Under the pieces are notes generated by a model, which ran no database searches, had not been told where the DNA came from, and saw only the letters and a list, made by a program, of their open reading frames with translations. 64,000 nucleotides of DNA, taken from the NCBI GenBank assembly GCA_013415865.1, contig CP058896.1, forward strand, positions 124,001-188,000, read 5' to 3'. The position numbers were made by a program, and so were the translations under genes. Positions within the stretch are counted from its first letter, which is position 1, and each line of letters opens with the position of its first letter. This DNA is from Methanomassiliicoccales archaeon (GTDB taxonomy: Archaea > Thermoplasmatota > Thermoplasmata > Methanomassiliicoccales > UBA472). Shown here in pieces: positions 1-64,000 of this stretch.

Positions 1-106
1 TTCGCCCCCGGCGGCGGCCGTCGGCGATCACTGCCAAAGTCTTATAGACATGATAGTCTGCGAATCGATGTACGGGTCCATAGCGGGAAAGGTCGATGAG
101 CTTCAT
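1..106 (-). CDS. Partial N-terminus of a conserved archaeal protein, possibly a DNA-binding regulator
   Basis: On the minus strand an ATG at 106 opens a frame that runs off the left edge, so only about 35 residues are visible. They begin MKLIDLSRYGPVHRFADYHV and continue into an Arg/Gly-rich stretch. The start lies a few bases beyond the stop of the SAM synthetase gene (TGA at 112-110); the two reading frames overlap or abut within about 7 nt, so co-transcription is likely. The N-terminus resembles archaeal winged-helix proteins with a DUF4443 domain, but this is from memory of the family and the domain itself lies outside the window. Confidence 0.5.
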   Translation of the reverse strand, partial: MKLIDLSRYGPVHRFADYHVYKTLAVIADGRRRGR

Positions 107-109
107 GGG

Positions 110-1399
110 TCAGAATACCGTCACTTTGCCATTTACAACTTTCTCTGTGACCTTGCCTATGTCGTCTAGCCAGTTGTCAGCAATAGCTCGCGCCTCGTTC
201 TGCCATTTCGCAGCTTTTGCCCTTGCTTCCGGGGCAAGGAAGAGCTGGACACTGCAGGTCTGGGGGTCGCTGATGGGCCTCCCGATCTGTGAAAGTATGC
301 GGACATGGGCCTCAAGAATGTCTCCCTTACCTGCTTTGACAACGTCAGTGGCTATCCAATTCGCCAAAATGTTGTACATCTTCCCAACATGGGTGATCGG
401 GTTCTTACCTGCGCTCGCCTCCATTGACATTGGGCGGTATGGGGTAATCAGACCGTTCACGCGGTTTCCACGACCTACGGACCCATCATCCCCGTTCTCA
501 GCGCTCAATCCTGTTACAGTGAGATAATAATTACCTGAATCGGGGTTGTCCGCATGATTGATGTCTACTTTGATGTTATAGTCTGTATACTTTACAGCAT
601 AGTCGTGGACGAGGTTCCTCATCTCTTCGACGACACTTGAATAATGGTCGGCATCAGGAATATAACGGTCCACCATGGCGCAGGCGATGGTCATGGTGAT
701 ATCCTTCCCATTCCGGGCGCACATTACCTTTACATCCTCGCCGGTCTCCTTTAGTTTCTTTTTCATGGCACCGTTGATATATCTCTCGGTCTCCAAGCAG
801 ACGGTCTCAGTCTCAGACAATGGCGCATATGAACATCCAAAAGAGGTGTCGTTGGCAAGCAAACATCTGTTACCGCTATAATCTGGGGTGCATTTCTTTT
901 GCAGTTCATCGAAGTTTTGGATCAGGTCCTGAGAACCCTTTCCGATCTTGCAGTCGACTATGACATCATTCTCTATGTCTAGGTTCGGGAACCTTTTCAG
1001 GTACTCCTTTGCTGCATTTATTGCTGTGGTGGAATAAGGAAGTCTTTCCCCGTTGACCTGGGTTATTGCCCTTCCAACGAGGAGGATGTATATCGGCTCG
1101 AGCATCCTTCCACCTCCGAATTTCGGTGCGCTCTGACCTCCTACGACCTCGTTCTGATCGGTATTGTGGTGGAGTATCTCTCCGCAATATTCAAGATACA
1201 TCTTGCAGAGGGCTCTTGATACTGATTCCGCCAATCCATCCGAGATGCTGTCCGGATGTCCGATACCTTTTCTCTCCACAAGTTCCACATTCTGTTTCTC
1301 GATGGGGGTAAGGTCGACATTCTCCACGATAATGTTCTTAGCGACCTTACGGGCTACTGGCTTTCTCAATTCAGGATTTCCTTTGACTGTCTTTGCCAT
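110..1399 (-). CDS. mat: Archaeal-type S-adenosylmethionine synthetase
   Basis: This enzyme makes S-adenosylmethionine from methionine and ATP in the cytosol. The 429-residue length and the sequence [17 protein letters not shown] (GHPD at 47-50) are typical of the archaeal MAT family, which is only distantly related to bacterial MetK. Further family signatures are [17 protein letters not shown] in the middle and [20 protein letters not shown] near residue 310-330. The N-terminus carries about 20 residues more than I expect for the family, before the usual NIIVE strand; no internal Met offers a clear alternative start. A divergent HTH-CBS gene lies upstream. A methanogen needs SAM for radical-SAM and methyltransferase steps, but nothing local indicates special regulation. 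Confidence 0.96.
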
Positions 1400-1558
1400 T
1401 TATATTCACCTTTTTCATGGACCGCGTGACATATTTTATCATGCTGGCCTGACACTCTTTTTCGAATGCGCGTGGTAGTTTTTTCCCCGATATAAGTATG
1501 ATTGACTCTATTATTCATTTACGAATATTCATATAGGAATAATAACATCCCTAATCAC

Positions 1559-2128
1559 ATGAAGTTTCCCGAGGAAACGGAGATCAAAAAGCTAAGGAAA
1601 GGACTGGACATTACTCAAGCTGAGCTTGCTGCCATGTCAGGTGTGAGCCAATCCACGATCGCGAAGATGGAACGTGGCGCGATAAAAGGAAGCTATGAAT
1701 CTGTCACAAAAATATTCAACGTCCTGGAACAGGAGATGAACAGAAGAAAACAAGGTCTCAGGGCCAGGGACGTTATGACGCCCAACGTAATCTCCATACA
1801 GATGTCTGATTCGGTCAGGCATGCTTCGGATCTTATGCGTCAGAGCGGTTATTCACAATTGCCTGTCTTCGATGGAAAACAGCATGTAGGGAGCATCAGT
1901 GAATATGACATTTTGAGCATGCTCCGTGAGGGCCGGAAAATGGAGGATCTCGGCCAGTTGCATGTATCGGAGGTCATGGCCGATCCATATCCTATCGTGA
2001 ACGAGGATACTCCCGCTGAGGCGTTGACATCGTTGCTGTCAACGACCGATGCTGTCATGGTCTCAAGAAAGGGCTCGATCGTGGGCATTTTGACCAGATC
2101 AGACATACTCAAATTGCTATCATCTTAA
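1559..2128 (+). CDS. XRE-type HTH transcriptional regulator with a CBS pair
   Basis: The 189-residue protein has an N-terminal helix-turn-helix of the XRE/Cro type (ITQAELAAMSGVSQSTIAKMERG, with the split recognition helix QSTIAKME). Two CBS domains follow: the first begins at RARDVMTPNVISI and the second at VSEVMADPYPIV. This layout is common in archaea, where the CBS pair is thought to sense an adenosyl ligand (AMP, ATP or SAM). I start it at the ATG at 1559 (MKFPEETEIKKLRKG) rather than the ATG at 1502, because the first 19 residues are AT-rich, low in similarity to any domain and overlap the likely promoter. It is divergent from the SAM synthetase gene, so a link to SAM sensing is possible but speculative. 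Confidence 0.88.
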   Translation: MKFPEETEIKKLRKGLDITQAELAAMSGVSQSTIAKMERGAIKGSYESVTKIFNVLEQEMNRRKQGLRARDVMTPNVISIQMSDSVRHASDLMRQSGYSQLPVFDGKQHVGSISEYDILSMLREGRKMEDLGQLHVSEVMADPYPIVNEDTPAEALTSLLSTTDAVMVSRKGSIVGILTRSDILKLLSS

Positions 2129-2132
2129 GCCG

Positions 2133-3041
2133 TCATTCTCTTTGGTGCACCTTTACTATATCAAGGTCGTTCGGTAGAAAGGTGTTCGGGAACACTTCTT
2201 TCGCTTCTCTCAATAAAGATGACGTGTCCGAATATCTCCCGCTCACATGCACCAAGTATAGTGAGATGGCCTCTGCCTTGACCGCCACCTCAGCGGCCTG
2301 TCTCGCGGTCGAATGGCGATATCTGTTCGCTTTATCCTTCAACTCTGAATCGGTGGTCGCCTCATGGACCATGACGTCACATTTCATCGCCGCCTTGACG
2401 AACATGTCATTTGGTAAGGTATCTCCTGAATAGGCGAGCTTTAATCCAGGTCTTGCCGGTCCTATGACATCTTCGGGGCTGATTATCCTATCATCTAGAA
2501 TTATCGACCCTCCTTTTTGAAGCCTTGAAAATGCTGGACCTTCATTGACCCCTAGTTCCTTTGCCTTGATTGGGTCAAACCTTCCCATCCGTTCATCTTC
2601 CTTTAGGATGTAAGAAAGTGAATTGGGGATATGCAAAGCCTCAACAGCAGCGACCTTATAACCTTCCCCTTCCACCTCATCTTTAGGCCTCAGCTCCCTC
2701 CAGAATATATCAAAGGCAAGATCATAGCTCCCCAACATTATGGTTGCCTCTATGACATCCTTTATTCCCTTTGGCCCATATATTTCAAGAGGCTGCGCCC
2801 TACCAGAAAAGTTCATTGACTGGACAAGACCGAGCAGACCAAGGAAATGATCTCCATGAAGGTGGGTTATGAATATTTTATCGATTTTCATGAAGGAGAA
2901 AGAAGAGCGCATGAACTGTCTCTGTGTGCCTTCCCCACAATCAAACAACACCATCTCCTGTCCGGTCCTGACCGCCATCGCCGAGGTGTTCCTCTCAGGC
3001 GTTGGAATGCTGCCACCTGTTCCAAGAAATAAAATTTCCAC
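2133..3041 (-). CDS. rnz: Ribonuclease Z (tRNA 3' endonuclease)
   Basis: RNase Z cuts pre-tRNA after the discriminator base so CCA can be added. The 302-residue protein is a metallo-beta-lactamase fold enzyme of the short form: the metal-binding motif THLHGDH is at residues 59-65, preceded by the glycine-rich start FLGTGGSIPTPERN. Further metal ligands are visible in KLAYSGDTLP and in HSTARQAAEVA, followed by YLVHVSGRYSD. This enzyme is relevant here because the tRNA-Arg gene in the window lacks an encoded CCA. The gene is convergent with the HTH-CBS gene, with only 4 bases between stops. The MFS gene is just upstream on the same strand. Confidence 0.95.
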   Translation of the reverse strand: MEILFLGTGGSIPTPERNTSAMAVRTGQEMVLFDCGEGTQRQFMRSSFSFMKIDKIFITHLHGDHFLGLLGLVQSMNFSGRAQPLEIYGPKGIKDVIEATIMLGSYDLAFDIFWRELRPKDEVEGEGYKVAAVEALHIPNSLSYILKEDERMGRFDPIKAKELGVNEGPAFSRLQKGGSIILDDRIISPEDVIGPARPGLKLAYSGDTLPNDMFVKAAMKCDVMVHEATTDSELKDKANRYRHSTARQAAEVAVKAEAISLYLVHVSGRYSDTSSLLREAKEVFPNTFLPNDLDIVKVHQRE

Positions 3042-3055
3042 GTCGTTCTCATGGT

Positions 3056-4156
3056 CTAGGAGGGATTAATCATTTTCTCGGTATCAGCAGATACCCGCTT
3101 ATGACTTATGAAGAAAATCACAAGACCGATTATGGCCATTATGGTCGCGATGTACATGGCGCCGTGGTAACCCAGGACATACGACGCCGCCCCTCCCACC
3201 ATGGCCCCGATGATCGCCGAGATGCTCAGCGAGGACTGGAGCAGCCCTGCACTCGTACCTTTCTCGTCATTTCTTTCCATCACATATTTAATGCTCCCGA
3301 CATAAAGGCAGGACCATGCTGCAGCTATCGATACCTGTGCAGGGATTATCTGCCATGCCTCTGTGGCCAATGTGTACGAAGGGAATGTGATGATGGAAAA
3401 GATGAACCCAAAGGTGACAAGCTTTACCGAACCATATCTGTCCACCATCTGCATGAAGACGAATTGGCTCATGGCATTGACGGCGTATATACCACCGATG
3501 AACCAAGCAGCTGCGCCAAGGTCCTCTAGGAACAAAGTATAGATGACCCATATCATGTTCGCTCCTATGTGCCTGAACATGATCGAGAGATAGACGGGAA
3601 GGTTGCGATGAATGATCTCCCTTGGAAAGAATGGCACCTTATGGTGAACTTCGTTACCGAAATCGATCGTCAGGGAAACAATGAAAGCGCATGCCATCAA
3701 GATAGAACAGAACAGAAATATCTCAAAATAGATGCCAATGATACCGACCGCGAACGTCCCTAGCCCAAAGCCCATTGCCCCGTACGCACTGAATTTCCCG
3801 ACCTTTTTATCTGAATCATACACGTGAGCAAGCAACGCTGAGGGATACATTCCCGAGCAAAGGCCCATGATCACCCTTACAATGAACAACGACTCAGTGC
3901 TTCTGGCAAATATCAGAAGAAATATCGATAAGGAGGTCATCAGCAGGCCTGTCTGTAGGATCATCTTCCTTCCATGTACGTCCGAAAACCTGCCAAAATA
4001 ATACGATGACAGAAAAAGAGAGGCGTTGAACGAGGCGGTTATCATGCCAATTTGGATCGTGTCCGCCCCCAGATCATTACGCAACATGTTAGGGATGAGC
4101 AACGCTGAACCTGACATCGCCGCGCTCGATAGTAGCTGTATCCAGGGCGCTTTCAT
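3056..4156 (-). CDS. MFS-family membrane transporter
   Basis: The 366-residue protein is highly hydrophobic with about twelve predicted membrane segments. The classic MFS loop 2-3 signature appears as GRFSDVHGRKMIL, and a related loop occurs in the second half (MQMVDRYGSVKLV). Short loops and no large soluble domain suggest a drug or metabolite carrier of the MFS_1 family; the substrate cannot be told from sequence. It lies 14 bases upstream of rnz on the same strand and probably shares its transcript. The stretch before its start is AT-rich and would suit a promoter. Confidence 0.85.
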   Translation of the reverse strand: MKAPWIQLLSSAAMSGSALLIPNMLRNDLGADTIQIGMITASFNASLFLSSYYFGRFSDVHGRKMILQTGLLMTSLSIFLLIFARSTESLFIVRVIMGLCSGMYPSALLAHVYDSDKKVGKFSAYGAMGFGLGTFAVGIIGIYFEIFLFCSILMACAFIVSLTIDFGNEVHHKVPFFPREIIHRNLPVYLSIMFRHIGANMIWVIYTLFLEDLGAAAWFIGGIYAVNAMSQFVFMQMVDRYGSVKLVTFGFIFSIITFPSYTLATEAWQIIPAQVSIAAAWSCLYVGSIKYVMERNDEKGTSAGLLQSSLSISAIIGAMVGGAASYVLGYHGAMYIATIMAIIGLVIFFISHKRVSADTEKMINPS

Positions 4157-4200
4157 GATCTGCCCGACTCTTTCAATATAGAAAAAATATTTAACTAAAA

Positions 4201-4416
4201 TTAATGACCGAGCGAACCGATTTTTCTGTCCACTTTGGACCTTTTCTTGTATTCCTTGTAATGGTCCTTACATAGATGTGCCCTTTTTTGACCTTCTTTC
4301 ATGTCCATGCCAGCCTTGGTCGCGGCTTCCATGGAAATAGACCTTTCGGACTCTTTATCGCATCCCTTCACCCCGCATCTATCCTCGGACCTCACAGGGG
4401 ACCTCCTCTCTGCCAT
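4201..4416 (-). CDS. Small Cys/His protein of unknown function
   Basis: This is a 71-residue, strongly basic protein. It has Cys14 and Cys19 (CGVKGCDKE) and a later H-L-C-K-D-H cluster around residues 48-53, a spacing that could bind one zinc. The C-terminus is Lys/Arg-rich (KEYKKRSKVDRKIGSLGH). I do not recognise a named family; a small zinc-finger RNA- or DNA-binding protein is plausible. It is transcribed alone, upstream of the MFS gene on the same strand, with an AT-rich promoter-like stretch just before its ATG. Confidence 0.7.
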   Translation of the reverse strand: MAERRSPVRSEDRCGVKGCDKESERSISMEAATKAGMDMKEGQKRAHLCKDHYKEYKKRSKVDRKIGSLGH

Positions 4417-4533
4417 GATGGCATGATATATTTTTCTTTATAAAATAAATTCCTTCGCTGGAACCTGCTTTCTAGGCTCACAAATCACATCACCAGATAT
4501 TCTTGATATACCAACATGTCGTTCTCTTTGACG

Positions 4534-5181
4534 ATGATAAAAGTAGCTCCTTCCATATTATCTGCTGACTTTTCAAGGTTAGGTGAGGAGGTAAAAAGGC
4601 TCGAGATGAGCGGTGCGGATTGGGTGCATGTCGATGTGATGGATGGGATATTCGTCCCCAACATAACCATCGGTCCTTCGGTCATCAAGAGCCTCAGACC
4701 TCATACCCATCTGCCATTTGACGTCCACTTGATGATAACTAAGCCAGAAAGGTACGTAAAGGAGTTTGCATCTGTAGGTTCAGATTACATAACAGTACAT
4801 GTCGAGGCCTCCGATACAGTACGACAATGCATTCAGATGATTCACGCATTTGGAAAAAAGGCCGGCCTGTCGCTCAACCCTGCGACCCCGTTCAGTATGG
4901 TCCGGCCCTATATTTCGGAAATAGACCTTCTGTTGATAATGACCGTCAATCCCGGTTTTGGTGGTCAATCGTTCATGTCTGATGTTGTTCCGAAGATCTC
5001 AGAGGCTAGAAGGGCAAGGGACGAGGCAGGATACACTTTCGAGATCGAAATAGATGGTGGGATCAACGCAAAGACAGCGAAGATATGCGTGGAGGCCGGA
5101 GCTACCGTTCTCGCTGCCGGGAGCTCTCTGTTCGGTTCTAAGGACATGAAGGGGGAAATTGAAAGTTGGAAAAGATATTGA
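4534..5181 (+). CDS. rpe: Ribulose-phosphate 3-epimerase
   Basis: The enzyme interconverts ribulose 5-phosphate and xylulose 5-phosphate. The family signatures are clear: VAPSILSADFSRLGEEV at the N-terminus, the metal-binding HVDVMDGIFVPNITIGP, then LLIMTVNPGFGGQSF and EIDGGINAKTA near the phosphate site. At 215 residues it has normal length. I chose the ATG at 4534 (MIKVAPSILS), which matches the usual family start; the frame is open from an ATG at 4516 that would add six residues, and no Shine-Dalgarno sequence decides between them. It stands alone between divergent and unrelated genes. Confidence 0.93.
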   Translation: MIKVAPSILSADFSRLGEEVKRLEMSGADWVHVDVMDGIFVPNITIGPSVIKSLRPHTHLPFDVHLMITKPERYVKEFASVGSDYITVHVEASDTVRQCIQMIHAFGKKAGLSLNPATPFSMVRPYISEIDLLLIMTVNPGFGGQSFMSDVVPKISEARRARDEAGYTFEIEIDGGINAKTAKICVEAGATVLAAGSSLFGSKDMKGEIESWKRY

Positions 5182-5286
5182 TTTGTCCCATCGCTCTTTA
5201 TAGAGGTATTTAAGGCAAACAGATGCCTTTATGGTAGGTTACGCATTACCCCCTATCAATATATATACCCTAAAGCGGGAAGTACC

Positions 5287-5694
5287 ATGACTAGGATAGG
5301 TTCAAAAAAATCATTGGTTTACAAGCTGGGCATTAAGGACGGGTTCAAGATATATCTGCACAACCCACCTGCAAATTATAGACAGTTCCTAGGCAGGCTC
5401 CCGAAAACGGCCGAGGAATTCGATAGGCCCATTGCTGACATGGATTTCATACAAATGTTCGTCACCTCGAAGAAAGATCTTATTGATCAGTTCCCTAAGA
5501 TGATGGCCTATCTATCTCCAGCAGGAATATTGTGGGTCTGTTGGCCAAAAGAATCTTCGAACATCAAGAGCGACCTGAACGGCATGTTGGTAAGGAACAC
5601 GGGAGTATCGAACGGTCTGACCGATGTCAAAGTATCATCAATAGACGATGTTTGGTCCGGTCTTAAGTTCATAAGGAAGAACAAGGAAAAATGA
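5287..5694 (+). CDS. DUF3052 family protein
   Basis: The 135-residue protein matches the pattern of the DUF3052 family: a start with KLGIKDGFKIYLHNPP, a central DFIQMFVTSKKDL, and the hydrophobic GILWVCWPKESS followed by DLNGMLVRNTGVSNGLTDVKV. The fold is thought to resemble a truncated methyltransferase-like sheet, but no biochemical role is known to me. A TATA-like run (tatatatacc) lies about 25 bases before the start. A short membrane-protein gene follows after 18 bases, so the two are likely co-transcribed. Confidence 0.75.
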   Translation: MTRIGSKKSLVYKLGIKDGFKIYLHNPPANYRQFLGRLPKTAEEFDRPIADMDFIQMFVTSKKDLIDQFPKMMAYLSPAGILWVCWPKESSNIKSDLNGMLVRNTGVSNGLTDVKVSSIDDVWSGLKFIRKNKEK

Positions 5695-5712
5695 GATCGG
5701 AGGCGGTCTGTC

Positions 5713-5892
5713 ATGAAGTTCTCCATATCCCAGAGATGGGTCATAGTCTTGCTCACGGTGGTCCTTCCGGTCATCCTTTTAAGTGTCTCAATGGTGTTTG
5801 CCTCTAACATCTGCACCTTCATGGCCATTATGTTCTGGATCGGGATGGTGCTCATCATGGCATTTATTCCATATCAAAAGGAGACAGCGTGA
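5713..5892 (+). CDS. Small two-helix membrane protein
   Basis: An ATG at 5713 opens a 59-residue frame ending at TGA 5890-5892. The protein starts with a short basic segment (MKFSISQRW) and is almost entirely hydrophobic afterwards, giving two predicted membrane helices separated by a short Cys-containing turn (ASNICTF). It ends with the soluble tail YQKETA. A ribosome-binding-like GGAGG is 5-13 bases upstream. It follows the DUF3052 gene closely and is convergent with the TRAM gene, whose last base abuts it. I cannot assign a function. Confidence 0.6.
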   Translation: MKFSISQRWVIVLLTVVLPVILLSVSMVFASNICTFMAIMFWIGMVLIMAFIPYQKETA

Positions 5893-6105
5893 TCATCGCA
5901 CGATCTGACCGAAGGCCATCTTGTTGCTCACCCGCACTATCTTGACCTTATATATCTGTCCCTTCCTTGTTTCTGGAACTATTACAACGAACCCTTCGAC
6001 CTTTCCAACGCCATCCCCTTGCGATCCAAGATCGGTTATGGTGATGTCATAGACCTTCCCCTCTTCCACCGGTTTCTTTCCCTTAAATCCGTATTCATCC
6101 TTCAT
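5893..6105 (-). CDS. TRAM-domain protein, probable RNA chaperone
   Basis: This 70-residue protein consists of little more than a TRAM beta-barrel: VEEGKVYDITITDLGSQGDGVGKVEGFVVIVPETRKGQIYKVKIVRV. The pattern GxGDGVxxxxGxVVxVP is diagnostic. Stand-alone TRAM proteins in methanogens bind single-stranded RNA and act as cold-responsive RNA chaperones (for example TRAM0076 of Methanolobus psychrophilus). A second member is at 38169-38435. Its stop abuts that of the small membrane protein. Confidence 0.9.
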   Translation of the reverse strand: MKDEYGFKGKKPVEEGKVYDITITDLGSQGDGVGKVEGFVVIVPETRKGQIYKVKIVRVSNKMAFGQIVR

Positions 6106-6197
6106 GACCTAATATAGGGGCATCGCTCACTATTCAACCTTTCCCGCTTCGTCAGTTTTGTATATCCTCTGACGTATCGTCGGTAGAGGTTGGTCAA

Positions 6198-7223
6198 ATG
6201 GGGGTGAATCTGTCTGACCTTGTGAGATTCCATGAGGTGGACCAGATACAATTAAAGGGCAAGACCGTGGCGATTGATGCCTATAATGCCATATACCAAT
6301 TCCTGTCCGTGATCAGGCAGCCCGATGGGACGCCGTTGAAAGACTCTCGAGGCAGGGTCACCTCTCACCTTTCGGGATTACTGAACAGAAATGCCAACCT
6401 GATCGAGATGGGGGTCATACCAGTATACGTTTTTGATGGAAAACCCTCCAAGTTGAAGATGGCGACAATAGTGGAGAGGTCTGAAAGAAGGCAGAGGGCG
6501 CAGCAAGAGTGGAAAGAGGCCGTGACCGTAGGAGACCTTGAAATGGCCTACACCAAGGCTCAACAATCGGCCAAAATAACGAACGAGATCGTAGAATCAT
6601 CCAGGGTTCTTCTTGTATATCTTGGGATCCCTATAGTACAAGCTCCAGGAGAAGGAGAGGCACAGGCCGCATATATGGCTCAGAAAGGGGATGTCTGGGC
6701 AGCATCGAGCCAGGACTTCGATTCTCTTTTGTTCGGCGCCCCAAGGCTCCTTAGGAACCTTACCTTGGCCGGGAGAAGAAAGATGCCCGGGAGGAATGAA
6801 TACAGGGATGTGAAAATGGAGATCGTAGAATTGCAAGAGGTATTAACAGACCTCGAGCTCTCGAGAGAGCAGCTAATCGATCTTTGCATAATGATGGGCA
6901 CCGATTTCAACGAAGGGATAAGAGGAATAGGCCCGAAGAAGGGTCTTAAACTTATCCGGGAACATGGAGACCTTCCCAGGGCAATCGCCTCGCTCAACAA
7001 AGAAATGCCAGAGTATGAACAGGTCCGAGAGATATTCCTCAATTACGAGCATATTGATGATTATCGATTGGAACTTGCCCCCCCAGACAGAGAAAAGGTG
7101 ATAGAAATGCTCGTCCGGGAACATGACTTCAGCGAACAGCGGGTGATCGGTGCATTGGACAAGATATTTAAAGGTCGTGAAAAACCTCCAAAAGGCAGTC
7201 AGAGCAGTTTAGACATGTTCTAG
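6198..7223 (+). CDS. fen: Flap endonuclease 1
   Basis: FEN-1 removes 5' flaps during Okazaki fragment maturation and repair. The 341-residue protein has the XPG N-domain (GVNLSDLV, then TVAIDAYNAIYQFLS with the first catalytic Asp) and the internal XPG domain (QAPGEGEAQAAYMAQKGDVWAASSQDFDSLLFG). A helix-hairpin-helix follows (IMMGTDFNEGIRGIGPKKGLKLI). The last residues QSSLDMF form a PIP box for binding the PCNA clamp. Length and domain order are standard for archaea. The start MGVNLSDLV is the conserved N-terminus, whose free amino end approaches the active site. An ileS gene follows on the same strand after a 160-base gap with its own leader. Confidence 0.97.
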   Translation: MGVNLSDLVRFHEVDQIQLKGKTVAIDAYNAIYQFLSVIRQPDGTPLKDSRGRVTSHLSGLLNRNANLIEMGVIPVYVFDGKPSKLKMATIVERSERRQRAQQEWKEAVTVGDLEMAYTKAQQSAKITNEIVESSRVLLVYLGIPIVQAPGEGEAQAAYMAQKGDVWAASSQDFDSLLFGAPRLLRNLTLAGRRKMPGRNEYRDVKMEIVELQEVLTDLELSREQLIDLCIMMGTDFNEGIRGIGPKKGLKLIREHGDLPRAIASLNKEMPEYEQVREIFLNYEHIDDYRLELAPPDREKVIEMLVREHDFSEQRVIGALDKIFKGREKPPKGSQSSLDMF

Positions 7224-7279
7224 GAAATCAACACACCCCCTCATTGTCAGATTTTTAGAGGGCATCAATTATTTATTAC

Positions 7280-7346
7280 GGGGCCGATACCCCATAAAGC
7301 CTGTGCGAACTCAACGAGGATCTCGGGGGATTCCAGAAACCTCGTT
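7280..7346 (+). promoter_or_regulatory. Hairpin-forming leader before ileS
   Basis: The 160-base gap between fen and ileS contains an AT-rich TATA-like run (attatttatta, about 7267-7277). Two inverted repeats follow: GGGG/CCCC at 7280-7283 and 7290-7293, and a 7-base stem AACGAGG/CCTCGTT at 7313-7319 and 7340-7346 with a 20-base loop. The second stem ends 37 bases before the ileS start. A structured leader could affect translation, but no known archaeal riboswitch matches and tRNA-sensing T-boxes are bacterial. Confidence 0.3.
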
Positions 7347-7383
7347 CAAGTAATAGTTTCTGCTCGGGCAAAGAGGGAAGGCG

Positions 7384-10300
7384 ATGATAAAGCCAGTCCA
7401 AGGCAATTACAATCCTGTCGAACTCGAGAAACAGATAAGGGAGCAATGGAAAGAGACCGATGCATACAAAAAGACCAAGGAATTCAGGTCCACGGGTCCT
7501 GACTACTACTTTGTCGATGGTCCGCCATACACAACGGGGTCTATCCACCTCGGAACGACCTGGAACAAGACGATAAAAGACACTATAATTCGTTTTCGAA
7601 GGATGCAGAGATATAACGTCTTTGATAAACCTGGCTACGACATGCATGGCCTTCCCATCGAGGTAAAGGTGGAGCAGTCGATAGGGGTCAAGAACAAGAA
7701 AGAGATCGAGGAGTACGGGATCGACCGCTTCGTCTCCACCTGCAAGAACTTTGCCGTGGAATTCCAAAGAAAGATGAACGAACAGTTCAAAGAGCTCGGG
7801 GTATGGATGGACTGGGACAACCCGTACCTAACCATCGCACCATATTACATCGAAGCGGCATGGTGGACGCTCAAGAAAGCATATGACAAGGGACTTCTGG
7901 TATCTGCAGACCGCGTTCTGCCCTGCTGTCCGAGGTGCGAGACCGCCCTGGCCGAGGCCGAGATAAATTATTCAGATGAAAAGGACCCGTCGATCTATGT
8001 CAAGTTCCCGCTCAAGGACGACCCCAAGGTCTTCCTACTGATCTGGACCACTACACCATGGACCCTTCCGGCCAACCTTGCGGTCGCGGCCCATCCCGAT
8101 TTTAAATATATCAAGGCTAGGTACCGAAGGATCGGAGAGACCGAGACGGTCATAGTGATGAAAGATCTGGCTGACCAGATAGGAGAGATCGCAGGCTGGG
8201 AACAATATGAGATATTGGAAGAGATAGAAGGAGATGACCTGGTCGGGTTGGAGTACGCCTCGATATTCGAGGAATTGGTCCCCTATCAAAAGAACGTATC
8301 AGGCAAATGGGTCCACAGGGTCATCGCCTCTAAGACGGTGGAGGCCTCCAATACAGGCCTCGTCCATATAGCTCCTGGTTTTGGACCTGAGGACTTCGAG
8401 CTTGGCCGAGAATATGGAATAGAACCTTTCTGTCCGGTCGATGAAACTGGTAAGTACACAAAGGATATTGGTGAAACATTGGCCGGCATGTCAATCAAAA
8501 AGGCCAACCAAATGATCTTGAAGAACCTTGAGGACAGGGGCCTTCTGTTTTCCAACTCGACCATCGAGCATAGGTACGGTCATTGCTGGCGCTGCAACTC
8601 GCCGATATTGTTCAGGACGACAAACCAATGGTTCCTGAAGGTCACCCAGGTAAAGAATCAGATGCTAGAGGAGATCGATAGGATCAGGTGGACCCCAGAT
8701 TGGGCCGGCTCCTCGAGGGAATATGATTGGGTCATGAACGCGAGGGACTGGTGCATCTCAAGACAGAGATATTGGGGCATACCCATCCCCGTCTGGACCT
8801 GCTCGAAATGCGGTGAGATAAAGGTGATAGCCACCGCAGATGACCTGGAGAAGGGCAGCGGTTACAGAAAGGATATGGACCTCCATAGGCCATGGATCGA
8901 CGGGGTCACATTTACTTGTCCTAAATGCTCATCAACGATGAGACGCGTGCCTGACGTGCTGGACGTATGGTTCGATTCCGCCGTGGCTTCCTGGGCCCAA
9001 TTGGGCTATCCTCGGAAGCGGTCGGAGTTCGATAGGCTATGGCCGGCCAAGTGGATAGCTGAAGGCCATGACCAGACCAGAGGTTGGTTCTATTCACAAT
9101 TGGCGGCGGGCGTGCTGGCTTTCGGAAGGGCACCTTACGAGTCCGTCCTGATGGTAGGATGGATGTTGGACCCGCAAGGTCTGCCAATGTCAAAAAGCCG
9201 TGGAAATGTCATCGAGCCAGAAAAGGTCGTCAAGGACTATGGTGCAGATGCTCTTCGATTTTATCTCCTAAGATCTTCGGCACCTTGGGAAGATATATCG
9301 TTCCAGATGGAAGGTGTGAAGAACGCCAGAAAGATGTTGAATGTACTGTGGAACGTCGTGAACTTTGCGACCACATATATGTCGATAGATAATTTCGAGA
9401 GGCAAAAGGTCGACGATGACCAGATATTCGCACATCTCAAGCCCGAGGACCGATGGATGATCTCCAGGACAGAGCGTATGAAGAACGAGGTCACAAGGGA
9501 CCTCAGCGCATACGACCTCCACAAGGCAACAAGGGCATTGGAGGAGTTCGTCCTCAATGACCTATCAAGATGGTATGTGCGGCTCATCCGTGACAGAATG
9601 TGGAAAGAGGAAGGGGACATAGACAAGGTCACGGCATATGTTGTTCTCTATGACACCTTGATGTCGTTGAATGCTATGTTAGCACCAATATGTCCGCATA
9701 TAACTGAACGCATCTACGCTCACCTTGATGGAGCGAGAGAGACCGTCCATATGTTGGACTGGCCGGTAGCGGACCTAACGAAGATCGATGACCGTCTGGA
9801 AGCGGCGATGAACGTCGTCATGGAGGTCGTGGAGATCATCACGAGGGAAAGGCAGAATAAGAACATGAAGCTGCGTTGGCCATTGAAGAGGATGATCCTT
9901 CTTCCGTCAACTACCGATTCGCTCGAATCGTTGAAGCAACTTGAGGACATCCTATTGCCGCAGGCGAACGTCAAGAGCATAGAGTATGTCGCACCAGGGG
10001 AAGAATGGAGCGAGAGCATCCTCAACGTAATCCCGAACCCGAACGCCATAGGAAAGGTCTATAGGCAATGGGCGAGCAAGATCGCGGTACTATTGAGATC
10101 AAGACCAGCCAAGCTTGTCAAGGAGAGCATTGGGAAGGGAGAATACACCTTGGGCATCGAAGGGCAGTTCATAAAGATAGAGCCTAACATGGTGTCCTTT
10201 GAGACCACCCTTCCAGAGCATGTGGTTGCTGTAAAATATTCTGGTGGTGAGATCTACCTTGATTTTGAGATTACTCCGGAGATAGAAGCGGAAGGATATT

Positions 10301-11634
10301 CGAGAGAGGTCATCAGACGTATCCAGCAGATGAGAAAAGACATGAAGCTTGACGTCGAGGAATATATCGCGGTCGAGATAGCCGCACCTGTCAAGATCGA
10401 AGAGTACTTGAAGATATGGCAGGAGCATATTATGTCAGAGGTCCGCGCTAGAAAGTTCCAGTTCTTCCTCGAACCAAAAGGAGAATATAAGATAAATTGG
10501 GAGATCGAGGGTGAAAAGCTTGAGATTGCAATTACCTCCCTCCACATCAAGGAGGCCGTCGAAGAGCTCATGAAGATCCCTGGGATGGTTGCGAAGAATG
10601 CGGTCTTATTGGTCGAGGCGGGCTATCGGACAATAGATTCGCTCAGAGGGATCAGCGAAGAGAAGCTATGTGAGGTCGACGGACTTCCAAAGAACGATGC
10701 CAAGAAGATAGTTCATGTGTTGACCAGGTCAACAAGCGTTGTTGCTAAATGCGAGAAATGTGGTTCTGAGCTCAACGAGAAAGGGACCTGTGACAAATGT
10801 ACATGCACAGACCTAGTTCTATCCCCCCTCCCAAAAGAGAAGATGATGAATGTACTTCTCCGCATACCCAGAATGAATAAGGTGAAGGCCGAGCTGGTGT
10901 TCGATGCGGGATATAATTCTTTAGGCAAATTGAGATCGGCGAGCAAAGAAAACCTTCAGGCCATAAATGGGCTAGGGTCGAGGACGATCGAAAGCATAGT
11001 ATCATATGTCCAGGAAGGTGGATTGGAGAAATGCGTCCTTTGTAGAAAATGCGGGGCAAGCATCGGACCGGACATGCTCGCATGTCCATCTTGTTCGACG
11101 CCCGTTACGTCAGAGCAGGACGAAGAAGACATCGGACCTCAGAAGGTTGAGCAAAAGACCGAGCCTACGAGGAAAGGAATAGAAGAATTGGAGAGATCGT
11201 TCACCTACCTCATCAAGGAAGAAAAACCGGAAAAGGCCTACGAATTCTTCGAGAAGGAGATCAAAAAGGGTTCCAAGGGTTTCTGCGTGACCAGGAACTA
11301 TCCTGTTAAGATCAAGGCCAAATATGATATTGGCGACACCCCAATGATATGGTTATCCAATGTGGGTAAGGAAAGCTCATTGAGACCGAAGGACCTTGAG
11401 AAACTATCCTATTCGTTGGAACAGTTCTTATCATCCAGCGGAGGCATCATTTTGCTTGATGGTCTAGAATATTTGATAACCAACAACAATTTCCTGACCG
11501 TGCTCAGGTTCGTCCAATCATTAAGGGACCAGGTAGCGATAAACCATTCAATATTATTGATGGCGTTGAACCCTTCGACCCTAGACCCCCATGAGCTGAA
11601 CCTACTCGAGAAAGAGGTTGATGGGACCATCTGA
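7384..11634 (+). CDS. ileS: Isoleucyl-tRNA synthetase with an HhH/zinc-ribbon/DUF835 C-terminal extension
   Basis: Residues 1 to about 1050 are a complete class I IleRS: the HIGH-type motif SIHLG at 53-57, the editing domain (TTTPWTLPANLAVA), zinc-binding Cys pairs, ARDWCISRQRYWGIPIP, and KMSKS-type PMSKSRGN near 602, then the anticodon-binding region. The family normally ends near here. This protein continues for about 360 residues: helix-hairpin-helix (about 1055-1115), zinc ribbon CEKCGSELNEKGTCDKC (about 1121-1137), a second HhH (about 1150-1215), a second zinc ribbon CRKCGASIGPDMLACPSC (about 1219-1237), a charged linker, and a DUF835 domain (about 1270-1410) with GFCVTRNYP, MIWLSN and IILLDGLEYLITNNNF. 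The frame is unbroken and codon use looks uniform, so the tail is a real fusion in this sequence. Confidence 0.95.
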   Translation: MIKPVQGNYNPVELEKQIREQWKETDAYKKTKEFRSTGPDYYFVDGPPYTTGSIHLGTTWNKTIKDTIIRFRRMQRYNVFDKPGYDMHGLPIEVKVEQSIGVKNKKEIEEYGIDRFVSTCKNFAVEFQRKMNEQFKELGVWMDWDNPYLTIAPYYIEAAWWTLKKAYDKGLLVSADRVLPCCPRCETALAEAEINYSDEKDPSIYVKFPLKDDPKVFLLIWTTTPWTLPANLAVAAHPDFKYIKARYRRIGETETVIVMKDLADQIGEIAGWEQYEILEEIEGDDLVGLEYASIFEELVPYQKNVSGKWVHRVIASKTVEASNTGLVHIAPGFGPEDFELGREYGIEPFCPVDETGKYTKDIGETLAGMSIKKANQMILKNLEDRGLLFSNSTIEHRYGHCWRCNSPILFRTTNQWFLKVTQVKNQMLEEIDRIRWTPDWAGSSREYDWVMNARDWCISRQRYWGIPIPVWTCSKCGEIKVIATADDLEKGSGYRKDMDLHRPWIDGVTFTCPKCSSTMRRVPDVLDVWFDSAVASWAQLGYPRKRSEFDRLWPAKWIAEGHDQTRGWFYSQLAAGVLAFGRAPYESVLMVGWMLDPQGLPMSKSRGNVIEPEKVVKDYGADALRFYLLRSSAPWEDISFQMEGVKNARKMLNVLWNVVNFATTYMSIDNFERQKVDDDQIFAHLKPEDRWMISRTERMKNEVTRDLSAYDLHKATRALEEFVLNDLSRWYVRLIRDRMWKEEGDIDKVTAYVVLYDTLMSLNAMLAPICPHITERIYAHLDGARETVHMLDWPVADLTKIDDRLEAAMNVVMEVVEIITRERQNKNMKLRWPLKRMILLPSTTDSLESLKQLEDILLPQANVKSIEYVAPGEEWSESILNVIPNPNAIGKVYRQWASKIAVLLRSRPAKLVKESIGKGEYTLGIEGQFIKIEPNMVSFETTLPEHVVAVKYSGGEIYLDFEITPEIEAEGYSREVIRRIQQMRKDMKLDVEEYIAVEIAAPVKIEEYLKIWQEHIMSEVRARKFQFFLEPKGEYKINWEIEGEKLEIAITSLHIKEAVEELMKIPGMVAKNAVLLVEAGYRTIDSLRGISEEKLCEVDGLPKNDAKKIVHVLTRSTSVVAKCEKCGSELNEKGTCDKCTCTDLVLSPLPKEKMMNVLLRIPRMNKVKAELVFDAGYNSLGKLRSASKENLQAINGLGSRTIESIVSYVQEGGLEKCVLCRKCGASIGPDMLACPSCSTPVTSEQDEEDIGPQKVEQKTEPTRKGIEELERSFTYLIKEEKPEKAYEFFEKEIKKGSKGFCVTRNYPVKIKAKYDIGDTPMIWLSNVGKESSLRPKDLEKLSYSLEQFLSSSGGIILLDGLEYLITNNNFLTVLRFVQSLRDQVAINHSILLMALNPSTLDPHELNLLEKEVDGTI

Positions 11635-11693
11635 AACTTTTTCTGATAACTATTTTATAATTTTATATTTATTATATAGGTGGGGGTGCACAT

Positions 11694-12410
11694 GTGAGCG
11701 TATGTAGGTTTGCCATTCCTAATAATATAACCTCCTTGTGCATGAAAGGCACCTCCAGGTCGATCGATGGGGTTGCTACATTGGTCTTCCACGGAGAACA
11801 AGAGTTCATACCTCTCTCTTGCGACGCGGCCATGTTCAAACTTTGTCCCTTCAAAGAAGGCCCCAAGGGGGTACGATTGACAGCTCAGGGGACAGAGGAA
11901 TGTGTTCATTGCGGAAGGACGCACATCCCTGGATCGTTGAACAGTAGACTTTGCAAGGAGTGGTCCCTGTTCATAAAGGCCTATGAAGAGATGAAGAAGG
12001 AGCTTCCAGGAAAAAGGAAGTATTATGTGGCTGGAACAACAGAGCAGGTCTTCTCTGACGATTGTGATGAATTTATCCGAAGACATCTTTGGAACAAGAT
12101 CAAGAAGGCGATCCTGCGGAGGGACAGATATACCTGTCAAGAATGCGGACGGACCCACAGAGAAAGGACCGAAAAGGACAAAGGAACTATCGTGCTCGAG
12201 GTCCATCACATCGTTCCGAGGTCCCTTGGGGGTACCGACCATCCTGGGAACCTTAAATCATTGTGCAAACAGTGCCATCGAAAGTATACAGATGCCATCA
12301 TTGAATTGATAAGAGAATCATCTAGGGCGGAGAAGTTGTTACAAGAGGCAAGCTTTGGGCAAATCTTACTCGATGATATAGATGTGGATGATCTGGCCTT
12401 CGATGATTGA
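11694..12410 (+). CDS. HNH endonuclease-domain protein
   Basis: The 238-residue protein, starting at GTG, has a C-terminal HNH nuclease: a CQECGRTH zinc knuckle, then EVHHIVPRSLGGTDHPGNLKSLCKQCHRKYT, which supplies the HH, N and Cys-x-x-Cys elements. The N-terminal 130 residues contain another Cys/His cluster (EECVHCGRTHIPGS) but no domain I recognise. The gene sits between AT-rich gaps on both sides and is not part of a visible restriction system or intron, so it may be a stand-alone nuclease. A role in defence or repair is possible; neither is shown. Confidence 0.8.
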   Translation: MSVCRFAIPNNITSLCMKGTSRSIDGVATLVFHGEQEFIPLSCDAAMFKLCPFKEGPKGVRLTAQGTEECVHCGRTHIPGSLNSRLCKEWSLFIKAYEEMKKELPGKRKYYVAGTTEQVFSDDCDEFIRRHLWNKIKKAILRRDRYTCQECGRTHRERTEKDKGTIVLEVHHIVPRSLGGTDHPGNLKSLCKQCHRKYTDAIIELIRESSRAEKLLQEASFGQILLDDIDVDDLAFDD

Positions 12411-12496
12411 TATTACCGTTTTAAATGTTGTTTTTTAATGTTATTATAGATAATAATTTATATATATCTTATAAATGAATCTACAAGCTCTAATAG

Positions 12497-12769
12497 ATGA
12501 GATTTAGCATAAAAGCAGGGACGTTAGTTGGTCTAGCTGGGCTTATTTACTTATTTTACACACGGACGGATGTTATCTCAAGTATGATATTTTTGATAAT
12601 AGGGACGGTCATGGCTATCATCATTATTCGTTCGATCTCATCGATCGCCGATAAGGAGCATCAACTTAGGGTTCACGTCGAAAAGGATCACGTTGCTGAG
12701 CGCCCAATAAAAGACACCATTCAAACAGATATTCATCAAAATGTCTTATCAAAAATTGGAAGAAGATAA
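12497..12769 (+). CDS. Small membrane protein of unknown function
   Basis: The 90-residue protein has two hydrophobic helices in its first half (TLVGLAGLIYLFY and MIFLIIGTVMAIIIIRSIS) and a charged, His-containing soluble tail (DKEHQLRVHVEKDHVAERP). It has no named family that I can identify. A strong AT-rich region with TATA-like elements precedes it (12435-12475). It stands alone, followed by a gene-poor gap. Confidence 0.55.
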   Translation: MRFSIKAGTLVGLAGLIYLFYTRTDVISSMIFLIIGTVMAIIIIRSISSIADKEHQLRVHVEKDHVAERPIKDTIQTDIHQNVLSKIGRR

Positions 12770-13093
12770 CCACCAAACAGGTGTTTCACTTATTTATTGA
12801 CCAGCAATGTTTCGATCAACACATGTCTCTGCGATCGTGCATCATATATTCCAGCAAGCGGCTTGAAATAGATATCAGAAAATTGTCGAACATATATCGA
12901 GATAAATTATGAGATATCACCCACTGGTAATTTAGGACCATCAATATCGAAGAGCTGTCCTCAGCCTCTTTAATATTTTTACTAAGCCAGTTAGTGGATC
13001 ATTAAAATTGGAACACCATGAATAAGATTGACGGAACAAGGACGACATTTGTCATACTGTTTTTACTGTCATGATCATGTAAAAGGTGTTCCA
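12770..13093. other. Intergenic gap with no recognised gene
   Basis: This 324-base AT-rich stretch separates two convergent genes. I see only very short open frames (the longest about 30 codons from an ATG near 12822), no tRNA-like fold and no repeats. It probably holds the two terminators and untranslated tails. Confidence 0.5.
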
Positions 13094-13867
13094 TCAAATA
13101 TCCTTTACCAATTTACTGAGACCTGGCACAGTATCATACGAATCCAATTCATTTGGCGTTATCCATCTATATTCTGTATGTTCCCAATCGATGACGACAT
13201 TTGGATCCTCTGTATCGAATATGAAAGGGTGTATGTGCCATATGTGACCATCCCCTCTGACGGTCATCACAGGTAATATCTTGTACAGTTTGGGGTCCAT
13301 CTGACCCACTTCCTCTGCAATATCCTTATAGGCCGTCTCTAAGGGGGTCTCCCCTTTTTCAATATATCCGCTGATCCCGGCCCATTTCAGTTTGTTGGTG
13401 GCCACTTTCTCGCTCCTCTTCATTATCAGTATCTTGCAGCCATGCCTCAATATGCACGTCACCACCGAGGACTCCTTGACATCCAAAATCTCGACGGTGC
13501 CCTCATCCCCATCAACTATTATTTCATCATCATCTCGGATAAGTTCCAGGTCTACCCCGTCAACCATAGGGACACCTGCCATCACCGCTCCCGTGGCCAC
13601 TATGGTCTCAGCGGCTCTATTGATTATCGCCGAGGGAAGCTTTCTGTTCTTCTTGAGGTCTAAAATAGTATAAGAACCGACGGTGGACCCCTTACCTCTT
13701 TCGAAAGCGAATACTTTTCCAACGATATCAGCTCCTTCCTTTCCTGAGCTGACTGTGAGCCTTCCTGTCGAAGTGTCGACACCGCCCAGGAAGCTGAAAG
13801 GACCGTTTATCACGACAGCCCTTCCACGACCAAGCCCTCTTGATATGCTCCTGCCCCTCAATTTCAC
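13094..13867 (-). CDS. Phosphomevalonate dehydratase small subunit fused to a Nudix domain
   Basis: Residues 1 to about 130 form the DUF126/AcnX swivel domain: VKLRGRSISRGLGRGRAVV, then FSFLGGVDTSTGRL, VFAFERGKGSTVGSYTI and GAVMAGVPMVDGVDLE. This is the small subunit of the archaeal enzyme that dehydrates 5-phosphomevalonate to trans-anhydromevalonate 5-phosphate. Residues about 135-257 form a Nudix domain with the box GYIEKGETPLETAYKDIAEEVG; the usual Arg-Glu of the box is Lys-Asp here. I start it at the GTG at 13867, which overlaps the stop of the large-subunit gene (ATGTGA); an in-frame ATG upstream would place 14 or more residues inside that gene. The Nudix substrate is unknown. Confidence 0.88.
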   Translation of the reverse strand: MKLRGRSISRGLGRGRAVVINGPFSFLGGVDTSTGRLTVSSGKEGADIVGKVFAFERGKGSTVGSYTILDLKKNRKLPSAIINRAAETIVATGAVMAGVPMVDGVDLELIRDDDEIIVDGDEGTVEILDVKESSVVTCILRHGCKILIMKRSEKVATNKLKWAGISGYIEKGETPLETAYKDIAEEVGQMDPKLYKILPVMTVRGDGHIWHIHPFIFDTEDPNVVIDWEHTEYRWITPNELDSYDTVPGLSKLVKDI

Positions 13868-15033
13868 ATTACCAGCTCCAATAGTGAAAATGCATCTTCG
13901 CAAAGGCATTTCTGAGAGCACAGACCGGGGAGATAATTGCACGCTTTACAAGAGTTCGATGCAGTTACCTTGTGGTTCTTCTCTATCGGGGCGACCACCA
14001 TGCAGGTGTCCGTGACGACCTTTCCGAACCTCTCGAGCACGGCGGTCTCTTTTGGGCACCAGGTCTTCACCCTTCTCGAGGTGCAGAACCATATCTCGAT
14101 GTCCTTCCTCTTCTTCCTGCCATCAAGATACTTTGCCAATGTCTTCATCTCCGTCTCGGAAAGATGAGGGCATCCGAGTGCTATGAGGTCAGGCTCCTTT
14201 GAAGTGGTCAGACGGGCCCTCATCTCATCCAGCTCTTTCCTATCGATTTGAACTCTCTCAAGCCCCCCAATATCCATGTTCTTAGACTCAGGGGTCATGT
14301 TCTCAATATGGAAAAGTGCGACAGAGCCTGCTGCCGCCATCGCCGCCGCCATTATCTTTATCTCATTGATGTTGGGTCTTATCCCTTTAAAAAAAGGTAT
14401 AGATGCCCCTAGTTTTAACCCAACCGCCTGTCCCAACAGTGAATAGTCAAATATCTCATCGCGTGGTTCGGCCTCGATGACCACTGTAGGTTGTCTGTTC
14501 TCCTCAAGGTGAAGACCATATTCGGGCGTTTTGCCAATTATTGCTGCGGCCAAAGCCCCCGGTCCACCCTCTCTATTTGTCCTTGCTCCCAGGATCGAGT
14601 TGGCGAAAGACAATGCCGACGACTCTGCCCACGCGATCCTCTCTCCTTTTGATGGGGAGTTGCCAGCCAGATATGGGGTACATGTGCAGTTTGTTTCAAC
14701 ACCCATCTGCGAATAGTATCCGATTATCTCTAGTTGTTTTTCTGCAAAAGATCTGTCGACGCCCATCTCCTTCCAGCGGTCCCGGTCCATGCCAGCCGGG
14801 TTCAATGTGGTCTTGACACAAACCTTGGTCCCTTTAGAGACCTCCTTCAAGAATTCTAAGCCACCCTCCCCGATGGTCTTATATGAAACGCCGGAGAGAT
14901 GGGCAGACGTTATTGGGACCAGCCTTTTTGCATCATAGATTTTGCCAAGCGCCACAAGGAGTTCCATCGCCATTCTCTTAGATTCTCCTTGTTCTCCTGC
15001 TAGGACGGACTCCTCTTCCTTGGTCAGATACAT
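13864..15033 (-). CDS. Phosphomevalonate dehydratase large subunit (aconitase X catalytic)
   Basis: The 389-residue protein is an aconitase X family catalytic subunit. Hallmarks are MYLTKEEESVLAGEQGESKRMAMELLVALG at the start, the active-site loops SAHLSGVSYKTIGEGG and TTLNPAGMDRD, and TNCTCTPYLAGNSPSKGERIAWAESSA, where Cys and Ser ligands for the Fe-S cluster and substrate lie. The C-terminal NSCKACNYLPGLCSQ supplies further Cys ligands. With the small subunit it forms the Fe-S dehydratase of the archaeal modified mevalonate pathway for membrane-lipid isoprenoids. The genes overlap by 4 bases, which supports coupled translation. Confidence 0.92.
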   Translation of the reverse strand: MYLTKEEESVLAGEQGESKRMAMELLVALGKIYDAKRLVPITSAHLSGVSYKTIGEGGLEFLKEVSKGTKVCVKTTLNPAGMDRDRWKEMGVDRSFAEKQLEIIGYYSQMGVETNCTCTPYLAGNSPSKGERIAWAESSALSFANSILGARTNREGGPGALAAAIIGKTPEYGLHLEENRQPTVVIEAEPRDEIFDYSLLGQAVGLKLGASIPFFKGIRPNINEIKIMAAAMAAAGSVALFHIENMTPESKNMDIGGLERVQIDRKELDEMRARLTTSKEPDLIALGCPHLSETEMKTLAKYLDGRKKRKDIEIWFCTSRRVKTWCPKETAVLERFGKVVTDTCMVVAPIEKNHKVTASNSCKACNYLPGLCSQKCLCEDAFSLLELVM

Positions 15034-15190
15034 ACGGTAGATGGTTACCCTCTGACTAGAATAAAAAAGGTTCGAAAAATCTCAGGGCGCCTGATCATTC
15101 GGGTGATGCTAATGACCTATGACGATACCATTAGGCAAATACAAAATTCACCTTCAATTTTTTATAATATATGATCCTGAATAAATTAAG

Positions 15191-15264
15191 CGGGCCCGTC
15201 GGGATTCGAACCCGAGTTCGAGGCTCCGGAGGCCTCTGTGATATCCAAGCTACACTACGGGCCC
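15191..15264 (-). tRNA. tRNA-Arg (anticodon CCG)
   Basis: The minus strand folds as a complete 74-nt tRNA: acceptor stem GGGCCCG/CGGGCCC, a D arm with AGCTTGGAT, anticodon stem GAGGC/GCCTC around loop CTCCGGA, and T stem TCGGG/CCCGA around TTCGAAT. The anticodon CCG reads CGG arginine codons. The discriminator is G and no CCA is encoded, so processing by RNase Z and CCA addition is needed. There is no sign of an intron. Confidence 0.95.
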
Positions 15265-15527
15265 AGCTGCGTGGCTATAGAAGAACCCTTCATTATAATT
15301 TACTATAGCCTCATCGATACGGAGCAGGTACATAATTATACTAGAATATTGAAGATGGGAAACCTATCGAGCCCAATAAAAATTATCAGATTCAAAATCG
15401 ACGGGCACCAACAGTATGAAAACGTTTAAAACATGTTTTTCACGCTTGATCCATATAATTTTTCAATGATGATGAATGGTGAAAATTTTAGAAAATAGTG
15501 AAACATGAAGATATTTAAAAAGGTGTT

Positions 15528-15731
15528 TCACTTCTTCTTTGCGAACTCAGTGTAACCGCAGCGACCGCAGGACACACGGTCCTCATGTGTCGCTAGGAAA
15601 ACCCCAGGACCGCATTTTGGACAGTGTTTCTTCTTTCTCTCTATCTTTCCATCCTTACCGACGGCATAGGCATCTTTCTTCGCGATGCGCACTGTCTTGG
15701 CCTTTGGGGCCTTCTTGTCATCTTTTGCCAT
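15528..15731 (-). CDS. rps27ae: 30S ribosomal protein S27ae
   Basis: The 67-residue protein carries the S27ae zinc ribbon: [23 protein letters not shown] with four Cys ligands, after a basic N-terminus (KKKHCPKC). It is a small-subunit ribosomal protein of archaea and eukaryotes, where in the latter it is fused to ubiquitin. It is the last gene in the rpoE1-spt4-kinase-rps24e-rps27ae cluster, 11 bases after rps24e, a gene order widely conserved in archaea. Confidence 0.95.
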
Positions 15732-15742
15732 TCAGATCACCA

Positions 15743-16066
15743 TCACTTCTTCGCAGATTTCGCGCCGGCGGTCTTGGCCTTTTTTTCAGCAAGCCCATGA
15801 CGGACGAGCATATAGTTCTTCTCAGACCTTTTTACGCCTTCGATGGTCTCATAGACCTTTGCATATCCATGGCTTATGCCCGAACCTGTCTCGGTCGAGG
15901 TGTTGTCGATAATTACGAGCTCTTTCTTGGAGTTCATCGCCTCAGCCACCTTCTGACGTAGCTCGTCCCTCTTTGGGGTAGCGGCCCCAACATGCTCGAC
16001 CTTGAATCTGACCTCCCACCTTTTCTGGAGCAGGTTCTGCTTCTTGCTCTCTATCTCAAACTTCAA
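15743..16066 (-). CDS. rps24e: 30S ribosomal protein S24e
   Basis: The 107-residue protein matches archaeal S24e: MKFEIESKKQNLLQKRWEV, the central TPKRDELRQKVAEAM, VIIDNTSTETGSGISHGYAKVYE, and a Lys/Ala-rich C-terminal tail typical of ribosomal proteins. Its start overlaps the stop of the upstream dephospho-CoA kinase gene by 4 bases (ATGA), showing tight translational coupling in the cluster. Confidence 0.95.
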   Translation of the reverse strand: MKFEIESKKQNLLQKRWEVRFKVEHVGAATPKRDELRQKVAEAMNSKKELVIIDNTSTETGSGISHGYAKVYETIEGVKRSEKNYMLVRHGLAEKKAKTAGAKSAKK

Positions 16067-16578
16067 ACTGATTCCTCCATTTCGTATATCATGCGTTTAG
16101 CGTTGTCCCTTACCTTTTCGTCAACCTCTACGACCGCTATCCCTTTTCCCGGCAGCCCGTACACAAGGCACGTACTGTCCGGCGCAATGGCGGCACAGAC
16201 AAGACCCGCCAGGTCCTCCTCCCCATCCACCCTTATCCTTGTGGGATGGGCTGAGTACATGGCCTTTGATACTGCAGAGACCATCTCTGGGGTTATCATT
16301 CCCGGAGGGTTGCGCACTTTGACGTTCTTACCTGGAAGGTTCTTTGCGCTGTGCTCGAATGCCGTCATGGGCACCCTCTCGGTCATATTGTCGTAGATCG
16401 CAACATGAGGCAGAATGCCGTTCTGGACCAATGCGAGGGATACAACATCCCCTACACTGACGACCTTTGAACATCTTTTTGCAGCTGCCATCGCCTCAGA
16501 TTCGGTCATCAGTTCTCCAAACGGCATGCTCAGCACCCTTCTCATTTTTTCTGGAAGCTTCCAGCCATTGACGGGCAC
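16063..16578 (-). CDS. GTP-dependent dephospho-CoA kinase (DUF359)
   Basis: The protein belongs to the DUF359 family, shown in Thermococcus to be the GTP-dependent enzyme that phosphorylates dephospho-CoA, the last step of archaeal CoA synthesis. The family pattern is visible in VVSVGDVVSLALVQNG, HVAIYDNMTERVP, VRNPPGMIT and TRIRVDGEEDLAGLVCAAIAPDSTCLVYGLPGKGIAVV, where the Asp-rich turns bind GTP and metal. I use the GTG at 16578, just after the spt4 stop, giving 171 residues; the frame is open to 16620 inside spt4, but those 14 residues look like overlap. Its place between spt4 and rps24e is a known archaeal gene order. Confidence 0.88.
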   Translation of the reverse strand: MPVNGWKLPEKMRRVLSMPFGELMTESEAMAAAKRCSKVVSVGDVVSLALVQNGILPHVAIYDNMTERVPMTAFEHSAKNLPGKNVKVRNPPGMITPEMVSAVSKAMYSAHPTRIRVDGEEDLAGLVCAAIAPDSTCLVYGLPGKGIAVVEVDEKVRDNAKRMIYEMEESV

Positions 16579-16585
16579 ACGGAGC

Positions 16586-16771
16586 TCAGCGCACCTTGAG
16601 TGCGAACTTGCCGTTGACATTTATGCCCATCCTTTTTGCTATCTCCGACCTGGTGTGGTCGATGATTATGACATATCCCTGCCATTCCTTCGAGGTCTGA
16701 TTACCACAAAGAGGGCATACATCCTCCTCTGTGATGAAGCTGCAGTTCTTACAGGCCTTCAATATTTTCAA
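16586..16771 (-). CDS. spt4: Transcription elongation factor Spt4
   Basis: This 61-residue zinc protein (formerly RNA polymerase subunit E'') has the Spt4 pattern: LKACKNCSFITEEDVCPLCGN with four zinc Cys, then EWQGYVIIIDHTRSEIAKRMGI and GKFALKVR at the end. It pairs with Spt5 to keep RNA polymerase processive. It overlaps rpoE1 by 4 bases, as in most archaea. Confidence 0.96.
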   Translation of the reverse strand: MKILKACKNCSFITEEDVCPLCGNQTSKEWQGYVIIIDHTRSEIAKRMGINVNGKFALKVR

Positions 16772-17349
16772 GCAGCTGCCCCCTTCTCCTCTTGCTTTTC
16801 AGCTTTTTTCGCTCGTTCCTCGGCCAGCCACTCGAACTTGCCTAGACCGGACTGTCTCATGGTCAATCCTATCTTACTTTCCCTTGGGTTGCGCTCATTT
16901 AAAGATATGGAGACGATCCTCGACCGTACCTTGTCCTTTAACTTGATGTCACGTTTCGTGTCCTTTCCGATCAATCTCTGTCCCGCATCGTCTATGTCTA
17001 TGCGATCATCCATTACCTGGCTGATATGCAACAATCCATCAAGAGGTCCGAAACGCACGAAGGCCCCGAACTTGATGACCTCTACGACCTCTCCTTCGAT
17101 GACCTCTTGGTTCTGTGGACGGAAGACCAATGCGTCGAATCGGACCGTCTGATATACCGCCCCATCTCCGTGGACTATCCTGCCAGGTCCAACTGGGACG
17201 ATGTTCTGCACCATTACTGTGAGCGAATCACCTTCTATCCTCCCTTCATACGACTCTCGGGCCAATTGATGAACGATGGAATCGAGTTCCTCGCCGAGCA
17301 TCTCTGGAGGAATTCGGACAACGTTCTCACGTTGTGTCAACAAATACAT
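16768..17349 (-). CDS. rpoE1: DNA-directed RNA polymerase subunit E' (Rpo7)
   Basis: Rpo7 forms the stalk of the archaeal polymerase with Rpo4. The 193-residue protein begins MYLLTQRENVVRIPPEMLG, then YEGRIEGDSLTVMVQNI (the tip loop), and carries an S1/OB domain: GEVVEVIKFGAFVRFGPLDGLLHISQV followed by DKVRSRIVSISL. The C-terminus is a Lys/Ala-rich extension (AEERAKKAEKQEEKGAAA). It is the first gene of a five-gene operon with a TATA box about 40 bases before the start. Confidence 0.96.
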   Translation of the reverse strand: MYLLTQRENVVRIPPEMLGEELDSIVHQLARESYEGRIEGDSLTVMVQNIVPVGPGRIVHGDGAVYQTVRFDALVFRPQNQEVIEGEVVEVIKFGAFVRFGPLDGLLHISQVMDDRIDIDDAGQRLIGKDTKRDIKLKDKVRSRIVSISLNERNPRESKIGLTMRQSGLGKFEWLAEERAKKAEKQEEKGAAA

Positions 17350-17385
17350 GGTATACCCTCGTAACTAACCTGCCATACGGTAACC

Positions 17386-17396
17386 CATATTTAAAC
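17386..17396 (-). promoter_or_regulatory. TATA box of the rpoE1 operon
   Basis: The minus strand reads GTTTAAATATG, a good archaeal TATA box, centred about 42 bases before the rpoE1 ATG. Transcription would begin near 17366, leaving a leader of about 17 bases. Position and composition are the only evidence. Confidence 0.5.
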
Positions 17397-17462
17397 ATTG
17401 ACAAAAATTTTGGTAGAAAAATCAGATGCTGGACAAAAGAAAAAATTAAAATAAAAAGGGGT

Positions 17463-19634
17463 TTAGAGGCCCAATACGATCACACCGGCAAATACCAGCG
17501 TGATAGTGGAGAGCAGCTTGACAAGCACGTGCAATGAAGGGCCAGCAGTGTCCTTGAACGGGTCACCGACAGTGTCACCGACAACCGCAGCGGCATGCTG
17601 AGGGGTCTTCTTCAATCCTTTTGACTCAACATACTTCTTCGCGTTGTCCCAGGCGCCACCACCGTTGTTAAGGACGAGAGCCATCAGCACACCGGCGATC
17701 GTCCCGACCATCAACATGGCACCGACCGCCATATAAGCGGTCACTGAGCCATATGAATAGTACATGAAGATACCGAATGACACCGGTACGATCACAGGCA
17801 GAATGCCTGGGAGTATCATCGCCTTAAGCGCGCCCTTGGTGGATATATCCACACATTTGGCGTAGTCTGGCTTGTCATTGCCCTTCAAGATGTTCGGGTT
17901 CTCCCTGAACTGACGGCGCACCTCGGATATCATGTCCCCCGCGGCCTTACCGACGGCGCGGATCGCCAAGGATGAGAACAAGAAGACCAGCATCGCACCG
18001 ATAAGAGCTCCGACGAAAACCTCTGGCTGAGCAATATCAACGCTGTATGCCGCGGTCGGGTCTGCATAAACGGCCCACTTGACCGGGTCGTGGGAGTAAA
18101 GCTCCTCTGCGACCTTGTCAAAGAAGGCGCCGAACAATAGGTAGGCTGCAAGAGCTGCAGAGCCCATCGCATAACCCTTCGTGAGGGCCTTGGTCGTGTT
18201 GCCCACGGCGTCGAGCTTGTCCGTCCTGTTGCGTATCTCATCAGGCTGTTCGGACATCTCGACGATACCGCCTGCGTTGTCGGTGATGGGGCCAAAGGTG
18301 TCCTCTGCGAGCACGAACGCGCATGGAGCGAGCATGCCCATTGTCGCAACTGCAGTCCCATATAGACCGTATTGGAAGACCAGGCCAGAAGAGGCGCCAT
18401 CAGGGGCGGCCATTTGACCAAGTTCGTAGGCACCGAGGAGGGCTGCGACGATGGCCATTATCGGAAGGAAGGTCGTCTCGAGACCGACCGCGAAACCGCT
18501 GATGATGTTGGTGGCTGGACCTGTCTCGGAAGCCTTTGCTATCTCGCGGACCGGGCGGTATTCGCCTGCGGTGTAATACTGCGTGATGTAAACTATAGCT
18601 ATGCTGAGAATGACACCGACTATGCCACATCCCAGGAAATAGATCCAATTGTCTCCTAGGAGCTCGCTTGCTGCAAATCCGAACAGTGCAATGGCGATGA
18701 TGCAAGACACATAGTAGCCACGGTTCAATGCCTTCATCGGCTCCTCGTCCTCGTTCCTAAGCTTCACGAGCATGATACCGATTATACCTGCAAAGATGCC
18801 CAGGGCACGGGCAACAAGCGGGAAGAACACGAAACCAACTTCACCTGTGGCCGCATACAGGAACGCACCTAGGATCATGGCTCCGATGTTCTCTGCCGCT
18901 GTCGACTCGAAGAGGTCTGCACCACGACCGGCGCAGTCCCCAACGTTATCGCCGACGAGGTCTGCTATGACCGCGGGGTTCTTTGGAGAGTCCTCAGGAA
19001 TGCCGGCCTCAACTTTACCGACCAGGTCAGCACCGACATCGGCTGCCTTGGTGTAGATACCACCGCCTAGTTGTGCAAAGAGGGCGGCGAATGAGGCACC
19101 AAATGCATAACCGACAGCAAGGAGAAGCGCTTCGGTTATACCCTCATCAACACCTGTGACCATCTCAGGGGCTTCAAGCCACCAGAACATGAAAAAGACC
19201 CCGGCGACCCCGAGCAGGCTCAACGTGACGACCGATATGCCGGAGACCGCCCCTCCCCTGAAGGAGACCTGGAGGGCCTCATTCAAGGAGCGCCTAGCGG
19301 CACTGGCGGTCCTGATGTTCGAGTTGACAGACACATACATTCCGATGTATCCTGACAACGCCGAACAGGCAGCACCAATAATGAAGGCCACGCCGGTCAA
19401 TGGGCTTATGGCCACACCTATTAGCGCAGCAATTATGATGCTGATGATCGCGATCGTCTTGTACTGGCGTGCGAGGTAGGCCATCGCCCCTTCTTTGATG
19501 GCATCGCTAACGAACCTCATCTCTTCGGTCCCAGTGTCCTTCTTGAAGACCCATCGGGTCAAGAAAGCCACGGCGAGTATCCCTACCAGGCCCGCTATGG
19601 GAATTGCATAGATCAATGGATCCAATTCAATCAT
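17463..19634 (-). CDS. hppA: Membrane-bound proton-translocating pyrophosphatase (K+-independent type)
   Basis: The 723-residue protein is a membrane pyrophosphatase that couples PPi hydrolysis to ion pumping. About 16 membrane helices are apparent. The catalytic loops include GGIYTKAADVGADLVGKVE and DNVGDCAGRGADLFES, the later ITDNAGGIVEMS, and GDTVGDPFKDTAGPSLHVL near the C-terminus, all rich in the Asp residues that hold Mg-PPi. The motif GNTTKA at about 477-482 has Lys where potassium-dependent enzymes have Ala, so a K+-independent, proton-pumping enzyme is predicted. In methanogens it would recover energy from PPi made by biosynthesis and tRNA charging. It is transcribed alone from a clear TATA box. 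Confidence 0.97.
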   Translation of the reverse strand: MIELDPLIYAIPIAGLVGILAVAFLTRWVFKKDTGTEEMRFVSDAIKEGAMAYLARQYKTIAIISIIIAALIGVAISPLTGVAFIIGAACSALSGYIGMYVSVNSNIRTASAARRSLNEALQVSFRGGAVSGISVVTLSLLGVAGVFFMFWWLEAPEMVTGVDEGITEALLLAVGYAFGASFAALFAQLGGGIYTKAADVGADLVGKVEAGIPEDSPKNPAVIADLVGDNVGDCAGRGADLFESTAAENIGAMILGAFLYAATGEVGFVFFPLVARALGIFAGIIGIMLVKLRNEDEEPMKALNRGYYVSCIIAIALFGFAASELLGDNWIYFLGCGIVGVILSIAIVYITQYYTAGEYRPVREIAKASETGPATNIISGFAVGLETTFLPIMAIVAALLGAYELGQMAAPDGASSGLVFQYGLYGTAVATMGMLAPCAFVLAEDTFGPITDNAGGIVEMSEQPDEIRNRTDKLDAVGNTTKALTKGYAMGSAALAAYLLFGAFFDKVAEELYSHDPVKWAVYADPTAAYSVDIAQPEVFVGALIGAMLVFLFSSLAIRAVGKAAGDMISEVRRQFRENPNILKGNDKPDYAKCVDISTKGALKAMILPGILPVIVPVSFGIFMYYSYGSVTAYMAVGAMLMVGTIAGVLMALVLNNGGGAWDNAKKYVESKGLKKTPQHAAAVVGDTVGDPFKDTAGPSLHVLVKLLSTITLVFAGVIVLGL

Positions 19635-19678
19635 TTTTTATACCCCTATTTAGCAGGTTATGCCCGAATAAGGGTGCT

Positions 19679-19688
19679 TATATAAATC
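19679..19688 (-). promoter_or_regulatory. TATA box of hppA
   Basis: The minus strand reads ATTTATATAA about 50 bases before the hppA ATG. Transcription would start near 19655. A purine-rich AGGGG just before the ATG could act as the ribosome binding site. Confidence 0.5.
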
Positions 19689-19892
19689 CCTTGTTCCTGT
19701 CACACCACAGTTTTTCGCATTCTGGCTACGATTGAGCCTGTTAACGCTTGACATGGATGATTTTATTGATGGTGTTCATAGAACTGATGCAATATCGATC
19801 ATTTCGAACTTTAACTCTTCATAATTGCGATGGTATGATCACATTCCTTTACATGGATAAAATATATAATATTATGAATAATATATTAAGCC

Positions 19893-21173
19893 GTGGCAGA
19901 TTTCAGCAACCCGGATTTCTTCTATCATGCCTTATTGGCCGTCGGCACTGGCGCATTGGTAGGTCTGGAAAGGGAGCATCACAGGGACGATCTTTCGGTG
20001 CTCGCTGGCCTCAGAACATTCGCTCTGATATCATTGTTCGGTTTCATGACGGCATTCCTCGCAACCGAGGAGGCCGATCTTATCTTTTTGGTCATGATCG
20101 GCGTACCAGTGGTCGGCGCATTGGCATTTCTCCTTGCCATAATAAAATTCCTGAAAGGGTCGCCAGGGATGACCACACCCATGGCCATGATCGTCACCTA
20201 CTTCAGCGGCGTTCTTGTAGGATATGATCTATTGTTCGAGGCGGCCGTCCTTACGGTCGTGACCACGTTCTTGTTGGTCTCTAGAAGAAGGACGCACATG
20301 CTAGCAAAGATACTTGACGATGATGAATTGATCGGTGCCCTTCAGTTCATCACGATCGTGGTCATCTTGTTCCCGATCACCTACTTCCTCAGTCTTGAAG
20401 ATCCTCTTGACGTTCTCAACAGGGGAGGAGTTCTGGACCTCAACTACATTCTGACAATGGTGGTGTTCGTGAGCAGCATCTCTTTCGTTTCTTTCTTAAT
20501 AATAAGAAAGGAGGGGGCGAAACGTGGGATGGAGTTCTCAGGTCTCCTTGGTGGACTGGTCAATTCTGCAGCGACCACGGCATCTTTATGCAACATAGCC
20601 AAGGAGAGACCACATCTCGCCGAGAAGGCTGCGACAGGGATCTATCTGGCCACCGGGGTCATGATGATACGTAACCTGATTGTCGTCATGATCGCCGACC
20701 CAGATATGAGGACCGCGATGATACTGGCCCCTTTCATATTGATCGCGGCCGCGGTGGCCCTAGTTTTAGGCATCGTCAGGGACATGAACGGCCCGGAAGA
20801 TACCAAGGTCGAGATGAGGTCTCCCTTTGCGATAGGACCGGCCATTAAATTTGCTATGTTGATATTCATCCTCTCGCTTGTGACCTATGGCGCTGAAAAA
20901 TACCTAGGGAACAATGGCATCTACTTCTCCTCTATTGCGGGGCTCATCTCATCAGCAGCGGTCGCCGCTTCTCTGGGCAGTTTGGTATCGTTAGGTGATA
21001 TTGGAGCTAGGGTTGCCGCGGAGACCATCATGGTCGCGACGACCTTCTCGTGCATCGGTAATTATCTGATAATCAGGACCATGAATAAAAAAGTAGAAAA
21101 AATTGCAGCAAAAAAGATGCTGGTGATAACGATTACATCGGCTCTCATGTCCTTCATAATTATCTTATGGTGA
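19893..21173 (+). CDS. MgtC/SapB-DUF4010 family membrane protein
   Basis: The 426-residue protein starts at GTG. Its N-terminal third is an MgtC/SapB-type domain (FYHALLAVGTGALVGLEREHH, then LAGLRTFALISLFGFM), and the remaining two thirds are a DUF4010 domain with many membrane helices (GLLGGLVNSAATTASLCNIAKE; GLISSAAVAASLGSLVSLG). About 11-12 helices are apparent in total. The family occurs widely in archaea and has been linked to magnesium or membrane homeostasis without a proven transport substrate. An AT-rich gap precedes it; the kinase-like membrane gene follows 63 bases later. Confidence 0.85.
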   Translation: MADFSNPDFFYHALLAVGTGALVGLEREHHRDDLSVLAGLRTFALISLFGFMTAFLATEEADLIFLVMIGVPVVGALAFLLAIIKFLKGSPGMTTPMAMIVTYFSGVLVGYDLLFEAAVLTVVTTFLLVSRRRTHMLAKILDDDELIGALQFITIVVILFPITYFLSLEDPLDVLNRGGVLDLNYILTMVVFVSSISFVSFLIIRKEGAKRGMEFSGLLGGLVNSAATTASLCNIAKERPHLAEKAATGIYLATGVMMIRNLIVVMIADPDMRTAMILAPFILIAAAVALVLGIVRDMNGPEDTKVEMRSPFAIGPAIKFAMLIFILSLVTYGAEKYLGNNGIYFSSIAGLISSAAVAASLGSLVSLGDIGARVAAETIMVATTFSCIGNYLIIRTMNKKVEKIAAKKMLVITITSALMSFIIILW

Positions 21174-21236
21174 AGACCGTGCCCTTTCTGTTCAAGAATA
21201 TGTTTTATATCTATATGGCCTTACAGTGGCGATACA

Positions 21237-21965
21237 TTGACCGACGGTGACCTGATAGGGCTTTTCCTCGTCTATGCTTACGTCGGCACAATGGTCATGG
21301 TCGCTAGCAAATGGCAGTTTCTGAAAAGGACGAGATTGCACCGAAAGTTCATACATGTAATGATCGGGAACATCGTGCTGTTCTGGTGGATCTTTGAGAC
21401 AGATTGGGTCATGTCCCTTTTGGCTGCGGCCCCCTTCGTTCCTTTATTGATATTGTTCTCCAAGGAGGGTTCTAGGGGAGACGTCCCAAAAAGCAAATTA
21501 GAGAGAGAGGTTAAGAACTCGGTACTGGCCGAGGCTTCGGTGGACGGTCATAAGCTCGGTCTTGTCTACTATGCAATATCATGGACCCTGCTTGCGTATT
21601 TTTCATTCGATGATCTCATGTTAGCCTCCATTGGCATAGTCTGTATGGCATATGGTGATGGCATGGGAGGTCTTATTGGGAAAAGATATGGCCGTAGGAA
21701 GATCCATAAGGACAAGAGCATTGAAGGGACGTTATCTGTTTTCATATTCGCCACATTGGCGTGCTTTTTCGTCATCGCTTATTACGGCTTCCTTAGCTCG
21801 GAAGGTTACTACGCGTCTCCAATCATCGATCTGCCTACGATGATTCTGGTATCTATCAGTATCGCCGCATATGTGGCAGTCGTAGAGCTTTATACGCCGG
21901 GAGAATATGATAATCTGATAATACCTTTAACGTCAGTGATCATCCTGAAATTCTTGGGGGTATAA
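21237..21965 (+). CDS. Dolichol kinase-like CTP-dependent lipid kinase or cytidylyltransferase
   Basis: This 242-residue polytopic membrane protein starts at TTG. The CTP-binding signature of the dolichol-kinase/SEC59 and CTP-transferase superfamily is visible as YGDGMGGLIGKRYGRRKIHKDKSIEGTLSVF. The N-terminal RTRLHRKFIHVMIGNIVLFWW fits the same family. In archaea such proteins may phosphorylate dolichol or a polyprenol, or act in phospholipid head-group activation; the exact substrate is unproven. The next gene begins one base after its stop, so the two are co-translated. Confidence 0.8.
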   Translation: MTDGDLIGLFLVYAYVGTMVMVASKWQFLKRTRLHRKFIHVMIGNIVLFWWIFETDWVMSLLAAAPFVPLLILFSKEGSRGDVPKSKLEREVKNSVLAEASVDGHKLGLVYYAISWTLLAYFSFDDLMLASIGIVCMAYGDGMGGLIGKRYGRRKIHKDKSIEGTLSVFIFATLACFFVIAYYGFLSSEGYYASPIIDLPTMILVSISIAAYVAVVELYTPGEYDNLIIPLTSVIILKFLGV

Positions 21966-21966
21966 A

Positions 21967-22566
21967 TTGAGGTGGATGGTCGTCGATGGCATCGACGGCT
22001 CAGGCAAGAACACGGCGGCACAGATCATCAAGGAATGGTATGAGGAAAGAGGAGTGAGAACGAAGATCATGGCACACCCATCCGCCAGGAAATGTGGCAA
22101 GGTGGCAAGAAAAGCCTTGCAATCGCAAGGGCCGCTCATGAGGGTGATCGCGTCGGTGTTCTATATCATCGATGTATTGATGTCCGTTTCTCAACTTAAA
22201 AAAATGAAGGATCAAGATATCGCGGTCATTTTTGTGAGATACCTGATGGGCACCGCCTATCTACCAGAGAGGTTCATGGGATTAGGATATGATGTCTTTG
22301 CGAAAGTATTGCCGATATCTGAGGCCATGGTGCTCATTGACGTACGTCCAGAGATAGCGCTGAAAAGGATACAATCAAGACCTGATGTCAAGGAGATGTT
22401 CGAGGACCTTGGGAACCTTGAGAAAGCCAGGCGAAAGGTTCTCAAGCTCTCTGAGAAAGGATGGAGGGTGCTGGACAATTCCAATGGCAATGGAGAACTT
22501 GCGATCGAACTGTCGTCCATCCTCGAGGACTGGGAGTCGCGTTCCGTCACGACCTTTCCAAGATGA
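21967..22566 (+). CDS. Thymidylate kinase-like P-loop nucleotide kinase
   Basis: The 199-residue protein begins MRWMVVDGIDGSGKNTAAQ, with a P-loop GIDGSGKNT of the thymidylate-kinase type. The hydrophobic RYLMGTAYLPERF and the LID-like SRPDVKEMFEDLGNLEKARR are in the right order. It starts at TTG, one base after the upstream stop, with a run of G as a possible ribosome binding site. It is divergent from bona fide Tmk in places, so a related dNMP kinase role cannot be excluded. Its end overlaps the convergent MFS gene by 20 bases. Confidence 0.75.
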   Translation: MRWMVVDGIDGSGKNTAAQIIKEWYEERGVRTKIMAHPSARKCGKVARKALQSQGPLMRVIASVFYIIDVLMSVSQLKKMKDQDIAVIFVRYLMGTAYLPERFMGLGYDVFAKVLPISEAMVLIDVRPEIALKRIQSRPDVKEMFEDLGNLEKARRKVLKLSEKGWRVLDNSNGNGELAIELSSILEDWESRSVTTFPR

Positions 22567-23701
22567 CCGTTAACCCGATACCGATGATCAAGGCAATAGA
22601 GGTAAAGGTCAGGACCATATCAAATCCAGACGATAAATATACTGGACCGAGCACCAATGGCGATATCGCATAGCCCATGAACCTTGAGCTGTTGAAGACC
22701 GAGGAGACGGTTCCCTTGATCTCCGACACCAGCTCCACCACAAGCGCAAAAAGCGAGGCCCACAATATCTGCGCTCCCGTTCCCAGAAGGACCAATGCCA
22801 TGGCGAACATCCAGATCGTGGTTGAATTTGCCATGAGGATCGTTGTTGCCAATAATATGAGAAGGCCCAAGGCCGCCGTCCTAGACCGACCTATCCGGTC
22901 CGACAATGAACCACCGAACGGTGCGGCAAAGATACCAGCGCCTCCTGTGAGCGCAATTAATATCCCGATCAGACGGCCCGACGCATCAATGGGCGGCCTT
23001 GCAAGGACATCTGAGACAAAAGAAAGAGCACCGATATAGCAAAAGAAGGTTACGAACCCTATCGCGGATATTAAAAGAACGCCTTTGTTCTTTAAAGCCC
23101 TGGGAACGTTGCCCATCATTGAACCTATCGACACTCCAGACGCTACGAAGGACGCTCCTTTATAGGTCTTGAGAATCGCATAGTTGCATATCAGGCAAAG
23201 CAGAGCTATTACGATGAACACGATCCTCCAATCCCATTCTGAGAAAGCTCCTGCCATCAGAGGCCCAAACGCAACACCACCAGTAGTAGCGGCTGCAAGG
23301 AACCCCATGTTCCTACCTCTGCTATCGGAGGGCGTCACTTCTGCCAGAATTGCGACGAGCACGGGATTGACGAATGCATAGCCGAAGCCTTGGACCCCTC
23401 GGGAGATATAGAAGGTCATGACATCATTGCTCGATGCGCATAACAGAGCTCCAATGGCATAGACCAAGAAGCCGAACGTGACCACCTTCCTTCTTCCATA
23501 TATGTCCGAGATAGAACCAGAGAAGAAACTGAAGATCGCGAATGGGAACATGTAAAAGGAAATCGACAGAAGGACCTCGGCTACAGATATCCCAAACTCG
23601 ACCTCCAACAGTGGTACAATGGCAAGCACTGAGTTACCAGCAAGAGGGCCGGAGAATGCACCCGCATAGACAGCGAACTTGGCATAACGGCTCTCGCTCA
23701 T
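22547..23701 (-). CDS. MFS-family transporter (drug-efflux-like)
   Basis: The 384-residue protein has twelve predicted membrane helices and the MFS motif A as GSISDIYGRRKVVTFG, with a second copy GGSLSDRIGRSRTAALG between the halves. Segment 5 resembles motif C of drug:H+ antiporters (LAAATTGGVAFGPLMAGAFSEW), so an exporter is likelier than an importer. The substrate is unknown. It follows the cation diffusion facilitator gene on the same strand with 9 bases between, suggesting one transcript. Confidence 0.88.
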   Translation of the reverse strand: MSESRYAKFAVYAGAFSGPLAGNSVLAIVPLLEVEFGISVAEVLLSISFYMFPFAIFSFFSGSISDIYGRRKVVTFGFLVYAIGALLCASSNDVMTFYISRGVQGFGYAFVNPVLVAILAEVTPSDSRGRNMGFLAAATTGGVAFGPLMAGAFSEWDWRIVFIVIALLCLICNYAILKTYKGASFVASGVSIGSMMGNVPRALKNKGVLLISAIGFVTFFCYIGALSFVSDVLARPPIDASGRLIGILIALTGGAGIFAAPFGGSLSDRIGRSRTAALGLLILLATTILMANSTTIWMFAMALVLLGTGAQILWASLFALVVELVSEIKGTVSSVFNSSRFMGYAISPLVLGPVYLSSGFDMVLTFTSIALIIGIGLTVILERS

Positions 23702-23710
23702 CTATAGGCC

Positions 23711-24727
23711 TCATCTGACCCTTTTGATGTTGGCACATTCGACATCAGGTTCTTCAACGATCTCTATCAGCTCGCCCCGGCAATGCGGACAGGAGTCTCC
23801 CTTCTTGCATGGTTCTATATGGATCATGACGTTGGTGTTCGGCAGGTTCGCCTCTATCTCTGCCTCTATCGTATCGCATAGGTCATGGGCTGCGGCGACA
23901 GGCATGTCCGAACGAACGATAAGCACAAGGTCTACGAACCTCTCAGCTCCGGATTTCCTTGTCCGAAGGGCCCTGAAGGCTATGAAGTTCTTGCTATAGA
24001 ATGCCAGAACGCATTTGATCTTCGCTTCCTCCTCGGGAGGCAGCTGCTCATCTACAAGCCCTTTGCTGGCCTCCCTTGTAAGTTCCCATGCTGCCTTCAC
24101 TATGAGAACGGCGACGATGATGGCGACAACAGGGTCGAGCCACTCATAACCTGTGATCCTGATCAATACCAGACCGATCATAACTCCAACAGATGTCATG
24201 ACATCCGTCCTGAGATGGAGACCATCAGCCTGGAGCGCCATCGAGTCTGTCTCGATGCCTACCTTGTAAAGCCTATTGGACACAAAGAAATTGACGATCG
24301 CGGATATGCCCATGATGACTATGCCGACCCCAAGGAACTCGACGGGGGCGCCTTTTATGATCCTCATCGTCGCCTCGTAAACTATCAACATTGCTGCAAA
24401 AAATATCAGTATGGCCTCGACCACCCCTGCATAGTTCTCATATTTCCCATGACCATAAGGATGGTCCTTGTCTGCCGGTGCACCGGACTTCCTGACGGAA
24501 TAGTTAGCTATTACCGCGGCGACCAGATCGATCATGGAGTGGATGCCTTCCGAGATGACCGAGATCGACCCCATGAATATACCTGCAACTAACTTCAGGA
24601 TGACCAAGAATGAATTGCTATAGACCGATAGCAATGCAACCTTCTGCTTCTGCAATTTTATCCGAATGGCATATTGGTACGTGTTTTTAGGCTTTCTGGT
24701 CTTTGATAGGAATAAGGTCATTTTCAC
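23711..24727 (-). CDS. Cation diffusion facilitator metal exporter
   Basis: The 338-residue protein is a CDF transporter: about six membrane helices, with metal ligands in SEGIHSMIDLVAA (His and Asp of helix 2) and in the second site ALQADGLHLRTDVMTS of helix 5. The DKDHPYGHGKYENYAG loop is typical. A cytosolic C-terminal domain follows with the extra Cys cluster CKKGDSCPHCRGELIEI, a short zinc-ribbon-like end not universal in the family. Zinc, iron or manganese export is likely; which one cannot be read. The MFS gene lies immediately downstream. Confidence 0.92.
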   Translation of the reverse strand: MKMTLFLSKTRKPKNTYQYAIRIKLQKQKVALLSVYSNSFLVILKLVAGIFMGSISVISEGIHSMIDLVAAVIANYSVRKSGAPADKDHPYGHGKYENYAGVVEAILIFFAAMLIVYEATMRIIKGAPVEFLGVGIVIMGISAIVNFFVSNRLYKVGIETDSMALQADGLHLRTDVMTSVGVMIGLVLIRITGYEWLDPVVAIIVAVLIVKAAWELTREASKGLVDEQLPPEEEAKIKCVLAFYSKNFIAFRALRTRKSGAERFVDLVLIVRSDMPVAAAHDLCDTIEAEIEANLPNTNVMIHIEPCKKGDSCPHCRGELIEIVEEPDVECANIKRVR

Positions 24728-24779
24728 AAAGACAGCAAACCTTTTTTATCTCCCATAACTTGAACGACCTGGGACCTAT

Positions 24780-25709
24780 ATGGAAGAAAGAAAGGTCAAG
24801 GATATAGTCATTAAAAAAGGCATGACCGTCGACGACCTCATCAGAGAGATGAAGGAATCCGGGGGGTTCACTGGACGGAAGGTCGCGGATGCGGTAGATA
24901 TCCTGGAGAAGATGGTCAAGAGCGAGGGGTGCATAAAATTCTTATCATTCCCCGCCTGCCTCATGGCCACCGGTACGAGAGGTGTGCTGGTCGAGCTGGT
25001 GAAAAGAAGGCTTGTTGATGTGATAATCACGACCTGTGGGACATTGGACCATGACCTGGCAAGGGTCTGGAAGGACTACTATCACGGGGATTTCTTCATG
25101 GACGATGCGGAACTGAGGAGGGAAGGCGTCAACAGGTTAGGGAATGTTCTCGTTCCTGACGATTCCTATGGCCTTATTCTTGAAGAAAGATTGATACCGA
25201 TGTTCGAGGAGATATTGGAGGGGAGGAGCTCGATCTCGACCAGAGAACTGATCGATGAGGTGGGTGCAAGGATCGATGATGAGAGATCCCTTTTATATTG
25301 GGCGCATAAGAACAAGGTCCCGATCTTCGTACCAGGAATAACCGACGGTTCATTTGGAAGTCAGATATGGATGTATTGGCAGACCCATAGGAAATTGCAT
25401 ATGGACCTGTTCCAGGATGAACAGGACCTCTCTGATATAATCTTCCATTCAAAAGAGACGGGGGCCTTGATCGTCGGGGGCGGTATTTCAAAGCATCATG
25501 TAATCTGGTGGAATCAATTCAGAGGCGGGCTCGATTATGCGGTCTATATGACCACAGCTCCTGAGTTTGATGGGTCTTTGTCCGGGGCACAGGTACGAGA
25601 GGCTGTCTCCTGGGGGAAGGTCAAGGAGACCGCGTCTCATGTGACCGTGGAGGGAGATGCGACGATCACTTTGCCGATGGCGGTTGCCAGCTTGGTCGAG
25701 AGATTGTGA
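24780..25709 (+). CDS. dys: Deoxyhypusine synthase
   Basis: The enzyme transfers an aminobutyl group from spermidine to a lysine of translation factor aIF5A. The 309-residue protein has the family pattern: GGFTGRKVADAVDILEKM at the start, LVKRRLVDVIITTCGTLDHDLAR, FVPGITDGSFGSQIW, and the active-site region EFDGSLSGAQVREAVSWGKVKE, where the Lys of SWGK is the catalytic lysine. Length is normal. Its stop overlaps the start of the next gene by 4 bases (GATGA). Confidence 0.95.
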   Translation: MEERKVKDIVIKKGMTVDDLIREMKESGGFTGRKVADAVDILEKMVKSEGCIKFLSFPACLMATGTRGVLVELVKRRLVDVIITTCGTLDHDLARVWKDYYHGDFFMDDAELRREGVNRLGNVLVPDDSYGLILEERLIPMFEEILEGRSSISTRELIDEVGARIDDERSLLYWAHKNKVPIFVPGITDGSFGSQIWMYWQTHRKLHMDLFQDEQDLSDIIFHSKETGALIVGGGISKHHVIWWNQFRGGLDYAVYMTTAPEFDGSLSGAQVREAVSWGKVKETASHVTVEGDATITLPMAVASLVERL

Positions 25710-26710
25710 TGAAAAAAGTATCGGTCGTAAAAGGGGACGGCATCGGGCCCGAGGTGATCGATGCCACCTTGGAAGTGCTCCATAATATGGACCTGCCGAT
25801 CGAGTTCGTCGATGCGGAGATGGGGCTTGAATGCAATTCCATTAAAGGAGCGTACATCCCAGAGGCATCGATAGAGGTCATTAAAGGCTCGGACTGCTGC
25901 CTTTTCGGTGCGATCACATCACCACCGTCCAATGTGCCAGATTACAGGTCGCCCATCCTTTACCTCCGAAAAGAGTTCGGACTTTTCGCCAACGTGAGAC
26001 CCGTTAAAAGACCTTGTCCAGATATCGGGATCATCGACCTTGACCTGACCATCATCAGGGAGAACACGGAAGGTATGTATACAGGGATCGAAAGAGAGGA
26101 GGACGGTGCTGTCATTCTCGAAAGGAAGGTCTCCGAAAAGGCGTGTAGAAGATTGGTCAGATATGCCATCAACCATTGTATAAAAAATGGGATCGGCACC
26201 CTCACCTGTGTCCATAAGGCCAATGTCCTGAGGAGGTCGGACGGTCTTTTCAGGAGGGTTTTCTTTGAGGAGATGGAAGGAACATCCATCAAGGCCAGAG
26301 AGCTCCTGGTGGACGCCGCGGCGGCGGCCATGGTCACCAGGCCCTTGGAGCAGAGATGTTATGTGACCCTCAATCTATATGGGGACATACTTTCAGATGA
26401 GGCGGCGGCGCTCATTGGCGGTCTGGGATTCGCCCCGTCAGGGAGCTATGGTGAAAAATTTGCCTTGTTCGAACCCACCCACGGCTCGGCACCCGATATT
26501 GCGGGCAAGGGGGTTGCCAATCCCACTGCCGCTCTCTTATCTGCATGCATGATGTTAGAATATCTCGGTATGGAAGGTCACGCAATAAGCTTGAGGTCTG
26601 CATTACAGAGAACTCTCCTCGATGGGGTCAGGACACCAGATGCCGGGGGGAGGTCAGGCACACTCGATTTCAGCCGTCAGGTGATAAAAAGGTTATCTGT
26701 TCGGGATTAA
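25706..26710 (+). CDS. Isopropylmalate/isocitrate-type beta-decarboxylating dehydrogenase
   Basis: The 334-residue protein is in the IMDH/ICDH family: VKGDGIGPEVIDATLEVL at the N-terminus, the substrate region with IIRENTEGMYTGIE, the catalytic Lys in TCVHKANVLRRSDGLF, and the metal site NLYGDILSDEAAALIGGLGFAPSG, ending with the cofactor-site loop EPTHGSAPDIAGKG. It could be 3-isopropylmalate, homoisocitrate or isocitrate dehydrogenase; the size and absence of flanking leuCD genes leave this open. It overlaps dys by 4 bases, although no pathway link between them is known. Confidence 0.88.
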   Translation: MMKKVSVVKGDGIGPEVIDATLEVLHNMDLPIEFVDAEMGLECNSIKGAYIPEASIEVIKGSDCCLFGAITSPPSNVPDYRSPILYLRKEFGLFANVRPVKRPCPDIGIIDLDLTIIRENTEGMYTGIEREEDGAVILERKVSEKACRRLVRYAINHCIKNGIGTLTCVHKANVLRRSDGLFRRVFFEEMEGTSIKARELLVDAAAAAMVTRPLEQRCYVTLNLYGDILSDEAAALIGGLGFAPSGSYGEKFALFEPTHGSAPDIAGKGVANPTAALLSACMMLEYLGMEGHAISLRSALQRTLLDGVRTPDAGGRSGTLDFSRQVIKRLSVRD

Positions 26711-26758
26711 TCGAATGACAGAAATATCAGAACGTCACCTTGAACAATCGGTCAAAAT

Positions 26759-27244
26759 ATGTCCGAGGCGTCTTTAAAAAAGGCGGCCTTTGCGGCCGGA
26801 TGTTTCTGGGGCGTCGAATCCGCATTCAGAGAGATCAAAGGTGTCGTAGATGCCCAGGTCGGATATATGGGCGGGACATTGGAGAACCCCACATATAAGC
26901 TCGTGTGCACAGGAAGGACAGGGCACGCAGAGACCGTTGAGGTCCTTTATGACCCTTCGATCGTGGGTTATGAAGACCTACTTGATGCTTTTTGGAAGAT
27001 GCATGATCCAACGCAGCTGAACAGACAAGGGGTTGACATAGGGTCGCAATATAGATCGGTCATTTTCTACTACGATCAGGAACAAAGGGATATGGCAATG
27101 AGATCTAAGGAGAACCTCGAAAAATCTGGCAAATTCTCAAGACCAATAGTCACGGAGATAGTCCCTGCCACGAGATTCTGGAGGGCGGAGGAGTATCATC
27201 AAAGGTACAATGAGAGACATGGATTGCGGTCATGTCATCTGTAA
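26759..27244 (+). CDS. msrA: Peptide methionine-S-sulfoxide reductase MsrA
   Basis: The enzyme reduces S-methionine sulfoxide in proteins. The 161-residue protein has the catalytic motif GCFWG at 14-18 (Cys15) and the conserved stretches VGYMGG, GHAETVEVLYDP, FWKMHDPTQLNRQGVDIGSQYRS and AEEYHQRY. A likely resolving Cys is third from the end (RSCHL). Such an enzyme supports tolerance to oxygen in an anaerobe. Confidence 0.96.
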   Translation: MSEASLKKAAFAAGCFWGVESAFREIKGVVDAQVGYMGGTLENPTYKLVCTGRTGHAETVEVLYDPSIVGYEDLLDAFWKMHDPTQLNRQGVDIGSQYRSVIFYYDQEQRDMAMRSKENLEKSGKFSRPIVTEIVPATRFWRAEEYHQRYNERHGLRSCHL

Positions 27245-27496
27245 ACATAGACACGTTTAAACCACCGTTTATCGATGCAAGTTCTGGTCATTGTAACGTG
27301 TTATCTCTTCTCATCGTATGGACGAACTATCGGACATATGAATTAAATAATAAGGCCATCATCCAATCTCAGGGCCGGCCATGAGATTGCCCAGCATGTC
27401 TCCTGTAGGACGATCGGTCCATATATCGGTAATAAAACCCATTAACGGTAGAATCACTTGTGAGCTAGGTATACACCGCCCGAGGGGATAATACAG

Positions 27497-28708
27497 ATGA
27501 ATGACAGTTGCATAGCTGCCGTAAAGATCGACCAGGACCTGTGCAGCAGATGCGCGGTCTGTTACTCGCTCTGTCCTTTTGAGGCCATAGAGCGAAGGTC
27601 CGAAGATGGAAGGTTAAGGATAGACATACAAAAATGCCAGGTATGCGGGATATGCTATAGTTCCTGCCCATCTGCCGCGATCGATATGGCATATTATGAT
27701 TACGATGACCTTATCGGAAACGTTCAAGAGCTGAGGGTCCAAGAAAAAGCAGATACCCTTGTTGTCATGTGCAGAGGCAACACAGCGAATAAAGATGAGG
27801 TAAAAGAGATCCTGTCCCAAAATGGTCTCGAAGGATGCGGTCACATCTCCATAAGGGTACCGTGCGCAGGTCGAATTCCTACCGATTTTATATTCAAATC
27901 TTTGAATTTGGGTTTCCAGAGGATAGTTTCTGTTCAATGTCAGGATGGTTTTTGCCGAATGAAAGAAGGGACCGGCATCGAGACCCGACGTCTGATGCTC
28001 AGTAAGGCGGTATTGAAACAGCTAGGTTTTGCAGAAGATTCTCTGATCATGATAAAGCATTCGAGGAAGGCCGTTTGGATCTCCAAAGAATGCGTGGGGT
28101 GCGGTAAGTGCTATTTCATATGTCCCTACGAGGCCATATTGGCAGAACCCTTCTCTTCCCCTAGGGTATTGACGGACAAATGTGTTGGATGCGGGGCCTG
28201 TCAACTGGTCTGTCCACATCATGCCATCCAAGTGAAAGGTTTCGAGTTCGATACCATATTGAATTCGTACCAAAGGCTGGCGTCCAAGATGAAGGCATCA
28301 AATAAAGCACCGGCCATCATGGTCTTCAGCTGCCAATGGTCTGAATATTCTGCCCTTGACGACCCTTTAAAATTGCTCAAGGAACACAATGCCATAGTTC
28401 TGGAGGTACCATGCTTCAAAGGATTGGACCCGGTGCATATGATCAATGCGCTCAGGAGCGGTTTCGATGGGGTCATGGCGGTCATCTGCCCCGCCAAGGA
28501 CTGTAAGCTGCAAAAGGGAAGAGACACCTCCGAAAGACAGTTGGAGGTCCTTCTGAGCATAATCGAAAGGTATGGGCTTAGAGATAGGTTCGAGGTCCAT
28601 GAACTTTCCCCAAGATGCGAAGGAGAGTTCGACCGTAGGTTCAGGGATTTCATTCAGAAGATATCCACACTATCGAGATGCGGTAGGGATGCCCAGGGAG
28701 GTATGTGA
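27497..28708 (+). CDS. Duplicated ferredoxin-MvhD electron-transfer protein
   Basis: The 403-residue protein has four parts: a 2x[4Fe-4S] ferredoxin (about 15-65; CSRCAVCYSLCPFEA and CQVCGICYSSCP), an MvhD-like domain (about 88-185), a second 2x[4Fe-4S] ferredoxin (about 195-245; CVGCGKCYFICPYEA and CVGCGACQLVCPHHA), and a second MvhD-like domain (about 270-390). The MvhD signatures are VPCAGRIPTDFIFKSLNLGF with CQDGFCRMKEG, and VPCFKGLDPVHMINALRSGF with CPAKDCKLQKG. In hydrogenotrophic methanogens MvhD links a hydrogenase to heterodisulfide reductase. Here it opens an operon with flavoproteins and a [NiFe] hydrogenase and overlaps the next gene by 4 bases. No HdrA is adjacent. Confidence 0.9.
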   Translation: MNDSCIAAVKIDQDLCSRCAVCYSLCPFEAIERRSEDGRLRIDIQKCQVCGICYSSCPSAAIDMAYYDYDDLIGNVQELRVQEKADTLVVMCRGNTANKDEVKEILSQNGLEGCGHISIRVPCAGRIPTDFIFKSLNLGFQRIVSVQCQDGFCRMKEGTGIETRRLMLSKAVLKQLGFAEDSLIMIKHSRKAVWISKECVGCGKCYFICPYEAILAEPFSSPRVLTDKCVGCGACQLVCPHHAIQVKGFEFDTILNSYQRLASKMKASNKAPAIMVFSCQWSEYSALDDPLKLLKEHNAIVLEVPCFKGLDPVHMINALRSGFDGVMAVICPAKDCKLQKGRDTSERQLEVLLSIIERYGLRDRFEVHELSPRCEGEFDRRFRDFIQKISTLSRCGRDAQGGM

Positions 28709-29550
28709 TGGCCTATAGGATCGTGAAGAAAAGATGCTTGGCCTACAAAGAGACCTTATTCGAGGTCGAGGCCCCCGAGATAGCGGTTAAGGCCTTGCCC
28801 GGTCAGTTCGTCATCGTCATCCCGAAGGACGGGAGCGAAAGGGTGCCCCTTACAATATGTGACTATGACCGAACAAATGGGACCATATCTTTTGCATTCC
28901 ACAGTGTAGGAAAGACGACAAAGGAGATGGAAACTTTCAAAGAAGGCGACCATCTAGCAAATGTCACAGGCCCTTTGGGCAATCATTCTGAGATCAGAAA
29001 GTTCGGGAAGGTCCTGTGCATCGGTGGCAGCATAATGGTGGCCCCTCTTCTCCTTCAGGTCAAGGCCTTGAAGGAAGCAGGCAACCATGTGACGACCGTG
29101 CTAGGATGCCGCAGCAAGGAGTTCTTGTTCATGGAAGATGTCGCTCATGCATATAGCGACAATGTCCATATAGCTTCGGATGACGGCAGCGTCGGCGAAA
29201 AGGGGATCGGCTTCCTCGAAGGCCTGCTGAAAAAGGAAAGGTTCGACAGATGCGTAGTCATGGGACCTGTCGTGATGATGAAACAAGTGAGCGAAATGAC
29301 CAGACCTTATGGCATCCCCACGATAGTATCGCTTACGCCCATAATGATCGATGGCATGGGCATGTGCGGCGTCTGCAGGGTATCGGTAGGTGGAAAGATG
29401 CTATTTGGCTGCGTGGACGGCCCAGAGTTCGATGGCCATTTGACGAACTTTGACGAACTGATAAAAAGGCAACGTTCAATGCTTCCAGAAGAGAGGATAA
29501 GCTCGGTACTTTGGGAGATCTCGGGAAGGTGCAGGTGTGAAAAGGACTGA
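28705..29550 (+). CDS. FAD/[2Fe-2S] NAD(P)-dependent oxidoreductase subunit (NfnA/SudB-like)
   Basis: The 281-residue protein resembles the small subunits of NfnAB, sulfide dehydrogenase and the gamma subunit of soluble hydrogenases. The FAD domain has ALPGQFVIVIP and RVPLTICDYD; the pyridine-nucleotide domain has LCIGGSIMVAPLLLQVKAL and TTVLGCRSKEFL. A [2Fe-2S] cluster is held by C-terminal Cys in MCGVCRVSVGGKMLFGCVDGPEFDG. It most likely binds NAD(H) or NADP(H) and FAD and passes electrons between them and the Fe-S partners. Its end overlaps the next gene by 14 bases, and it overlaps the double-MvhD gene at its start. Confidence 0.9.
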   Translation: MMAYRIVKKRCLAYKETLFEVEAPEIAVKALPGQFVIVIPKDGSERVPLTICDYDRTNGTISFAFHSVGKTTKEMETFKEGDHLANVTGPLGNHSEIRKFGKVLCIGGSIMVAPLLLQVKALKEAGNHVTTVLGCRSKEFLFMEDVAHAYSDNVHIASDDGSVGEKGIGFLEGLLKKERFDRCVVMGPVVMMKQVSEMTRPYGIPTIVSLTPIMIDGMGMCGVCRVSVGGKMLFGCVDGPEFDGHLTNFDELIKRQRSMLPEERISSVLWEISGRCRCEKD

Positions 29551-30994
29551 CGCCCTAGACAAGAGCCCTGTTCATACAGATGATATGAGGCACGCGGTCG
29601 AAATGCCCAAGCAGCATCCGAAAGAGCGGGTCAGGAACTTCAAGGAAGTAGCCTTGGGATATGATGAGGAGATGGCCAGGAAAGAGGCGGCCCGCTGTCT
29701 GCAATGCAAAGACCCTCCCTGCCGTAAAGGATGCCCTGTGAATGTTCCCATCCCACAGTTCATCAAGTGCATAAGTGAAGGTAGGTATGCAGAAGGGATC
29801 GCCACGATAAAGACGATGAACGCCCTTCCTGCCGTGTGCGGGCGAGTATGTCCTCAGGAAGAACAATGCCAGCTCAGATGCGTGCGTGGAAAGAAAGGCG
29901 AACCGGTCAGCATAGGTCGTCTTGAAAGATTCTTGGCGGATTGGGAAAGAGAGAGGGGCTTTAGAATACCTGACAGGGCCCCCCCTACCGGAAGAAGGGT
30001 TGCCGTGATAGGTGCTGGGCCTGCAGGTCTGACCGCGGCATCTGATCTGGTCAAGCTAGGACATTCTGTGACCCTTTTTGAGGCATTACATGTGGGAGGG
30101 GGCGTTCTCAGCTATGGTATCCCTGAGTTCAGATTGCCCAAGGATATCGTCCAGAAGGAGATAGAGTATATTCAGTCCCTAGGGGTAGAGCTACGCCTTG
30201 GTAATCTAATAGGGAGGATCCATACTATCCGCGAGCTCATGGACCAGGGGTTCGATGCGGTCTTCATCGGGAGCGGAGCAGGTCTGCCCCAATGGACCGG
30301 TTGTCCAGGGGAGAATCTAGGTGGGATATACTCCGCCAATGAGTTTCTAATAAGGGTCAATTTGATGAAAGCATACTCATTTCCAGAGAAGGACACACCG
30401 ATCCGCATAGGAAAGCACGTGGTGGTGATAGGAGGAGGGAACGTCGCCATCGATTGTGCAAGGATATCGATGAGGTTGGGTGCCACCGTCTGCCTCAATT
30501 ATCGGCGGTCAAGGAACGAGCTTCCCGCACGCAAGGAAGAGATCGAGAACGCGGAAGAGGAGGGGCTTATATGCAAGTTCTTGAGCGCGCCGGTCGAATT
30601 CTATGGGGACGATAAAGGCTGGGTAAGGGCCATAAGGTGCACATGCATGGAGCTCACGGAACCAGATGCGAGCGGGAGGCAGAATGTAAGACCTATAGCA
30701 TGTTCAGACTTCGAGATGCCTGCCGACACTGTAATCGTCGCAATAGGGCAAACCCCCAATCCTATCATCCAACGCACGACCGAGGGGTTGATGACCAATC
30801 CGAGGAATGGGACGATAATCGTAGATAGTGAGGGACGTACGAACATCAAAGGCGTCTTCGCTGGAGGCGACGTGACGACAGGGGCCGCGACCGTGATAAG
30901 CGCGATGGGAGCGGGCAGACGCGCCGCAAAGGCGATACATGATTATCTGATGGAGCTCGGCCCGAAGGAGGTGGTCCCACGTCAGACAAGCTGA
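29537..30994 (+). CDS. Glutamate-synthase-small-subunit-type flavoprotein (NfnB/SudA-like)
   Basis: The 485-residue protein has an N-terminal Fe-S domain (CLQCKDPPCRKGCPVNVPIP and CGRVCPQEEQCQLRCVRGKKG), an FAD-binding motif VAVIGAGPAGLTAASDLVKLG, and an NADPH-type motif VVVIGGGNVAIDCARISMRLG. The final FAD contact GVFAGGDVTTGAATVISAMGAGRRAA is typical. This is the GltD-like fold shared by NfnB, SudA and glutamate synthase beta subunits. Paired with the NfnA-like gene, it forms the core of known flavin-based bifurcating transhydrogenases. No glutamate synthase large subunit is nearby, so a GOGAT role is unlikely. Confidence 0.93.
   Translation: MKRTDALDKSPVHTDDMRHAVEMPKQHPKERVRNFKEVALGYDEEMARKEAARCLQCKDPPCRKGCPVNVPIPQFIKCISEGRYAEGIATIKTMNALPAVCGRVCPQEEQCQLRCVRGKKGEPVSIGRLERFLADWERERGFRIPDRAPPTGRRVAVIGAGPAGLTAASDLVKLGHSVTLFEALHVGGGVLSYGIPEFRLPKDIVQKEIEYIQSLGVELRLGNLIGRIHTIRELMDQGFDAVFIGSGAGLPQWTGCPGENLGGIYSANEFLIRVNLMKAYSFPEKDTPIRIGKHVVVIGGGNVAIDCARISMRLGATVCLNYRRSRNELPARKEEIENAEEEGLICKFLSAPVEFYGDDKGWVRAIRCTCMELTEPDASGRQNVRPIACSDFEMPADTVIVAIGQTPNPIIQRTTEGLMTNPRNGTIIVDSEGRTNIKGVFAGGDVTTGAATVISAMGAGRRAAKAIHDYLMELGPKEVVPRQTS
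30967..30981 (+). promoter_or_regulatory. Shine-Dalgarno and ACG start of the hydrogenase small subunit
   Basis: The frame of the hydrogenase small subunit is open from 30943, but it has no ATG, GTG or TTG before the conserved residues begin at 30991. A strong GGAGGTGG lies at 30967-30974, and six bases after its GGAGGT core comes ACG at 30979-30981, followed by codons for SDKLKIAFYW. An ACG start, one base from ATG, fits best. A CTG at 30991 is the next candidate but is spaced too far from the Shine-Dalgarno sequence. Confidence 0.5.
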
Positions 30995-31944
30995 AGATAG
31001 CATTCTATTGGGCGGCGAGCTGCGGTGGTTGTGAGATCGCGGTCCTTGACCTCAACGAAAAGATACTTGACCTTGTCAAGGTCGCCGATATAGTGTTCTG
31101 GCCAGTTGCCATGGACGTCAAATATAAAGACGTTGAGGCGATGCCAGAAGGCCACATCGACGTCACCTTCTTTAACGGTTCCGTGAGGAACAGCGAACAG
31201 GAGCACATGGCGCATCTATTGAGGTCCAGATCTAAGATATTGATAGCGTTCGGTGCATGTGCCCATGAAGGGTCTGTACCGGGGCTTGCAAATCTCAGTG
31301 ACGCCGGGGAGATATTAAAAAAGGTATACGGTGAGGAAAGAGACGCGACCGTACCTGCCCCTATAACAACTGTACCTGAAGGAGAATTGAAGGTCCCCCA
31401 GTTCTATGACACGGTGAGGACCTTGTGGCAGGTGGTGGAGGTCGATTATTATCTCCCCGGGTGTCCCCCGCCCGTCAAGCTCATCGCTGCGGCGATAGAT
31501 GCCATCGTGAAAGGAGAACTTCCTCCTAAAGGCTCTGTGCTTGCACCATTACCATCAGTATGTGATGAATGCCCTAGGACGAGGGAGCACAAAAAGATAA
31601 AGAGCATATATAGGGTGCATGAGAAAGTTCCGGATCCTGAGAGATGCCTGATGGAGCAGGGCATAATATGTATGGGCATGGCCACAAGGAGCGGATGTGG
31701 TGCACAGTGTTTGAAGGTCGACATGCCATGCACGGGTTGTGGAGGGGCCACTCCGAATCAATCTGATGTCGGCACAGGGATGATGACAGCACTGGCCTCT
31801 ATCCTCTGCCTTGATGCGGAGCCGGGAAAATACACCGATGAGGAGTTTGACAGATTAATATCCCAGATCAAGGACCCGGTGGGGATATTTTACATGTACA
31901 GCCTCCCATCGTCCATCCTCAGGCGGAAGGTGATCGGAAAATGA
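30979..31944 (+). CDS. [NiFe] hydrogenase small subunit (group 3-like)
   Basis: Using the ACG start at 30979 the protein has 321 residues; from the first ATG at 31093 it would lack 38 residues including the proximal-cluster Cys, so the upstream start is required. The N-terminus KLKIAFYWAASCGGCEIAVLD holds the first two Cys of the proximal cluster, followed by AFGACAHEGSVPGLANL and YYLPGCPPPVKLI, which supply the others. The C-terminal half has more Cys (CDECPRTREHK; CLMEQGIICMG; CGAQC; PCTGCGGATPNQ) for two further clusters. The type is that of soluble F420-nonreducing or NAD(P)-linked hydrogenases. It overlaps both the flavoprotein gene before it and the large subunit after it. Confidence 0.88.
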   Translation, partial: TSDKLKIAFYWAASCGGCEIAVLDLNEKILDLVKVADIVFWPVAMDVKYKDVEAMPEGHIDVTFFNGSVRNSEQEHMAHLLRSRSKILIAFGACAHEGSVPGLANLSDAGEILKKVYGEERDATVPAPITTVPEGELKVPQFYDTVRTLWQVVEVDYYLPGCPPPVKLIAAAIDAIVKGELPPKGSVLAPLPSVCDECPRTREHKKIKSIYRVHEKVPDPERCLMEQGIICMGMATRSGCGAQCLKVDMPCTGCGGATPNQSDVGTGMMTALASILCLDAEPGKYTDEEFDRLISQIKDPVGIFYMYSLPSSILRRKVIGK

Positions 31945-33398
31945 AGGAGATCATGATCGACCCGATAACCAGGCTTGAGGGGCACGGTAACGTGTCCATC
32001 TTCTTAGATGAAAATGGAGAGGTAAAGAATGCATATCTGAAGATACCAGAGCTGAGGGGCTTCGAAGCCTTCTGTGTAGGTCGGCCCGCCGAATTGATGC
32101 CGATACTCACAACGAGGATATGTGGCGTATGCCCGGTCGCCCATCATTATGCCTCGGTCAAAGCTCTGGATGCGGCATTTGGGGTGGAGCCTCCCCCCGC
32201 TGCGAAAAAGCTGAGGGAGCTTCAGTACATGGGCTACCTGATCTATGACCACACTCTTCATTTCTATTTCCTCGGTGGACCGGACTTCATTGTTGGTCCG
32301 GACGCACCCATAGAAAAAAGGAACATCCTCGGGGTCATAGAGAGGGCCGGCATGGATGTGGCAAAGGAGGTCATCAAGCACCGTGCATATGGCCAGAAGA
32401 TCACCGAGATCATCGGTGGGAAGGCCACGCATCCCGTGAGCGGTCTGCCGGGGGGGATGAGCAAACCATTGAGCGAGGAATCAAGATCGTCGATATTGGA
32501 GATGGCCAGATCGTCATTGGAATTCGCCAAGTTCACATTGGGGATGTTCCATGAGGTCGTCCTAGAGGACCCCCGATATGCTTCGATGATCGGGAGCCAG
32601 ACATACACCATGAGGACCTATTACATGGGGATGGTCGACGATAATGACAACGTCAACTTTTACGATGGCAAGATCAGGGTCGTCGACCCTGATGGGGAAG
32701 AGCTCACAAAGTTCGAGGCTATGGAATATCGTCAGCACATTGAAGAAAGGGTGGAGCCCTGGACCTATTCGAAGTTCCCTTACCTCAGAAAGATCGGATG
32801 GAATGGGTTCAAGGACGGCAAAGACAGTGGCATATACAGGGTGGGGCCGCTAGGTCGCCTGAATGCTGCGAAGGGGATGTCCACCCCCCTTGCTCAGAAG
32901 GAGTACGAACTTCTTTTCAGAACGTTGGGAAAACCTGCACATGGCACCTTGGTGTTCCATTGGGCACGGCTCATCGAATTATTATACGCTGCCGAGAGGG
33001 CTGTGGAGCTGGCAAGTGACCGATCGATCACATCCAAGGACATTAGGAACACACCCGGGACGCCTGGAGAGGGCGTAGGCATCGTCGAAGCTGCAAGAGG
33101 GACGCTGATCCATGATTACCGCTTGGATAAAGACGCTCTCATAAAGGATGTCAACATGATAGTCGCAACGACCAATAACTATCCTGCCATATGTATGAGC
33201 ATCCGGGACGCGGCGAAAGGCCTGATAGCTGATGGGATAGTGAATGATACTGTTCTGAACAAGGTCGAGATGGCCTTCAGGGCGTATGACCCTTGTTTCG
33301 GCTGTGCCACCCATTATGCCATAGGAAAAATGCCTTTGGAGATCAGGATATTTGACAATTTAAATAATCATATAGGGACTCTTACCAGAGGTCTGTGA
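31941..33398 (+). CDS. [NiFe] hydrogenase large subunit (group 3-like)
   Basis: The 485-residue protein binds the NiFe(CN)2CO centre. The N-terminal ligand motif is RICGVCPVAHHYA and the C-terminal one DPCFGCATH; the start IDPITRLEGHG is the usual hydrogenase opening. After the final His there are about 27 residues (YAIGKMPLEIRIFDNLNN and on), a C-terminal peptide that a maturation protease must remove; that protease is the next gene. The L1 and L2 motifs and the size point to group 3 cytosolic hydrogenases, rather than membrane group 1 or energy-converting group 4. It overlaps the small-subunit gene by 4 bases. Confidence 0.95.
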   Translation: MKEIMIDPITRLEGHGNVSIFLDENGEVKNAYLKIPELRGFEAFCVGRPAELMPILTTRICGVCPVAHHYASVKALDAAFGVEPPPAAKKLRELQYMGYLIYDHTLHFYFLGGPDFIVGPDAPIEKRNILGVIERAGMDVAKEVIKHRAYGQKITEIIGGKATHPVSGLPGGMSKPLSEESRSSILEMARSSLEFAKFTLGMFHEVVLEDPRYASMIGSQTYTMRTYYMGMVDDNDNVNFYDGKIRVVDPDGEELTKFEAMEYRQHIEERVEPWTYSKFPYLRKIGWNGFKDGKDSGIYRVGPLGRLNAAKGMSTPLAQKEYELLFRTLGKPAHGTLVFHWARLIELLYAAERAVELASDRSITSKDIRNTPGTPGEGVGIVEAARGTLIHDYRLDKDALIKDVNMIVATTNNYPAICMSIRDAAKGLIADGIVNDTVLNKVEMAFRAYDPCFGCATHYAIGKMPLEIRIFDNLNNHIGTLTRGL

Positions 33399-33441
33399 TC
33401 CTGAGGTGTAGGACCACGCCGAGATATGGAGATGTATCGCA

Positions 33442-33969
33442 TTGATAGATTGTTTCCAAAAACTGACGTTCGATCTTCAAGTGTGGCTAGATGGCGCGGG
33501 TTGCATCGTGATCGCTGGAATAGGGAACCCGATACGGTCCGACGATCATGTAGGCGTCAGAACGGTCGGGCTCATGAAAGGAAGGGTAGAGGGAAGAGTG
33601 CATCTCATCGAGTGCGAGACCGTCCCGGAGAGCTTTATTGACGAGATCGTTGCCATACGACCTACACACGTGCTTCTGATAGATGCCGCATTGATAGGTC
33701 TGGGACCGGGAGAGGTCAGGTTGAGCTCTGTTGAGGAGGTCTCATTAGACCCTCCGATATCAACGCACACGCTCCCTGTGAAGGTATTCAGCGAGTATGT
33801 CAGGATCATGACAGGTGCCAAGGTCGGATTCATACTGGTCCAACCCAAGGATGTGAACTTTGGAGAAAAAATGACAGGAGAGGTCGAGAGGTCTGCACAA
33901 AAAATAGCGGATATCTTGATAAAGACCGTTCAACGGCCTTCGAGCTGCCCGTCGATATCAGAACCTTGA
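33442..33969 (+). CDS. Hydrogenase maturation endopeptidase
   Basis: The 175-residue protein has the HyaD/HycI-type protease motif GIGNPIRSDDHVGVRTV, with the metal-binding Asp, and the later RPTHVLLIDAALIGLGPGEVRL and STHTLPVKVF (His ligand). It would trim the C-terminal peptide of the adjacent large subunit after nickel insertion. I use the TTG at 33442, since GGAG at 33428-33431 is a fitting ribosome binding site and the reading frame has no ATG before the conserved region. Thirty-plus extra residues precede the conserved GIGN motif. Confidence 0.88.
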   Translation: MIDCFQKLTFDLQVWLDGAGCIVIAGIGNPIRSDDHVGVRTVGLMKGRVEGRVHLIECETVPESFIDEIVAIRPTHVLLIDAALIGLGPGEVRLSSVEEVSLDPPISTHTLPVKVFSEYVRIMTGAKVGFILVQPKDVNFGEKMTGEVERSAQKIADILIKTVQRPSSCPSISEP

Positions 33970-33984
33970 AAGAATTATAGATGG

Positions 33985-34068
33985 TGCAGGGGGTGCGATT
34001 TGAACGCACGGACCACTAAGGACTAGACCCTCAATCTAGCGCCGTTGGCCATGCTTGGCTACCCCTGC
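33985..34068 (-). tRNA. tRNA-Leu (anticodon GAG)
   Basis: The minus strand folds as a class II tRNA: acceptor GCAGGGG/CCCCTGC, D arm with AGCCAAGCATGGCC, anticodon stem CTAGA/TCTAG around TTGAGGG, a long variable arm, and T stem GTGCG/CGCAC around TTCAAAT. The anticodon GAG reads CUC and CUU leucine codons. The discriminator is A, and the three following bases (33982-33984) encode CCA, unlike the tRNA-Arg of this window. Confidence 0.95.
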
Positions 34069-34160
34069 AGGTAAACCTCCGAATGTAGGGGTCGGTTATT
34101 AACCTTTGCCTGAACTGAACAGCGATGCGCTCGCAATGACCGGTCGGTCTCATTCGATAG

Positions 34161-34168
34161 ATTTAATA
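34161..34168 (+). promoter_or_regulatory. TATA box of the RNase P RNA gene
   Basis: The sequence atttaata lies about 27 bases before the first base of the RNase P RNA helix P1 at 34192, the expected archaeal TATA spacing. Confidence 0.5.
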
Positions 34169-34191
34169 TCGCCGACTCTCTCATGCTGAAT

Positions 34192-34490
34192 GCCAGGAGA
34201 GGAAGGGCGGCCGACGGTAGGGCGAAGGCCCAGCTGAGGAAGTTCCCCCCTCCACGAGAGCGGTGGGCCGCGCGAGCGGCCTGGTGAGAACCAGGGCAAG
34301 GACGCAGAAACGACACAGCCCGTGCAAAAGGATGATCCGTAAGTCGGTGACGTTCCTCGGGATCTGGTGAAACGGTGACTCCCCACCGGAGCAAGCCCAA
34401 ACAGCTGGGATGACGATCTCAGGACCGGCGGGTAGGGCGCTTAGTTGAATGCCGCCTGAAACAGAAGGGGGACTACTATCCTCACCTGGC
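34192..34490 (+). ncRNA. rnpB: RNase P RNA
   Basis: This roughly 299-nt RNA has the universal RNase P core. CR-I GAGGAAGTTCCC (from about 34234) and CR-V ACAGAAGGGGGACTA (34461-34475) form helix P4. Between them lie GGTGAAACGGTG, CGGAGCAAGCCCAAA and GGGTAGGGCGCTTAG in the standard order. The ends pair as P1: CCAGG and GAGGA at the 5' side with TCCTC and CCTGG at the 3' side. It processes pre-tRNA 5' ends. It lies divergent from tRNA-Leu with its own TATA box. The presence of both P1 and the core makes the call firm; the exact ends are set by P1 pairing. Confidence 0.92.
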
Positions 34491-34638
34491 CACTTTCACT
34501 ACAGAATTAGGGGGATGATGCTAGTTAGCATGTACCGTGACATTGTGGGTCATTATTATTAATATCAAGGTAGTTACCCCTCCGTACGACCGGTCCAGAT
34601 ATTCAGGCGGCCGAAGAACAGAGAATCCATGAAGTGAG

Positions 34639-35949
34639 GTGTTTACCATCAATTATTGGAATCCCAGGATGGAACAGATGCCGATAGAAGAGCTGAAAAC
34701 GATGCAATACAAGCTGCTGAAGACGTTGGTTTACAAGCTCTACAGCTTCTCTGAGTTCTATCATTCTCGTATGAAGGCGGCAAAGGTCCATCCCGACGAT
34801 ATAAAGAGCTTGAAAGATATCACCAAGCTCCCGTACATGTATAAGAGCGACCTGAGGGACAACTATCCCGACAGGCTCTTTGTCACTCCTAGGGATGATG
34901 TGGTCAGGTTCCATGCGTCGTCCGGTACGACAGGGAAAGCGACCGTCGTTGGTTACACCCAGCACGATCTAGATGCCTGGAGCAATTCTCTCGCCAGGGC
35001 GTTGACCTCATGTGGGATCGGACGTGGGGACACGGTACAGGTCAGCTATGGTTATGGGCTTTTCACAGGAGGGCTTGGGCTTCATTATGGGGCTGAGAAG
35101 ATCGGCGCTGCGGTATTGCCTGCGAGCGTTGGGAACACCGAGAGGCAGATCGAGCTTATGATGGATATGAAGGTCACTGCCATCGCCTGCACGCCATCAT
35201 ATCTCCTCCATATGGGGGAGGTAGCTCAAAGGATGGGACTTAGTTTTCAAAAGGACACTAAACTAAGGAGGGCCATACTTGGGGCCGAACCATGGTCAGA
35301 AAAAATGAGAAAAAGGATACAGGACGATCTGGGCATCATGGCCTATGACATCTATGGGACCAGTGAGCTCTCTGGCCCACTTTTCACCGAATGCCATGCG
35401 CAGAAGGGGATACATGTGTGGGGCGACTATGCATTGACAGAGGTTCTGGACCCAGATACTCAAGAGCCTGTCTCTGATGGAGAACGGGGAGAGCTGGTGG
35501 TCACAATGTTACAAAAAGAGGCTCTCCCAATAATCCGTTACAAAGTTGGGGACATAACTACAAAAGATGAGAGCATATGTGAGTGTGGTAGGACCCATCC
35601 GAGGATCGGTCGTATCCAGGGTCGGGTGGACGATATGCTCATCATCCGTGGTATCAACGTTTTCCCTTCGCAGGTGGAGCACACCTTGATGTCGATTCCT
35701 GAGATCGGTCCGCATTTCATGATCGAAGTGGACAGAAAGGGAGAGCTCGATGACATGCTGGTCAGGGTGGAGATAAAGAGAGAGTACTTCAGTGACAAGA
35801 TAGACGATCTGATGAAGATCAAAAAGAAGGTCTCCCATGCTTTAAAAGGATCGTTGAATGTCGCCGTGGACGTCGAGTTGGCGAACCCTGATTCTTTGCC
35901 TAGGTTCGAGGGCAAGGCAAAGCGTGTGATCGATAGGAGGAGGATCTGA
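34639..35949 (+). CDS. paaK: Phenylacetate-CoA ligase family protein
   Basis: The 436-residue protein is an AMP-forming aryl-CoA ligase: FHASSGTTGKATVVGYTQHD is the P-loop-like adenylation motif, YDIYGTSELSGPLFTECH holds the acyl-adenylate contacts, and GRVDDMLIIRGINVFPSQVEH leads into the C-terminal domain. In methanogens such ligases, often next to an ACT-domain gene, probably activate arylacetates (phenylacetate, indoleacetate) for aromatic amino acid synthesis by reductive carboxylation. The GTG at 34639 gives the normal N-terminus (INYWNPRMEQMPIEEL). It overlaps the ACT gene at its end. Confidence 0.93.
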   Translation: MFTINYWNPRMEQMPIEELKTMQYKLLKTLVYKLYSFSEFYHSRMKAAKVHPDDIKSLKDITKLPYMYKSDLRDNYPDRLFVTPRDDVVRFHASSGTTGKATVVGYTQHDLDAWSNSLARALTSCGIGRGDTVQVSYGYGLFTGGLGLHYGAEKIGAAVLPASVGNTERQIELMMDMKVTAIACTPSYLLHMGEVAQRMGLSFQKDTKLRRAILGAEPWSEKMRKRIQDDLGIMAYDIYGTSELSGPLFTECHAQKGIHVWGDYALTEVLDPDTQEPVSDGERGELVVTMLQKEALPIIRYKVGDITTKDESICECGRTHPRIGRIQGRVDDMLIIRGINVFPSQVEHTLMSIPEIGPHFMIEVDRKGELDDMLVRVEIKREYFSDKIDDLMKIKKKVSHALKGSLNVAVDVELANPDSLPRFEGKAKRVIDRRRI

Positions 35950-36380
35950 TGACGTCTGAGCATTATCTGAAGCAGGTATCGCTGTTCTCTGAGAACAGGC
36001 CGGGACAGTTGGCGGCCTTCGCCAAGGCGTTGGAGGATGAGGGCATCGACATATTGGCTTTAAGCATAGCAGAGGCGGAAGGTTTTGGTGTCATTAGGGC
36101 GCTCGTCTCTGATCCGGAAAGGGCGGTTGAAAAGCTATCTGACCTTGGTTATATGGTCCGGATCACAGACGTCATAGGTGTGAGGATGAGGGATGTCCCC
36201 GGTGGGTTGAGAGAGATGGCGGAATTGCTAGGGACGGCAAACATCAACATAGATTATTCATATGCGTTCAGTGGAAAACATGGTGCAGTCCTGATATTGA
36301 GGGTTGACAGACCAGAGGAAGCGGTCCGAAGGTTCAGTTCTAAGGGGATCGCCCTCTTGTGCATGAGCGACCTTGAGTGA
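35949..36380 (+). CDS. ACT-domain protein (tandem ACT pair)
   Basis: The 143-residue protein has two ACT domains: YLKQVSLFSENRPGQLAAFAKALEDEGIDILALSIAEAEGFGVIRALV and, after it, VIGVRMRDVPGGLREMAELLGTANINIDYSYAF. ACT domains bind amino acids; this type is regularly found beside phenylacetate-CoA ligase genes in methanogens. It likely senses an aromatic amino acid and tunes the ligase. Its ATG overlaps the ligase stop (TGATG), so the pair is co-translated. Confidence 0.92.
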   Translation: MTSEHYLKQVSLFSENRPGQLAAFAKALEDEGIDILALSIAEAEGFGVIRALVSDPERAVEKLSDLGYMVRITDVIGVRMRDVPGGLREMAELLGTANINIDYSYAFSGKHGAVLILRVDRPEEAVRRFSSKGIALLCMSDLE

Positions 36381-36648
36381 TCGGAGGGCCGCTTTTTCAG
36401 CGGATTCTGCGATTCGGGACTCTATCAAATAGGTCAAATTTCCAACGACCACCTATTTTCTGATACCTGGCACAATATATATTTTATTAAAATGATGATT
36501 TTTAACTATTTTGTCAACATTTAAAAATTATGAAAAATTTACTTTTTATTCGCTATTTTAACGCTATTATCTTCATCATATGTCATTTCAGCGAATAATG
36601 AACTTGTACTCACATGTGCAAAATTCCAATAATTAGGAGGGAGTGAAG

Positions 36649-37131
36649 ATGGATTTCAAAAGCGGCAAGATGTACCTTATCGAAGAAAGGGTCCCTTTGA
36701 GGACGCACCAGTTTTTAAGAAAAGAGTTGGCGAAGGGGAGGCCGGCCCTATATATCTCAAAACATTCACCTGCTCAATTGATGATGCAGTTCACAAACCT
36801 CCATGAACCTTTAACGACCAAGTGGCTTTCACCTAGGCCAGACGATGATTGCATACCTCCGATGAATCTAAAGATATTCGAGGAATACCTTCACAGTTTC
36901 CTTGCTAAAAATGAGAATGGGATCATAATATTGAACGGGATGGATGTTCTGGAGATGTGGAATGGCTTCAAACCGGTCCTCAAAGTAATAAAAAAGGCAC
37001 GAGAAAAGGTAGGAGAGAATGGGGCCAGTAATTTCATTATAAGTCTCGATCCCAAGAACCACTATGATAAGCAATTGGCCGAACTTGAGAGGGTGTCGGA
37101 CGAGGTGGTTGTCAGCAATACTGAGGCCTGA
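36649..37131 (+). CDS. Stand-alone DUF835 protein
   Basis: The roughly 160-residue protein is a single DUF835 domain: GRPALYISKHSPAQL, TTKWLSPRPDDDCIPPMNL, then GIIILNGMDVLEMWNGF and FIISLDPKNHYDKQLAEL. The same order of strands occurs in the IleRS tail and in the two DUF835 genes near 47 kb. The hydrophobic strand ending in Asp/Asn-Gly resembles a Walker B region, but no Walker A is present, so NTP hydrolysis is not predicted. I use the ATG at 36649, seven bases after TAGGAGGG; an upstream GTG at 36643 would be too close. A 268-base AT-rich gap precedes it. Confidence 0.85.
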   Translation: MDFKSGKMYLIEERVPLRTHQFLRKELAKGRPALYISKHSPAQLMMQFTNLHEPLTTKWLSPRPDDDCIPPMNLKIFEEYLHSFLAKNENGIIILNGMDVLEMWNGFKPVLKVIKKAREKVGENGASNFIISLDPKNHYDKQLAELERVSDEVVVSNTEA

Positions 37132-37190
37132 AATTTTTTAGCAATAATCTTTTCGATAGTAATATTTCTAATGACGGACATGACAATGGC

Positions 37191-38021
37191 ATGCGGCCCG
37201 CCATCGCCTCGATCTTGACCGGGGTCAGGGAGGATACTGTTTCCGGTTGCTCAGAGATGACATCTAAGCTATTACAAAACCTTAGGTCGTTGCTGAATAC
37301 GAACAGAACGATTACTAGGGCTGAATGGCAGGAATTTGTCGGTGAATTAAGAGATGCCAGACCTGGAATGGCGCCTTTCCATAATATCGCCAACATGATC
37401 GAGGCCAAGGCATCCGATCCTGCATTAACAAATTGGAACGATGCCATGGCCGATATGGTGGACGAAGTATTACAAGAGCTCATGAACTCTGCCAGCGAAA
37501 TATCGGAAAAGTTCCTCGGGCTCGTGCAGGGGGGCAAGTTCTTGACCATCTCGTACTCGAGCACCGTCATGTCCACCTTGTTGAGAGAGGCTAGAGATAA
37601 TGAGATAATGGTCTATGTTGCAGAGTCGCTACCACTGGGGGAGGGCAGGACAACGGTCAAGAAACTGGCCTCGCATCGTATACATACGAGATTGATCACT
37701 GACAGTATGATAGGTTCAGTGATCGACGAGGTCGATTGTTGCATCGTGGGTGCTGATGCGATAACCAAGAACGGAGTATTGAACAAAGTTGGCACCAGAG
37801 CACTTGCCGCGACCTGTATGACAGCTGGAAAATCATTTTACGTTCTCAGCAGTGAGATAAAGATAGCCAATATTACCAGCATCGACCTGAAGAGGGCCAC
37901 GAAGATGCATGATGGTTTCACGGATATGTCCCAGATTTTCGAGCTCACACCCCTTGACCTGGTCGATACCATCGTGACCGATAAAAGGGTCCTATCCCCA
38001 ACGTCATTGGTGTGGAAATGA
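37191..38021 (+). CDS. eIF2B alpha/beta/delta-family protein, possible ribose-1,5-bisphosphate isomerase
   Basis: The 276-residue protein belongs to the eIF2B-related family: LTISYSSTVMSTLLREARD, VYVAESLPLGEGRTTVKKLA, CCIVGADAITKNGVLNKVGTRALAATC and SSEIKIANI. The GADAI motif with its Asp is the catalytic region in archaeal sugar-phosphate isomerases (ribose-1,5-bisphosphate isomerase, methylthioribose-1-phosphate isomerase). Which reaction applies here is uncertain: no RuBisCO or AMP phosphorylase is in the window. It is shorter than most MTR-1-P isomerases, which favours the ribose-1,5-bisphosphate type. It follows a DUF835 gene with 59 bases between. Confidence 0.78.
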   Translation: MRPAIASILTGVREDTVSGCSEMTSKLLQNLRSLLNTNRTITRAEWQEFVGELRDARPGMAPFHNIANMIEAKASDPALTNWNDAMADMVDEVLQELMNSASEISEKFLGLVQGGKFLTISYSSTVMSTLLREARDNEIMVYVAESLPLGEGRTTVKKLASHRIHTRLITDSMIGSVIDEVDCCIVGADAITKNGVLNKVGTRALAATCMTAGKSFYVLSSEIKIANITSIDLKRATKMHDGFTDMSQIFELTPLDLVDTIVTDKRVLSPTSLVWK

Positions 38022-38168
38022 TAAGGTGACGTGTTGGGCCATGAGCCCGAATGAATGAAGATCTTGCTATGTTCTTCTTCTGACGAAGAGAGACGTTTTG
38101 AGAGACATTCACCATCAAGGTCTACTTCAAATGGGAAATGATATTTGCATAAGATCGCATCTCGATGG

Positions 38169-38435
38169 TCAAAATCTTTGGTCCTGGTTTTGACAGTTCG
38201 ATGACTGGACGACGACAGGTTCGGCAAAGGCCGACGTTTTGCTCACCTTTACAACCTTTACTTCCAGCTCTTGGCCGACCTTTGCCCCCTTTACGAAGAT
38301 TATCAGACCCTCGATCCTTGCTATACCATCTCCCTGCTTACCTACATCGGTGATTCTTACCTTTAACAACTGGCCCTCTGAAACCGGGCTCTTGTTTGGA
38401 AACTCTTTTCTTCCTTTGAACTTCATCGTCCTCAC
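38169..38435 (-). CDS. Second TRAM-domain protein
   Basis: The 88-residue protein has a TRAM barrel, PVSEGQLLKVRITDVGKQGDGIARIEGLIIFVKGAKVGQELEVKVVKVSK split over five strands, with a 20-residue N-terminal extension and a C-terminal tail of polar residues (SSNCQNQDQRF). It parallels the protein at 5893-6105. Its start overlaps the stop of the next gene upstream by 4 bases. Confidence 0.88.
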   Translation of the reverse strand: MRTMKFKGRKEFPNKSPVSEGQLLKVRITDVGKQGDGIARIEGLIIFVKGAKVGQELEVKVVKVSKTSAFAEPVVVQSSNCQNQDQRF

Positions 38436-38665
38436 CTCAATAAGGAAATGAATTCATTCACCAATTCATCAAAACCTTGTGCCATGATACATAGGTCCCC
38501 ATTAGTGATCGTCTTTATCTGGATCGTCACAAAACCCATCTCGTTCTCCATACAGATCCTGTTGGGCGCCCTGTCTGTTGTTCTAAGCCCTTCCCCCGAA
38601 AACATTTTCTCGGCAAGGTCTAACACCTCCTTCGGGGACATACTTATCTTTTTAGAGGTCCTCAT
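38432..38665 (-). CDS. Small conserved-looking protein of unknown function
   Basis: The 77-residue protein MRTSKKISMSPKEVLDLAEKM... has a short basic start, a predicted helix, a beta-rich centre (FVTIQIKTITNGDLCIMAQG) and an acidic C-terminal helix. No family comes to mind. It is translationally coupled to the TRAM gene (4-base overlap), so it may act with an RNA-binding partner. Confidence 0.6.
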   Translation of the reverse strand: MRTSKKISMSPKEVLDLAEKMFSGEGLRTTDRAPNRICMENEMGFVTIQIKTITNGDLCIMAQGFDELVNEFISLLR

Positions 38666-38759
38666 AATACGATCCGAATCCTCATAAGAAATGGTGAAGA
38701 TAATAATATTCCCGATCAGAGGAAAATTTTGATTATCTATCTGCTCGAATTACAGCATA

Positions 38760-40502
38760 ATGTCATCCATTGAACCTCCTCTCACAAAGAATGCCTTGGT
38801 GGTCCTCAAAAGAAGATACCTCAGAAAGGATACGAAAGGCACCATAATCGAGACACCAGGAATGATGATAGAGAGGGTCGCGGATAACATTTCGTCCGTT
38901 GATTATCTCTATGGTGACAGAGATGCGGATAAAGAAAAAAGTGAATTTGTCCAGGCGATGCGGACCTTGCGATTTCTGCCAAATTCGCCAACATTGATGA
39001 ACGCAGGGACGTCCATACAGCAATTGGCAGCCTGTTTTGTGATCCCGGTCGAGGATAGCATCGAAGGTATTTTTAATGCAGTGAAATGGGCGGCGATCGT
39101 GCATCAGAGCGGGGGCGGTACTGGTTTTTCATTCTCAAGGCTAAGGCCCAGAGGTGACATTGTTGCTTCCACATCAGGCGCGGCATCTGGACCGCTTTCT
39201 TTCATGAAGGTCTTCGATATCGCTACCGAGGCCGTCCGCCAAGGCGGGAGGAGGCGAGGGGCCTCAATGGGCGTCCTGAGGGTGGACCATCCGGATATAA
39301 TGGAGTTCATCCATTCCAAGGATGATAAGAGGACACTCTCTAATTTCAACATATCGGTCGGCATAACGGACGAATTTATGGATGCCCTTACTCGGGGCGA
39401 TCATTTTATTCTAAGAAATCCTAGGGACGGCTCGGCCGTTGGTGAGGTCGAGGCAGTAAGAATTTTCGAAGAGATGTGTTCTTCTTCCTGGGCATCAGGA
39501 GATCCGGGGGTTCTGTTCCTCGATACGATAGAAAGATCGAATCCGACCCCCAATGTCGGGACCATAGAGGCGACCAATCCTTGCGGAGAGGTCCCATTGC
39601 TTCCGTTTGAAGCCTGCAATCTTGGATCGATCGACCTGGTCAAGATGTATGACCGTAACAAGGGAGATATGGATTGGGACCTTTTCAAGGACACGATCTC
39701 GTTAGGGATCCGGTTCCTTGACAATGTTATAGACGCGTCAAAATATCCTCTTGATCAGATCACCTCAATGGTCAAGGGCAACCGGAAGATCGGGCTCGGT
39801 GTCATGGGATTTGCAGACCTGCTATTGTTACAAGGCGTTCGATATGGGTCAAGGAGCAGTTTCGACATCGCAGGCAAACTGATGGATTTCATGAGATCGG
39901 TCGCTGATGAGGAGTCGAGGTCGATCGCAAGCAGTCGAGGACCGTTTCCGAACATAGAGGGGAGCAAAGTAGATCCATCAAGGCGTAACGCAACTTTGCT
40001 ATCGATCGCCCCTACGGGAACTATCAGCATCATTGCTGGTTGCTCCAGTGGGATCGAACCTAATTATTCTTTTTATCTTGAAAGAAGAGTTCTAGATGGA
40101 GAGATATTGGTCGAGACAAATCCGATCTTATTAGAAATGCTTGACCTGGAAAAGGTCGAGACGGACCGGGTCATCAAAGAACTTTCTAAAGGCGTCCCGC
40201 TCAAAGAGATCTCGACCGTCCCTGAATATATAAAAGAGGTCTTTGTCACTGCTCATGAGATCGACCCCTTGCTTCAGGTCGATATGCAGGCCAAATTCCA
40301 GGAACAAGTCGACAATGCGGTCTCTAAAACAATAAATCTTCCCATGAGCGCTACGCCCGACGAAATAGGCAAGATCATGATCCATGCTTTCAAGAAAAAA
40401 TGCAAAGGCATCACCGTCTATCGAGAGGGGTCCAAACCAGGACAGGTCTTAAGCCTGGGAACTGGAAAGGTCGAATGTTTTACCTGCGGAAAGCTCGGAT
40501 GA
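38760..40502 (+). CDS. nrdJ: Adenosylcobalamin-dependent ribonucleotide reductase
   Basis: The 580-residue protein reduces ribonucleotides with a B12 radical, suitable for an anaerobe. It shows LRFLPNSPTLMNAG and QLAACFVIPVEDSIEGIF in the N-terminal barrel, HQSGGGTGFSFSRLRP, the finger loop with NPCGEVPLLPFEACNLGSI (radical Cys region), and the substrate loop SIAPTGTISIIAGCSSGIEP. The C-terminal GKVECFTCGKLG carries the redox-active Cys pair that is re-reduced by thioredoxin. It is shorter than typical class II enzymes of bacteria but matches compact archaeal ones. An AT-rich promoter-like stretch precedes it. Confidence 0.94.
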   Translation: MSSIEPPLTKNALVVLKRRYLRKDTKGTIIETPGMMIERVADNISSVDYLYGDRDADKEKSEFVQAMRTLRFLPNSPTLMNAGTSIQQLAACFVIPVEDSIEGIFNAVKWAAIVHQSGGGTGFSFSRLRPRGDIVASTSGAASGPLSFMKVFDIATEAVRQGGRRRGASMGVLRVDHPDIMEFIHSKDDKRTLSNFNISVGITDEFMDALTRGDHFILRNPRDGSAVGEVEAVRIFEEMCSSSWASGDPGVLFLDTIERSNPTPNVGTIEATNPCGEVPLLPFEACNLGSIDLVKMYDRNKGDMDWDLFKDTISLGIRFLDNVIDASKYPLDQITSMVKGNRKIGLGVMGFADLLLLQGVRYGSRSSFDIAGKLMDFMRSVADEESRSIASSRGPFPNIEGSKVDPSRRNATLLSIAPTGTISIIAGCSSGIEPNYSFYLERRVLDGEILVETNPILLEMLDLEKVETDRVIKELSKGVPLKEISTVPEYIKEVFVTAHEIDPLLQVDMQAKFQEQVDNAVSKTINLPMSATPDEIGKIMIHAFKKKCKGITVYREGSKPGQVLSLGTGKVECFTCGKLG

Positions 40503-40549
40503 ACAATGAAGTTCGACGGACCCGTTTGGATCGTTCCCGCATCCTCCTT

Positions 40550-43500
40550 TCATTCAAAACGCAATACCTCCGCTGGTGATACCCTGCTGGCACCCCTTGC
40601 CGCAGGATAAACGCATAACAGTGTAGCTATCAAGGCACCAAAACCTATCAAAACTATCGGACGCCAATTTATTACAAACTCAAAGTCGTACCCCTCGGAT
40701 ACGAGGTTCGTGTAGAGCTCGTAACCTACCATTATACCCAAGAGGGAACCTATGATTATTCCTAGGGTAGATATGAACGCCGATTCTAGAGCAAAATTCG
40801 CCACGACCATCGACCTTCGATATCCTATCGCCCTCATCATCCCTATCTCAAGCTGTCTTTCTCGGATCGACCGGATGGTTATTATGCCAAGACCAGTTAT
40901 CCCAATGATCAACCCCATCGCAAGGTAAGCTTGGAACAATGAAAACATATTGTTGATATTGCTTGTCACCTGCCGAGCTATTTCCTTGACGTTGACTGTA
41001 ACGACGCCGTAATTGCGGAACTCTCTTTCCACGAGCACGGCCTGTCTACTCACATCCAGCCCTTCGCGGAAGTTCATCAGCAGTATCGTTGGTCCATTCG
41101 CATGGTGGTTAGCATATACCCCTGCCTCTGACATAAAGACGCCGTTGAAGAACTGTTGCTTCATTATGCCGATAACGGTCACATTCTCATATTCGCCTGA
41201 GAGCGACTTTAATCTGATAGACTGACCTATCTCGACGGCACCTTCGTAGACAGGGGCCCCGAAACCCGCAGACTGTGCAGCCCAAGAACCATCTACGATC
41301 ACGAGCGACGGGTTGAACACTGCGGCCCTCCAGACGTCTTCCTCATTGCGGAAAAGGGATCTATCCCAGTCGCTCAATGGGAATTCTCCCTCAGTGTAGA
41401 ATCGTTGGTTGAAGCCAATTATGGAAGTGCTTCGTTCAAACTGGCGTTGTGACCCTGTCATACCGTCTATTCCTGTGAAATTGGCCTGGATGGGCATTGC
41501 CGGTAACCCGATAATGTTCGTCACGTTCTCTTTTTCAACAAAACCCCCGGTTGTGTTTATGATCTCCCAAGGGTCCTCTTCGAAAGGGACCGGCAACTGC
41601 TTTATCGCAATGAGGTCGAAACCCCCCGATGATTCGATCACCATCCTCTCTATGTTCACATTTAGTATGCCTGAAAGCATACTTAGTACGGTGACAGTGA
41701 ATATAACCAGACCGAAGATGAATATGCTGAGCCCTGTCCTGAACTTGGCCCTTAAAGGATAAGATGCTGCGGTCTTTATTACCGCCCTGTAACCTTTCTT
41801 GAACGGAGCTATTTTGAGCAAGAAGGATACCAGGACATCCGAATTGAAGATCACCAATATCAGTGCGGATGTTACCATGAACAAACCTGAAACGATGAAG
41901 ATCTCGATACCACTGTCATAATCGAATATCTCAAAATCTCCCTTGGGTATCCAGATGAACAACGTGAGGCCACCTGCCAAATTCCACGCGATCCTATCTC
42001 CCACCCATTTTCTTATAACAAGCCCCAAAGAGATCGTCATAAGAGAGAGACCACCGAAGGCCGGGCTCAGGTCCTCTACTCCGATCCCTATGAACATGAT
42101 GACCGCCCCAATAACGATCCCTAACACGCCCAATCGAAAAGACCTTCTATCGCTCTTGGAGATAGGTGGCTCTGGTATATTCCTGACAGCTCTCACTATG
42201 TTAAGCTTAGAGATCCTCACCGTTGCTATATAGACTGTTCCCACGGTTATCAGGAATCCAGCTATAGAAGATATCATCAAAGACGATGTCTCGAAGTGAA
42301 AGTAGTCGATGATGGGCACGCGGAAAAAGTCAAATGTTCCTGAAATGGCCCATATCATGAAATAGGCTAATGCAAGGCCCACTAATGCTCCGACAGCGGT
42401 CGCCATCGTCGCATAGAGAAGTCCCTCATATGTGAAAAGCCTCTCCAGGTCTGCCCTTCTCATCCCAAGGGCCCTTGCCATCCCCATCTCGCTTTTGCGC
42501 TCCTCGCCCAGCATCGTAAAGATGTTTATGACAAGGACTATTCCTGCTATCACGGAGAAAGAGCCGAAGACCAAAAAAAGGTCCGATATCGTAGCAAGAT
42601 TCTGTTTTCCTTCATCAAGTATCTGTTTAACGTCCGCGACCACTTTAAGCCCCGTGGTTCCTTCCAATGGCCCTATCAGCGCGTCAATGCTGTTCCTTAC
42701 CTGGCCATTATAATAAAACCTGTCGCCTTCAAATGATTCTGTCTTTATGAAAATATAATTCACCTGACCAATCACCCCGGTCATTGATCGCAATGTTTCA
42801 ATATCCACAAAGACCGATGTGCTGAGCCCGTTCAGCCCCGGCTCGTAGTTATTCACTATCATTTCGACAGTGAATGGCACGATCAGGTCCCCTTTTGTCA
42901 GAACGATAGTATCACCGAGGTTTGCTCCGAGATCGATCGCATCATCGACGAATAAATAACATCCATTGACCGATGGCCCGTTCATTATCTTGTTTCCCGA
43001 AACATCGACCCATCCACCGAAACGCGTCCATATGCTTGAGTTGGTGCCCATGACCAAATAAGGGGATTTGCTGCTCAGGTCCGTGCTCGGATTATAAGCA
43101 ACGAACCTCTCCATGACCATGCTTGCCGCGAATTCAACATGGTCTATCTTTTTAATATCTTCCACAAGCGGTCCAATGGCCGCCTCATCAAAATACCTTG
43201 CCGAACCTTGGTCGTCGTTAGCTGCAATAACAAATGAGACCTCGCCCGCCCCTTTTGTTATCTCTTGGACGATCATGTTGTCCAAAGTGTCGCCCACCAC
43301 AAAGGACGTTGATATTATCGCTGTTCCGACCATCAGTCCTGCCACGACAAGTATGGTCGTTCCCTTGCGCCGAAACAAATTTCTGTGGGCCATTTTAAAA
43401 AGGACCCTATGTCCTAAAGCGTCGATAGAGATGAACCCGATTATGATGAAAACAATGGCCAACCAGGAATAAGGTGATGGGACGAAAATGAAGGCGAAGA

Positions 43501-43624
43501 CGATGATAAGGAGAAAGATCCCGGCCTTCATTATAAAACGGAAATTCAACGGTGACCTCTTGGCCTCCTTTCTCAATTTAGTTTCAGACATTTTATCATC
43601 ATTTCTTCTGGCCATCTTCTTCAC
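40550..43624 (-). CDS. FtsX-type ABC transporter permease (large, two-module)
   Basis: The 1024-residue protein has an N-terminal pair of membrane helices, a soluble region, an FtsX permease domain near 355-480 ([42 protein letters not shown]), more helices, a second soluble domain, and a second FtsX domain at the C-terminus ([35 protein letters not shown]). Both coupling motifs xxRAxGxRR are present, one per module. This duplicated layout is typical of archaeal MacB/LolCDE-like exporters. It overlaps its ATPase gene by 4 bases. Substrate unknown. Confidence 0.92.
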
Positions 43625-44340
43625 CCAAGCTGCTTTATCTCTTCAGCAATGGTAGAAGCTCTTCCGTTCTCAGAGATGATCTGACCATCACGCATGTGTA
43701 TGATCCTATCACATCTCTCACCGATCTCTGGGTCATGGGTGACGATGACAAATGTTTCTTTGCTCTCCTCATTGAGCCTTCTCATCAGTGAGACCACGCT
43801 ATCAGCGGTCTTCTTATCAAGATCACCTGTAGGCTCATCCGCCCACACAAGGGCCGGCCTATTCGAAAGCGCCCTTGCTATGGTCACCCTCTGCCTTTCG
43901 CCGCCTGAGAGAGCGTTAGGTCTTAGAAATGCCCTCTCCTTTAGCCCGACCTGTTCCAGGAGTTCCAGGGCCCTTGTCCTGGCCTCTTCCGGTTCCGCAC
44001 CACTGATCAACAATGGGAGCTCAACATTCTCGACCGCTGTGAGAACTGGAAGAAGATTGTAAAATTGAAACACGAACCCCATCCTTCGAGCTCTAAAATC
44101 ACTTTTCATGTCATCTGACATAGAAGTTAGCTCAGTACCTTCGATGAACACTTTGCCATCTGTGACGTCATCTATCCCTGAAAGACAATTTAGAAGCGTG
44201 GTCTTTCCGGAGCCGGAAGGCCCCATTATAGCGACCATCTCTCCTTTATCTATATCCAGAGAAACGCCTTTTAAAGCCTCGACGATGATATCGCCCGTCA
44301 CGTATCTTTTTTTGACGTTCTCACATCTAATTATAGGCAT
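43621..44340 (-). CDS. ABC transporter ATP-binding protein (MacB/LolD-like)
   Basis: The protein has Walker [19 protein letters not shown], the Q loop [19 protein letters not shown], the ABC signature [19 protein letters not shown], Walker [18 protein letters not shown] and the switch His [21 protein letters not shown]. The order and sequence are of the MacB/LolD subgroup. The ATG at 44340 ([13 protein letters not shown]) gives 239 residues; an ATG at 44412 is also in frame but would add a 24-residue non-conserved extension. It is co-translated with the FtsX-type permease. Confidence 0.95.
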
Positions 44341-44412
44341 GGGCCGCACCTTAAATGACCGTCGATAGTATGGGACCAGAGCGTTAAAAATATTTACTGA
44401 GAAATGCCCCAT

Positions 44413-44556
44413 AATTTTAAACTCATATCAACGTATATAATTATATTATATTATATATATAATATTATAATATTTTTTACTAAGTTTCTAAAATTGTATA
44501 TAATTATACAATATAGTTCAATAATGTTATATATTGCATAATATATCCCGCACATC
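44413..44556 (+). promoter_or_regulatory. Extremely AT-rich control region between ABC genes and trpB
   Basis: This 144-base divergent gap is almost all A and T. It contains a perfect inverted repeat TTGTATA-TAAT-TATACAA at 44494-44511 and several overlapping ATATTATA runs at 44440-44475. Such a palindrome near a divergent promoter could be an operator for the trpB or the ABC gene; no regulator is identified. The start of trpB follows 45 bases after the palindrome. Confidence 0.4.
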
Positions 44557-45876
44557 ATGAACATAAAATTCAATCAGATAAAAATCGGTCTTGACATTGA
44601 CGAGATCCCTAAAAAATGGTATAACATCGCCGCTGATTCGCCAGAACCGATACCTCCCATATTGAACCCAAAAACAAAGGAGCCAGCTCCTCCAGAGGCG
44701 TTAGAGGCAATATTTCCAAAAGGCATTATCAGACAGGAGATGTCGACCGACCGTTATATCGACATCCCTGAAGAGATAAGGGAATCTTACGTGTTGCTCG
44801 GCAGACCTTCCCCTCTCCAAAGGGCGATACGGCTCGAAAAGGCCCTCAAAACTCCCGCGAGGATATACTTTAAAAGGGAAGACCTGTCCCCCTGTGGAAG
44901 TCACAAACCCAACACGGCGCTCCCCCAGGCTTATTATAATCTTAAGGAAGGGGTCGAAAACCTCACGACTGAAACAGGAGCGGGGCAGTGGGGAACCTCC
45001 CTTGCCTTGGCATGCTCCTTCTTTGACATGAAATGCACGGTATTCATGGTCAGGGTCAGCTATGACCAGAAACCTTACCGACGTTACATCATGGAGACCT
45101 ACGGGGCCAAGGTGCATGCTTCTCCAAGCCTAGAGACAGAATACGGAAGATCTTTGCTCAAAGAGAATAAGGACCACCCAGGGTCACTGGGGGTAGCGAT
45201 CTCCGAGGCCATAGAGCTCTGCGTGAGATCAAAGAACACGAAATACGCCTTAGGATCCGTGGCGAATCACGTCATGTTGCACCAGACCGTCATAGGTCAA
45301 GAGGTCAGATCACAACTTGAGAAAGTGGATGAAAAGCCAGACTATATGATCGGATGCGTTGGGGGAGGAAGCAACTTCGCTGGGTTCACATTCCCTATGA
45401 TAGGCGACAAAATACGTGGAAAATGCGATGCCGAGTTCATCGCTGTCGAGCCGAAGTCGGTCCCCTCCATAACTAAGGGAGAGTACAGGTATGACTATGG
45501 CGACACTGCTGGTATGACCCCGTTGTTCAAGATGTACACGCTAGGGCATGACTTCATCCCTTCACCGATCCATGCTGGCGGACTAAGATATCATGGTATG
45601 GCACCTACCGTGAGCCTGATGGCCAAACTCGGTCTGGTCAAAGGAATGGCATACGATCAGCTGGAGGTCTACGATGCTGCCATGCAGTTCGCAAGGGCGG
45701 AAGGAATCATCCCAGCGCCGGAAAGTAGCCATGCTATAAAGGCGGCCATTGACCTGGCGGTAGAGGCAAAGAGGAAGAACGAAGAGAAGGTCATCGTGTT
45801 CAACCTGTCAGGACATGGCTTGTTGGATATGTCCGGATATGCGAAATACATCTCTGGAACAATGAATGGCAATTGA
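44557..45876 (+). CDS. trpB: Tryptophan synthase beta subunit, TrpB2 type
   Basis: The 439-residue PLP enzyme makes tryptophan from indole and serine. The PLP-lysine motif is [15 protein letters not shown], followed by [12 protein letters not shown] and the phosphate-binding [12 protein letters not shown]. The long N-terminal part (about 60 extra residues with [15 protein letters not shown]) and the sequence [27 protein letters not shown] are typical of TrpB2, which often lacks a TrpA partner. No trpA is beside it. The C-terminal [10 protein letters not shown] is the usual active-site end. Confidence 0.95.
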
Positions 45877-45962
45877 GAACGCTTGGTCCCTTACCTAAAC
45901 GCTTTATTTATCTTTTAATAACCCTCAAATATTCTATTTGTTTCGATAGCTGTGGTGAGGAA

Positions 45963-46874
45963 TTGAAGGCCATCATCGTTCATGGAGGTGCTTGGAACAT
46001 TCCTGAGGAACTGCATGAGGCTCATATCAAGGGGTGTGCAAAGGCCGTCGATATCGGATATGACCTACTTAGGTCAGGGAGTGGTTCGTTAGAGGCGGTT
46101 TATGCCGCGGTCGAGTTCATGGAATCTGACTGCACTTTCGATGCTGGGTGTGGTTCATTCCTCAATGCTGCGGGGGAAGTGGAGATGGATGCGATAATCA
46201 TGAACGGTAGGACGCTCGAACTAGGAAGCGTCGCTGCCATAAAGAACGTCAGGCATCCGATCTCTGTGGCGCGGATGGTCATGGAAAGAACAAAACATTG
46301 TATGCTGGTCGGTGAAGGGGCAACAAAATTTGCAAACAGCGTGGGGATAGAGCTTATTCCGACCGAAGAGCTGGTCTCGCCTAGAGAGCTGGAAAGATGG
46401 AAGATGATACGCTCGACAGGCTCATATGAACAAAAGGACTCGTTCACCTCGTTCAAAGAAGGACCTATGGGCACGGTCGGTGCGGTCGCGATCGATGATG
46501 AGGGGGACATATGTGTTGCAACATCGACGGGGGGGACGCCCAACAAGATGGTCGGTCGGGTCGGCGATTCCCCGTTGGTAGGATGTGGTACCTATGCTGA
46601 CAACCATTCAGCAGGTGTCTCGGCCACCGGCTTTGGTGAGGCCCTGATGAAGATTTGTATCGCCAGAAGGATATGCTGTAATGTTGAGAAAGGTATGGAT
46701 GCGCCAACAGCCGCCTATGAAGCAATAAGGTATTTGGCGGATAGGGTCGATGGGCATGGGGGGGTCGTGGTCATTGATAAAAAAGGGAATATTGGATATC
46801 ATTTCAATACACCAAGGATGGCGATAGCGTATGTTGATAAGGACGGAAAAAGAACGTCAACGGTCTTAAAGTGA
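45963..46874 (+). CDS. Isoaspartyl peptidase/L-asparaginase (Ntn-hydrolase)
   Basis: The protein cleaves itself at a Thr and hydrolyses isoaspartyl peptides or asparagine. It shows KAIIVHGGAWNIPEELHE at the start, DAGCGSFLNAAGEVEMDA, the nucleophile region GPMGTVGAVAIDDEGDICVATSTGG (Thr of GTVGAV) and GVSATGFGEALMK. I use TTG at 45963, four bases after GGTGAGG; the frame is open from 45873 (overlapping trpB), but those 30 residues are hydrophobic and not part of the fold. It thus has about 303 residues, normal for the family. Confidence 0.9.
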   Translation: MKAIIVHGGAWNIPEELHEAHIKGCAKAVDIGYDLLRSGSGSLEAVYAAVEFMESDCTFDAGCGSFLNAAGEVEMDAIIMNGRTLELGSVAAIKNVRHPISVARMVMERTKHCMLVGEGATKFANSVGIELIPTEELVSPRELERWKMIRSTGSYEQKDSFTSFKEGPMGTVGAVAIDDEGDICVATSTGGTPNKMVGRVGDSPLVGCGTYADNHSAGVSATGFGEALMKICIARRICCNVEKGMDAPTAAYEAIRYLADRVDGHGGVVVIDKKGNIGYHFNTPRMAIAYVDKDGKRTSTVLK

Positions 46875-47461
46875 ATCATATTATATTTCATACCCTATTA
46901 TTGAATAATTTGTATAGTTGGGAAGTGAGAAGAACGACGGCAGATGCTTTTTCATTCACCCCGTCCAGGATAGCAAATGTGACCCTACCATTGGCAAAGG
47001 GGAACGTGACCTTGGACTATGGAATGACATATATCATTCCGAATGAGAGCATGGAGATGTCGTTGGAGATAATATCAAAGCTCACGCTCATGACAGATGA
47101 CATTATATGCCTCTCAAGGATGCATCCATCACACATCGCTGAAAGATGGCCTTCGGCAAAGATAAGATCCTATTGGCTGACTCAAAGGGCGGGGGAAGGG
47201 AATGTTTCACCGGACCAGCCATCAGCTGTAAAAGGCGTCCTCGAATCATTCATGAGGAAAAAAGGTGGCGCGGTCGCAATATTGGACGGCTTCGAGCATC
47301 TCTCTGTATATAACAATTTTCACATTCTTAACGTCATGTTCGAGGAGCTTAACGATGTCGTCATGGAGACGCGGTCAATCCTTTTGGTACCTCTAGATCC
47401 AAGGTCTCTTGATGAGATGTCACTTGCGAGGCTCCGGAGATTTGCCGAGATCGTTCTTTGA
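46871..47461 (+). CDS. DUF835 protein
   Basis: The protein of up to 196 residues has DUF835 elements in its second half: DIICLSRMHPSHIAERW, SYWLTQRAGEGNVSP, VAILDGFEHLSVYNNF and ILLVPLDPRSLDEMSL. The N-terminal 60-70 residues are unlike the family. The GTG at 46871 overlaps the asparaginase stop, but a TATA-like run just after it means a start at TTG 46910 or GTG 46925 is also plausible. A second DUF835 gene faces it tail to tail. Confidence 0.75.
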   Translation: MNHIIFHTLLLNNLYSWEVRRTTADAFSFTPSRIANVTLPLAKGNVTLDYGMTYIIPNESMEMSLEIISKLTLMTDDIICLSRMHPSHIAERWPSAKIRSYWLTQRAGEGNVSPDQPSAVKGVLESFMRKKGGAVAILDGFEHLSVYNNFHILNVMFEELNDVVMETRSILLVPLDPRSLDEMSLARLRRFAEIVL

Positions 47462-47955
47462 TCAGAACCTCCGCTTCAACTTTAGGGAAAAAGCTCCAGA
47501 TCTTCTCGAGATCATTCTGTTCGAAGGCCAGTGGGTCCATGCTGACATATAGCTCCCCCCCCGTTGAGCTTCAGTTCTCTGCCCATCTCTTCCAATCCGA
47601 CCAAGACCCTCTTGATATCATTCCACAGTAGGAGATATTCCAGCCCATCCAGGAATACCATCGTCCTTTTACCTTTGCTTTCCTTCTTTATGCACTTGAC
47701 CAAGTGCGATACGCTTTTTGGGGATATGACATCTTTTCCTTTGTTGCCGGTCAACCAGAAGAATTTTGGCCCCGACAGATTAAATTTTTCCGAGACGTAC
47801 TCCGGATGAAGTCTAGATATGCATATGCTGTATGATCCGTCTGAGATCAGGTCCCCGAACGCTTTGAATCCTAGTCTCGGATATCCCTCGACTATCATCA
47901 CAACGTTCTTTTCACATCCATTAATTATCATTTGAGACACCTTTCCCATGTACAC
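47361..47955 (-). pseudogene. DUF835 gene with a frameshift at a poly-G run
   Basis: The open frame from 47955 encodes DUF835 elements YSICISRLHPEYVSEKF, FFWLTGNKGKDVISP and MVFLDGLEYLLLWNDI. It then reaches a run of eight G (plus strand C8 at 47555-47562 or so) and continues with 15 unrelated residues to a stop at 47512. Removing one G restores a DUF835-like end: ELYVSMDPLAFEQNDLEKIW and on to EAEVLIK, with a stop near 47361 that overlaps the convergent DUF835 gene by about 100 bases. The break could be a true mutation, slippage-based switching or a sequencing error in the homopolymer. The gene starts near an AT-rich divergent promoter shared with the STAND gene. Confidence 0.7.
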
Positions 47956-48055
47956 CCTTTCGTGTTATCCATATTTAAATTGGAACTGAGCATGCTCTTT
48001 TTTTCATATAGTCTACTTTTTACAAAGGACCTCAGGAGCACGATAATTGTTTTAG

Positions 48056-50752
48056 ATGGTGGCGATATTTGTGTCTGTGAACCGAGGGTCGAGAAAGTCG
48101 TTGCTCACGGCCCGTGAGAGGGTGTTGGTCCACCTGCTGCCTATGCAAAAGTTCGCCCAAGATGCCAATGTGCCCCGTTCTGTGACGCAGGACGGGATCG
48201 CAGAAGCGGTCGATGTTGGACGGAACAATGTAGCGAAGATACTTCAGGAGCTTGAAGATGAAAAATTGATCGAGGTCTCGACCAGACATGTTAAAGGTCT
48301 GCCAAGTGTAAGAAAGGTTTATTTCCTTACGCACGACGGGTTCGAAACGGCAAAATCTCTGAAAAATGAGATGGAGTCGCTGAAGATAAAGGTCATCGAT
48401 CTTAAAGGAGAGGTGCATGAAGATGAGGTTGGAAAATTAGCCTCTTACATTCCTGGAAACTATTCTTTCCTTGAACTTGCGAAAGGGATCGAAAGAGGAG
48501 TTTTTGACTGTAGGTATTTTCACGAGTCAAAGGTGAAAGAGGAGCGCAGGTTCGTCGATTTCACCGATAAAAAACCAGCCGTCCATACCTTTTTTGGCAG
48601 GGAGAAGGAGATGAAGGTCTTGATGGACCTTATTACCTCAGATTCGCCGAAAGCGGCCGTCATCTTCGGGATCCCAGGGATTGGTAAAACGACCCTTATA
48701 GCTAAATTCGCGCAGGAGGTCCGTGACCGCACCAATGTGTTCTGGCTAAAGGTCCATGAATGGGTCAACGTCAAAGGTCTCCTAAGACCTCTCGCAGAAT
48801 TTCTTTCTCAATCTGGAAAAAAGAATTTGGAGTGGTATCTCGGGCAGACAGAGTCTCCTAATGTAGGAGAGGTGCTTCAGATACTGACCAACGATCTTCG
48901 GAACGTCCCGACCTTGCTGATTTTCGATGACGTTCAAAAAGGGGAAGAGGCGGTAAAGGACCTCGTGAGGGCGATCATGGAAGTACTGGAAGATATGCAA
49001 TCGGTGAGATTGGTGTGTGCCACTAGAGATCTACCTCTGTTCTATTCCCGTTCGCTTGTTGTGCAAAACAAAGTGAGAGAGATTCAGCTGGAGGGTCTTG
49101 ACAAGGAAAGCTGTGTTAAGATGCTCAAGGCGAGATCGATCCCTGATGATCAGATGCAACAGTTGATCAAAATCACGGAGGGACATCCTCTATTTCTCGA
49201 GCTGATAGAGGATGTAAAGAGCGCCTTGGGGAAGAACATCCGGATGTTCATCGACCAGGAGGTGATTTCGAAACTTGATGTTGCAGAAAAAAGGATAATG
49301 AACGTTGCTGCAGTGTTCAGATATCCAGTCATCATCGACGCTTTCTTCATTACGGAAGAAGAGATGAGGAAAGATCTTCACGGTGAAGACATCGGGTTAG
49401 AGGATATAGACTACACCATCTCCTATGAGACCGTGGACTCACTTCTTGCAAAATCGATCCTGCATGAATCTATAGGCCGTACCATAGGGATGCATGACCT
49501 TCTTAGAGAATTCACATATTCACGATTGACCCCTAGACAAAAAACCATGTATCATCGCGCCGCCTCAAAATTCTACATTCAGGACAGTTCCCTTTCATCC
49601 CAAGTTGAAGCACTTTACCACTGTATCATGGGAAAAGAGCTGTCGAAGGCCGTTGAGATCGCGGCAGGTAGAGGTGCCGAGATCGTGAGGCGCGGATATT
49701 CGAACCAATTCGCGCCATTGCTCGAGAAATTGTTGGAGGAACCAAGCATCAAGGAGAGGGAAGAGCTTCTACTCTTACATGCTGATGTGATGGACCTCCG
49801 TGGAGAGTATGAAAAGGCTGTCATGGAGTATTGTGAGGCTATCAAGTTGATACCACCAGAATCTGAAAAGAGATTATTGGCGGATATCCATCGGAAGATC
49901 GGTGCAATTGAACTTAAAAGGTCCAGATATGACCGGTCCATGGAATCTCTTACTCTCGCGTTGACCATGGCTACCGAATCGGGGGACCCGCTGACCTTGG
50001 CAGAGGTACATTATGACCTAGGGGGGGTATACGAGAGGCGAGGTCTTTATGAGCTGGCAATGGAAAATTTCCGGTCTGCGGAGAAATTTGCTGAAAAGGC
50101 TGGTAACCGAACAGCGTTAGGAAGAGCCTTGTATGGCCATGGGAGAGTGAGAGCGGGCCTGTCCGATTTTGAAAGAGCTGTAGACCTTAAAAAGTCAAGC
50201 CTGTCGGCTTTGGAAAGGGCCGGTGACATTAATATGATGGCCAAAGCCTGCATCGGTCTAGCAAACGACCTAAGACAGATCGGTCGGACAGATGAGGCAC
50301 TAAGATATCTTGAAAAAGCGGTGGACCTGGCCAATTCGATTGGGGATGTCAGTACCTTAGCTTATGCCCTTTCCAATATGGCAGCAGAATATCTTGAGAG
50401 AAAGGACCTTGTCAAGGCCGAGGCCCTGATCCATAGGTCGGCAGAGATATTCGAGAAGATCGACGATAAGATGATGCTGGCAAGCACCCATATGTTCAAA
50501 GGTTTCCTTTTGAAGCTTAGAGGTGACTGGGAATGGTCCAAGGAAGAATTCATTCAATCTATCCAGATCACCAAGGGCCTTGATGTTCCCTCAAGGACCT
50601 GCCATTGGATATTCGAAATATCAAAGGTTTATGCTGAGATGGGAGAGTCCAGTGAGGCGAAAAGATTGTTCATGGAAGCCAAAAAGGTTGCAGAAAAGAT
50701 TGGCAACTCCAAGTTGATGTCCATGGTGGATGAGGAGATGGCCAAACTATGA
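48056..50752 (+). CDS. Winged-helix STAND ATPase with TPR repeats
   Basis: The 898-residue protein has an N-terminal winged helix (about 15-105; QDGIAEAVDVGRNNVAKILQELEDEKLIEV), a linker, and a STAND-type NTPase: FFGREKEMKVLMDLI, Walker A FGIPGIGKTTLIAKFA near 201-215, Walker B TLLIFDDVQ, and sensor VCATRDLPLFYSRS. A helical NB-ARC-like region with a GMHDLLREF motif is next. From about 560 to the end come tandem TPR repeats (AEVHYDLGGVYERRGLYELAMENFRSAEKFAEKAGN and similar). This is the layout of ATP-switched, ligand-sensing transcription regulators of the MalT/AfsR kind; STAND proteins also act in antiviral defence. The trigger is unknown. It stands next to two DUF835 genes and a repeat protein. 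Confidence 0.9.
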   Translation: MVAIFVSVNRGSRKSLLTARERVLVHLLPMQKFAQDANVPRSVTQDGIAEAVDVGRNNVAKILQELEDEKLIEVSTRHVKGLPSVRKVYFLTHDGFETAKSLKNEMESLKIKVIDLKGEVHEDEVGKLASYIPGNYSFLELAKGIERGVFDCRYFHESKVKEERRFVDFTDKKPAVHTFFGREKEMKVLMDLITSDSPKAAVIFGIPGIGKTTLIAKFAQEVRDRTNVFWLKVHEWVNVKGLLRPLAEFLSQSGKKNLEWYLGQTESPNVGEVLQILTNDLRNVPTLLIFDDVQKGEEAVKDLVRAIMEVLEDMQSVRLVCATRDLPLFYSRSLVVQNKVREIQLEGLDKESCVKMLKARSIPDDQMQQLIKITEGHPLFLELIEDVKSALGKNIRMFIDQEVISKLDVAEKRIMNVAAVFRYPVIIDAFFITEEEMRKDLHGEDIGLEDIDYTISYETVDSLLAKSILHESIGRTIGMHDLLREFTYSRLTPRQKTMYHRAASKFYIQDSSLSSQVEALYHCIMGKELSKAVEIAAGRGAEIVRRGYSNQFAPLLEKLLEEPSIKEREELLLLHADVMDLRGEYEKAVMEYCEAIKLIPPESEKRLLADIHRKIGAIELKRSRYDRSMESLTLALTMATESGDPLTLAEVHYDLGGVYERRGLYELAMENFRSAEKFAEKAGNRTALGRALYGHGRVRAGLSDFERAVDLKKSSLSALERAGDINMMAKACIGLANDLRQIGRTDEALRYLEKAVDLANSIGDVSTLAYALSNMAAEYLERKDLVKAEALIHRSAEIFEKIDDKMMLASTHMFKGFLLKLRGDWEWSKEEFIQSIQITKGLDVPSRTCHWIFEISKVYAEMGESSEAKRLFMEAKKVAEKIGNSKLMSMVDEEMAKL

Positions 50753-50799
50753 AAAGAAATGAATTGATAAAGGGTTTCAAAGGGAGGGAACCCTTTAGC

Positions 50800-51134
50800 T
50801 CAGAAGGCCAAGATGTGCGGGTCTGTGCCCGGGATGATGTGCGGGTCTGTGCCCGGGATGATGTGCGGGTCTGTGCCCGGGATGATGTGCGGGTCTGTGC
50901 CCGGGATGATGTGCGGGTCTGTGCCCGGATGATGTGCGGGTCTGTGCCCGGGATGATGTGCGGGTCTGTGCCCGGGATGATGTGCGGGTCTGTGCCCGGG
51001 ATGATGTTGAAGTCAGAATCTGTTGAGAGAGAGAACCCAACTGCCGGGAGAGCCGCTCCCACGATCGCAAACATGCCTATTAAAATGGCAACCGAGCCGA
51101 GTACGGCCAGCAACATTTTTGGGAACTTCATCAT
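50800..51134 (-). pseudogene. Signal-anchored protein with eight IIPGTDPH repeats, frameshifted
   Basis: From the ATG at 51134 (after AAAGGTG) the protein begins MMKFPKMLLAVLGSVAILIG, a signal or anchor helix, then FSLSTDSDFN. Three copies of an 8-residue repeat, IIPGTDPH, follow before a one-base deletion near 50927 shifts the frame. With one C restored the remaining five copies read in frame and end in ILAF and a stop at 50800, 47 bases past the convergent STAND gene. Without repair the frame runs into that gene with no sensible protein. The repeat rich in Asp, His, Pro and Gly could bind metal or a partner outside the cell; this is a guess. Confidence 0.65.
50812..51006. repeat. Tandem 24-bp repeat, eight copies
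   Basis: The plus strand repeats gatgatgtgcgggtctgtgcccgg, 24 bases, with copies of tctgtgccc at 50822, 50846, 50870, 50894, 50918, 50941, 50965 and 50989. Seven spacings are 24 except one of 23 between the fifth and sixth copies, where a G is missing. The copies are otherwise nearly identical, so recent expansion or slippage is likely. Since 24 is a multiple of 3, all reading frames stay open across it, which explains the false open frames on both strands. Confidence 0.9.
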
Positions 51135-51340
51135 ATTCACCTTTCATGAATTTTTATGAAAGGTGTGTGGCTTTGTGAGTATTAAAATAGTATTTGAGCA
51201 TGCTACAAAAAAGATTATATACTAAACATTTTAAAATATGTTATATATTATATTATTAATGATTTATATATCTGTGAGAAATGAGTCCAAATTGCTAAAA
51301 AGATTGAAATAATAGACCTCTTCCTTTATTCCATCATTGC

Positions 51341-52030
51341 ATGGATATTTCTGATCATGATGTAAAGGGGATCGTTTTCGATTTTGATGGCACACTGGTA
51401 GAAAGCACCATAGATTATGCAGCGATGAGGGATTCTATACTTCGGGTAATCTCAGATTACGGTGTGCCCCAGAGCCTAGTATCCCGAAACAAATCGTCAG
51501 CGGATAACATCATTGTTGCATTGAACTATTTATCGAAATTATTGAGCCATGACGAACTCATTGAATTTGAGCATGATATAGATCGAGAATCTATCAAAAT
51601 AGAACTCAGTGAAGTAGAGAAGACCAGACCTGTCAAGGGAGCTTGTGAGGCAATAGATATGCTCCGTGATAGAGGCATCAGAACAGGCATATTAACCCGA
51701 GGTTCAAGGGAGTATGTTGAAAAGGGACTTAATATTGCAGGATTTAAATTCGATAAGCGGTCGATAGTTTGCAGAAATGACCATAGATTGAATGAGGCAA
51801 AGCCAAACCCTCTCTCCATGATTCGAGCGGCGAATGCAATAAAGACCCCCATCGATAAATGCGCATATGTCGGAGACCATATTATGGACCTTAGATGCGC
51901 GAAAGGTGCCGGTGTCATTTTTATCGGTGTTCTTTCGGGCTATAACGACCTCGAGAGATGGAAAGGTTCTATGGTTGATGCATTGCTGAACAGCGTCGCT
52001 GAACTTCCGGCCGCATTGAAAAGACCGTAG
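51341..52030 (+). CDS. HAD-superfamily phosphatase
   Basis: The 229-residue protein has the HAD motifs: KGIVFDFDGTLVESTID (nucleophile and acid Asp), TGILTRGSREYVEKGL (Ser/Thr), and KCAYVGDHIMDLRCAKGAGV (the final acidic pair, with the Lys in KPNPLSM before it). The helical cap after motif 1 suggests a phosphoglycolate-phosphatase-like C1 enzyme. The substrate is unknown. An AT-rich promoter region precedes it; RidA follows after 45 bases. Confidence 0.88.
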   Translation: MDISDHDVKGIVFDFDGTLVESTIDYAAMRDSILRVISDYGVPQSLVSRNKSSADNIIVALNYLSKLLSHDELIEFEHDIDRESIKIELSEVEKTRPVKGACEAIDMLRDRGIRTGILTRGSREYVEKGLNIAGFKFDKRSIVCRNDHRLNEAKPNPLSMIRAANAIKTPIDKCAYVGDHIMDLRCAKGAGVIFIGVLSGYNDLERWKGSMVDALLNSVAELPAALKRP

Positions 52031-52075
52031 AAAAAAGAAAAAAAATTATTGGAAAGTTGTTGGATTGGGGATAAT

Positions 52076-52456
52076 ATGAGAACAGTCCTTTCAACCAACG
52101 CTCCTAAGCCTGTTGGTCCATATGCCCAAGCTGTTATATCACATAATATGGTCTATTGTTCTGGACAGCTCGGGATCGACCCAATAACAGGGAAACTTGT
52201 CACAGGAGGGATCGAGAAAGAGGCGGAAATGGTCTTGAATAACCTAAAAAACGTTCTGGAAGCTGCAGGCTCATCATTGAACTCTGTCGTTAAATGTACG
52301 ATATATCTCACCGACATGACAAAGTTCTCTTTTGTTAACGAGGTCTATGGCAGGTTTTTCGAGAATAATCTCCCGGCAAGGACCACGGTGGGGGTATCTT
52401 GTCTCCCATTCGATGCAAAAGTAGAGATCGATGCTATAGCTGAGATCAGGTCTTGA
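52076..52456 (+). CDS. ridA: RidA family enamine/imine deaminase
   Basis: RidA hydrolyses reactive enamines released by PLP enzymes such as threonine dehydratase. The 126-residue protein has the family landmarks TNAPKPVGPYAQAV, YCSGQLGIDPITGKLV, GGIEKEAEMVLNNLKNVLEAAGSSLNSVVK and PARTTVGVSCLPFDAKVEIDAIA, where the Arg and Glu bind the substrate carboxylate. I use the ATG at 52076, which fits family starts; the frame is open from 52049 but adds only nine unrelated residues. Confidence 0.93.
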   Translation: MRTVLSTNAPKPVGPYAQAVISHNMVYCSGQLGIDPITGKLVTGGIEKEAEMVLNNLKNVLEAAGSSLNSVVKCTIYLTDMTKFSFVNEVYGRFFENNLPARTTVGVSCLPFDAKVEIDAIAEIRS

Positions 52457-52592
52457 GCCTTACCGCATCGATTTTCATATCCTCATATTTTGTTTCAAGT
52501 TCTTTTTAACGCACAGGGCAACAGGCACAATGATCTTTATCGCCTAATCTGACCTCATAAGGAGGTCTGTGTATCTCAATCGTACAATAGCC

Positions 52593-53060
52593 TCAATGGA
52601 CCGTCATTGATGTCACGTCATTGATAATCGCTCTTGATTCTTCCTTGTCCACGCTAATGATGTTAGATATATCGTACTCTGTTATCTCAGGTACATCTGC
52701 AAGGTTCCTGATAAATTCGTTCATCGCACTCTGATTTGGGAATGTGCATATGATATGAAGCCTTCCATTGCTCATCACAAAGACCTGTCTGGCATATTGG
52801 ATCTTTTGAAATCGCTCCGAGACCTTCTTGACATCTGATGGTCTCATCCTTACATTGAGCATCACGCTAAAACCACCGAGCTTCTCTGGATCCAAACGGG
52901 CCGTGTATCCTTTTATGATACCTAGGTTCTCCATTGCTCCGATCTTGCTGCTAACAGTTGGAACGCTGACCTTCACCTTCTCTGCTATCTGCCTGAATGA
53001 GAGCCTTCCATTCTCCATTAGCACCTGCAAGATGTTGATGTCTGTGTTATCTAGGTTCAT
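52593..53060 (-). CDS. Lrp/AsnC-family transcriptional regulator
   Basis: The protein has an AsnC-type winged HTH (MNLDNTDINILQVLMENGRLSFRQIAEKVKVSVPTVSSKIGAMENLGIIKGYTARLDPEKLGGF) and a RAM-like effector domain (VMLNVRMRPSDVKKVSE; YARQVFVMSNGRLHII). I start it at the ATG at 53060: a TATA box TTTATAAACA sits 25 bases upstream (53081-53090), so the transcript is probably leaderless from that ATG; the longer open frame to 53141 would cross the promoter. It is divergent from the copper ATPase, hinting at local regulation, but it lacks the TRASH metal-sensing domain of the archaeal CopR/CopT regulators. Confidence 0.88.
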   Translation of the reverse strand: MNLDNTDINILQVLMENGRLSFRQIAEKVKVSVPTVSSKIGAMENLGIIKGYTARLDPEKLGGFSVMLNVRMRPSDVKKVSERFQKIQYARQVFVMSNGRLHIICTFPNQSAMNEFIRNLADVPEITEYDISNIISVDKEESRAIINDVTSMTVH

Positions 53061-53211
53061 GAATTTCGAAAATCTTAATCTGTTTATAAAGATAATCCCC
53101 GAACAAAATATACGATTGAAAGAATTATGGTTGGTTTCCATTTAGGAAATATGATATTTTACAAATGTAAACCATCAAATAAATGAACATAGGGCTACGA
53201 TAACATACCTC

Positions 53212-55716
53212 ATGAGAGAGATGGATGATGGGCAAACATATGCGAACCCGTCCAAACAGAAAAGGAGAAGGGCAAGCTTTGGCGTCACTGGTATGACGTG
53301 TGCGACATGTGCTCAGACCATTACAGAAGCATTAGAGGATCTAGAAGGGATAAATAAAGCCGATGTGAACCTCGTAACGGAGAAGGCGACAATCGAGTAT
53401 GACCCATCGAAGGTGGACATTGAGAAAGTGACCAAGGCCGTCTCAGAAGCGGGGTATGGAGTGATCGTGAACGAGATAACGGTCAGCGTTTCTGGAATGA
53501 CCTGCGCGTCGTGCGTTAAAACTATTGAAGAAAGTTTGAAAGAGCTTGATGGGGTCTTCTCGGCAAATGCTAATCTTGCCACTGAGAAGGTGATGGTGAA
53601 ATACGACCCTGAGAAGGTACGGTTGGGACAGATAAAACAAGCGATCCGTGATGCTGGCTATGAGGTATTGGAGGCAAAGACGATCGATGCGGAACGAGAT
53701 CTGAGAAAAAAGGAGATGCAGAGGCAGAAAAGATTGCTGATCTTCGCACTTTCCTTGGCAATACCGACAATGGTCTTGATGCTGTTGATGATGTTCACAT
53801 CATTGGGTAATGACCATTTCATCCATAAGAACGGAAACTATATTCTATTTGCAATGACAGCGCCTGTTCAGTTCATAGCAGGCTATCAATTCTATATAGG
53901 AACATACAAGGCCTTGCGCAACAAAACGGCGAACATGGACACCTTGATCGCGGTCGGAACGAGCGCCGCATTCTTCTACAGCGCAGCGATAACTTTCTTT
54001 CCAGGATCGGTCCCATATGATGATGTCTACTATGACAGCGCTGCAATGATAATAGCCCTCATCCTGTTCGGAAAATATCTCGAGGCAAAGGCCAAAGGTA
54101 GCACTTCGGAAGCGATAAGGAAGCTTATAGACATACAGGCCAAGACAGCGACCATCTTAAGAGATGGCAAAGAGACCGAGATCCCTTATGAGGATCTGGA
54201 TGTCAATGATATCATGGTCGTGAGGCCAGGGGAGAAGATACCTACCGATGGGGTGGTGGTCGAAGGTCGCTCAGAGGTTGATGAGTCTTTTATAACTGGA
54301 GAAAGTCTTCCAGTGCATAAAGAAGAAGGTTCCGTCGTTATTGGCGGATCGATCAACAAGAACGGCCTGATGAAGATAAGGGCCACCAAGGTTGGAGCTG
54401 ACACAACGCTTGCACAGATAATCAAGTTGGTAGAGGAAGCTCAGACATCGAGGGCCCCCATCCAACGGTTGGCCGACCGGGTCGCGTCCATCTTCGTTCC
54501 TGTCGTCATTCTGATCGCACTCACGTCCTTTTTATTCTGGCTCTTCATCGGGACAACGGTATTCGATGTCAATGAGGCGCACTTCCCCTTTTCTTTGACG
54601 ATCTTCATCTCGGTCCTGGTCATCGCTTGTCCTTGCGCTTTGGGGTTGGCCACCCCTACGGCCATAATGGTGGGGACCGGAAAAGGGGCGGAGATGGGGA
54701 TATTGATCAAAAGCTCAGAAGCCTTAGAGACCGCAGGGAATGTTCAGGTGATGGTGTTCGACAAGACTGGAACGCTCACGAAAGGAGAGCTAGAGGTCAT
54801 CGACATCGTTGGGATAGGATATCGACCAGAACAGGTTTTGTCCATCGCCGGGGTGGCCGAGAAAGGTTCCGAACATCCAATAGGCCAGGCGATAGTGAGA
54901 AGAGCTCAGAAAGAAGGACCGTTGTCTGACCCAGAGTCCTTTGAGAATATTCCGGGGAAGGGGGTCAGGGCCATGGTCGATGGACATATCGTCCTTGTCG
55001 GTTCTAGAAGGTTCATTGAAGGGGAGGGGGTCCAGACCGCGCCTCTCGATGAGGTCTTGTCAGACATGGAGGAGAAAGGACACAGCGTCATGGTATTGGC
55101 GGTCGATGGAAGGGCGGTTGGGGCAATCGGGGTTGCCGATGTCATAAAGGAATCTGCATTGGAAGCCGTCGATGCATTGAAGCGTATGGGGATCGAGGTT
55201 GTAATGATCACTGGGGACAATAGGAAGACCGCGAGGGTGATCGCCGATCAATTAGGGATCAACAAGGTATTGGCAGAAGTGCTCCCAGAAGAAAAAGCTA
55301 AGGAGATAGTAAAGCTTCGATCCGAGGGGAAGGTCGTTGCGATGGCGGGCGATGGTGTGAATGATGCGCCTGCCCTAGCAAAGGCGGACGTGGGGATCGC
55401 CATAGGGTCCGGGACCGATGTCGCGATCGAAGCGGGGGAGATAGTCCTGATCAAGAACGACCTCCGTGACGTGGTGGCAGCTATACAGTTGAGCAAGAGG
55501 ACGATAAGGAAGATCCGTCAGAACCTCTTCTGGGCCTTCGCTTACAATAGTGCTGGAATCCCTATTGCAGCAGGAGTGCTTTTCCCTGTCTTTGGGATCT
55601 TGTTAAGCCCGATAATCGCCGCTGGGGCCATGGCCTTGAGCTCGGTGTCGGTTGTCACAAACGCTGCATTGTTGAAATCATATATCCCTGAGATAAAACA
55701 AAAAGGAGGTGAATGA
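53212..55716 (+). CDS. copA: Copper-exporting P1B-type ATPase
   Basis: The 834-residue protein pumps copper out of the cell. Two N-terminal heavy-metal domains carry GMTCATCAQT and GMTCASCVKT (metal Cys pairs), followed by the A domain with TGESLP, the membrane metal site CPCALGLATPTA, the phosphorylation motif FDKTGTLTKGE, the HP locus motif SEHPIGQAI, and GDGVNDAPALAKADVGIAIGSGTDVA. Length and order match CopA. A tiny YHS-domain gene follows one base after its stop, and an Lrp regulator lies divergent upstream. Confidence 0.97.
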   Translation: MREMDDGQTYANPSKQKRRRASFGVTGMTCATCAQTITEALEDLEGINKADVNLVTEKATIEYDPSKVDIEKVTKAVSEAGYGVIVNEITVSVSGMTCASCVKTIEESLKELDGVFSANANLATEKVMVKYDPEKVRLGQIKQAIRDAGYEVLEAKTIDAERDLRKKEMQRQKRLLIFALSLAIPTMVLMLLMMFTSLGNDHFIHKNGNYILFAMTAPVQFIAGYQFYIGTYKALRNKTANMDTLIAVGTSAAFFYSAAITFFPGSVPYDDVYYDSAAMIIALILFGKYLEAKAKGSTSEAIRKLIDIQAKTATILRDGKETEIPYEDLDVNDIMVVRPGEKIPTDGVVVEGRSEVDESFITGESLPVHKEEGSVVIGGSINKNGLMKIRATKVGADTTLAQIIKLVEEAQTSRAPIQRLADRVASIFVPVVILIALTSFLFWLFIGTTVFDVNEAHFPFSLTIFISVLVIACPCALGLATPTAIMVGTGKGAEMGILIKSSEALETAGNVQVMVFDKTGTLTKGELEVIDIVGIGYRPEQVLSIAGVAEKGSEHPIGQAIVRRAQKEGPLSDPESFENIPGKGVRAMVDGHIVLVGSRRFIEGEGVQTAPLDEVLSDMEEKGHSVMVLAVDGRAVGAIGVADVIKESALEAVDALKRMGIEVVMITGDNRKTARVIADQLGINKVLAEVLPEEKAKEIVKLRSEGKVVAMAGDGVNDAPALAKADVGIAIGSGTDVAIEAGEIVLIKNDLRDVVAAIQLSKRTIRKIRQNLFWAFAYNSAGIPIAAGVLFPVFGILLSPIIAAGAMALSSVSVVTNAALLKSYIPEIKQKGGE

Positions 55717-55717
55717 G

Positions 55718-55861
55718 CTGGCAGTAGACCCCATATGCAAGATGCAGGTAGATGAAAAGACCGCGAAATGGAAGTCGGAATACAAGGGAAAAACCTATTA
55801 TTTCTGTGCGCCGGGATGCAAGAAGAAATTCGATTCCGACCCAGATAAATATCTGAAATGA
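55718..55861 (+). CDS. Small YHS-domain protein, probable CTG start
   Basis: Directly after copA a 47-codon frame encodes AVDPICKMQVDEKTAKWKSE, then YKGKTYYFCAPGCKKKFDSD and PDKYLK, a complete YHS domain with metal-type Cys (CK, FCAPGC). The start is unusual: CTG at 55718 lies eight bases after GGAGG (55705-55709) and gives the normal family N-terminus; the only standard in-frame candidate is GTG overlapping the GGAGGT itself. YHS/TRASH-type domains are linked to copper and other heavy metals, and placement after CopA suggests a copper chaperone or sensor partner. Confidence 0.78.
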   Translation: MAVDPICKMQVDEKTAKWKSEYKGKTYYFCAPGCKKKFDSDPDKYLK

Positions 55862-55934
55862 TAGATGTGAAGTACTTTTTCATTTTTATTTTTCCCAATC
55901 AGTTTATATCGATAGAACAGACTAACCTTATCAA

Positions 55935-58739
55935 ATGAATCAGATGAGGCCAAACCTCGTGATTTTCGGCCGCTCTAAGAATACGGTCAGAGAATATTCA
56001 TCTGTTCTTCGCAACAAAGGTCTCGACGTCTTTCCAACGGTCGAGGTCGTCGATATCGATCCTTTGCTCAAGCTGAAAAAGGTAGATGGGGTGATCACAC
56101 TACATGAAGGAGACATAGATCTGACGAAGAGCGTGGTCGAAAGGGTGAGGTCCCATGACCTTGGTCCCCCCATCATTTGTATGATGGCTCGGCTTGACAA
56201 GGAACTTGTTCTATCGTTGATCGACCAAACGGATGTCCATTTCGTCGAGGGTGGCATCGAGGATATCGATGTCTGTCTCTGCAAGATACGAATGTTGATG
56301 GATAAGAAAAAAAGGCTAATGCATCCCGCATCATCCGATCTGAAATTATATGAGACCATCCAGGATATGGTCGATTGGTCGTGGAAGATAGGTCCTGAAG
56401 GTCAATTTGTATATAGCAGGACGTCCAGATCGGTGGCCTTGGGATATGATAATCAGGACTTGACCTCGATGTCGATCTTTGATCTTGTCCCTGTGATAAA
56501 CAGGGAGGATCTTTCTACAAGGCTCGAAAGTGCAAGGGCCAAAATGGCCCCGTTGAAATTGGATGACCTGAAGATCGTCTCGTCATCAGGAAGGGTACTG
56601 CACTTCATTGTAAGGGCGATCCCTCTACCGATGATGGACGGGTCTTTTGCAGGGTTCATAGGATTCTGCATCGATAACACTGAGAAGGTCGAGGCCTTGG
56701 AAATGGCCAACAAAGCCCGCGAATGGAATTCTCTGATCATAGAGTCCATTCCAGAGGCCATCGTGGTGGTGAAGATGGATGGTGAGGTCGTTGCCGCGAA
56801 CGTAAAAGCTACCGAGATGTTCGGATATCGTTCGCAAGAAGAGGCCATTGGAGAACAAGCATTGGACCTCATCCCTGATTACGAGAAGGCTCGGGTCACA
56901 GAGGACCTGGCCTTGGTGAAAAAAGGCGTATGTCTAGGCATCAGGAGATACGATGTCCTGAGACTAGATGGCAGCTCCTTCAAGGCGGAAGTGAACTACG
57001 CAAGCCTTTTGAACGATATCACGGGAAGACCTGAGCTGCTGGTCCTTATTATAAGGGACATCACCGAGAGCGAAAGGGCGGCAAATGAGCTGGAGGTAAG
57101 CAGGTCACGGTACAAGCAGATCCTTGAGAACATCCCAGGATTCATTTTTGAGACTGACATGGACCTCTGCCTGACCTTCATCAGTCCTTCGTGCAGGGCC
57201 TATGGTTTCTTTGAGGAGGAGCTTATCGGAAAACCCCTGTTCGACCTGATTTCAGAAAAAGACAGGGTGAAGATAGCAGGCGAGCTTGAGGATAGGCTTG
57301 ATGATCATAGCTTCAACAACATAATCTTCAGGATGCCCGATGCGAAAGGCAAGGAACGGGTCATGATCATGAGCGGTTCGCCATTTTCAGGCTCAGGCAA
57401 TACCCAAATGGGTTATCGTTGCATCGTCCGGGATGTGACCGAGAACATGTACCGTCTCAGGGAGATGGACGACACTTGGGTGCTTTATAACATGAGCCTA
57501 GAGAACATCGGCGAATACATCTGGGCAACAGACCTGGATAGAAGGATAACATACATAAGTCCTGAGCTGAGAAGGACCTGTGACATCGCCACAGGCATGA
57601 GCATTGATGAGGCTTGTACCAATACCATGGAGCCCTCTTACCGGCAGCGATTGATAGAATTGTTAGATCAAATGCTCCCAAAAGAGCGATCATTAGAGGA
57701 GGGCGACAGGGCATCGAGAACGATAGAGGTCGAGATGAAGAGAAGGGACGGTTCAACTATATGGATCGACCACAGGATCTCGATCCTCAGGGACGCTTCC
57801 GGTTCCCCCACTGGTATTTTTGGCCTAGGAAGGGACATCACGGAGAGGAAAAGATCGCATCAGAAAGCTCTTGAGTCATTCAATCTTTTGAAAAATGCAT
57901 TTTGGAAATTTCCCGATCCTTTACTGGTGGTCGACACCAAACATAGAGGGCTTCAAGTACTAGACTGCAACAAAGCATCCATTCAGGAATTGGGATACGC
58001 ATATGATGAGCTCGTTGGCAAGCGGCTTAACGAGATCGTAATGGGACTGGACATCGAAAAAGTGCTCGATCTGAGGGACAGGATGATCAAAGGTGAGAGC
58101 GTCACCATAGAAGGGGTGCATAGGAGAAAGGACGGGTCTCTTTTTGATGTGGAGACGAAGATGTTCCTGGCAGAGATGGGCTCTAGGCCTGCGGTCTTCT
58201 GCTCCACAAGGAACATAACAGAGCTTAAAAGAAATATAGCATGCCATGAAAGGGAACGCTCGGAACTTTTGATGTTAAAAAATGTCATCAGGTCGATCGG
58301 GATCTGTAACTTTCCTGAAGAGCTCCTGGAAATGATAATGCCAATGGTAAGGGAAGGCATGGGGTTTGATTTGGCAGCCCTTTTCATTTTTGAAGAGGGG
58401 AGGGTAGAGATGTTGCGTTTTGATGGGTTGGACGTTCACAGTCCATTAGAGATGTTCGGTGACGACCCATTTATCAAGGCATTTATCGTCAATAAGATTG
58501 TTCAAAATGGACCTGAGTTCTATGATCAAATGTCTGATGGTCCATATGGGGCGAAGGAGCTAGGGATCGATGCTTTATGCTCTCTGCCGTTCTCCATGGG
58601 AAAAAAGCGTTATATCAGTATATTGATGGCCAATGTCAAGAATAGAGAGTTCACACGATCAGACAAAGAGACGTTGATCTCGGTCTGGACCCTTTTGAAC
58701 GAAGCAATAGAAAAGTATCACCTAAAATCGCGATTTTGA
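55935..58739 (+). CDS. Multi-PAS/GAF sensor protein without kinase domain
   Basis: The 934-residue protein starts with a receiver-like region (VIFGRSKNTVREYSSVLRNKG; PPIICMMARLD) that has no clear phospho-Asp pocket. About five PAS domains follow, recognised by repeats such as SIPEAIVVVKMDGEVVAANVKATEMFGY, NIPGFIFETDMDLCLTFISPSC, YIWATDLDRRITYISPELRR and FPDPLLVVDTKHRGLQVLDCNKAS, each ending near a PAC motif (RDITE, RDVTEN, GRDITERK, TRNITE). A C-terminal GAF-like domain (LEMIMPMVREGMGFDLAALFIFEEG) completes it. No histidine kinase, cyclase or HTH domain is present, so the output must be through protein contacts. The ligands cannot be told. Confidence 0.88.
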   Translation: MNQMRPNLVIFGRSKNTVREYSSVLRNKGLDVFPTVEVVDIDPLLKLKKVDGVITLHEGDIDLTKSVVERVRSHDLGPPIICMMARLDKELVLSLIDQTDVHFVEGGIEDIDVCLCKIRMLMDKKKRLMHPASSDLKLYETIQDMVDWSWKIGPEGQFVYSRTSRSVALGYDNQDLTSMSIFDLVPVINREDLSTRLESARAKMAPLKLDDLKIVSSSGRVLHFIVRAIPLPMMDGSFAGFIGFCIDNTEKVEALEMANKAREWNSLIIESIPEAIVVVKMDGEVVAANVKATEMFGYRSQEEAIGEQALDLIPDYEKARVTEDLALVKKGVCLGIRRYDVLRLDGSSFKAEVNYASLLNDITGRPELLVLIIRDITESERAANELEVSRSRYKQILENIPGFIFETDMDLCLTFISPSCRAYGFFEEELIGKPLFDLISEKDRVKIAGELEDRLDDHSFNNIIFRMPDAKGKERVMIMSGSPFSGSGNTQMGYRCIVRDVTENMYRLREMDDTWVLYNMSLENIGEYIWATDLDRRITYISPELRRTCDIATGMSIDEACTNTMEPSYRQRLIELLDQMLPKERSLEEGDRASRTIEVEMKRRDGSTIWIDHRISILRDASGSPTGIFGLGRDITERKRSHQKALESFNLLKNAFWKFPDPLLVVDTKHRGLQVLDCNKASIQELGYAYDELVGKRLNEIVMGLDIEKVLDLRDRMIKGESVTIEGVHRRKDGSLFDVETKMFLAEMGSRPAVFCSTRNITELKRNIACHERERSELLMLKNVIRSIGICNFPEELLEMIMPMVREGMGFDLAALFIFEEGRVEMLRFDGLDVHSPLEMFGDDPFIKAFIVNKIVQNGPEFYDQMSDGPYGAKELGIDALCSLPFSMGKKRYISILMANVKNREFTRSDKETLISVWTLLNEAIEKYHLKSRF

Positions 58740-58779
58740 AAACAATGATGAGGGGGGAAAACCCCCACCTCGATCATTC

Positions 58780-60369
58780 TCAGTGTTTCTTTTCCTTAGG
58801 ATGCTGATGCACAGCCTCGGCCCGCTCTTTCTTTGCACGCTCCTGCTCGTACATCTCCATCCTTTCCTCTACATCTTTGCTCTTCGGGATGGCCTGCTTT
58901 ACGACCGCCATAGCACCCATTCCCAGCTCGAAGAGCATGGGTGGGATCTTGATATTTCCTCTGATAGACGTACCCACCATCTTCCCAGGGTTCATAATGT
59001 CGGTGGGGTCGATGGTGTTCTTGATCATGCGTATATATTTTGCCCCTGGTCCCCGTATCTTGTCCAGGTTAGATGCGAAGAACGAACCGAAACCGAGAGG
59101 ACGACCACCATATTCATAGGATATGTCTGATAGCTTGCTGTTGAACCCGAAAGATGTGAGGTTCACAAGGTTGTCGAAGTCCGCCAGGTAGTAGGGCATG
59201 AACATCACTGTGTTGCGGTCCGCGACCGTCCCAATTATCGCCCCGGTCATGTTCAGCTGGTCCAAAAGCTTGTTCGTCCTCTTTGTGAACTCAGCAAAGT
59301 GCTTCAAGGGGACTATCACCTCACCAGGGATGCTGCCGAGTCCTATCTCGCGGACCCTGAACTCGTAACAGCGCTCCTCCCATTCATGTTCGGCGACCTC
59401 ATCGCTCATCCTTTTTGCCCCATGCTTGGCCATGATCTCGTCAATGACCTTTTCCTCATAGGCGACGACCTCCTTTGCACCCTCGAGCTCGATGTTCACC
59501 ATAGCTCCTACCTCGGGGGCGTGGCGCCCTATCTTCCGGAGCATCTCAAAGTGCTTTCCATCTGAGAAACCTATATGTAACGGGTCAACGCGCTTGCGGA
59601 GTATCTCCATGAGAGGCGCCCCTGCGGCCTCTAGGCTATCAAAGGCATATGATAGTGCCTTCATGACCTCTGGTGCAGGTACCAACTTCAATGTAACCTT
59701 GCAGATCAGTCCCAAGGTCCCTTCAGAGCTGCATATGAGCCTTTGAAGGTTATAACCCGACATGTTGTCCGCAACAAGGTCGAAACCGGTGTTTATCAGG
59801 GTGCCATCAGGCATTACCACCTCCATGTTGCGGATGTTATCTGCCGCCCCTCCGTACTTCATTGATCCCATTCCGATGCCGCCTGTGGAGATCCACCCTC
59901 CTATTGTGGCTGATGGGAAGGAAGAAGGGTACGAACCGAGAAGAAGGCCTTTTTCAAGACATGCCTCGTAGACCTGTTTCCACGTCGCTCCTGGCTGCAC
60001 TGTTACCGTGAGATCTACTGGGTTGATGTCAAGGATATTGTTCATAAGGCCAGTAAAATCCACCAATATTCCACCAAAGACGGGCATGGACCCGCCCAGC
60101 CCCCACGTCGAGGAGCCGCGCGGTGTTATAGGTACTCCTTCCTCATAGGCGATCTTGACTATCTTGACCACATCATCAGTGTTCCTAGGCCTTACGACGA
60201 CATCTGGCACGTTTTTGAATGCAATCTGCGTCTCCTTTGGCAAAGGTGCAAGGTCGTGGCTGTAGAGCAACCTTTCCATCTTGCTCGTCTTCACGTTCTC
60301 GTGCCCGATCGCGTCCCTCAGCCTGGAAACGAGCTGGGGGTTTGCCGTGTTATCCTCTTTTGAATCCAT
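58780..60369 (-). CDS. FAD-linked oxidase (GlcD / D-lactate dehydrogenase-like)
   Basis: The 529-residue protein has the PCMH FAD-binding domain (VVRPRNTDDVVKIVKIAYEEGVPITPRGSSTWGLGGSMP; GSYPSSFPSATIGGWISTGGIGMGSMKYGG) and the FAD-linked oxidase C-terminal domain (KVTLKLVPAP; NPGKMVGTSIRG). It belongs to the VAO/PCMH family of D-2-hydroxyacid dehydrogenases and alkylglycerol-phosphate synthases. In an anaerobic archaeon it may oxidise D-lactate or glycolate, or be a lipid ether enzyme. No Fe-S partner (GlcF) is adjacent, and the tail is Lys/His-rich (RAEAVHQHPKEKKH). A TATA-like element lies near 60430 on its upstream side. Confidence 0.88.
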   Translation of the reverse strand: MDSKEDNTANPQLVSRLRDAIGHENVKTSKMERLLYSHDLAPLPKETQIAFKNVPDVVVRPRNTDDVVKIVKIAYEEGVPITPRGSSTWGLGGSMPVFGGILVDFTGLMNNILDINPVDLTVTVQPGATWKQVYEACLEKGLLLGSYPSSFPSATIGGWISTGGIGMGSMKYGGAADNIRNMEVVMPDGTLINTGFDLVADNMSGYNLQRLICSSEGTLGLICKVTLKLVPAPEVMKALSYAFDSLEAAGAPLMEILRKRVDPLHIGFSDGKHFEMLRKIGRHAPEVGAMVNIELEGAKEVVAYEEKVIDEIMAKHGAKRMSDEVAEHEWEERCYEFRVREIGLGSIPGEVIVPLKHFAEFTKRTNKLLDQLNMTGAIIGTVADRNTVMFMPYYLADFDNLVNLTSFGFNSKLSDISYEYGGRPLGFGSFFASNLDKIRGPGAKYIRMIKNTIDPTDIMNPGKMVGTSIRGNIKIPPMLFELGMGAMAVVKQAIPKSKDVEERMEMYEQERAKKERAEAVHQHPKEKKH

Positions 60370-60516
60370 CTGTAACCCTCAGGTCAATGATGTTAACAAG
60401 ATTGTAACCCGAAACTCATCATCCTATTTTAAATGTATTGCATACTGGCGATGGTGGAAACTAAATATCCCTTCTAAAAGAATAAACGTTCATTTTTATA
60501 TGGATGTCAGAAAGGT

Positions 60517-60805
60517 GGTCCGAGGATTACTGGGTCTCTGGGTACTTCGAACTCCGGCACCGTCAAGGGCATCTGCAGATCTCCGAGATCGTTGAGCCGT
60601 GTTCGCCCGTTCTCCGAACTGACTGGCCCGTCCTTGGACGGCAGACATGTTCTGGAATCCGCTCGAGGGGCACAGGTTTTTCACACTGTGTTTCCTTGTT
60701 GCGGACCGAAGCAAGAGCTTCGCAGCGAGACAGACACCATGGACATCATCCACAAATGATGCTGATATCAGTCTGCTTTCTCCAGAGCCTTTCAGCCTCC
60801 GGACC
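60517..60805. ncRNA. Candidate structured RNA, strand unresolved
   Basis: The 535-base gap between the oxidase and the coiled-coil gene has no convincing coding frame, but its ends pair in register. GGTCCG (60517-60522) pairs with CGGACC (60800-60805), AGG with CCT, CTG (60530-60532) with CAG (60793-60795), GG with CC, and CTCTGG (60536-60541) with CCAGAG (60782-60787). Interior hairpins include GAAGC-AAGA-GCTTC and a CACAG/CTGTG stem. TATA-like elements stand about 20-30 bases outside both ends (tttatatg at 60495-60502 for plus, ttatat upstream on minus). The size (about 289 nt) and GC content above the surroundings fit a stable RNA. It lacks the SRP helix 8 sequence and RNase P motifs on either strand. 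Confidence 0.5.
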
Positions 60806-60904
60806 GTATAATATGTAGGATGCCCTGAATATAAGTAATCTTCGGAGCCGAAATTTCGATTCTTCCAGATGGGGCTCTATGCGTTGCAATCGTGACGATT
60901 GTCG

Positions 60905-61138
60905 TCATTTCTTAGCCTTCTTCAGTTCCTCCAATTCTGCCCTTTTTTCAGAGATCTTCTTTGAGATCTTCTCCATCCTGGCCTCGGTCTTGGCCTTTAT
61001 CTTATCATATTTCTCCTGGCTGATCTCCTTTCTCTCAAGCTCACGGTGATGTTCGTCCAGCTCTTTTCTGTAGTCGGCCTTTAGAGCGTTCAATTTTTTT
61101 ATCTTCTCCTCGATCTTCTTGATCTTGTCCCCGAACAT
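60905..61138 (-). CDS. Small coiled-coil protein
   Basis: The 77-residue protein is made of Lys, Glu, Ile and Leu in heptad-like order (KIKKIEEKIKKLNALKADY; KIKAKTEARMEKISKKISEKRAELEELKKAKK), predicting two antiparallel or one long coiled coil. No catalytic residues are visible. It is alone between the RNA candidate and the GIY-YIG gene on the same strand. Function unknown; similar small coiled-coil proteins are common in Thermoplasmata and methanogens. Confidence 0.7.
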   Translation of the reverse strand: MFGDKIKKIEEKIKKLNALKADYRKELDEHHRELERKEISQEKYDKIKAKTEARMEKISKKISEKRAELEELKKAKK

Positions 61139-61207
61139 CCCTGCTCCTCCTTTATGATGTAATGAACCATGTCGATCTTAAACTCAGACCTCTGACCCTG
61201 ATGTGAA

Positions 61208-61636
61208 TCAGCTTAGCTCGTTCAGTAACCTTGGCAATACCGATTCCTCGATCCTATGGAGATGTGCCGGGCAATCGCAATCTGAAGAGCCGAACCCTTT
61301 GCATACCACCTCTGAACCGTTGAACCTATCGATCGTGCCATTGATCTCGCATTCATTGTCCGGCCCTTCAACGAGGAAGGCTGAGATCGGCTCAGCGACC
61401 TCCAATAGGTAATCTATATGCCAATGTCTCTTTTTTTTCTTTGAGAAATGCCGTCCGACCCTTGATTCTAGTCCGCTCTGGGCAGAGCCCACATAGGCAT
61501 ATAAACCCGCTTTGAAGCTACAACTCCCTAACGACCCTATCTCAAGGGTAGTATCCTGTGCGAGGTCGATTATGAGAACGTAGGAGCCCCTATGGAGCGA
61601 CCTTGTTCCCTTCACAACCGCAGCGGCATCTCTCAT
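61208..61636 (-). CDS. GIY-YIG nuclease-like DUF123 protein
   Basis: The 142-residue protein matches the DUF123 family of GIY-YIG-like nucleases: GSYVLIIDLAQDTTLEIGSLGSCSFKAGLYAYVGSAQSGLESRVGRHF, then HWHIDYLL and a Cys-rich end (CKGFGSSDCDCPAHLHRI). In some archaea and bacteria this domain is fused to endonuclease III, linking it to repair. Here it is free-standing. The flavoprotein gene is 12 bases upstream on the same strand, so they may be co-transcribed. Confidence 0.85.
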   Translation of the reverse strand: MRDAAAVVKGTRSLHRGSYVLIIDLAQDTTLEIGSLGSCSFKAGLYAYVGSAQSGLESRVGRHFSKKKKRHWHIDYLLEVAEPISAFLVEGPDNECEINGTIDRFNGSEVVCKGFGSSDCDCPAHLHRIEESVLPRLLNELS

Positions 61637-61648
61637 CTCAGACCTGCC

Positions 61649-62206
61649 TTATCTCGTCTTTGATGCAAGAGAAGCTACGCGCTCCCCAAGAGCCCTTGCG
61701 GCCTTCATGCTCTTTTCGTCACCTTTTGCGGCCCCGAGATCTCTGACATAAGAATGCGCAAAGGCATAGGGGGGCAGGACCATACCTTGCAGCGTCATAA
61801 AGTCCAAAATGACCGAGGTCGTGAGCTCGTGACCTGCCCTCCCACCTACGGCGATGACGCCTCCGACCTTTCCTTCCAGCTTCTTGCCCATCTTTGAAAG
61901 CAGGTAGGTCCTGTCAAGGAAGGCCTTGGTCTGTGATGTCATGCTTCCGAAGTAGATCGGAGTACCTATGATGATCGCATCAGCCTCCATGAGCTTGGCA
62001 TATATCGGCTGCATATCATCCTCGATCAGGCACTTCCCACCTTGCCCACAGGTCGGATGTGCCACGCAGCCTTTGATGTCCTTCCCTGCCAACGTTACTA
62101 TTTCGACCTCTGCGCCCTTTGACCTTGCTCCTTCCAATGCCTCAGCTACCAAAAGCTCGGTGTTCCCGCCCGCTCTTGGGCTCCCGGATATGCCTATAAC
62201 CTTCAA
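61649..62206 (-). CDS. Flavodoxin-fold NAD(P)H-dependent FMN reductase / iron-sulfur flavoprotein-like
   Basis: The 185-residue protein binds FMN: MKVIGISGSPRAGGNTELLV is the phosphate loop, and IIIGTPIYFGSMTSQTKAFLDR the second FMN contact. A short Cys set, CVAHPTCGQGGKC, lies where iron-sulfur flavoproteins of methanogens carry a compact four-Cys [4Fe-4S] motif, but only three Cys are present, so cluster binding is uncertain. It probably passes electrons from NAD(P)H or ferredoxin to an unknown acceptor. Confidence 0.85.
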   Translation of the reverse strand: MKVIGISGSPRAGGNTELLVAEALEGARSKGAEVEIVTLAGKDIKGCVAHPTCGQGGKCLIEDDMQPIYAKLMEADAIIIGTPIYFGSMTSQTKAFLDRTYLLSKMGKKLEGKVGGVIAVGGRAGHELTTSVILDFMTLQGMVLPPYAFAHSYVRDLGAAKGDEKSMKAARALGERVASLASKTR

Positions 62207-62295
62207 GGTTCCACCTGGATGACAATGACCGTGACCGATAGTAAAATTTGTCGATTGAGCCGTTGCGCTTGAAGACCTGAGACAATGCCTAGGTT

Positions 62296-63228
62296 CTAAT
62301 CTTTCGCTCGTGACCTGTCCTCAGATTCCACCTGGCTCCTCGTCTTGATCTTCATCAGGATGCTCCCTTCCATTCTCGAAGGACTGATCGTGGCGATCTC
62401 TCTTAACTTCCTTCCATATATCTCCAGGTCGGCTATCTTGTCCTTGAACTTATCATATGGTACCTTGGCCCTGACCCCATCTACATGAAGCACCACTGGG
62501 GCCGGTCTCAGGTTCTCCTGGATCGCCTCTAGCTCGTCTAGGCGGTCCTTTATCTCAGCAGGATGAACGAAAAGAGGGTCAAGCTCAATGTCCCTTCTGC
62601 GGTCGGTTATGATCTTTTGGACCTTGCTTGCGACCTCCTCGAGCTTTTGGATCTCCTCTGCCCTCCTCATTCTTTCTACTTTTCTTCCGATACCGCAGAC
62701 GAGCGCTTCGCAGTAGGGTAAGGAACTGAACTCTGGTCCGCATGTGGCGACCACTGGCACCTCGATGTCCTGCCAGAGCTTGTACTTGTGTTTCTCGACG
62801 CATTCGCGGAAATTGCCGACCACGAAGACGGCAGCATCATATTCATTGATGATCGCCTTTTCCTCTGCATTGATCTGAGCGGTCTGTTTTCCCTTTCCAC
62901 GGGCAAGCCCCATGACGACCGTGATGGCACCATATCTCCTGAGCGTCTCCGCGATATCGCAGATGGGGTGGGGCATATGATGCCTCCCCAAGGTGGGACC
63001 AACAACCACTATCTCGGTCCCGGCGAGAGGGACGTCAAGTAATTTACCTCCAAGCTCTCGGGCCTTCGCCTCGATGATCGGTCGGTCCTCCTCTGGTATC
63101 GCGAATGTCACCAATATTTGCACCTGGATCTGGGTCTTCTGGACGACAAATCCTCCGATATCCTCGATGAGCTCATAGAACTCGTTGATCTTATAGACCC
63201 CTCCGTCGAACATCAGCACTTGGTACAT
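62296..63228 (-). CDS. mmp7: Methanogenesis marker protein 7
   Basis: The 310-residue protein matches Mmp7, found essentially only in methanogens and related alkane-using archaea. It begins MYQVLMFDGGVYKINEFYELIEDIGGFVVQK, then has DVPLAGTEIVVVGPTLGRHHMPHPICDIAETLR, VVATCGPEFSSLPYCEALVCGIGRKVERM and a coiled-coil C-terminus. Mmp7 has been reported as part of the ATP-driven complex that activates methyl-coenzyme M reductase, together with Mmp17, Mmp3 and McrC. It overlaps mmp17 (TGATG) and is last in the visible order mmp15-mmp17-mmp7. Confidence 0.92.
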   Translation of the reverse strand: MYQVLMFDGGVYKINEFYELIEDIGGFVVQKTQIQVQILVTFAIPEEDRPIIEAKARELGGKLLDVPLAGTEIVVVGPTLGRHHMPHPICDIAETLRRYGAITVVMGLARGKGKQTAQINAEEKAIINEYDAAVFVVGNFRECVEKHKYKLWQDIEVPVVATCGPEFSSLPYCEALVCGIGRKVERMRRAEEIQKLEEVASKVQKIITDRRRDIELDPLFVHPAEIKDRLDELEAIQENLRPAPVVLHVDGVRAKVPYDKFKDKIADLEIYGRKLREIATISPSRMEGSILMKIKTRSQVESEDRSRAKD

Positions 63229-63785
63229 CAGGCCGCCTCCATCTTATGGTGGACCTCTTCCGCCTTCTTCAGCCAATCTGCTTCAAAGCCATGCTCGGTG
63301 TTCGCTATCGTAAGAACATCGGAAGACGAGAATGTATGACGTATCTTCAGTCCTTCTGGGACGAGCTTCCATATCGCATCAAGGACCTGCGCCCTCAGCT
63401 CTTCTTCCGGATCGATCTTCATCTCCCAAAAGTCCATCCTGGTCACACCAGAGACGAATACCTCATACCTGGTGAGCTGTTCGACCCTGTCCCTGCCATA
63501 GGTCTTCCACAAGAGGGCCAGAAGCCTGGGCGCGTAGTTCTCGTCCGTGATGCTCACCATCACTCCCCCCTCCATGTCCTCTAGGTTTGCGACCTCATGG
63601 ACCGATCTGGCACCAGCGGCCTTTCTCATACGGACCGAAATAACAAAAAGGGGGTCCTCCGGTCTTATCAGAAGATGCACTCTCTCTAGGACGGTTGTAA
63701 TGCCCATCTCGAGGAGTATCCTCTCAAATATCTGGGCATAGGTCTCGGCACCTTCTTTGTCCGTTCCTTCGACAATCATCTCCAT
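63228..63785 (-). CDS. mmp17: Methanogenesis marker protein 17
   Basis: The 185-residue protein matches Mmp17: MIVEGTDKEGAETYAQIFERILLEMG, VISVRMRKAAGARSVHEVANLEDMEGG, TDENYAPRLLALLWKTYGRDRVEQLTRYEVFVSG and EMKIDPEEELRAQVLDAIWKLVPEGLKIRHTF. It is restricted to organisms with methyl-coenzyme M reductase and is reported as a component of its activation complex. I use the ATG at 63785, although TTG at 63791 is in frame. It is overlapped by mmp15 at its start and mmp7 at its end. Confidence 0.92.
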   Translation of the reverse strand: MEMIVEGTDKEGAETYAQIFERILLEMGITTVLERVHLLIRPEDPLFVISVRMRKAAGARSVHEVANLEDMEGGVMVSITDENYAPRLLALLWKTYGRDRVEQLTRYEVFVSGVTRMDFWEMKIDPEEELRAQVLDAIWKLVPEGLKIRHTFSSSDVLTIANTEHGFEADWLKKAEEVHHKMEAA

Positions 63786-63787
63786 GA

Positions 63788-64000
63788 TCAATGTCCCTCG
63801 AGGAAACCAGAGGACAGTAAGGCCGCTCCCGCCGCCCCGATGTACTGTGAGTTCGGAGGCACGATCGGCCTTTGTCCCAATGTATGCTCCACCGCGGTGA
63901 CGAGGCCTGAGATCAAAGAGGTCCCCCCGACCTGGATCACAGGTTGCCTGACATCTATCTCCTGCAGCTGTTGCTCATATATCTGCTCAGCGACGCTGTG
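63788..64000 (-). CDS. mmp15: Methanogenesis marker protein 15 (C-terminal part)
   Basis: Only the last 70 codons lie in the window; the frame runs off the right edge. The visible part includes [38 protein letters not shown] and [18 protein letters not shown]. This is the C-terminal ATP-binding end of the BadF/BcrD-type ASKHA fold, and the neighbourhood with mmp17 and mmp7 identifies it as Mmp15. ASKHA activases of this kind use ATP to drive electrons to low-potential centres, consistent with a role in activating methyl-coenzyme M reductase. Its stop overlaps the mmp17 start region. Confidence 0.82.

Follow-up and report, generated by a model that had tools for sequence, protein, structure and literature searches.

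The 64,000-nucleotide stretch of DNA analyzed here, referred to as the window, originates from a Methanomassiliicoccales archaeon and encodes an isoleucyl-tRNA synthetase (IleRS) with a C-terminal tail that ends in a DUF835 domain. Fusions of IleRS and DUF835 recur in most families of the Methanomassiliicoccales and in many uncultured families of the Thermoplasmata, and in five of the latter (f12, f14, f16, f19, and f21) the tail appears to have outlived the catalytic activity of the enzyme that carries it. A plausible but still tentative explanation, which we hold with a little less than even confidence on the basis of sequence comparisons, is that the tail may serve as a signaling or adaptor module that links IleRS and tRNA-Ile to a network of DUF835 proteins.

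The IleRS gene (7384..11634, + strand) is a single uninterrupted open reading frame (ORF) of 1416 amino acids (aa) and encodes the sole IleRS of the genome, the remaining matches being other class I synthetases; this genome is represented by a single contig of 1.82 Mb and is 99.8% complete. The ORF matched the full-length ileS profile TIGR00392 with 968.7 bits (curated cutoff, 621.4), and its best matches in the Protein Data Bank (PDB) are all IleRS. Motif inspection revealed that the HIGH signature region (PPYTTGSIHLGTT, aa 47 to 59; 7522..7560, + strand), the CP1 editing-domain motif (IWTTTPWTLPANLAV, aa 220 to 234; 8041..8085, + strand), and the KMSKS loop (PMSKSRGNV, aa 601 to 609; 9184..9210, + strand) are intact, and the test for IleRS motifs detected PPYTTGSIHLG, PMSKS, and IWTTTPWTLP for HIGH, KMSKS, and CP1 editing, respectively. 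The Pfam domain tRNA-synt_1 covers aa 18 to 640 and is followed by the anticodon-binding domain Anticodon_1 (PF08264, 121.7 bits; aa 689 to 836; 9448..9891, + strand) and by DUF5915, the C-terminal domain of IleRS (PF19302, 84 bits; aa 855 to 1051; 9946..10536, + strand). With DUF5915, the ordinary enzyme is complete at aa 1051, and tailless relatives stop at about this position. To judge from its sequence, the window IleRS should be a normal, intact, and single-copy enzyme and not a dead paralogue of the LeuRS-I, HisZ, or Gcn2 type. The order of genes around it (ribulose-phosphate epimerase, FEN1, IleRS, and then two genes on the opposite strand) is common to many relatives, and no signaling gene was found in this conserved neighborhood, a point against the signaling explanation.

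Past aa ~1050, the tail is composed of a helix-hairpin-helix (HhH) module, a putative zinc ribbon, a second HhH module, a second putative zinc ribbon, and DUF835. A previous sequence-only reading of the window had proposed this domain list and its coordinates, with the enzyme proper ending at about residue 1050, and Pfam matches, cysteine motifs, and a structural model agree with it. The first HhH module (aa 1053 to 1116; 10540..10731, + strand) is defined by the second stretch of the HHH_5 match, a DUF4332 match, and five predicted helices at tail residues 3 to 66, and the second one (aa 1151 to 1210; 10834..11013, + strand) by a Pfam HHH_5 match at aa 1157 to 1207 and by helices in the model. 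Over its two stretches, HHH_5 scored 54.2 bits (cutoff, 27). The AlphaFold2 model of the tail (mean pLDDT of 89) shows two helical HhH bundles, with helices modeled at a pLDDT of about 95, and an alpha/beta domain. The first four-Cys ribbon (CEKC...CDKC, aa 1123 to 1139; 10750..10800, + strand) is missing in many relatives, and the second (aa 1220 to 1237; 11041..11094, + strand) has four cysteines that are invariant in 29 relatives; both scored below the Pfam cutoffs.

The DUF835 domain itself (PF05763, E value of 2.2e-33; aa 1279 to 1411; 11218..11616, + strand) scored 115.3 bits (gathering threshold, 33.1) and has a predicted KaiC/FlaH-like RecA fold. A model generated with AlphaFold2 from 65 IleRS-type DUF835 sequences had a pLDDT of 95, and a Foldseek search with this model against the PDB returned FlaH (4yds; E value of 5.8e-6, TMq of 0.70), the RecA-type ATPase PH0284 (TMq of 0.73 to 0.76), and cyanobacterial KaiC (about 0.6 to 0.7). 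The best 60 matches of a sequence search for solved structures included none for DUF835 and were confined to HhH. A Walker A motif ([AG]x4GK[ST]) was found in 0 of 79 IleRS tails. The tail thus combines a predicted KaiC/RecA fold with the loss of Walker A, the two features that define an inactivated KaiC (iKaiC) domain, and without Walker A it would not count as an active KaiC-type ATPase.

In the order of the window, the tail is present in families f1 to f4, in most of f5, and in genera g19 and g26 of f6, and it is missing in nearly all remaining members of f6, where IleRS has about 985 to 1078 aa, and in a few species of f5. Outside the order, fusions were found in the uncultured Thermoplasmata families f11, f12, f14, f16 to f21, f56, f58, f60, and f61, with ORFs of about 1240 to 2929 aa. 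Over the entire survey, the fused ORFs are mostly about 1240 to 1830 aa long and occur in dozens of independently assembled genomes, single-contig chromosomes included. The sequence-only reading had named an assembly error as what would refute the fusion; this survey shows how widespread the fusion is and leaves an assembly or frame error that joined two genes with a negligible probability. Nothing in the window genome speaks for such an error, and a tailed IleRS ORF that is split into frames (G009/L089) probably reflects poor sequence.

The full HhH-ribbon-HhH-ribbon-DUF835 architecture holds for the window IleRS but not as the general form, since it was found in a subset of the tails only. 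Among the 79 tailed ORFs, for which the presence of DUF835 was the criterion for inclusion, HhH was detected in 72 and missed in 7, at least one CxxC...CxxC ribbon was found in 48 and none in 31, and the spacer between the enzyme and DUF835 ranged from 41 to more than 500 residues; the tails of f18 consist of a short linker and DUF835. HhH modules and zinc ribbons as essential elements of the tail were consequently rejected, both being optional. Because HhH modules and ribbons vary whereas the DUF835 residues vary least, the general plan would be IleRS, a variable spacer, and DUF835, with the window architecture as one of its forms.

This variability bears on the idea, also part of the sequence-only reading, that the tail binds nucleic acid through its HhH modules and ribbons. 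According to such an explanation, these elements would make the enzyme bind tRNA-Ile or rRNA more tightly, with DUF835 doing no more than packing against them. It is consistent with the match of the tail HhH to the HhH domains of eL32, RadA, Hel308, and NusA, with the four cysteines of ribbon 2 that are invariant within the order Methanomassiliicoccales, and with the layout of the whole tail, in which HhH and a RecA fold are arranged as in RadA/RAD51. However, many tails, those of f18 included, do without ribbons or a detectable HhH, the conserved part is DUF835, and it is this domain that evolves most slowly in the catalytically decayed copies of f12 and f16 described below. An RNA-binding appendage as the function of the tail thus appears unlikely, and the original suggestion is weakened.

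DUF835 was the most conserved part of the tail across 29 tails, and its residues are nearly invariant in alignments of 61 to 65 sequences. In a tree of this short domain, IleRS-type DUF835 sequences form mostly one subfamily, set apart from the remaining DUF835 copies of the window genome, with several DUF835 proteins that stand alone or have other fusion partners also placed in it. Stand-alone DUF835 proteins of 159 to 175 aa in family f3 (L149, L150, and L151) share up to 57% identity with the IleRS tail domain and were apparently copied out of this subfamily. In the order-level survey, tailless species are nested within tailed ones, which implies at least four losses of the tail within the order. 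These losses and the very variable spacer would agree with a fusion that has no selected role and reflects tolerated domain accretion in the lineage. We consider this highly improbable in view of the near invariance of the DUF835 residues, the strong purifying selection wherever dS was measurable, and the survival of DUF835 in copies with decayed catalysis.

Two types of IleRS exist in the Thermoplasmata, namely, a type with PPYTTG...PMSKS-like motifs, which is tailed or secondarily tailless, and a tailless type with PPTANG...KMSKSKGNA. Tailed and tailless IleRS coexist in all 16 genomes examined from f12 (n = 2), f14 (n = 1), f16 (n = 4), f19 (n = 1), and f21 (n = 8). The KMSKS loop is gone in 16 of the 16 tailed copies (L120, L125, L127, L129, L130, L143, L146, and L158 to L166), and those of f21 and f14 have also lost the HIGH and editing motifs; all seven tailless partners that were fetched (L140, L141, L142, L144, L145, L147, and L148) are intact. 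Compared with the window enzyme, the Pfam scores of the decayed copies L125, L160, and L127 dropped from 428 to 152, 101, and 61 bits, respectively, for the catalytic domain and from 122 to 99, 87, and 95 bits for Anticodon_1, whereas those for DUF835 were 113, 115, and 116 bits against 115 bits. In accordance, the decayed copies of f21 share 36 to 38% identity in the catalytic domain and 45 to 50% in the anticodon-binding and C-terminal domains, which is the reverse of the order seen among intact enzymes (60 to 61% and 50%, respectively). The dN/dS ratio of the decayed copies was about 0.01 to 0.15, as determined from domain comparisons with unsaturated dS only; these copies are therefore under selection and not pseudogenes. 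Their slowest-evolving part is often DUF835. In the tree, the decayed copies group together weakly (support of 67) and on long branches, which is compatible with either a single or a repeated decay.

DUF835 is thus not eroded and Anticodon_1 far less eroded than the catalytic domain, which suggests that the tail outlives catalysis in these five families. At the sequence level, the decayed tailed copies would represent dead-synthetase paralogues beside an active copy, and we infer that they may still bind tRNA-Ile. The reverse pair was found in f11 (L138 and L167 to L174): here the tailed enzyme is the intact one, and it is the second, tailless copy that lacks KMSKS, in 9 of 9 genomes; decay of one copy is therefore not specific to the tailed one. 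The second IleRS of f20 was rejected as a further decayed copy, since GVHH, the motif that it carries, corresponds to the hyper-resistant type, which is active. These proteins (L175 and L176) constitute an archaeal second IleRS with GVHH, matching the noncanonical G/AXHH motif of mupirocin hyper-resistant bacterial IleRS2 (PMC10485003). Also in f20, a CARDB-repeat protein of 1983 aa (L179:5926-11874) is encoded directly upstream of the tailed IleRS, and it terminates in a free-standing version of the C-terminal domain of IleRS; this version is 31% identical to IleRS residues 819 to 1027 over 209 aa (E value of 2e-31). A protein of this CARDB type is also found upstream in L077, L080, L083, L084, and L088.

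The sequence-only reading had alternatively suggested that the tail tethers the synthetase to a DUF835 partner, and it had pointed to three further DUF835 genes in the window. These genes are real, and they encode a stand-alone divergent protein of 162 aa (36643..37131, + strand; G000:C1:160709-161092, E value of 1.7e-17), a divergent protein of 196 aa (46871..47461, + strand; G000:C1:171051-171440, E value of 2.1e-22), and a divergent partial protein of 147 aa (47512..47955, - strand; G000:C1:171590-171865, E value of 1.2e-15), which are possible members of a DUF835 network. Their role as special partners of IleRS is unsupported, since all three belong to the most divergent DUF835 proteins that the genome encodes and are unlinked to IleRS. 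The tether has nevertheless become the better lead, with a top candidate elsewhere in the genome, namely, a response regulator composed of a receiver domain and DUF835 (L001, G000:C1:1702029-1703069). Further DUF835 contexts in this genome include a V4R domain (L003) and others. DUF835 was not seen on other synthetases; the large DUF835 proteins of relatives are zinc-ribbon, extracellular-type, or DnaA-ATPase proteins. Among these, a DnaA-type ATPase domain fused to DUF835 (L105:1294-3516) in an archaeal metagenome-assembled genome is unusual for archaea, and two large zinc-ribbon proteins of f21 (L121:3309-5957 and L124:5125-7389), whose DUF835 has its closest counterpart in the decayed f21 IleRS, are possible partners of the latter.

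Within the order, an orthologue of the receiver-DUF835 regulator (E value of ≤1e-40) was detected in 41 of 44 tailed versus 3 of 74 tailless genomes, counts that were taken over related and thus phylogenetically nonindependent genomes. Among the tailed genomes with a completeness of at least 85%, the orthologue was present in 31 of 31, and tailed genome G142, in which just two receiver domains were detected, has the receiver-DUF835 protein among them. Of the at least four losses of the tail, only two, in derived f6 and in G016, are matched by a lost or strongly diverged regulator, and G010, G013, and G014 lost the tail and kept the regulator. Nearly all receivers were lost generally in derived f6. 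Genome reduction could explain the co-occurrence because derived f6 lost most of its receivers and sometimes keeps a diverged copy. An outright loss of the receiver-DUF835 protein in derived f6 was rejected, given that some genomes retain a strongly diverged copy and that the loss affected receivers generally. The receiver-DUF835-like proteins of some of these tailless genomes (L226 to L229) are very diverged, with scores of 40 to 72 bits versus about 260 to 550 bits for full-length orthologues.

We propose that the HhH and zinc-ribbon part would be a variable spacer that perhaps touches RNA, whereas DUF835, as a KaiC-type RecA fold without an ATP site, would be used for protein-protein contact. 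Via this domain, IleRS with its bound tRNA-Ile would be connected to the DUF835-based (inactivated KaiC) signaling network of archaea, where its most likely contact would be the accompanying receiver-DUF835 response regulator; the network could read the charging status or the isoleucine supply, or adjust IleRS. In lineages in which charging passed to a second IleRS, the tailed one would have lost catalysis and kept its tRNA-side domains and DUF835, becoming a dedicated tRNA-Ile sensor or adaptor. The retention of these parts on decayed copies suggests that the tail functions independently of catalysis by the same chain, and from this body of data we infer the protein contact of the tail and its role in signaling.

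A protein contact may also serve purposes other than signaling. DUF835 could drive the formation of an oligomer or a multienzyme complex or fix IleRS to the ribosome, the membrane, or another body. Appended IleRS domains of such action are known: vertebrate cytoplasmic IARS1 carries a C-terminal UNE-I domain, a tandem UBX that is used for protein contacts (PMC9643514), although UBX is unrelated to the HhH, ribbon, and DUF835 domains of the window protein and the lineage is different. Furthermore, DUF835 is predicted to belong to a RecA/KaiC fold class that often oligomerizes, close DUF835 relatives are found on proteins with extracellular-type domains (e.g., L100 to L102 and L126), and the conservation of the decayed copies fits a structural role equally well. 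Against a scaffold argue that the co-occurring protein is a receiver-DUF835 regulator, that the DUF835 domains of the genome sit on sensory and receiver domains, and that many close relatives, which necessarily charge tRNA-Ile normally, have no tail. We therefore regard a purely structural role as rather unlikely and retain the signaling or adaptor module as our working explanation.

The individual elements of the signaling proposal have been described separately. Galperin et al. (2018; PMC5847659) count DUF835 among the domains of response regulators and class it as an inactivated KaiC. Those REC-DUF835 proteins share with the tail the family PF05763, a predicted KaiC-like fold without Walker A, and their occurrence in Thermoplasmata, whereas here the domain is located at the C terminus of an aminoacyl-tRNA synthetase and belongs mostly to its own subfamily. 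Noncharging duplicates are exemplified by LeuRS-I of the Sulfolobaceae, which, according to a review of the original work, binds tRNA but does not aminoacylate it (Weitzel et al. 2020, reviewed in PMC9437257). It is an archaeal class I duplicate comparable to the decayed IleRS of f12, f14, f16, f19, and f21; it is a LeuRS and not an IleRS, is described without DUF835, and differs from the intact, single-copy IleRS of the window. IleRS2 (PMC10485003) consists of active resistance paralogues and shows that two IleRS types per genome are possible, as in f20, but none has been described with a DUF835 tail. In the open literature, a scope that leaves most subscription papers outside, we found neither an IleRS with a KaiC-type DUF835 tail, nor its retention on decayed copies, nor any aminoacyl-tRNA synthetase tied to an archaeal KaiC/DUF835 signaling domain, in line with the sequence-only reading, which knew of no such synthetase.

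A narrower form of the signaling or adaptor explanation is that Thermoplasmata possess an amino acid status sensor based on tRNA-Ile, in which the body of IleRS, catalytic in the Methanomassiliicoccales and noncatalytic in several uncultured families, would read tRNA-Ile and the DUF835 tail would report to the receiver-DUF835 regulator; we consider it speculative and doubtful. In eukaryotes, Gcn2 senses uncharged tRNA with a HisRS-like domain. Gcn2 and HisZ (PMC7373986) resemble the proposed sensor only in how they work, in that a synthetase fold without charging activity is coupled to a regulatory output; the tailed IleRS has no kinase domain, and that of the window is a normal enzyme. If the narrower form is true, the sensor would be an archaeal counterpart of uncharged-tRNA sensing by Gcn2, but one that uses another synthetase together with a KaiC-type module. 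The decayed tailed copies, in which the catalytic motifs are gone and the tail is kept, provide a natural experiment in this respect, and the receiver-DUF835 regulator is a specific candidate partner for DUF835, which is still a domain of unknown function in Pfam. Taken together, these data make testable the question of whether archaea may sense their tRNA or isoleucine status via a synthetase-linked DUF835 module.

Follow-up and report, generated by a model that had tools for sequence, protein, structure and literature searches.

The window, a stretch of 64,000 nucleotides (C1:124001-188000) within a genome that consists of one contig of 1,818,080 bases, carries on its minus strand a gene for a DUF123 protein (61208..61636; Pfam PF01986), a gene for a lysine/glutamate-rich small protein of 77 aa (60905..61138), a structured RNA gene that we designate type A (60517..60805), and a gene for a GlcD-like FAD-linked oxidase, hereafter glcD (58780..60369; Pfam PF01565 and PF02913). 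Genes for methanogenesis marker proteins 7 and 17 adjoin this region and, together with an archaeal RNase P RNA, mark the window as archaeal and methanogen-like. The sequence-only reading had described a noncoding gap holding a structured unit of about 289 nt and had left its strand open; our analysis confirms the unit and assigns it to the minus strand.

This assignment draws on fold strength and on the pattern of base pairs. Over the 331-nt stretch flagged earlier, the minus strand folds 3.2 standard deviations better than shuffled sequences and the plus strand 1.3, and the 289-nt interval from 60517 to 60805 reaches a z-score of -4.5 on the minus strand (0 of 200 shuffles as good). Four relatives of the RNA gave z-scores from -3.4 to -4.7, the range that also holds with the window copy included, and for each of these five homologues none of 200 shuffles folded as well. 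Within the aligned helices, G-U combinations occupy 72 cells and A-C combinations 20, an excess that a minus-strand RNA would produce; 21 of the 72 belong to a single pair that is G-U in every copy. The plus-strand orientation was rejected on its poorer z-score (-1.3 versus -3.2) together with this asymmetry. The ends of the RNA, placed from the closing helix, would lie at 60805 (5′, beginning GGUCCGGAGG) and 60517 (3′, finishing CUCGGACC), and these ends pair with each other. A terminal helix of more than 20 pairs in several parts had been proposed; the multi-part helix with its internal loops stands, while the count was slightly generous, the minimum-energy fold holding 20 pairs in blocks of 6, 6 and 8.

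Upstream of the RNA, a TATA box (TTATATT; 60828..60834, minus strand) lies at -29 to -23 from the 5′ end. Among the 46 of 47 copies for which 60 nt of upstream sequence were available, runs of at least six A/T occur between -36 and -19 in 43 and between -60 and -43 in 6, and the A+T content at positions -29 to -26 is 96-100%; a box so placed speaks indirectly for transcription. Where RNAs stand in tandem, each carries its own promoter. Downstream, a run of at least four T follows within 25 nt of the RNA in 27 of 47 copies and one of at least three in 38 of 47; the window copy has a weak 3′ end in this respect, with a run of only three T within that distance. A separate box, ATTTAAAATA (60425..60434, minus strand), lies at -65 from the ATG of glcD, and boxes like it, at -62 to -66, are found in the majority of copies from f1, f5 and f3 (f1, f2 and so on being family labels within the order), leaving aside rows in which another ATG had been caught (such as A1_G007 and B rows). 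TATA-like elements had been noted outside both ends of the gap: the one at 60828-60834 is the candidate box of the RNA, and the box of the glcD-like gene falls within the A/T-rich DNA beyond the opposite end. At the level of sequence, comparison across homologues demonstrates which strand the transcript is predicted to come from, that the fold is closed and multi-branched, that the TATA box keeps a fixed distance, and that the glcD-like gene has a promoter box apart from it.

The predicted architecture would run from the closing helix P1 through an internal loop (GAA/GUAA), the helix P2, a junction with P3 and P4, and a 3′ arm. P1 joins 60797..60805 to 60517..60525 (minus strand); 98.3% of its alignment cells are paired, five of its nine pairs have changed on both sides, and its strands alternate among copies between GCCCGGAG/CUCCGGGC, GCCCAAAG/CUUUGGGC and GCUCAGAG/CUCUGAGC. 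The adjoining GAA/GUAA loop resembles the UAA/GAN motif. In f1 type A copies—f1 being the family of the window's genome—P2 carries a further, loop-E-like internal loop, formed by GGAGAA on its 5′ side (60778..60783, minus strand) and CGAAGUACCCAG on its 3′ side (60538..60549, minus strand), both conserved in the alignment A2. P3 is a bulged apical hairpin with a UGUG tetraloop (60743..60762, minus strand), in which seven of eight pairs have changed on both sides; the loop reads UGWG in all 18 aligned type A copies of f1. P4, in which two of six columns fail to pair in the window copy, encloses variable hairpins and P5 (CGAAGC-UCUU-GCUUCG; 60707..60722, minus strand), six of whose seven helix pairs are changed on both sides across homologues. 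Sequence conservation in the 3′ domain centres on UCUGCAGA (60572..60579, minus strand), whose inner CUGCAG is invariant in these 18 copies, and the majority of f1 type A copies have CUGCAGA in the 3′ arm. Hairpins of the form UUUGNGGA occur in the 3′ arm of type B, a paralogous RNA described below, as well as in four of the six type A copies from f5. In the f6 RNAs read (L250, L253, L254, L256 and L259), the tip of the 3′ arm is a GGUGA loop (GAGGUGAU), as against a UGNG loop in other families.

Compensatory change in the stem had been named beforehand as a check on the RNA, and it proved abundant. An alignment of 21 copies (17 type A from f1 and f5 and four from f6, with the seven g2 copies of f1 left out) supported 40 pairs in six helices, in which 92.2% of 785 cells are paired, compared to 81.6% after shuffling and 35-42% after sliding. 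This percentage is biased upward because the structure was chosen from these very sequences, and changes on both sides of a pair are the better evidence: these were found at 24 of the 40 pairs, and none of 500 shuffles reached the observed value on any of five measures. For type B, 11 sequences supported 23 pairs, with 98.4% of 246 cells paired and double changes at 10 of the 23; here, 0 of 500 shuffles attained the observed values on four of the five measures, and the fifth, further pair types, was not above shuffles (73 of 500). Judged by these sequence patterns, selection is shown to act on the predicted closed multi-branched fold.

The RNA corresponds to no family in the Rfam library searched. 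A search with Rfam 15 returned no family at or above the gathering score inside the RNA, and with the threshold relaxed to E 10 nothing was found inside the window RNA, an f6 copy or an array of three RNAs. The sole permissive match nearby, snoR20a-like with E 2.9, falls in the flank at 60383-60449, outside the RNA. Family models of box C/D and H/ACA guide RNAs likewise gave no match inside it. Two large archaeal RNAs were located elsewhere, in keeping with the sequence-only reading, which had placed RNase P RNA at 34.2 kb and had noted the absence of the SRP helix 8 sequence: archaeal RNase P RNA (RF00373) maps to window positions 34195-34487 and not to the RNA studied here, and archaeal SRP RNA (RF01857) to C1:67250-67561 (158 bits), the only match in the genome at E ≤ 0.001. 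The suggestion of a new or lineage-specific RNA gains support from the lack of an Rfam match and from the strong compensatory changes; beyond what the sequence alone could reveal, the RNA belongs to an order-wide family with tandem paralogues.

Some observations concern other parts of the window. Adjoining the RNase P RNA gene, ARAGORN reports a tRNA-Leu (gag) at 33982-34068 on the minus strand; the Rfam gathering search of the window lists one tRNA only, at 15191-15264, and the ARAGORN tRNA-Leu is absent from it. At 50812-51007, a 24-bp unit is repeated 8.2 times with 98% identity inside an ORF of 136 aa (50749-51159).

To map the distribution of the RNA, we searched for relatives by several routes. 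A DNA search over 101 genomes at a lax limit of E 10 gave four convincing relatives besides the query itself (G001, G002, G004 and G013), the other matches being short and chance-like; a motif pattern added G005, with two further new matches in G049 and G096. The stretches upstream of glcD in other f1 members yielded 18 type A and 11 type B copies. From such sequences, partial covariance models were built: R1 spans 84 positions at the 5′ end of A, R2 is based on the 3′ domain of B, and R3 takes in the 5′ 112 positions of 28 sequences. Both R1 and R3 match the window RNA, and R1 matched 18 of 22 f1 and all six f5 genomes. Across 147 genomes of the order, R3 matched 36 at E ≤ 0.01, of which 13 lie outside its training set (in some cases not far from it): 18 of 22 in f1, 1 of 1 in f3, 6 of 6 in f5, 11 of 15 in f6, 0 of 102 in f2 and 0 of 1 in f4. 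Among the f1 genomes missed, G008 and G011 have a type B match by R2, G019 has a type B hairpin at the very end of a contig, and in G015 neither DUF123 nor, at E 1e-120, a match to glcD was found. Given its absence from f2 and f4, the RNA is not essential to the order.

Matches beyond these families were examined and set aside. R1 matches in f2 had E values of 0.005-0.1, and none of the six inspected had the pattern of the RNA. When R3 was run over 400 genomes of the class, 17 outside the order matched (E 6e-4 to 0.04); we take these as chance, since the four best of the 17 lie in or opposite long open frames. A mobile origin was dismissed, with no match in phages or plasmids and no viral contig returned by two exact patterns. 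As far as searched, the RNA is thus restricted to one methanogen order, most likely Methanomassiliicoccales.

Gene order around the RNA varies on one side more than on the other. The f1 loci read DUF123, 77-aa protein, RNA or RNAs and glcD, with some lacking one or more of these; f6 loci read DUF123, RNA and glcD; and in f3 and f5 a different upstream gene precedes the RNA or RNAs and glcD. The DUF123 gene is thus conserved in f1 and f6, and the RNA-glcD link is kept where the upstream gene differs and so outlasts the upstream neighbour. The f4 and f2 genomes read carry DUF123 followed by glcD without the RNA, which indicates that glcD does not need it. In four f2 genomes (L265, L266, L267 and L268), the open frames that contain the glcD-like gene span 909-922 codons, compared to 529 aa for the window protein, and the gene may have been duplicated or fused there. 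The conserved 77-aa protein has no match in Pfam or NCBIfam; as tblastn found it only in f1 among the loci searched, we rejected it as an obligate partner of the RNA.

In many relatives the RNA is represented by two paralogues, A and B, and in some by three copies in tandem; the window has type A only, and the best candidate for a type B copy elsewhere in its genome (E 0.95) was put down to chance. Genomes G007 (L193) and G010 (L195) show an A-B-A tandem in which each of the three RNAs has its own TATA box, and other genomes show B-A or A-B. In the f5 loci, an RNA lies directly upstream of glcD in each case, with B preceding A in five of six; f3 and f6 have a single additional RNA of this kind in front of glcD.

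That a conserved structured RNA family exists is well supported, and what it does has to be judged from its setting. A leader acting in cis on glcD—a riboswitch or attenuator, sometimes in tandem, that senses a metabolite and lets transcription pass or stop at P1 and the following U's—would fit the gene order: in f1, f3, f5 and f6 the RNA immediately precedes glcD on the same strand, also at loci with a changed neighbour on the far side, and such an unbroken link is also what a cis-acting element predicts. The succession of P1 and a run of at least four T in 27 of 47 copies fits this as well. The conserved TATA-like box of glcD, however, sits between the RNA and the ATG in most copies read, each tandem RNA has a promoter of its own, and glcD is retained in the examined f2 and f4 genomes, which lack the RNA; we consider such a leader unlikely. 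An RNA with its own promoter and a closed fold, with tandem paralogues under separate promoters and a glcD promoter apart from it, favours a product acting in trans. As regards catalysis, the size, the closed multi-branched fold and the conserved purine-rich internal loops would suit a ribozyme that cleaves or performs another reaction, yet no Rfam ribozyme matches and nothing else points to catalysis, which makes it improbable.

Known RNA classes can diverge beyond the reach of covariance models, and the RNA could in principle be a highly diverged member of one of them, whether a second RNA resembling RNase P or SRP RNA or an atypical guide RNA. However, this genome already holds canonical RNase P and SRP RNAs, and the searches to E 10 described above found nothing inside the RNA for any of the three queries; we rate this improbable as well. 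Leftover coding sequence or chance structure would find some encouragement in two long overlapping ORFs in the window (104 aa on the plus and 85 aa on the minus strand), but stop codons interrupt every reading frame in the set of 24 type A homologues, and the covariation and fold z-scores contradict it as well; this is hardly credible at all.

We therefore favour, as probable, a single-copy gene for an intricately folded noncoding RNA of about 290 nt, independently transcribed and acting in trans as a structural RNA or the core of an RNP, in one methanogen order. Transcription would start at the 5′ strand of P1 and end shortly after its 3′ strand, and the RNA would form the core of either a stable RNP or an RNA-only particle, in which its conserved hairpin tips and its purine-rich internal loops would make the contacts. 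For the majority of members in two families, duplication would have given rise to paralogues A and B with a shared fold and neighbouring promoters. More speculatively, and in our estimate rather unlikely, A and B, each from its own promoter, might assemble together or via one protein that reads the recurring UGNG tips into a stable hetero-oligomeric particle confined to this one order, and lineages with a single RNA, such as the window's genus, might form a homo-oligomer. Such strong structural selection on an RNA of about 290 nt in four families, together with its repeated duplication in tandem, points to a function that has yet to be assigned.

To our knowledge, archaea have few large conserved structured RNAs apart from rRNA, RNase P, SRP and guide RNAs, and no paper describing this one was found by title or abstract start in the open-licence literature. 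The RNA is a new family without detected relatives, for which we claim no new biochemical activity. It shares with archaeal SRP RNA (RF01857) its domain of life, a length near 300 nt and a terminal closing helix, and with archaeal RNase P RNA (RF00373; 288 model positions) its domain and a multi-branched fold; in contrast to both, it is matched by neither model. OLE, ROOL and GOLLD RNAs are bacterial or phage-linked, whereas the RNA described here is archaeal, smaller (about 290 nt), single or in tandem paralogues, and without an Rfam match; permissive Rfam searches of it gave no match to these three Rfam families. OLE measures about 600 nt (PMC9723947), and OLE, ROOL and GOLLD are described as forming homo-oligomeric complexes (PMC12286853). 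Orphan candidate structured RNAs (PMC2864571) offer a parallel in being found by covariation, lineage-restricted and of unknown function; the words 'Methano' and 'Thermoplasma' are absent from the main text of that study. With OLE, ROOL and GOLLD, the RNA has in common an unclear function, an intricate and conserved structure and, as its promoter suggests, independent transcription.
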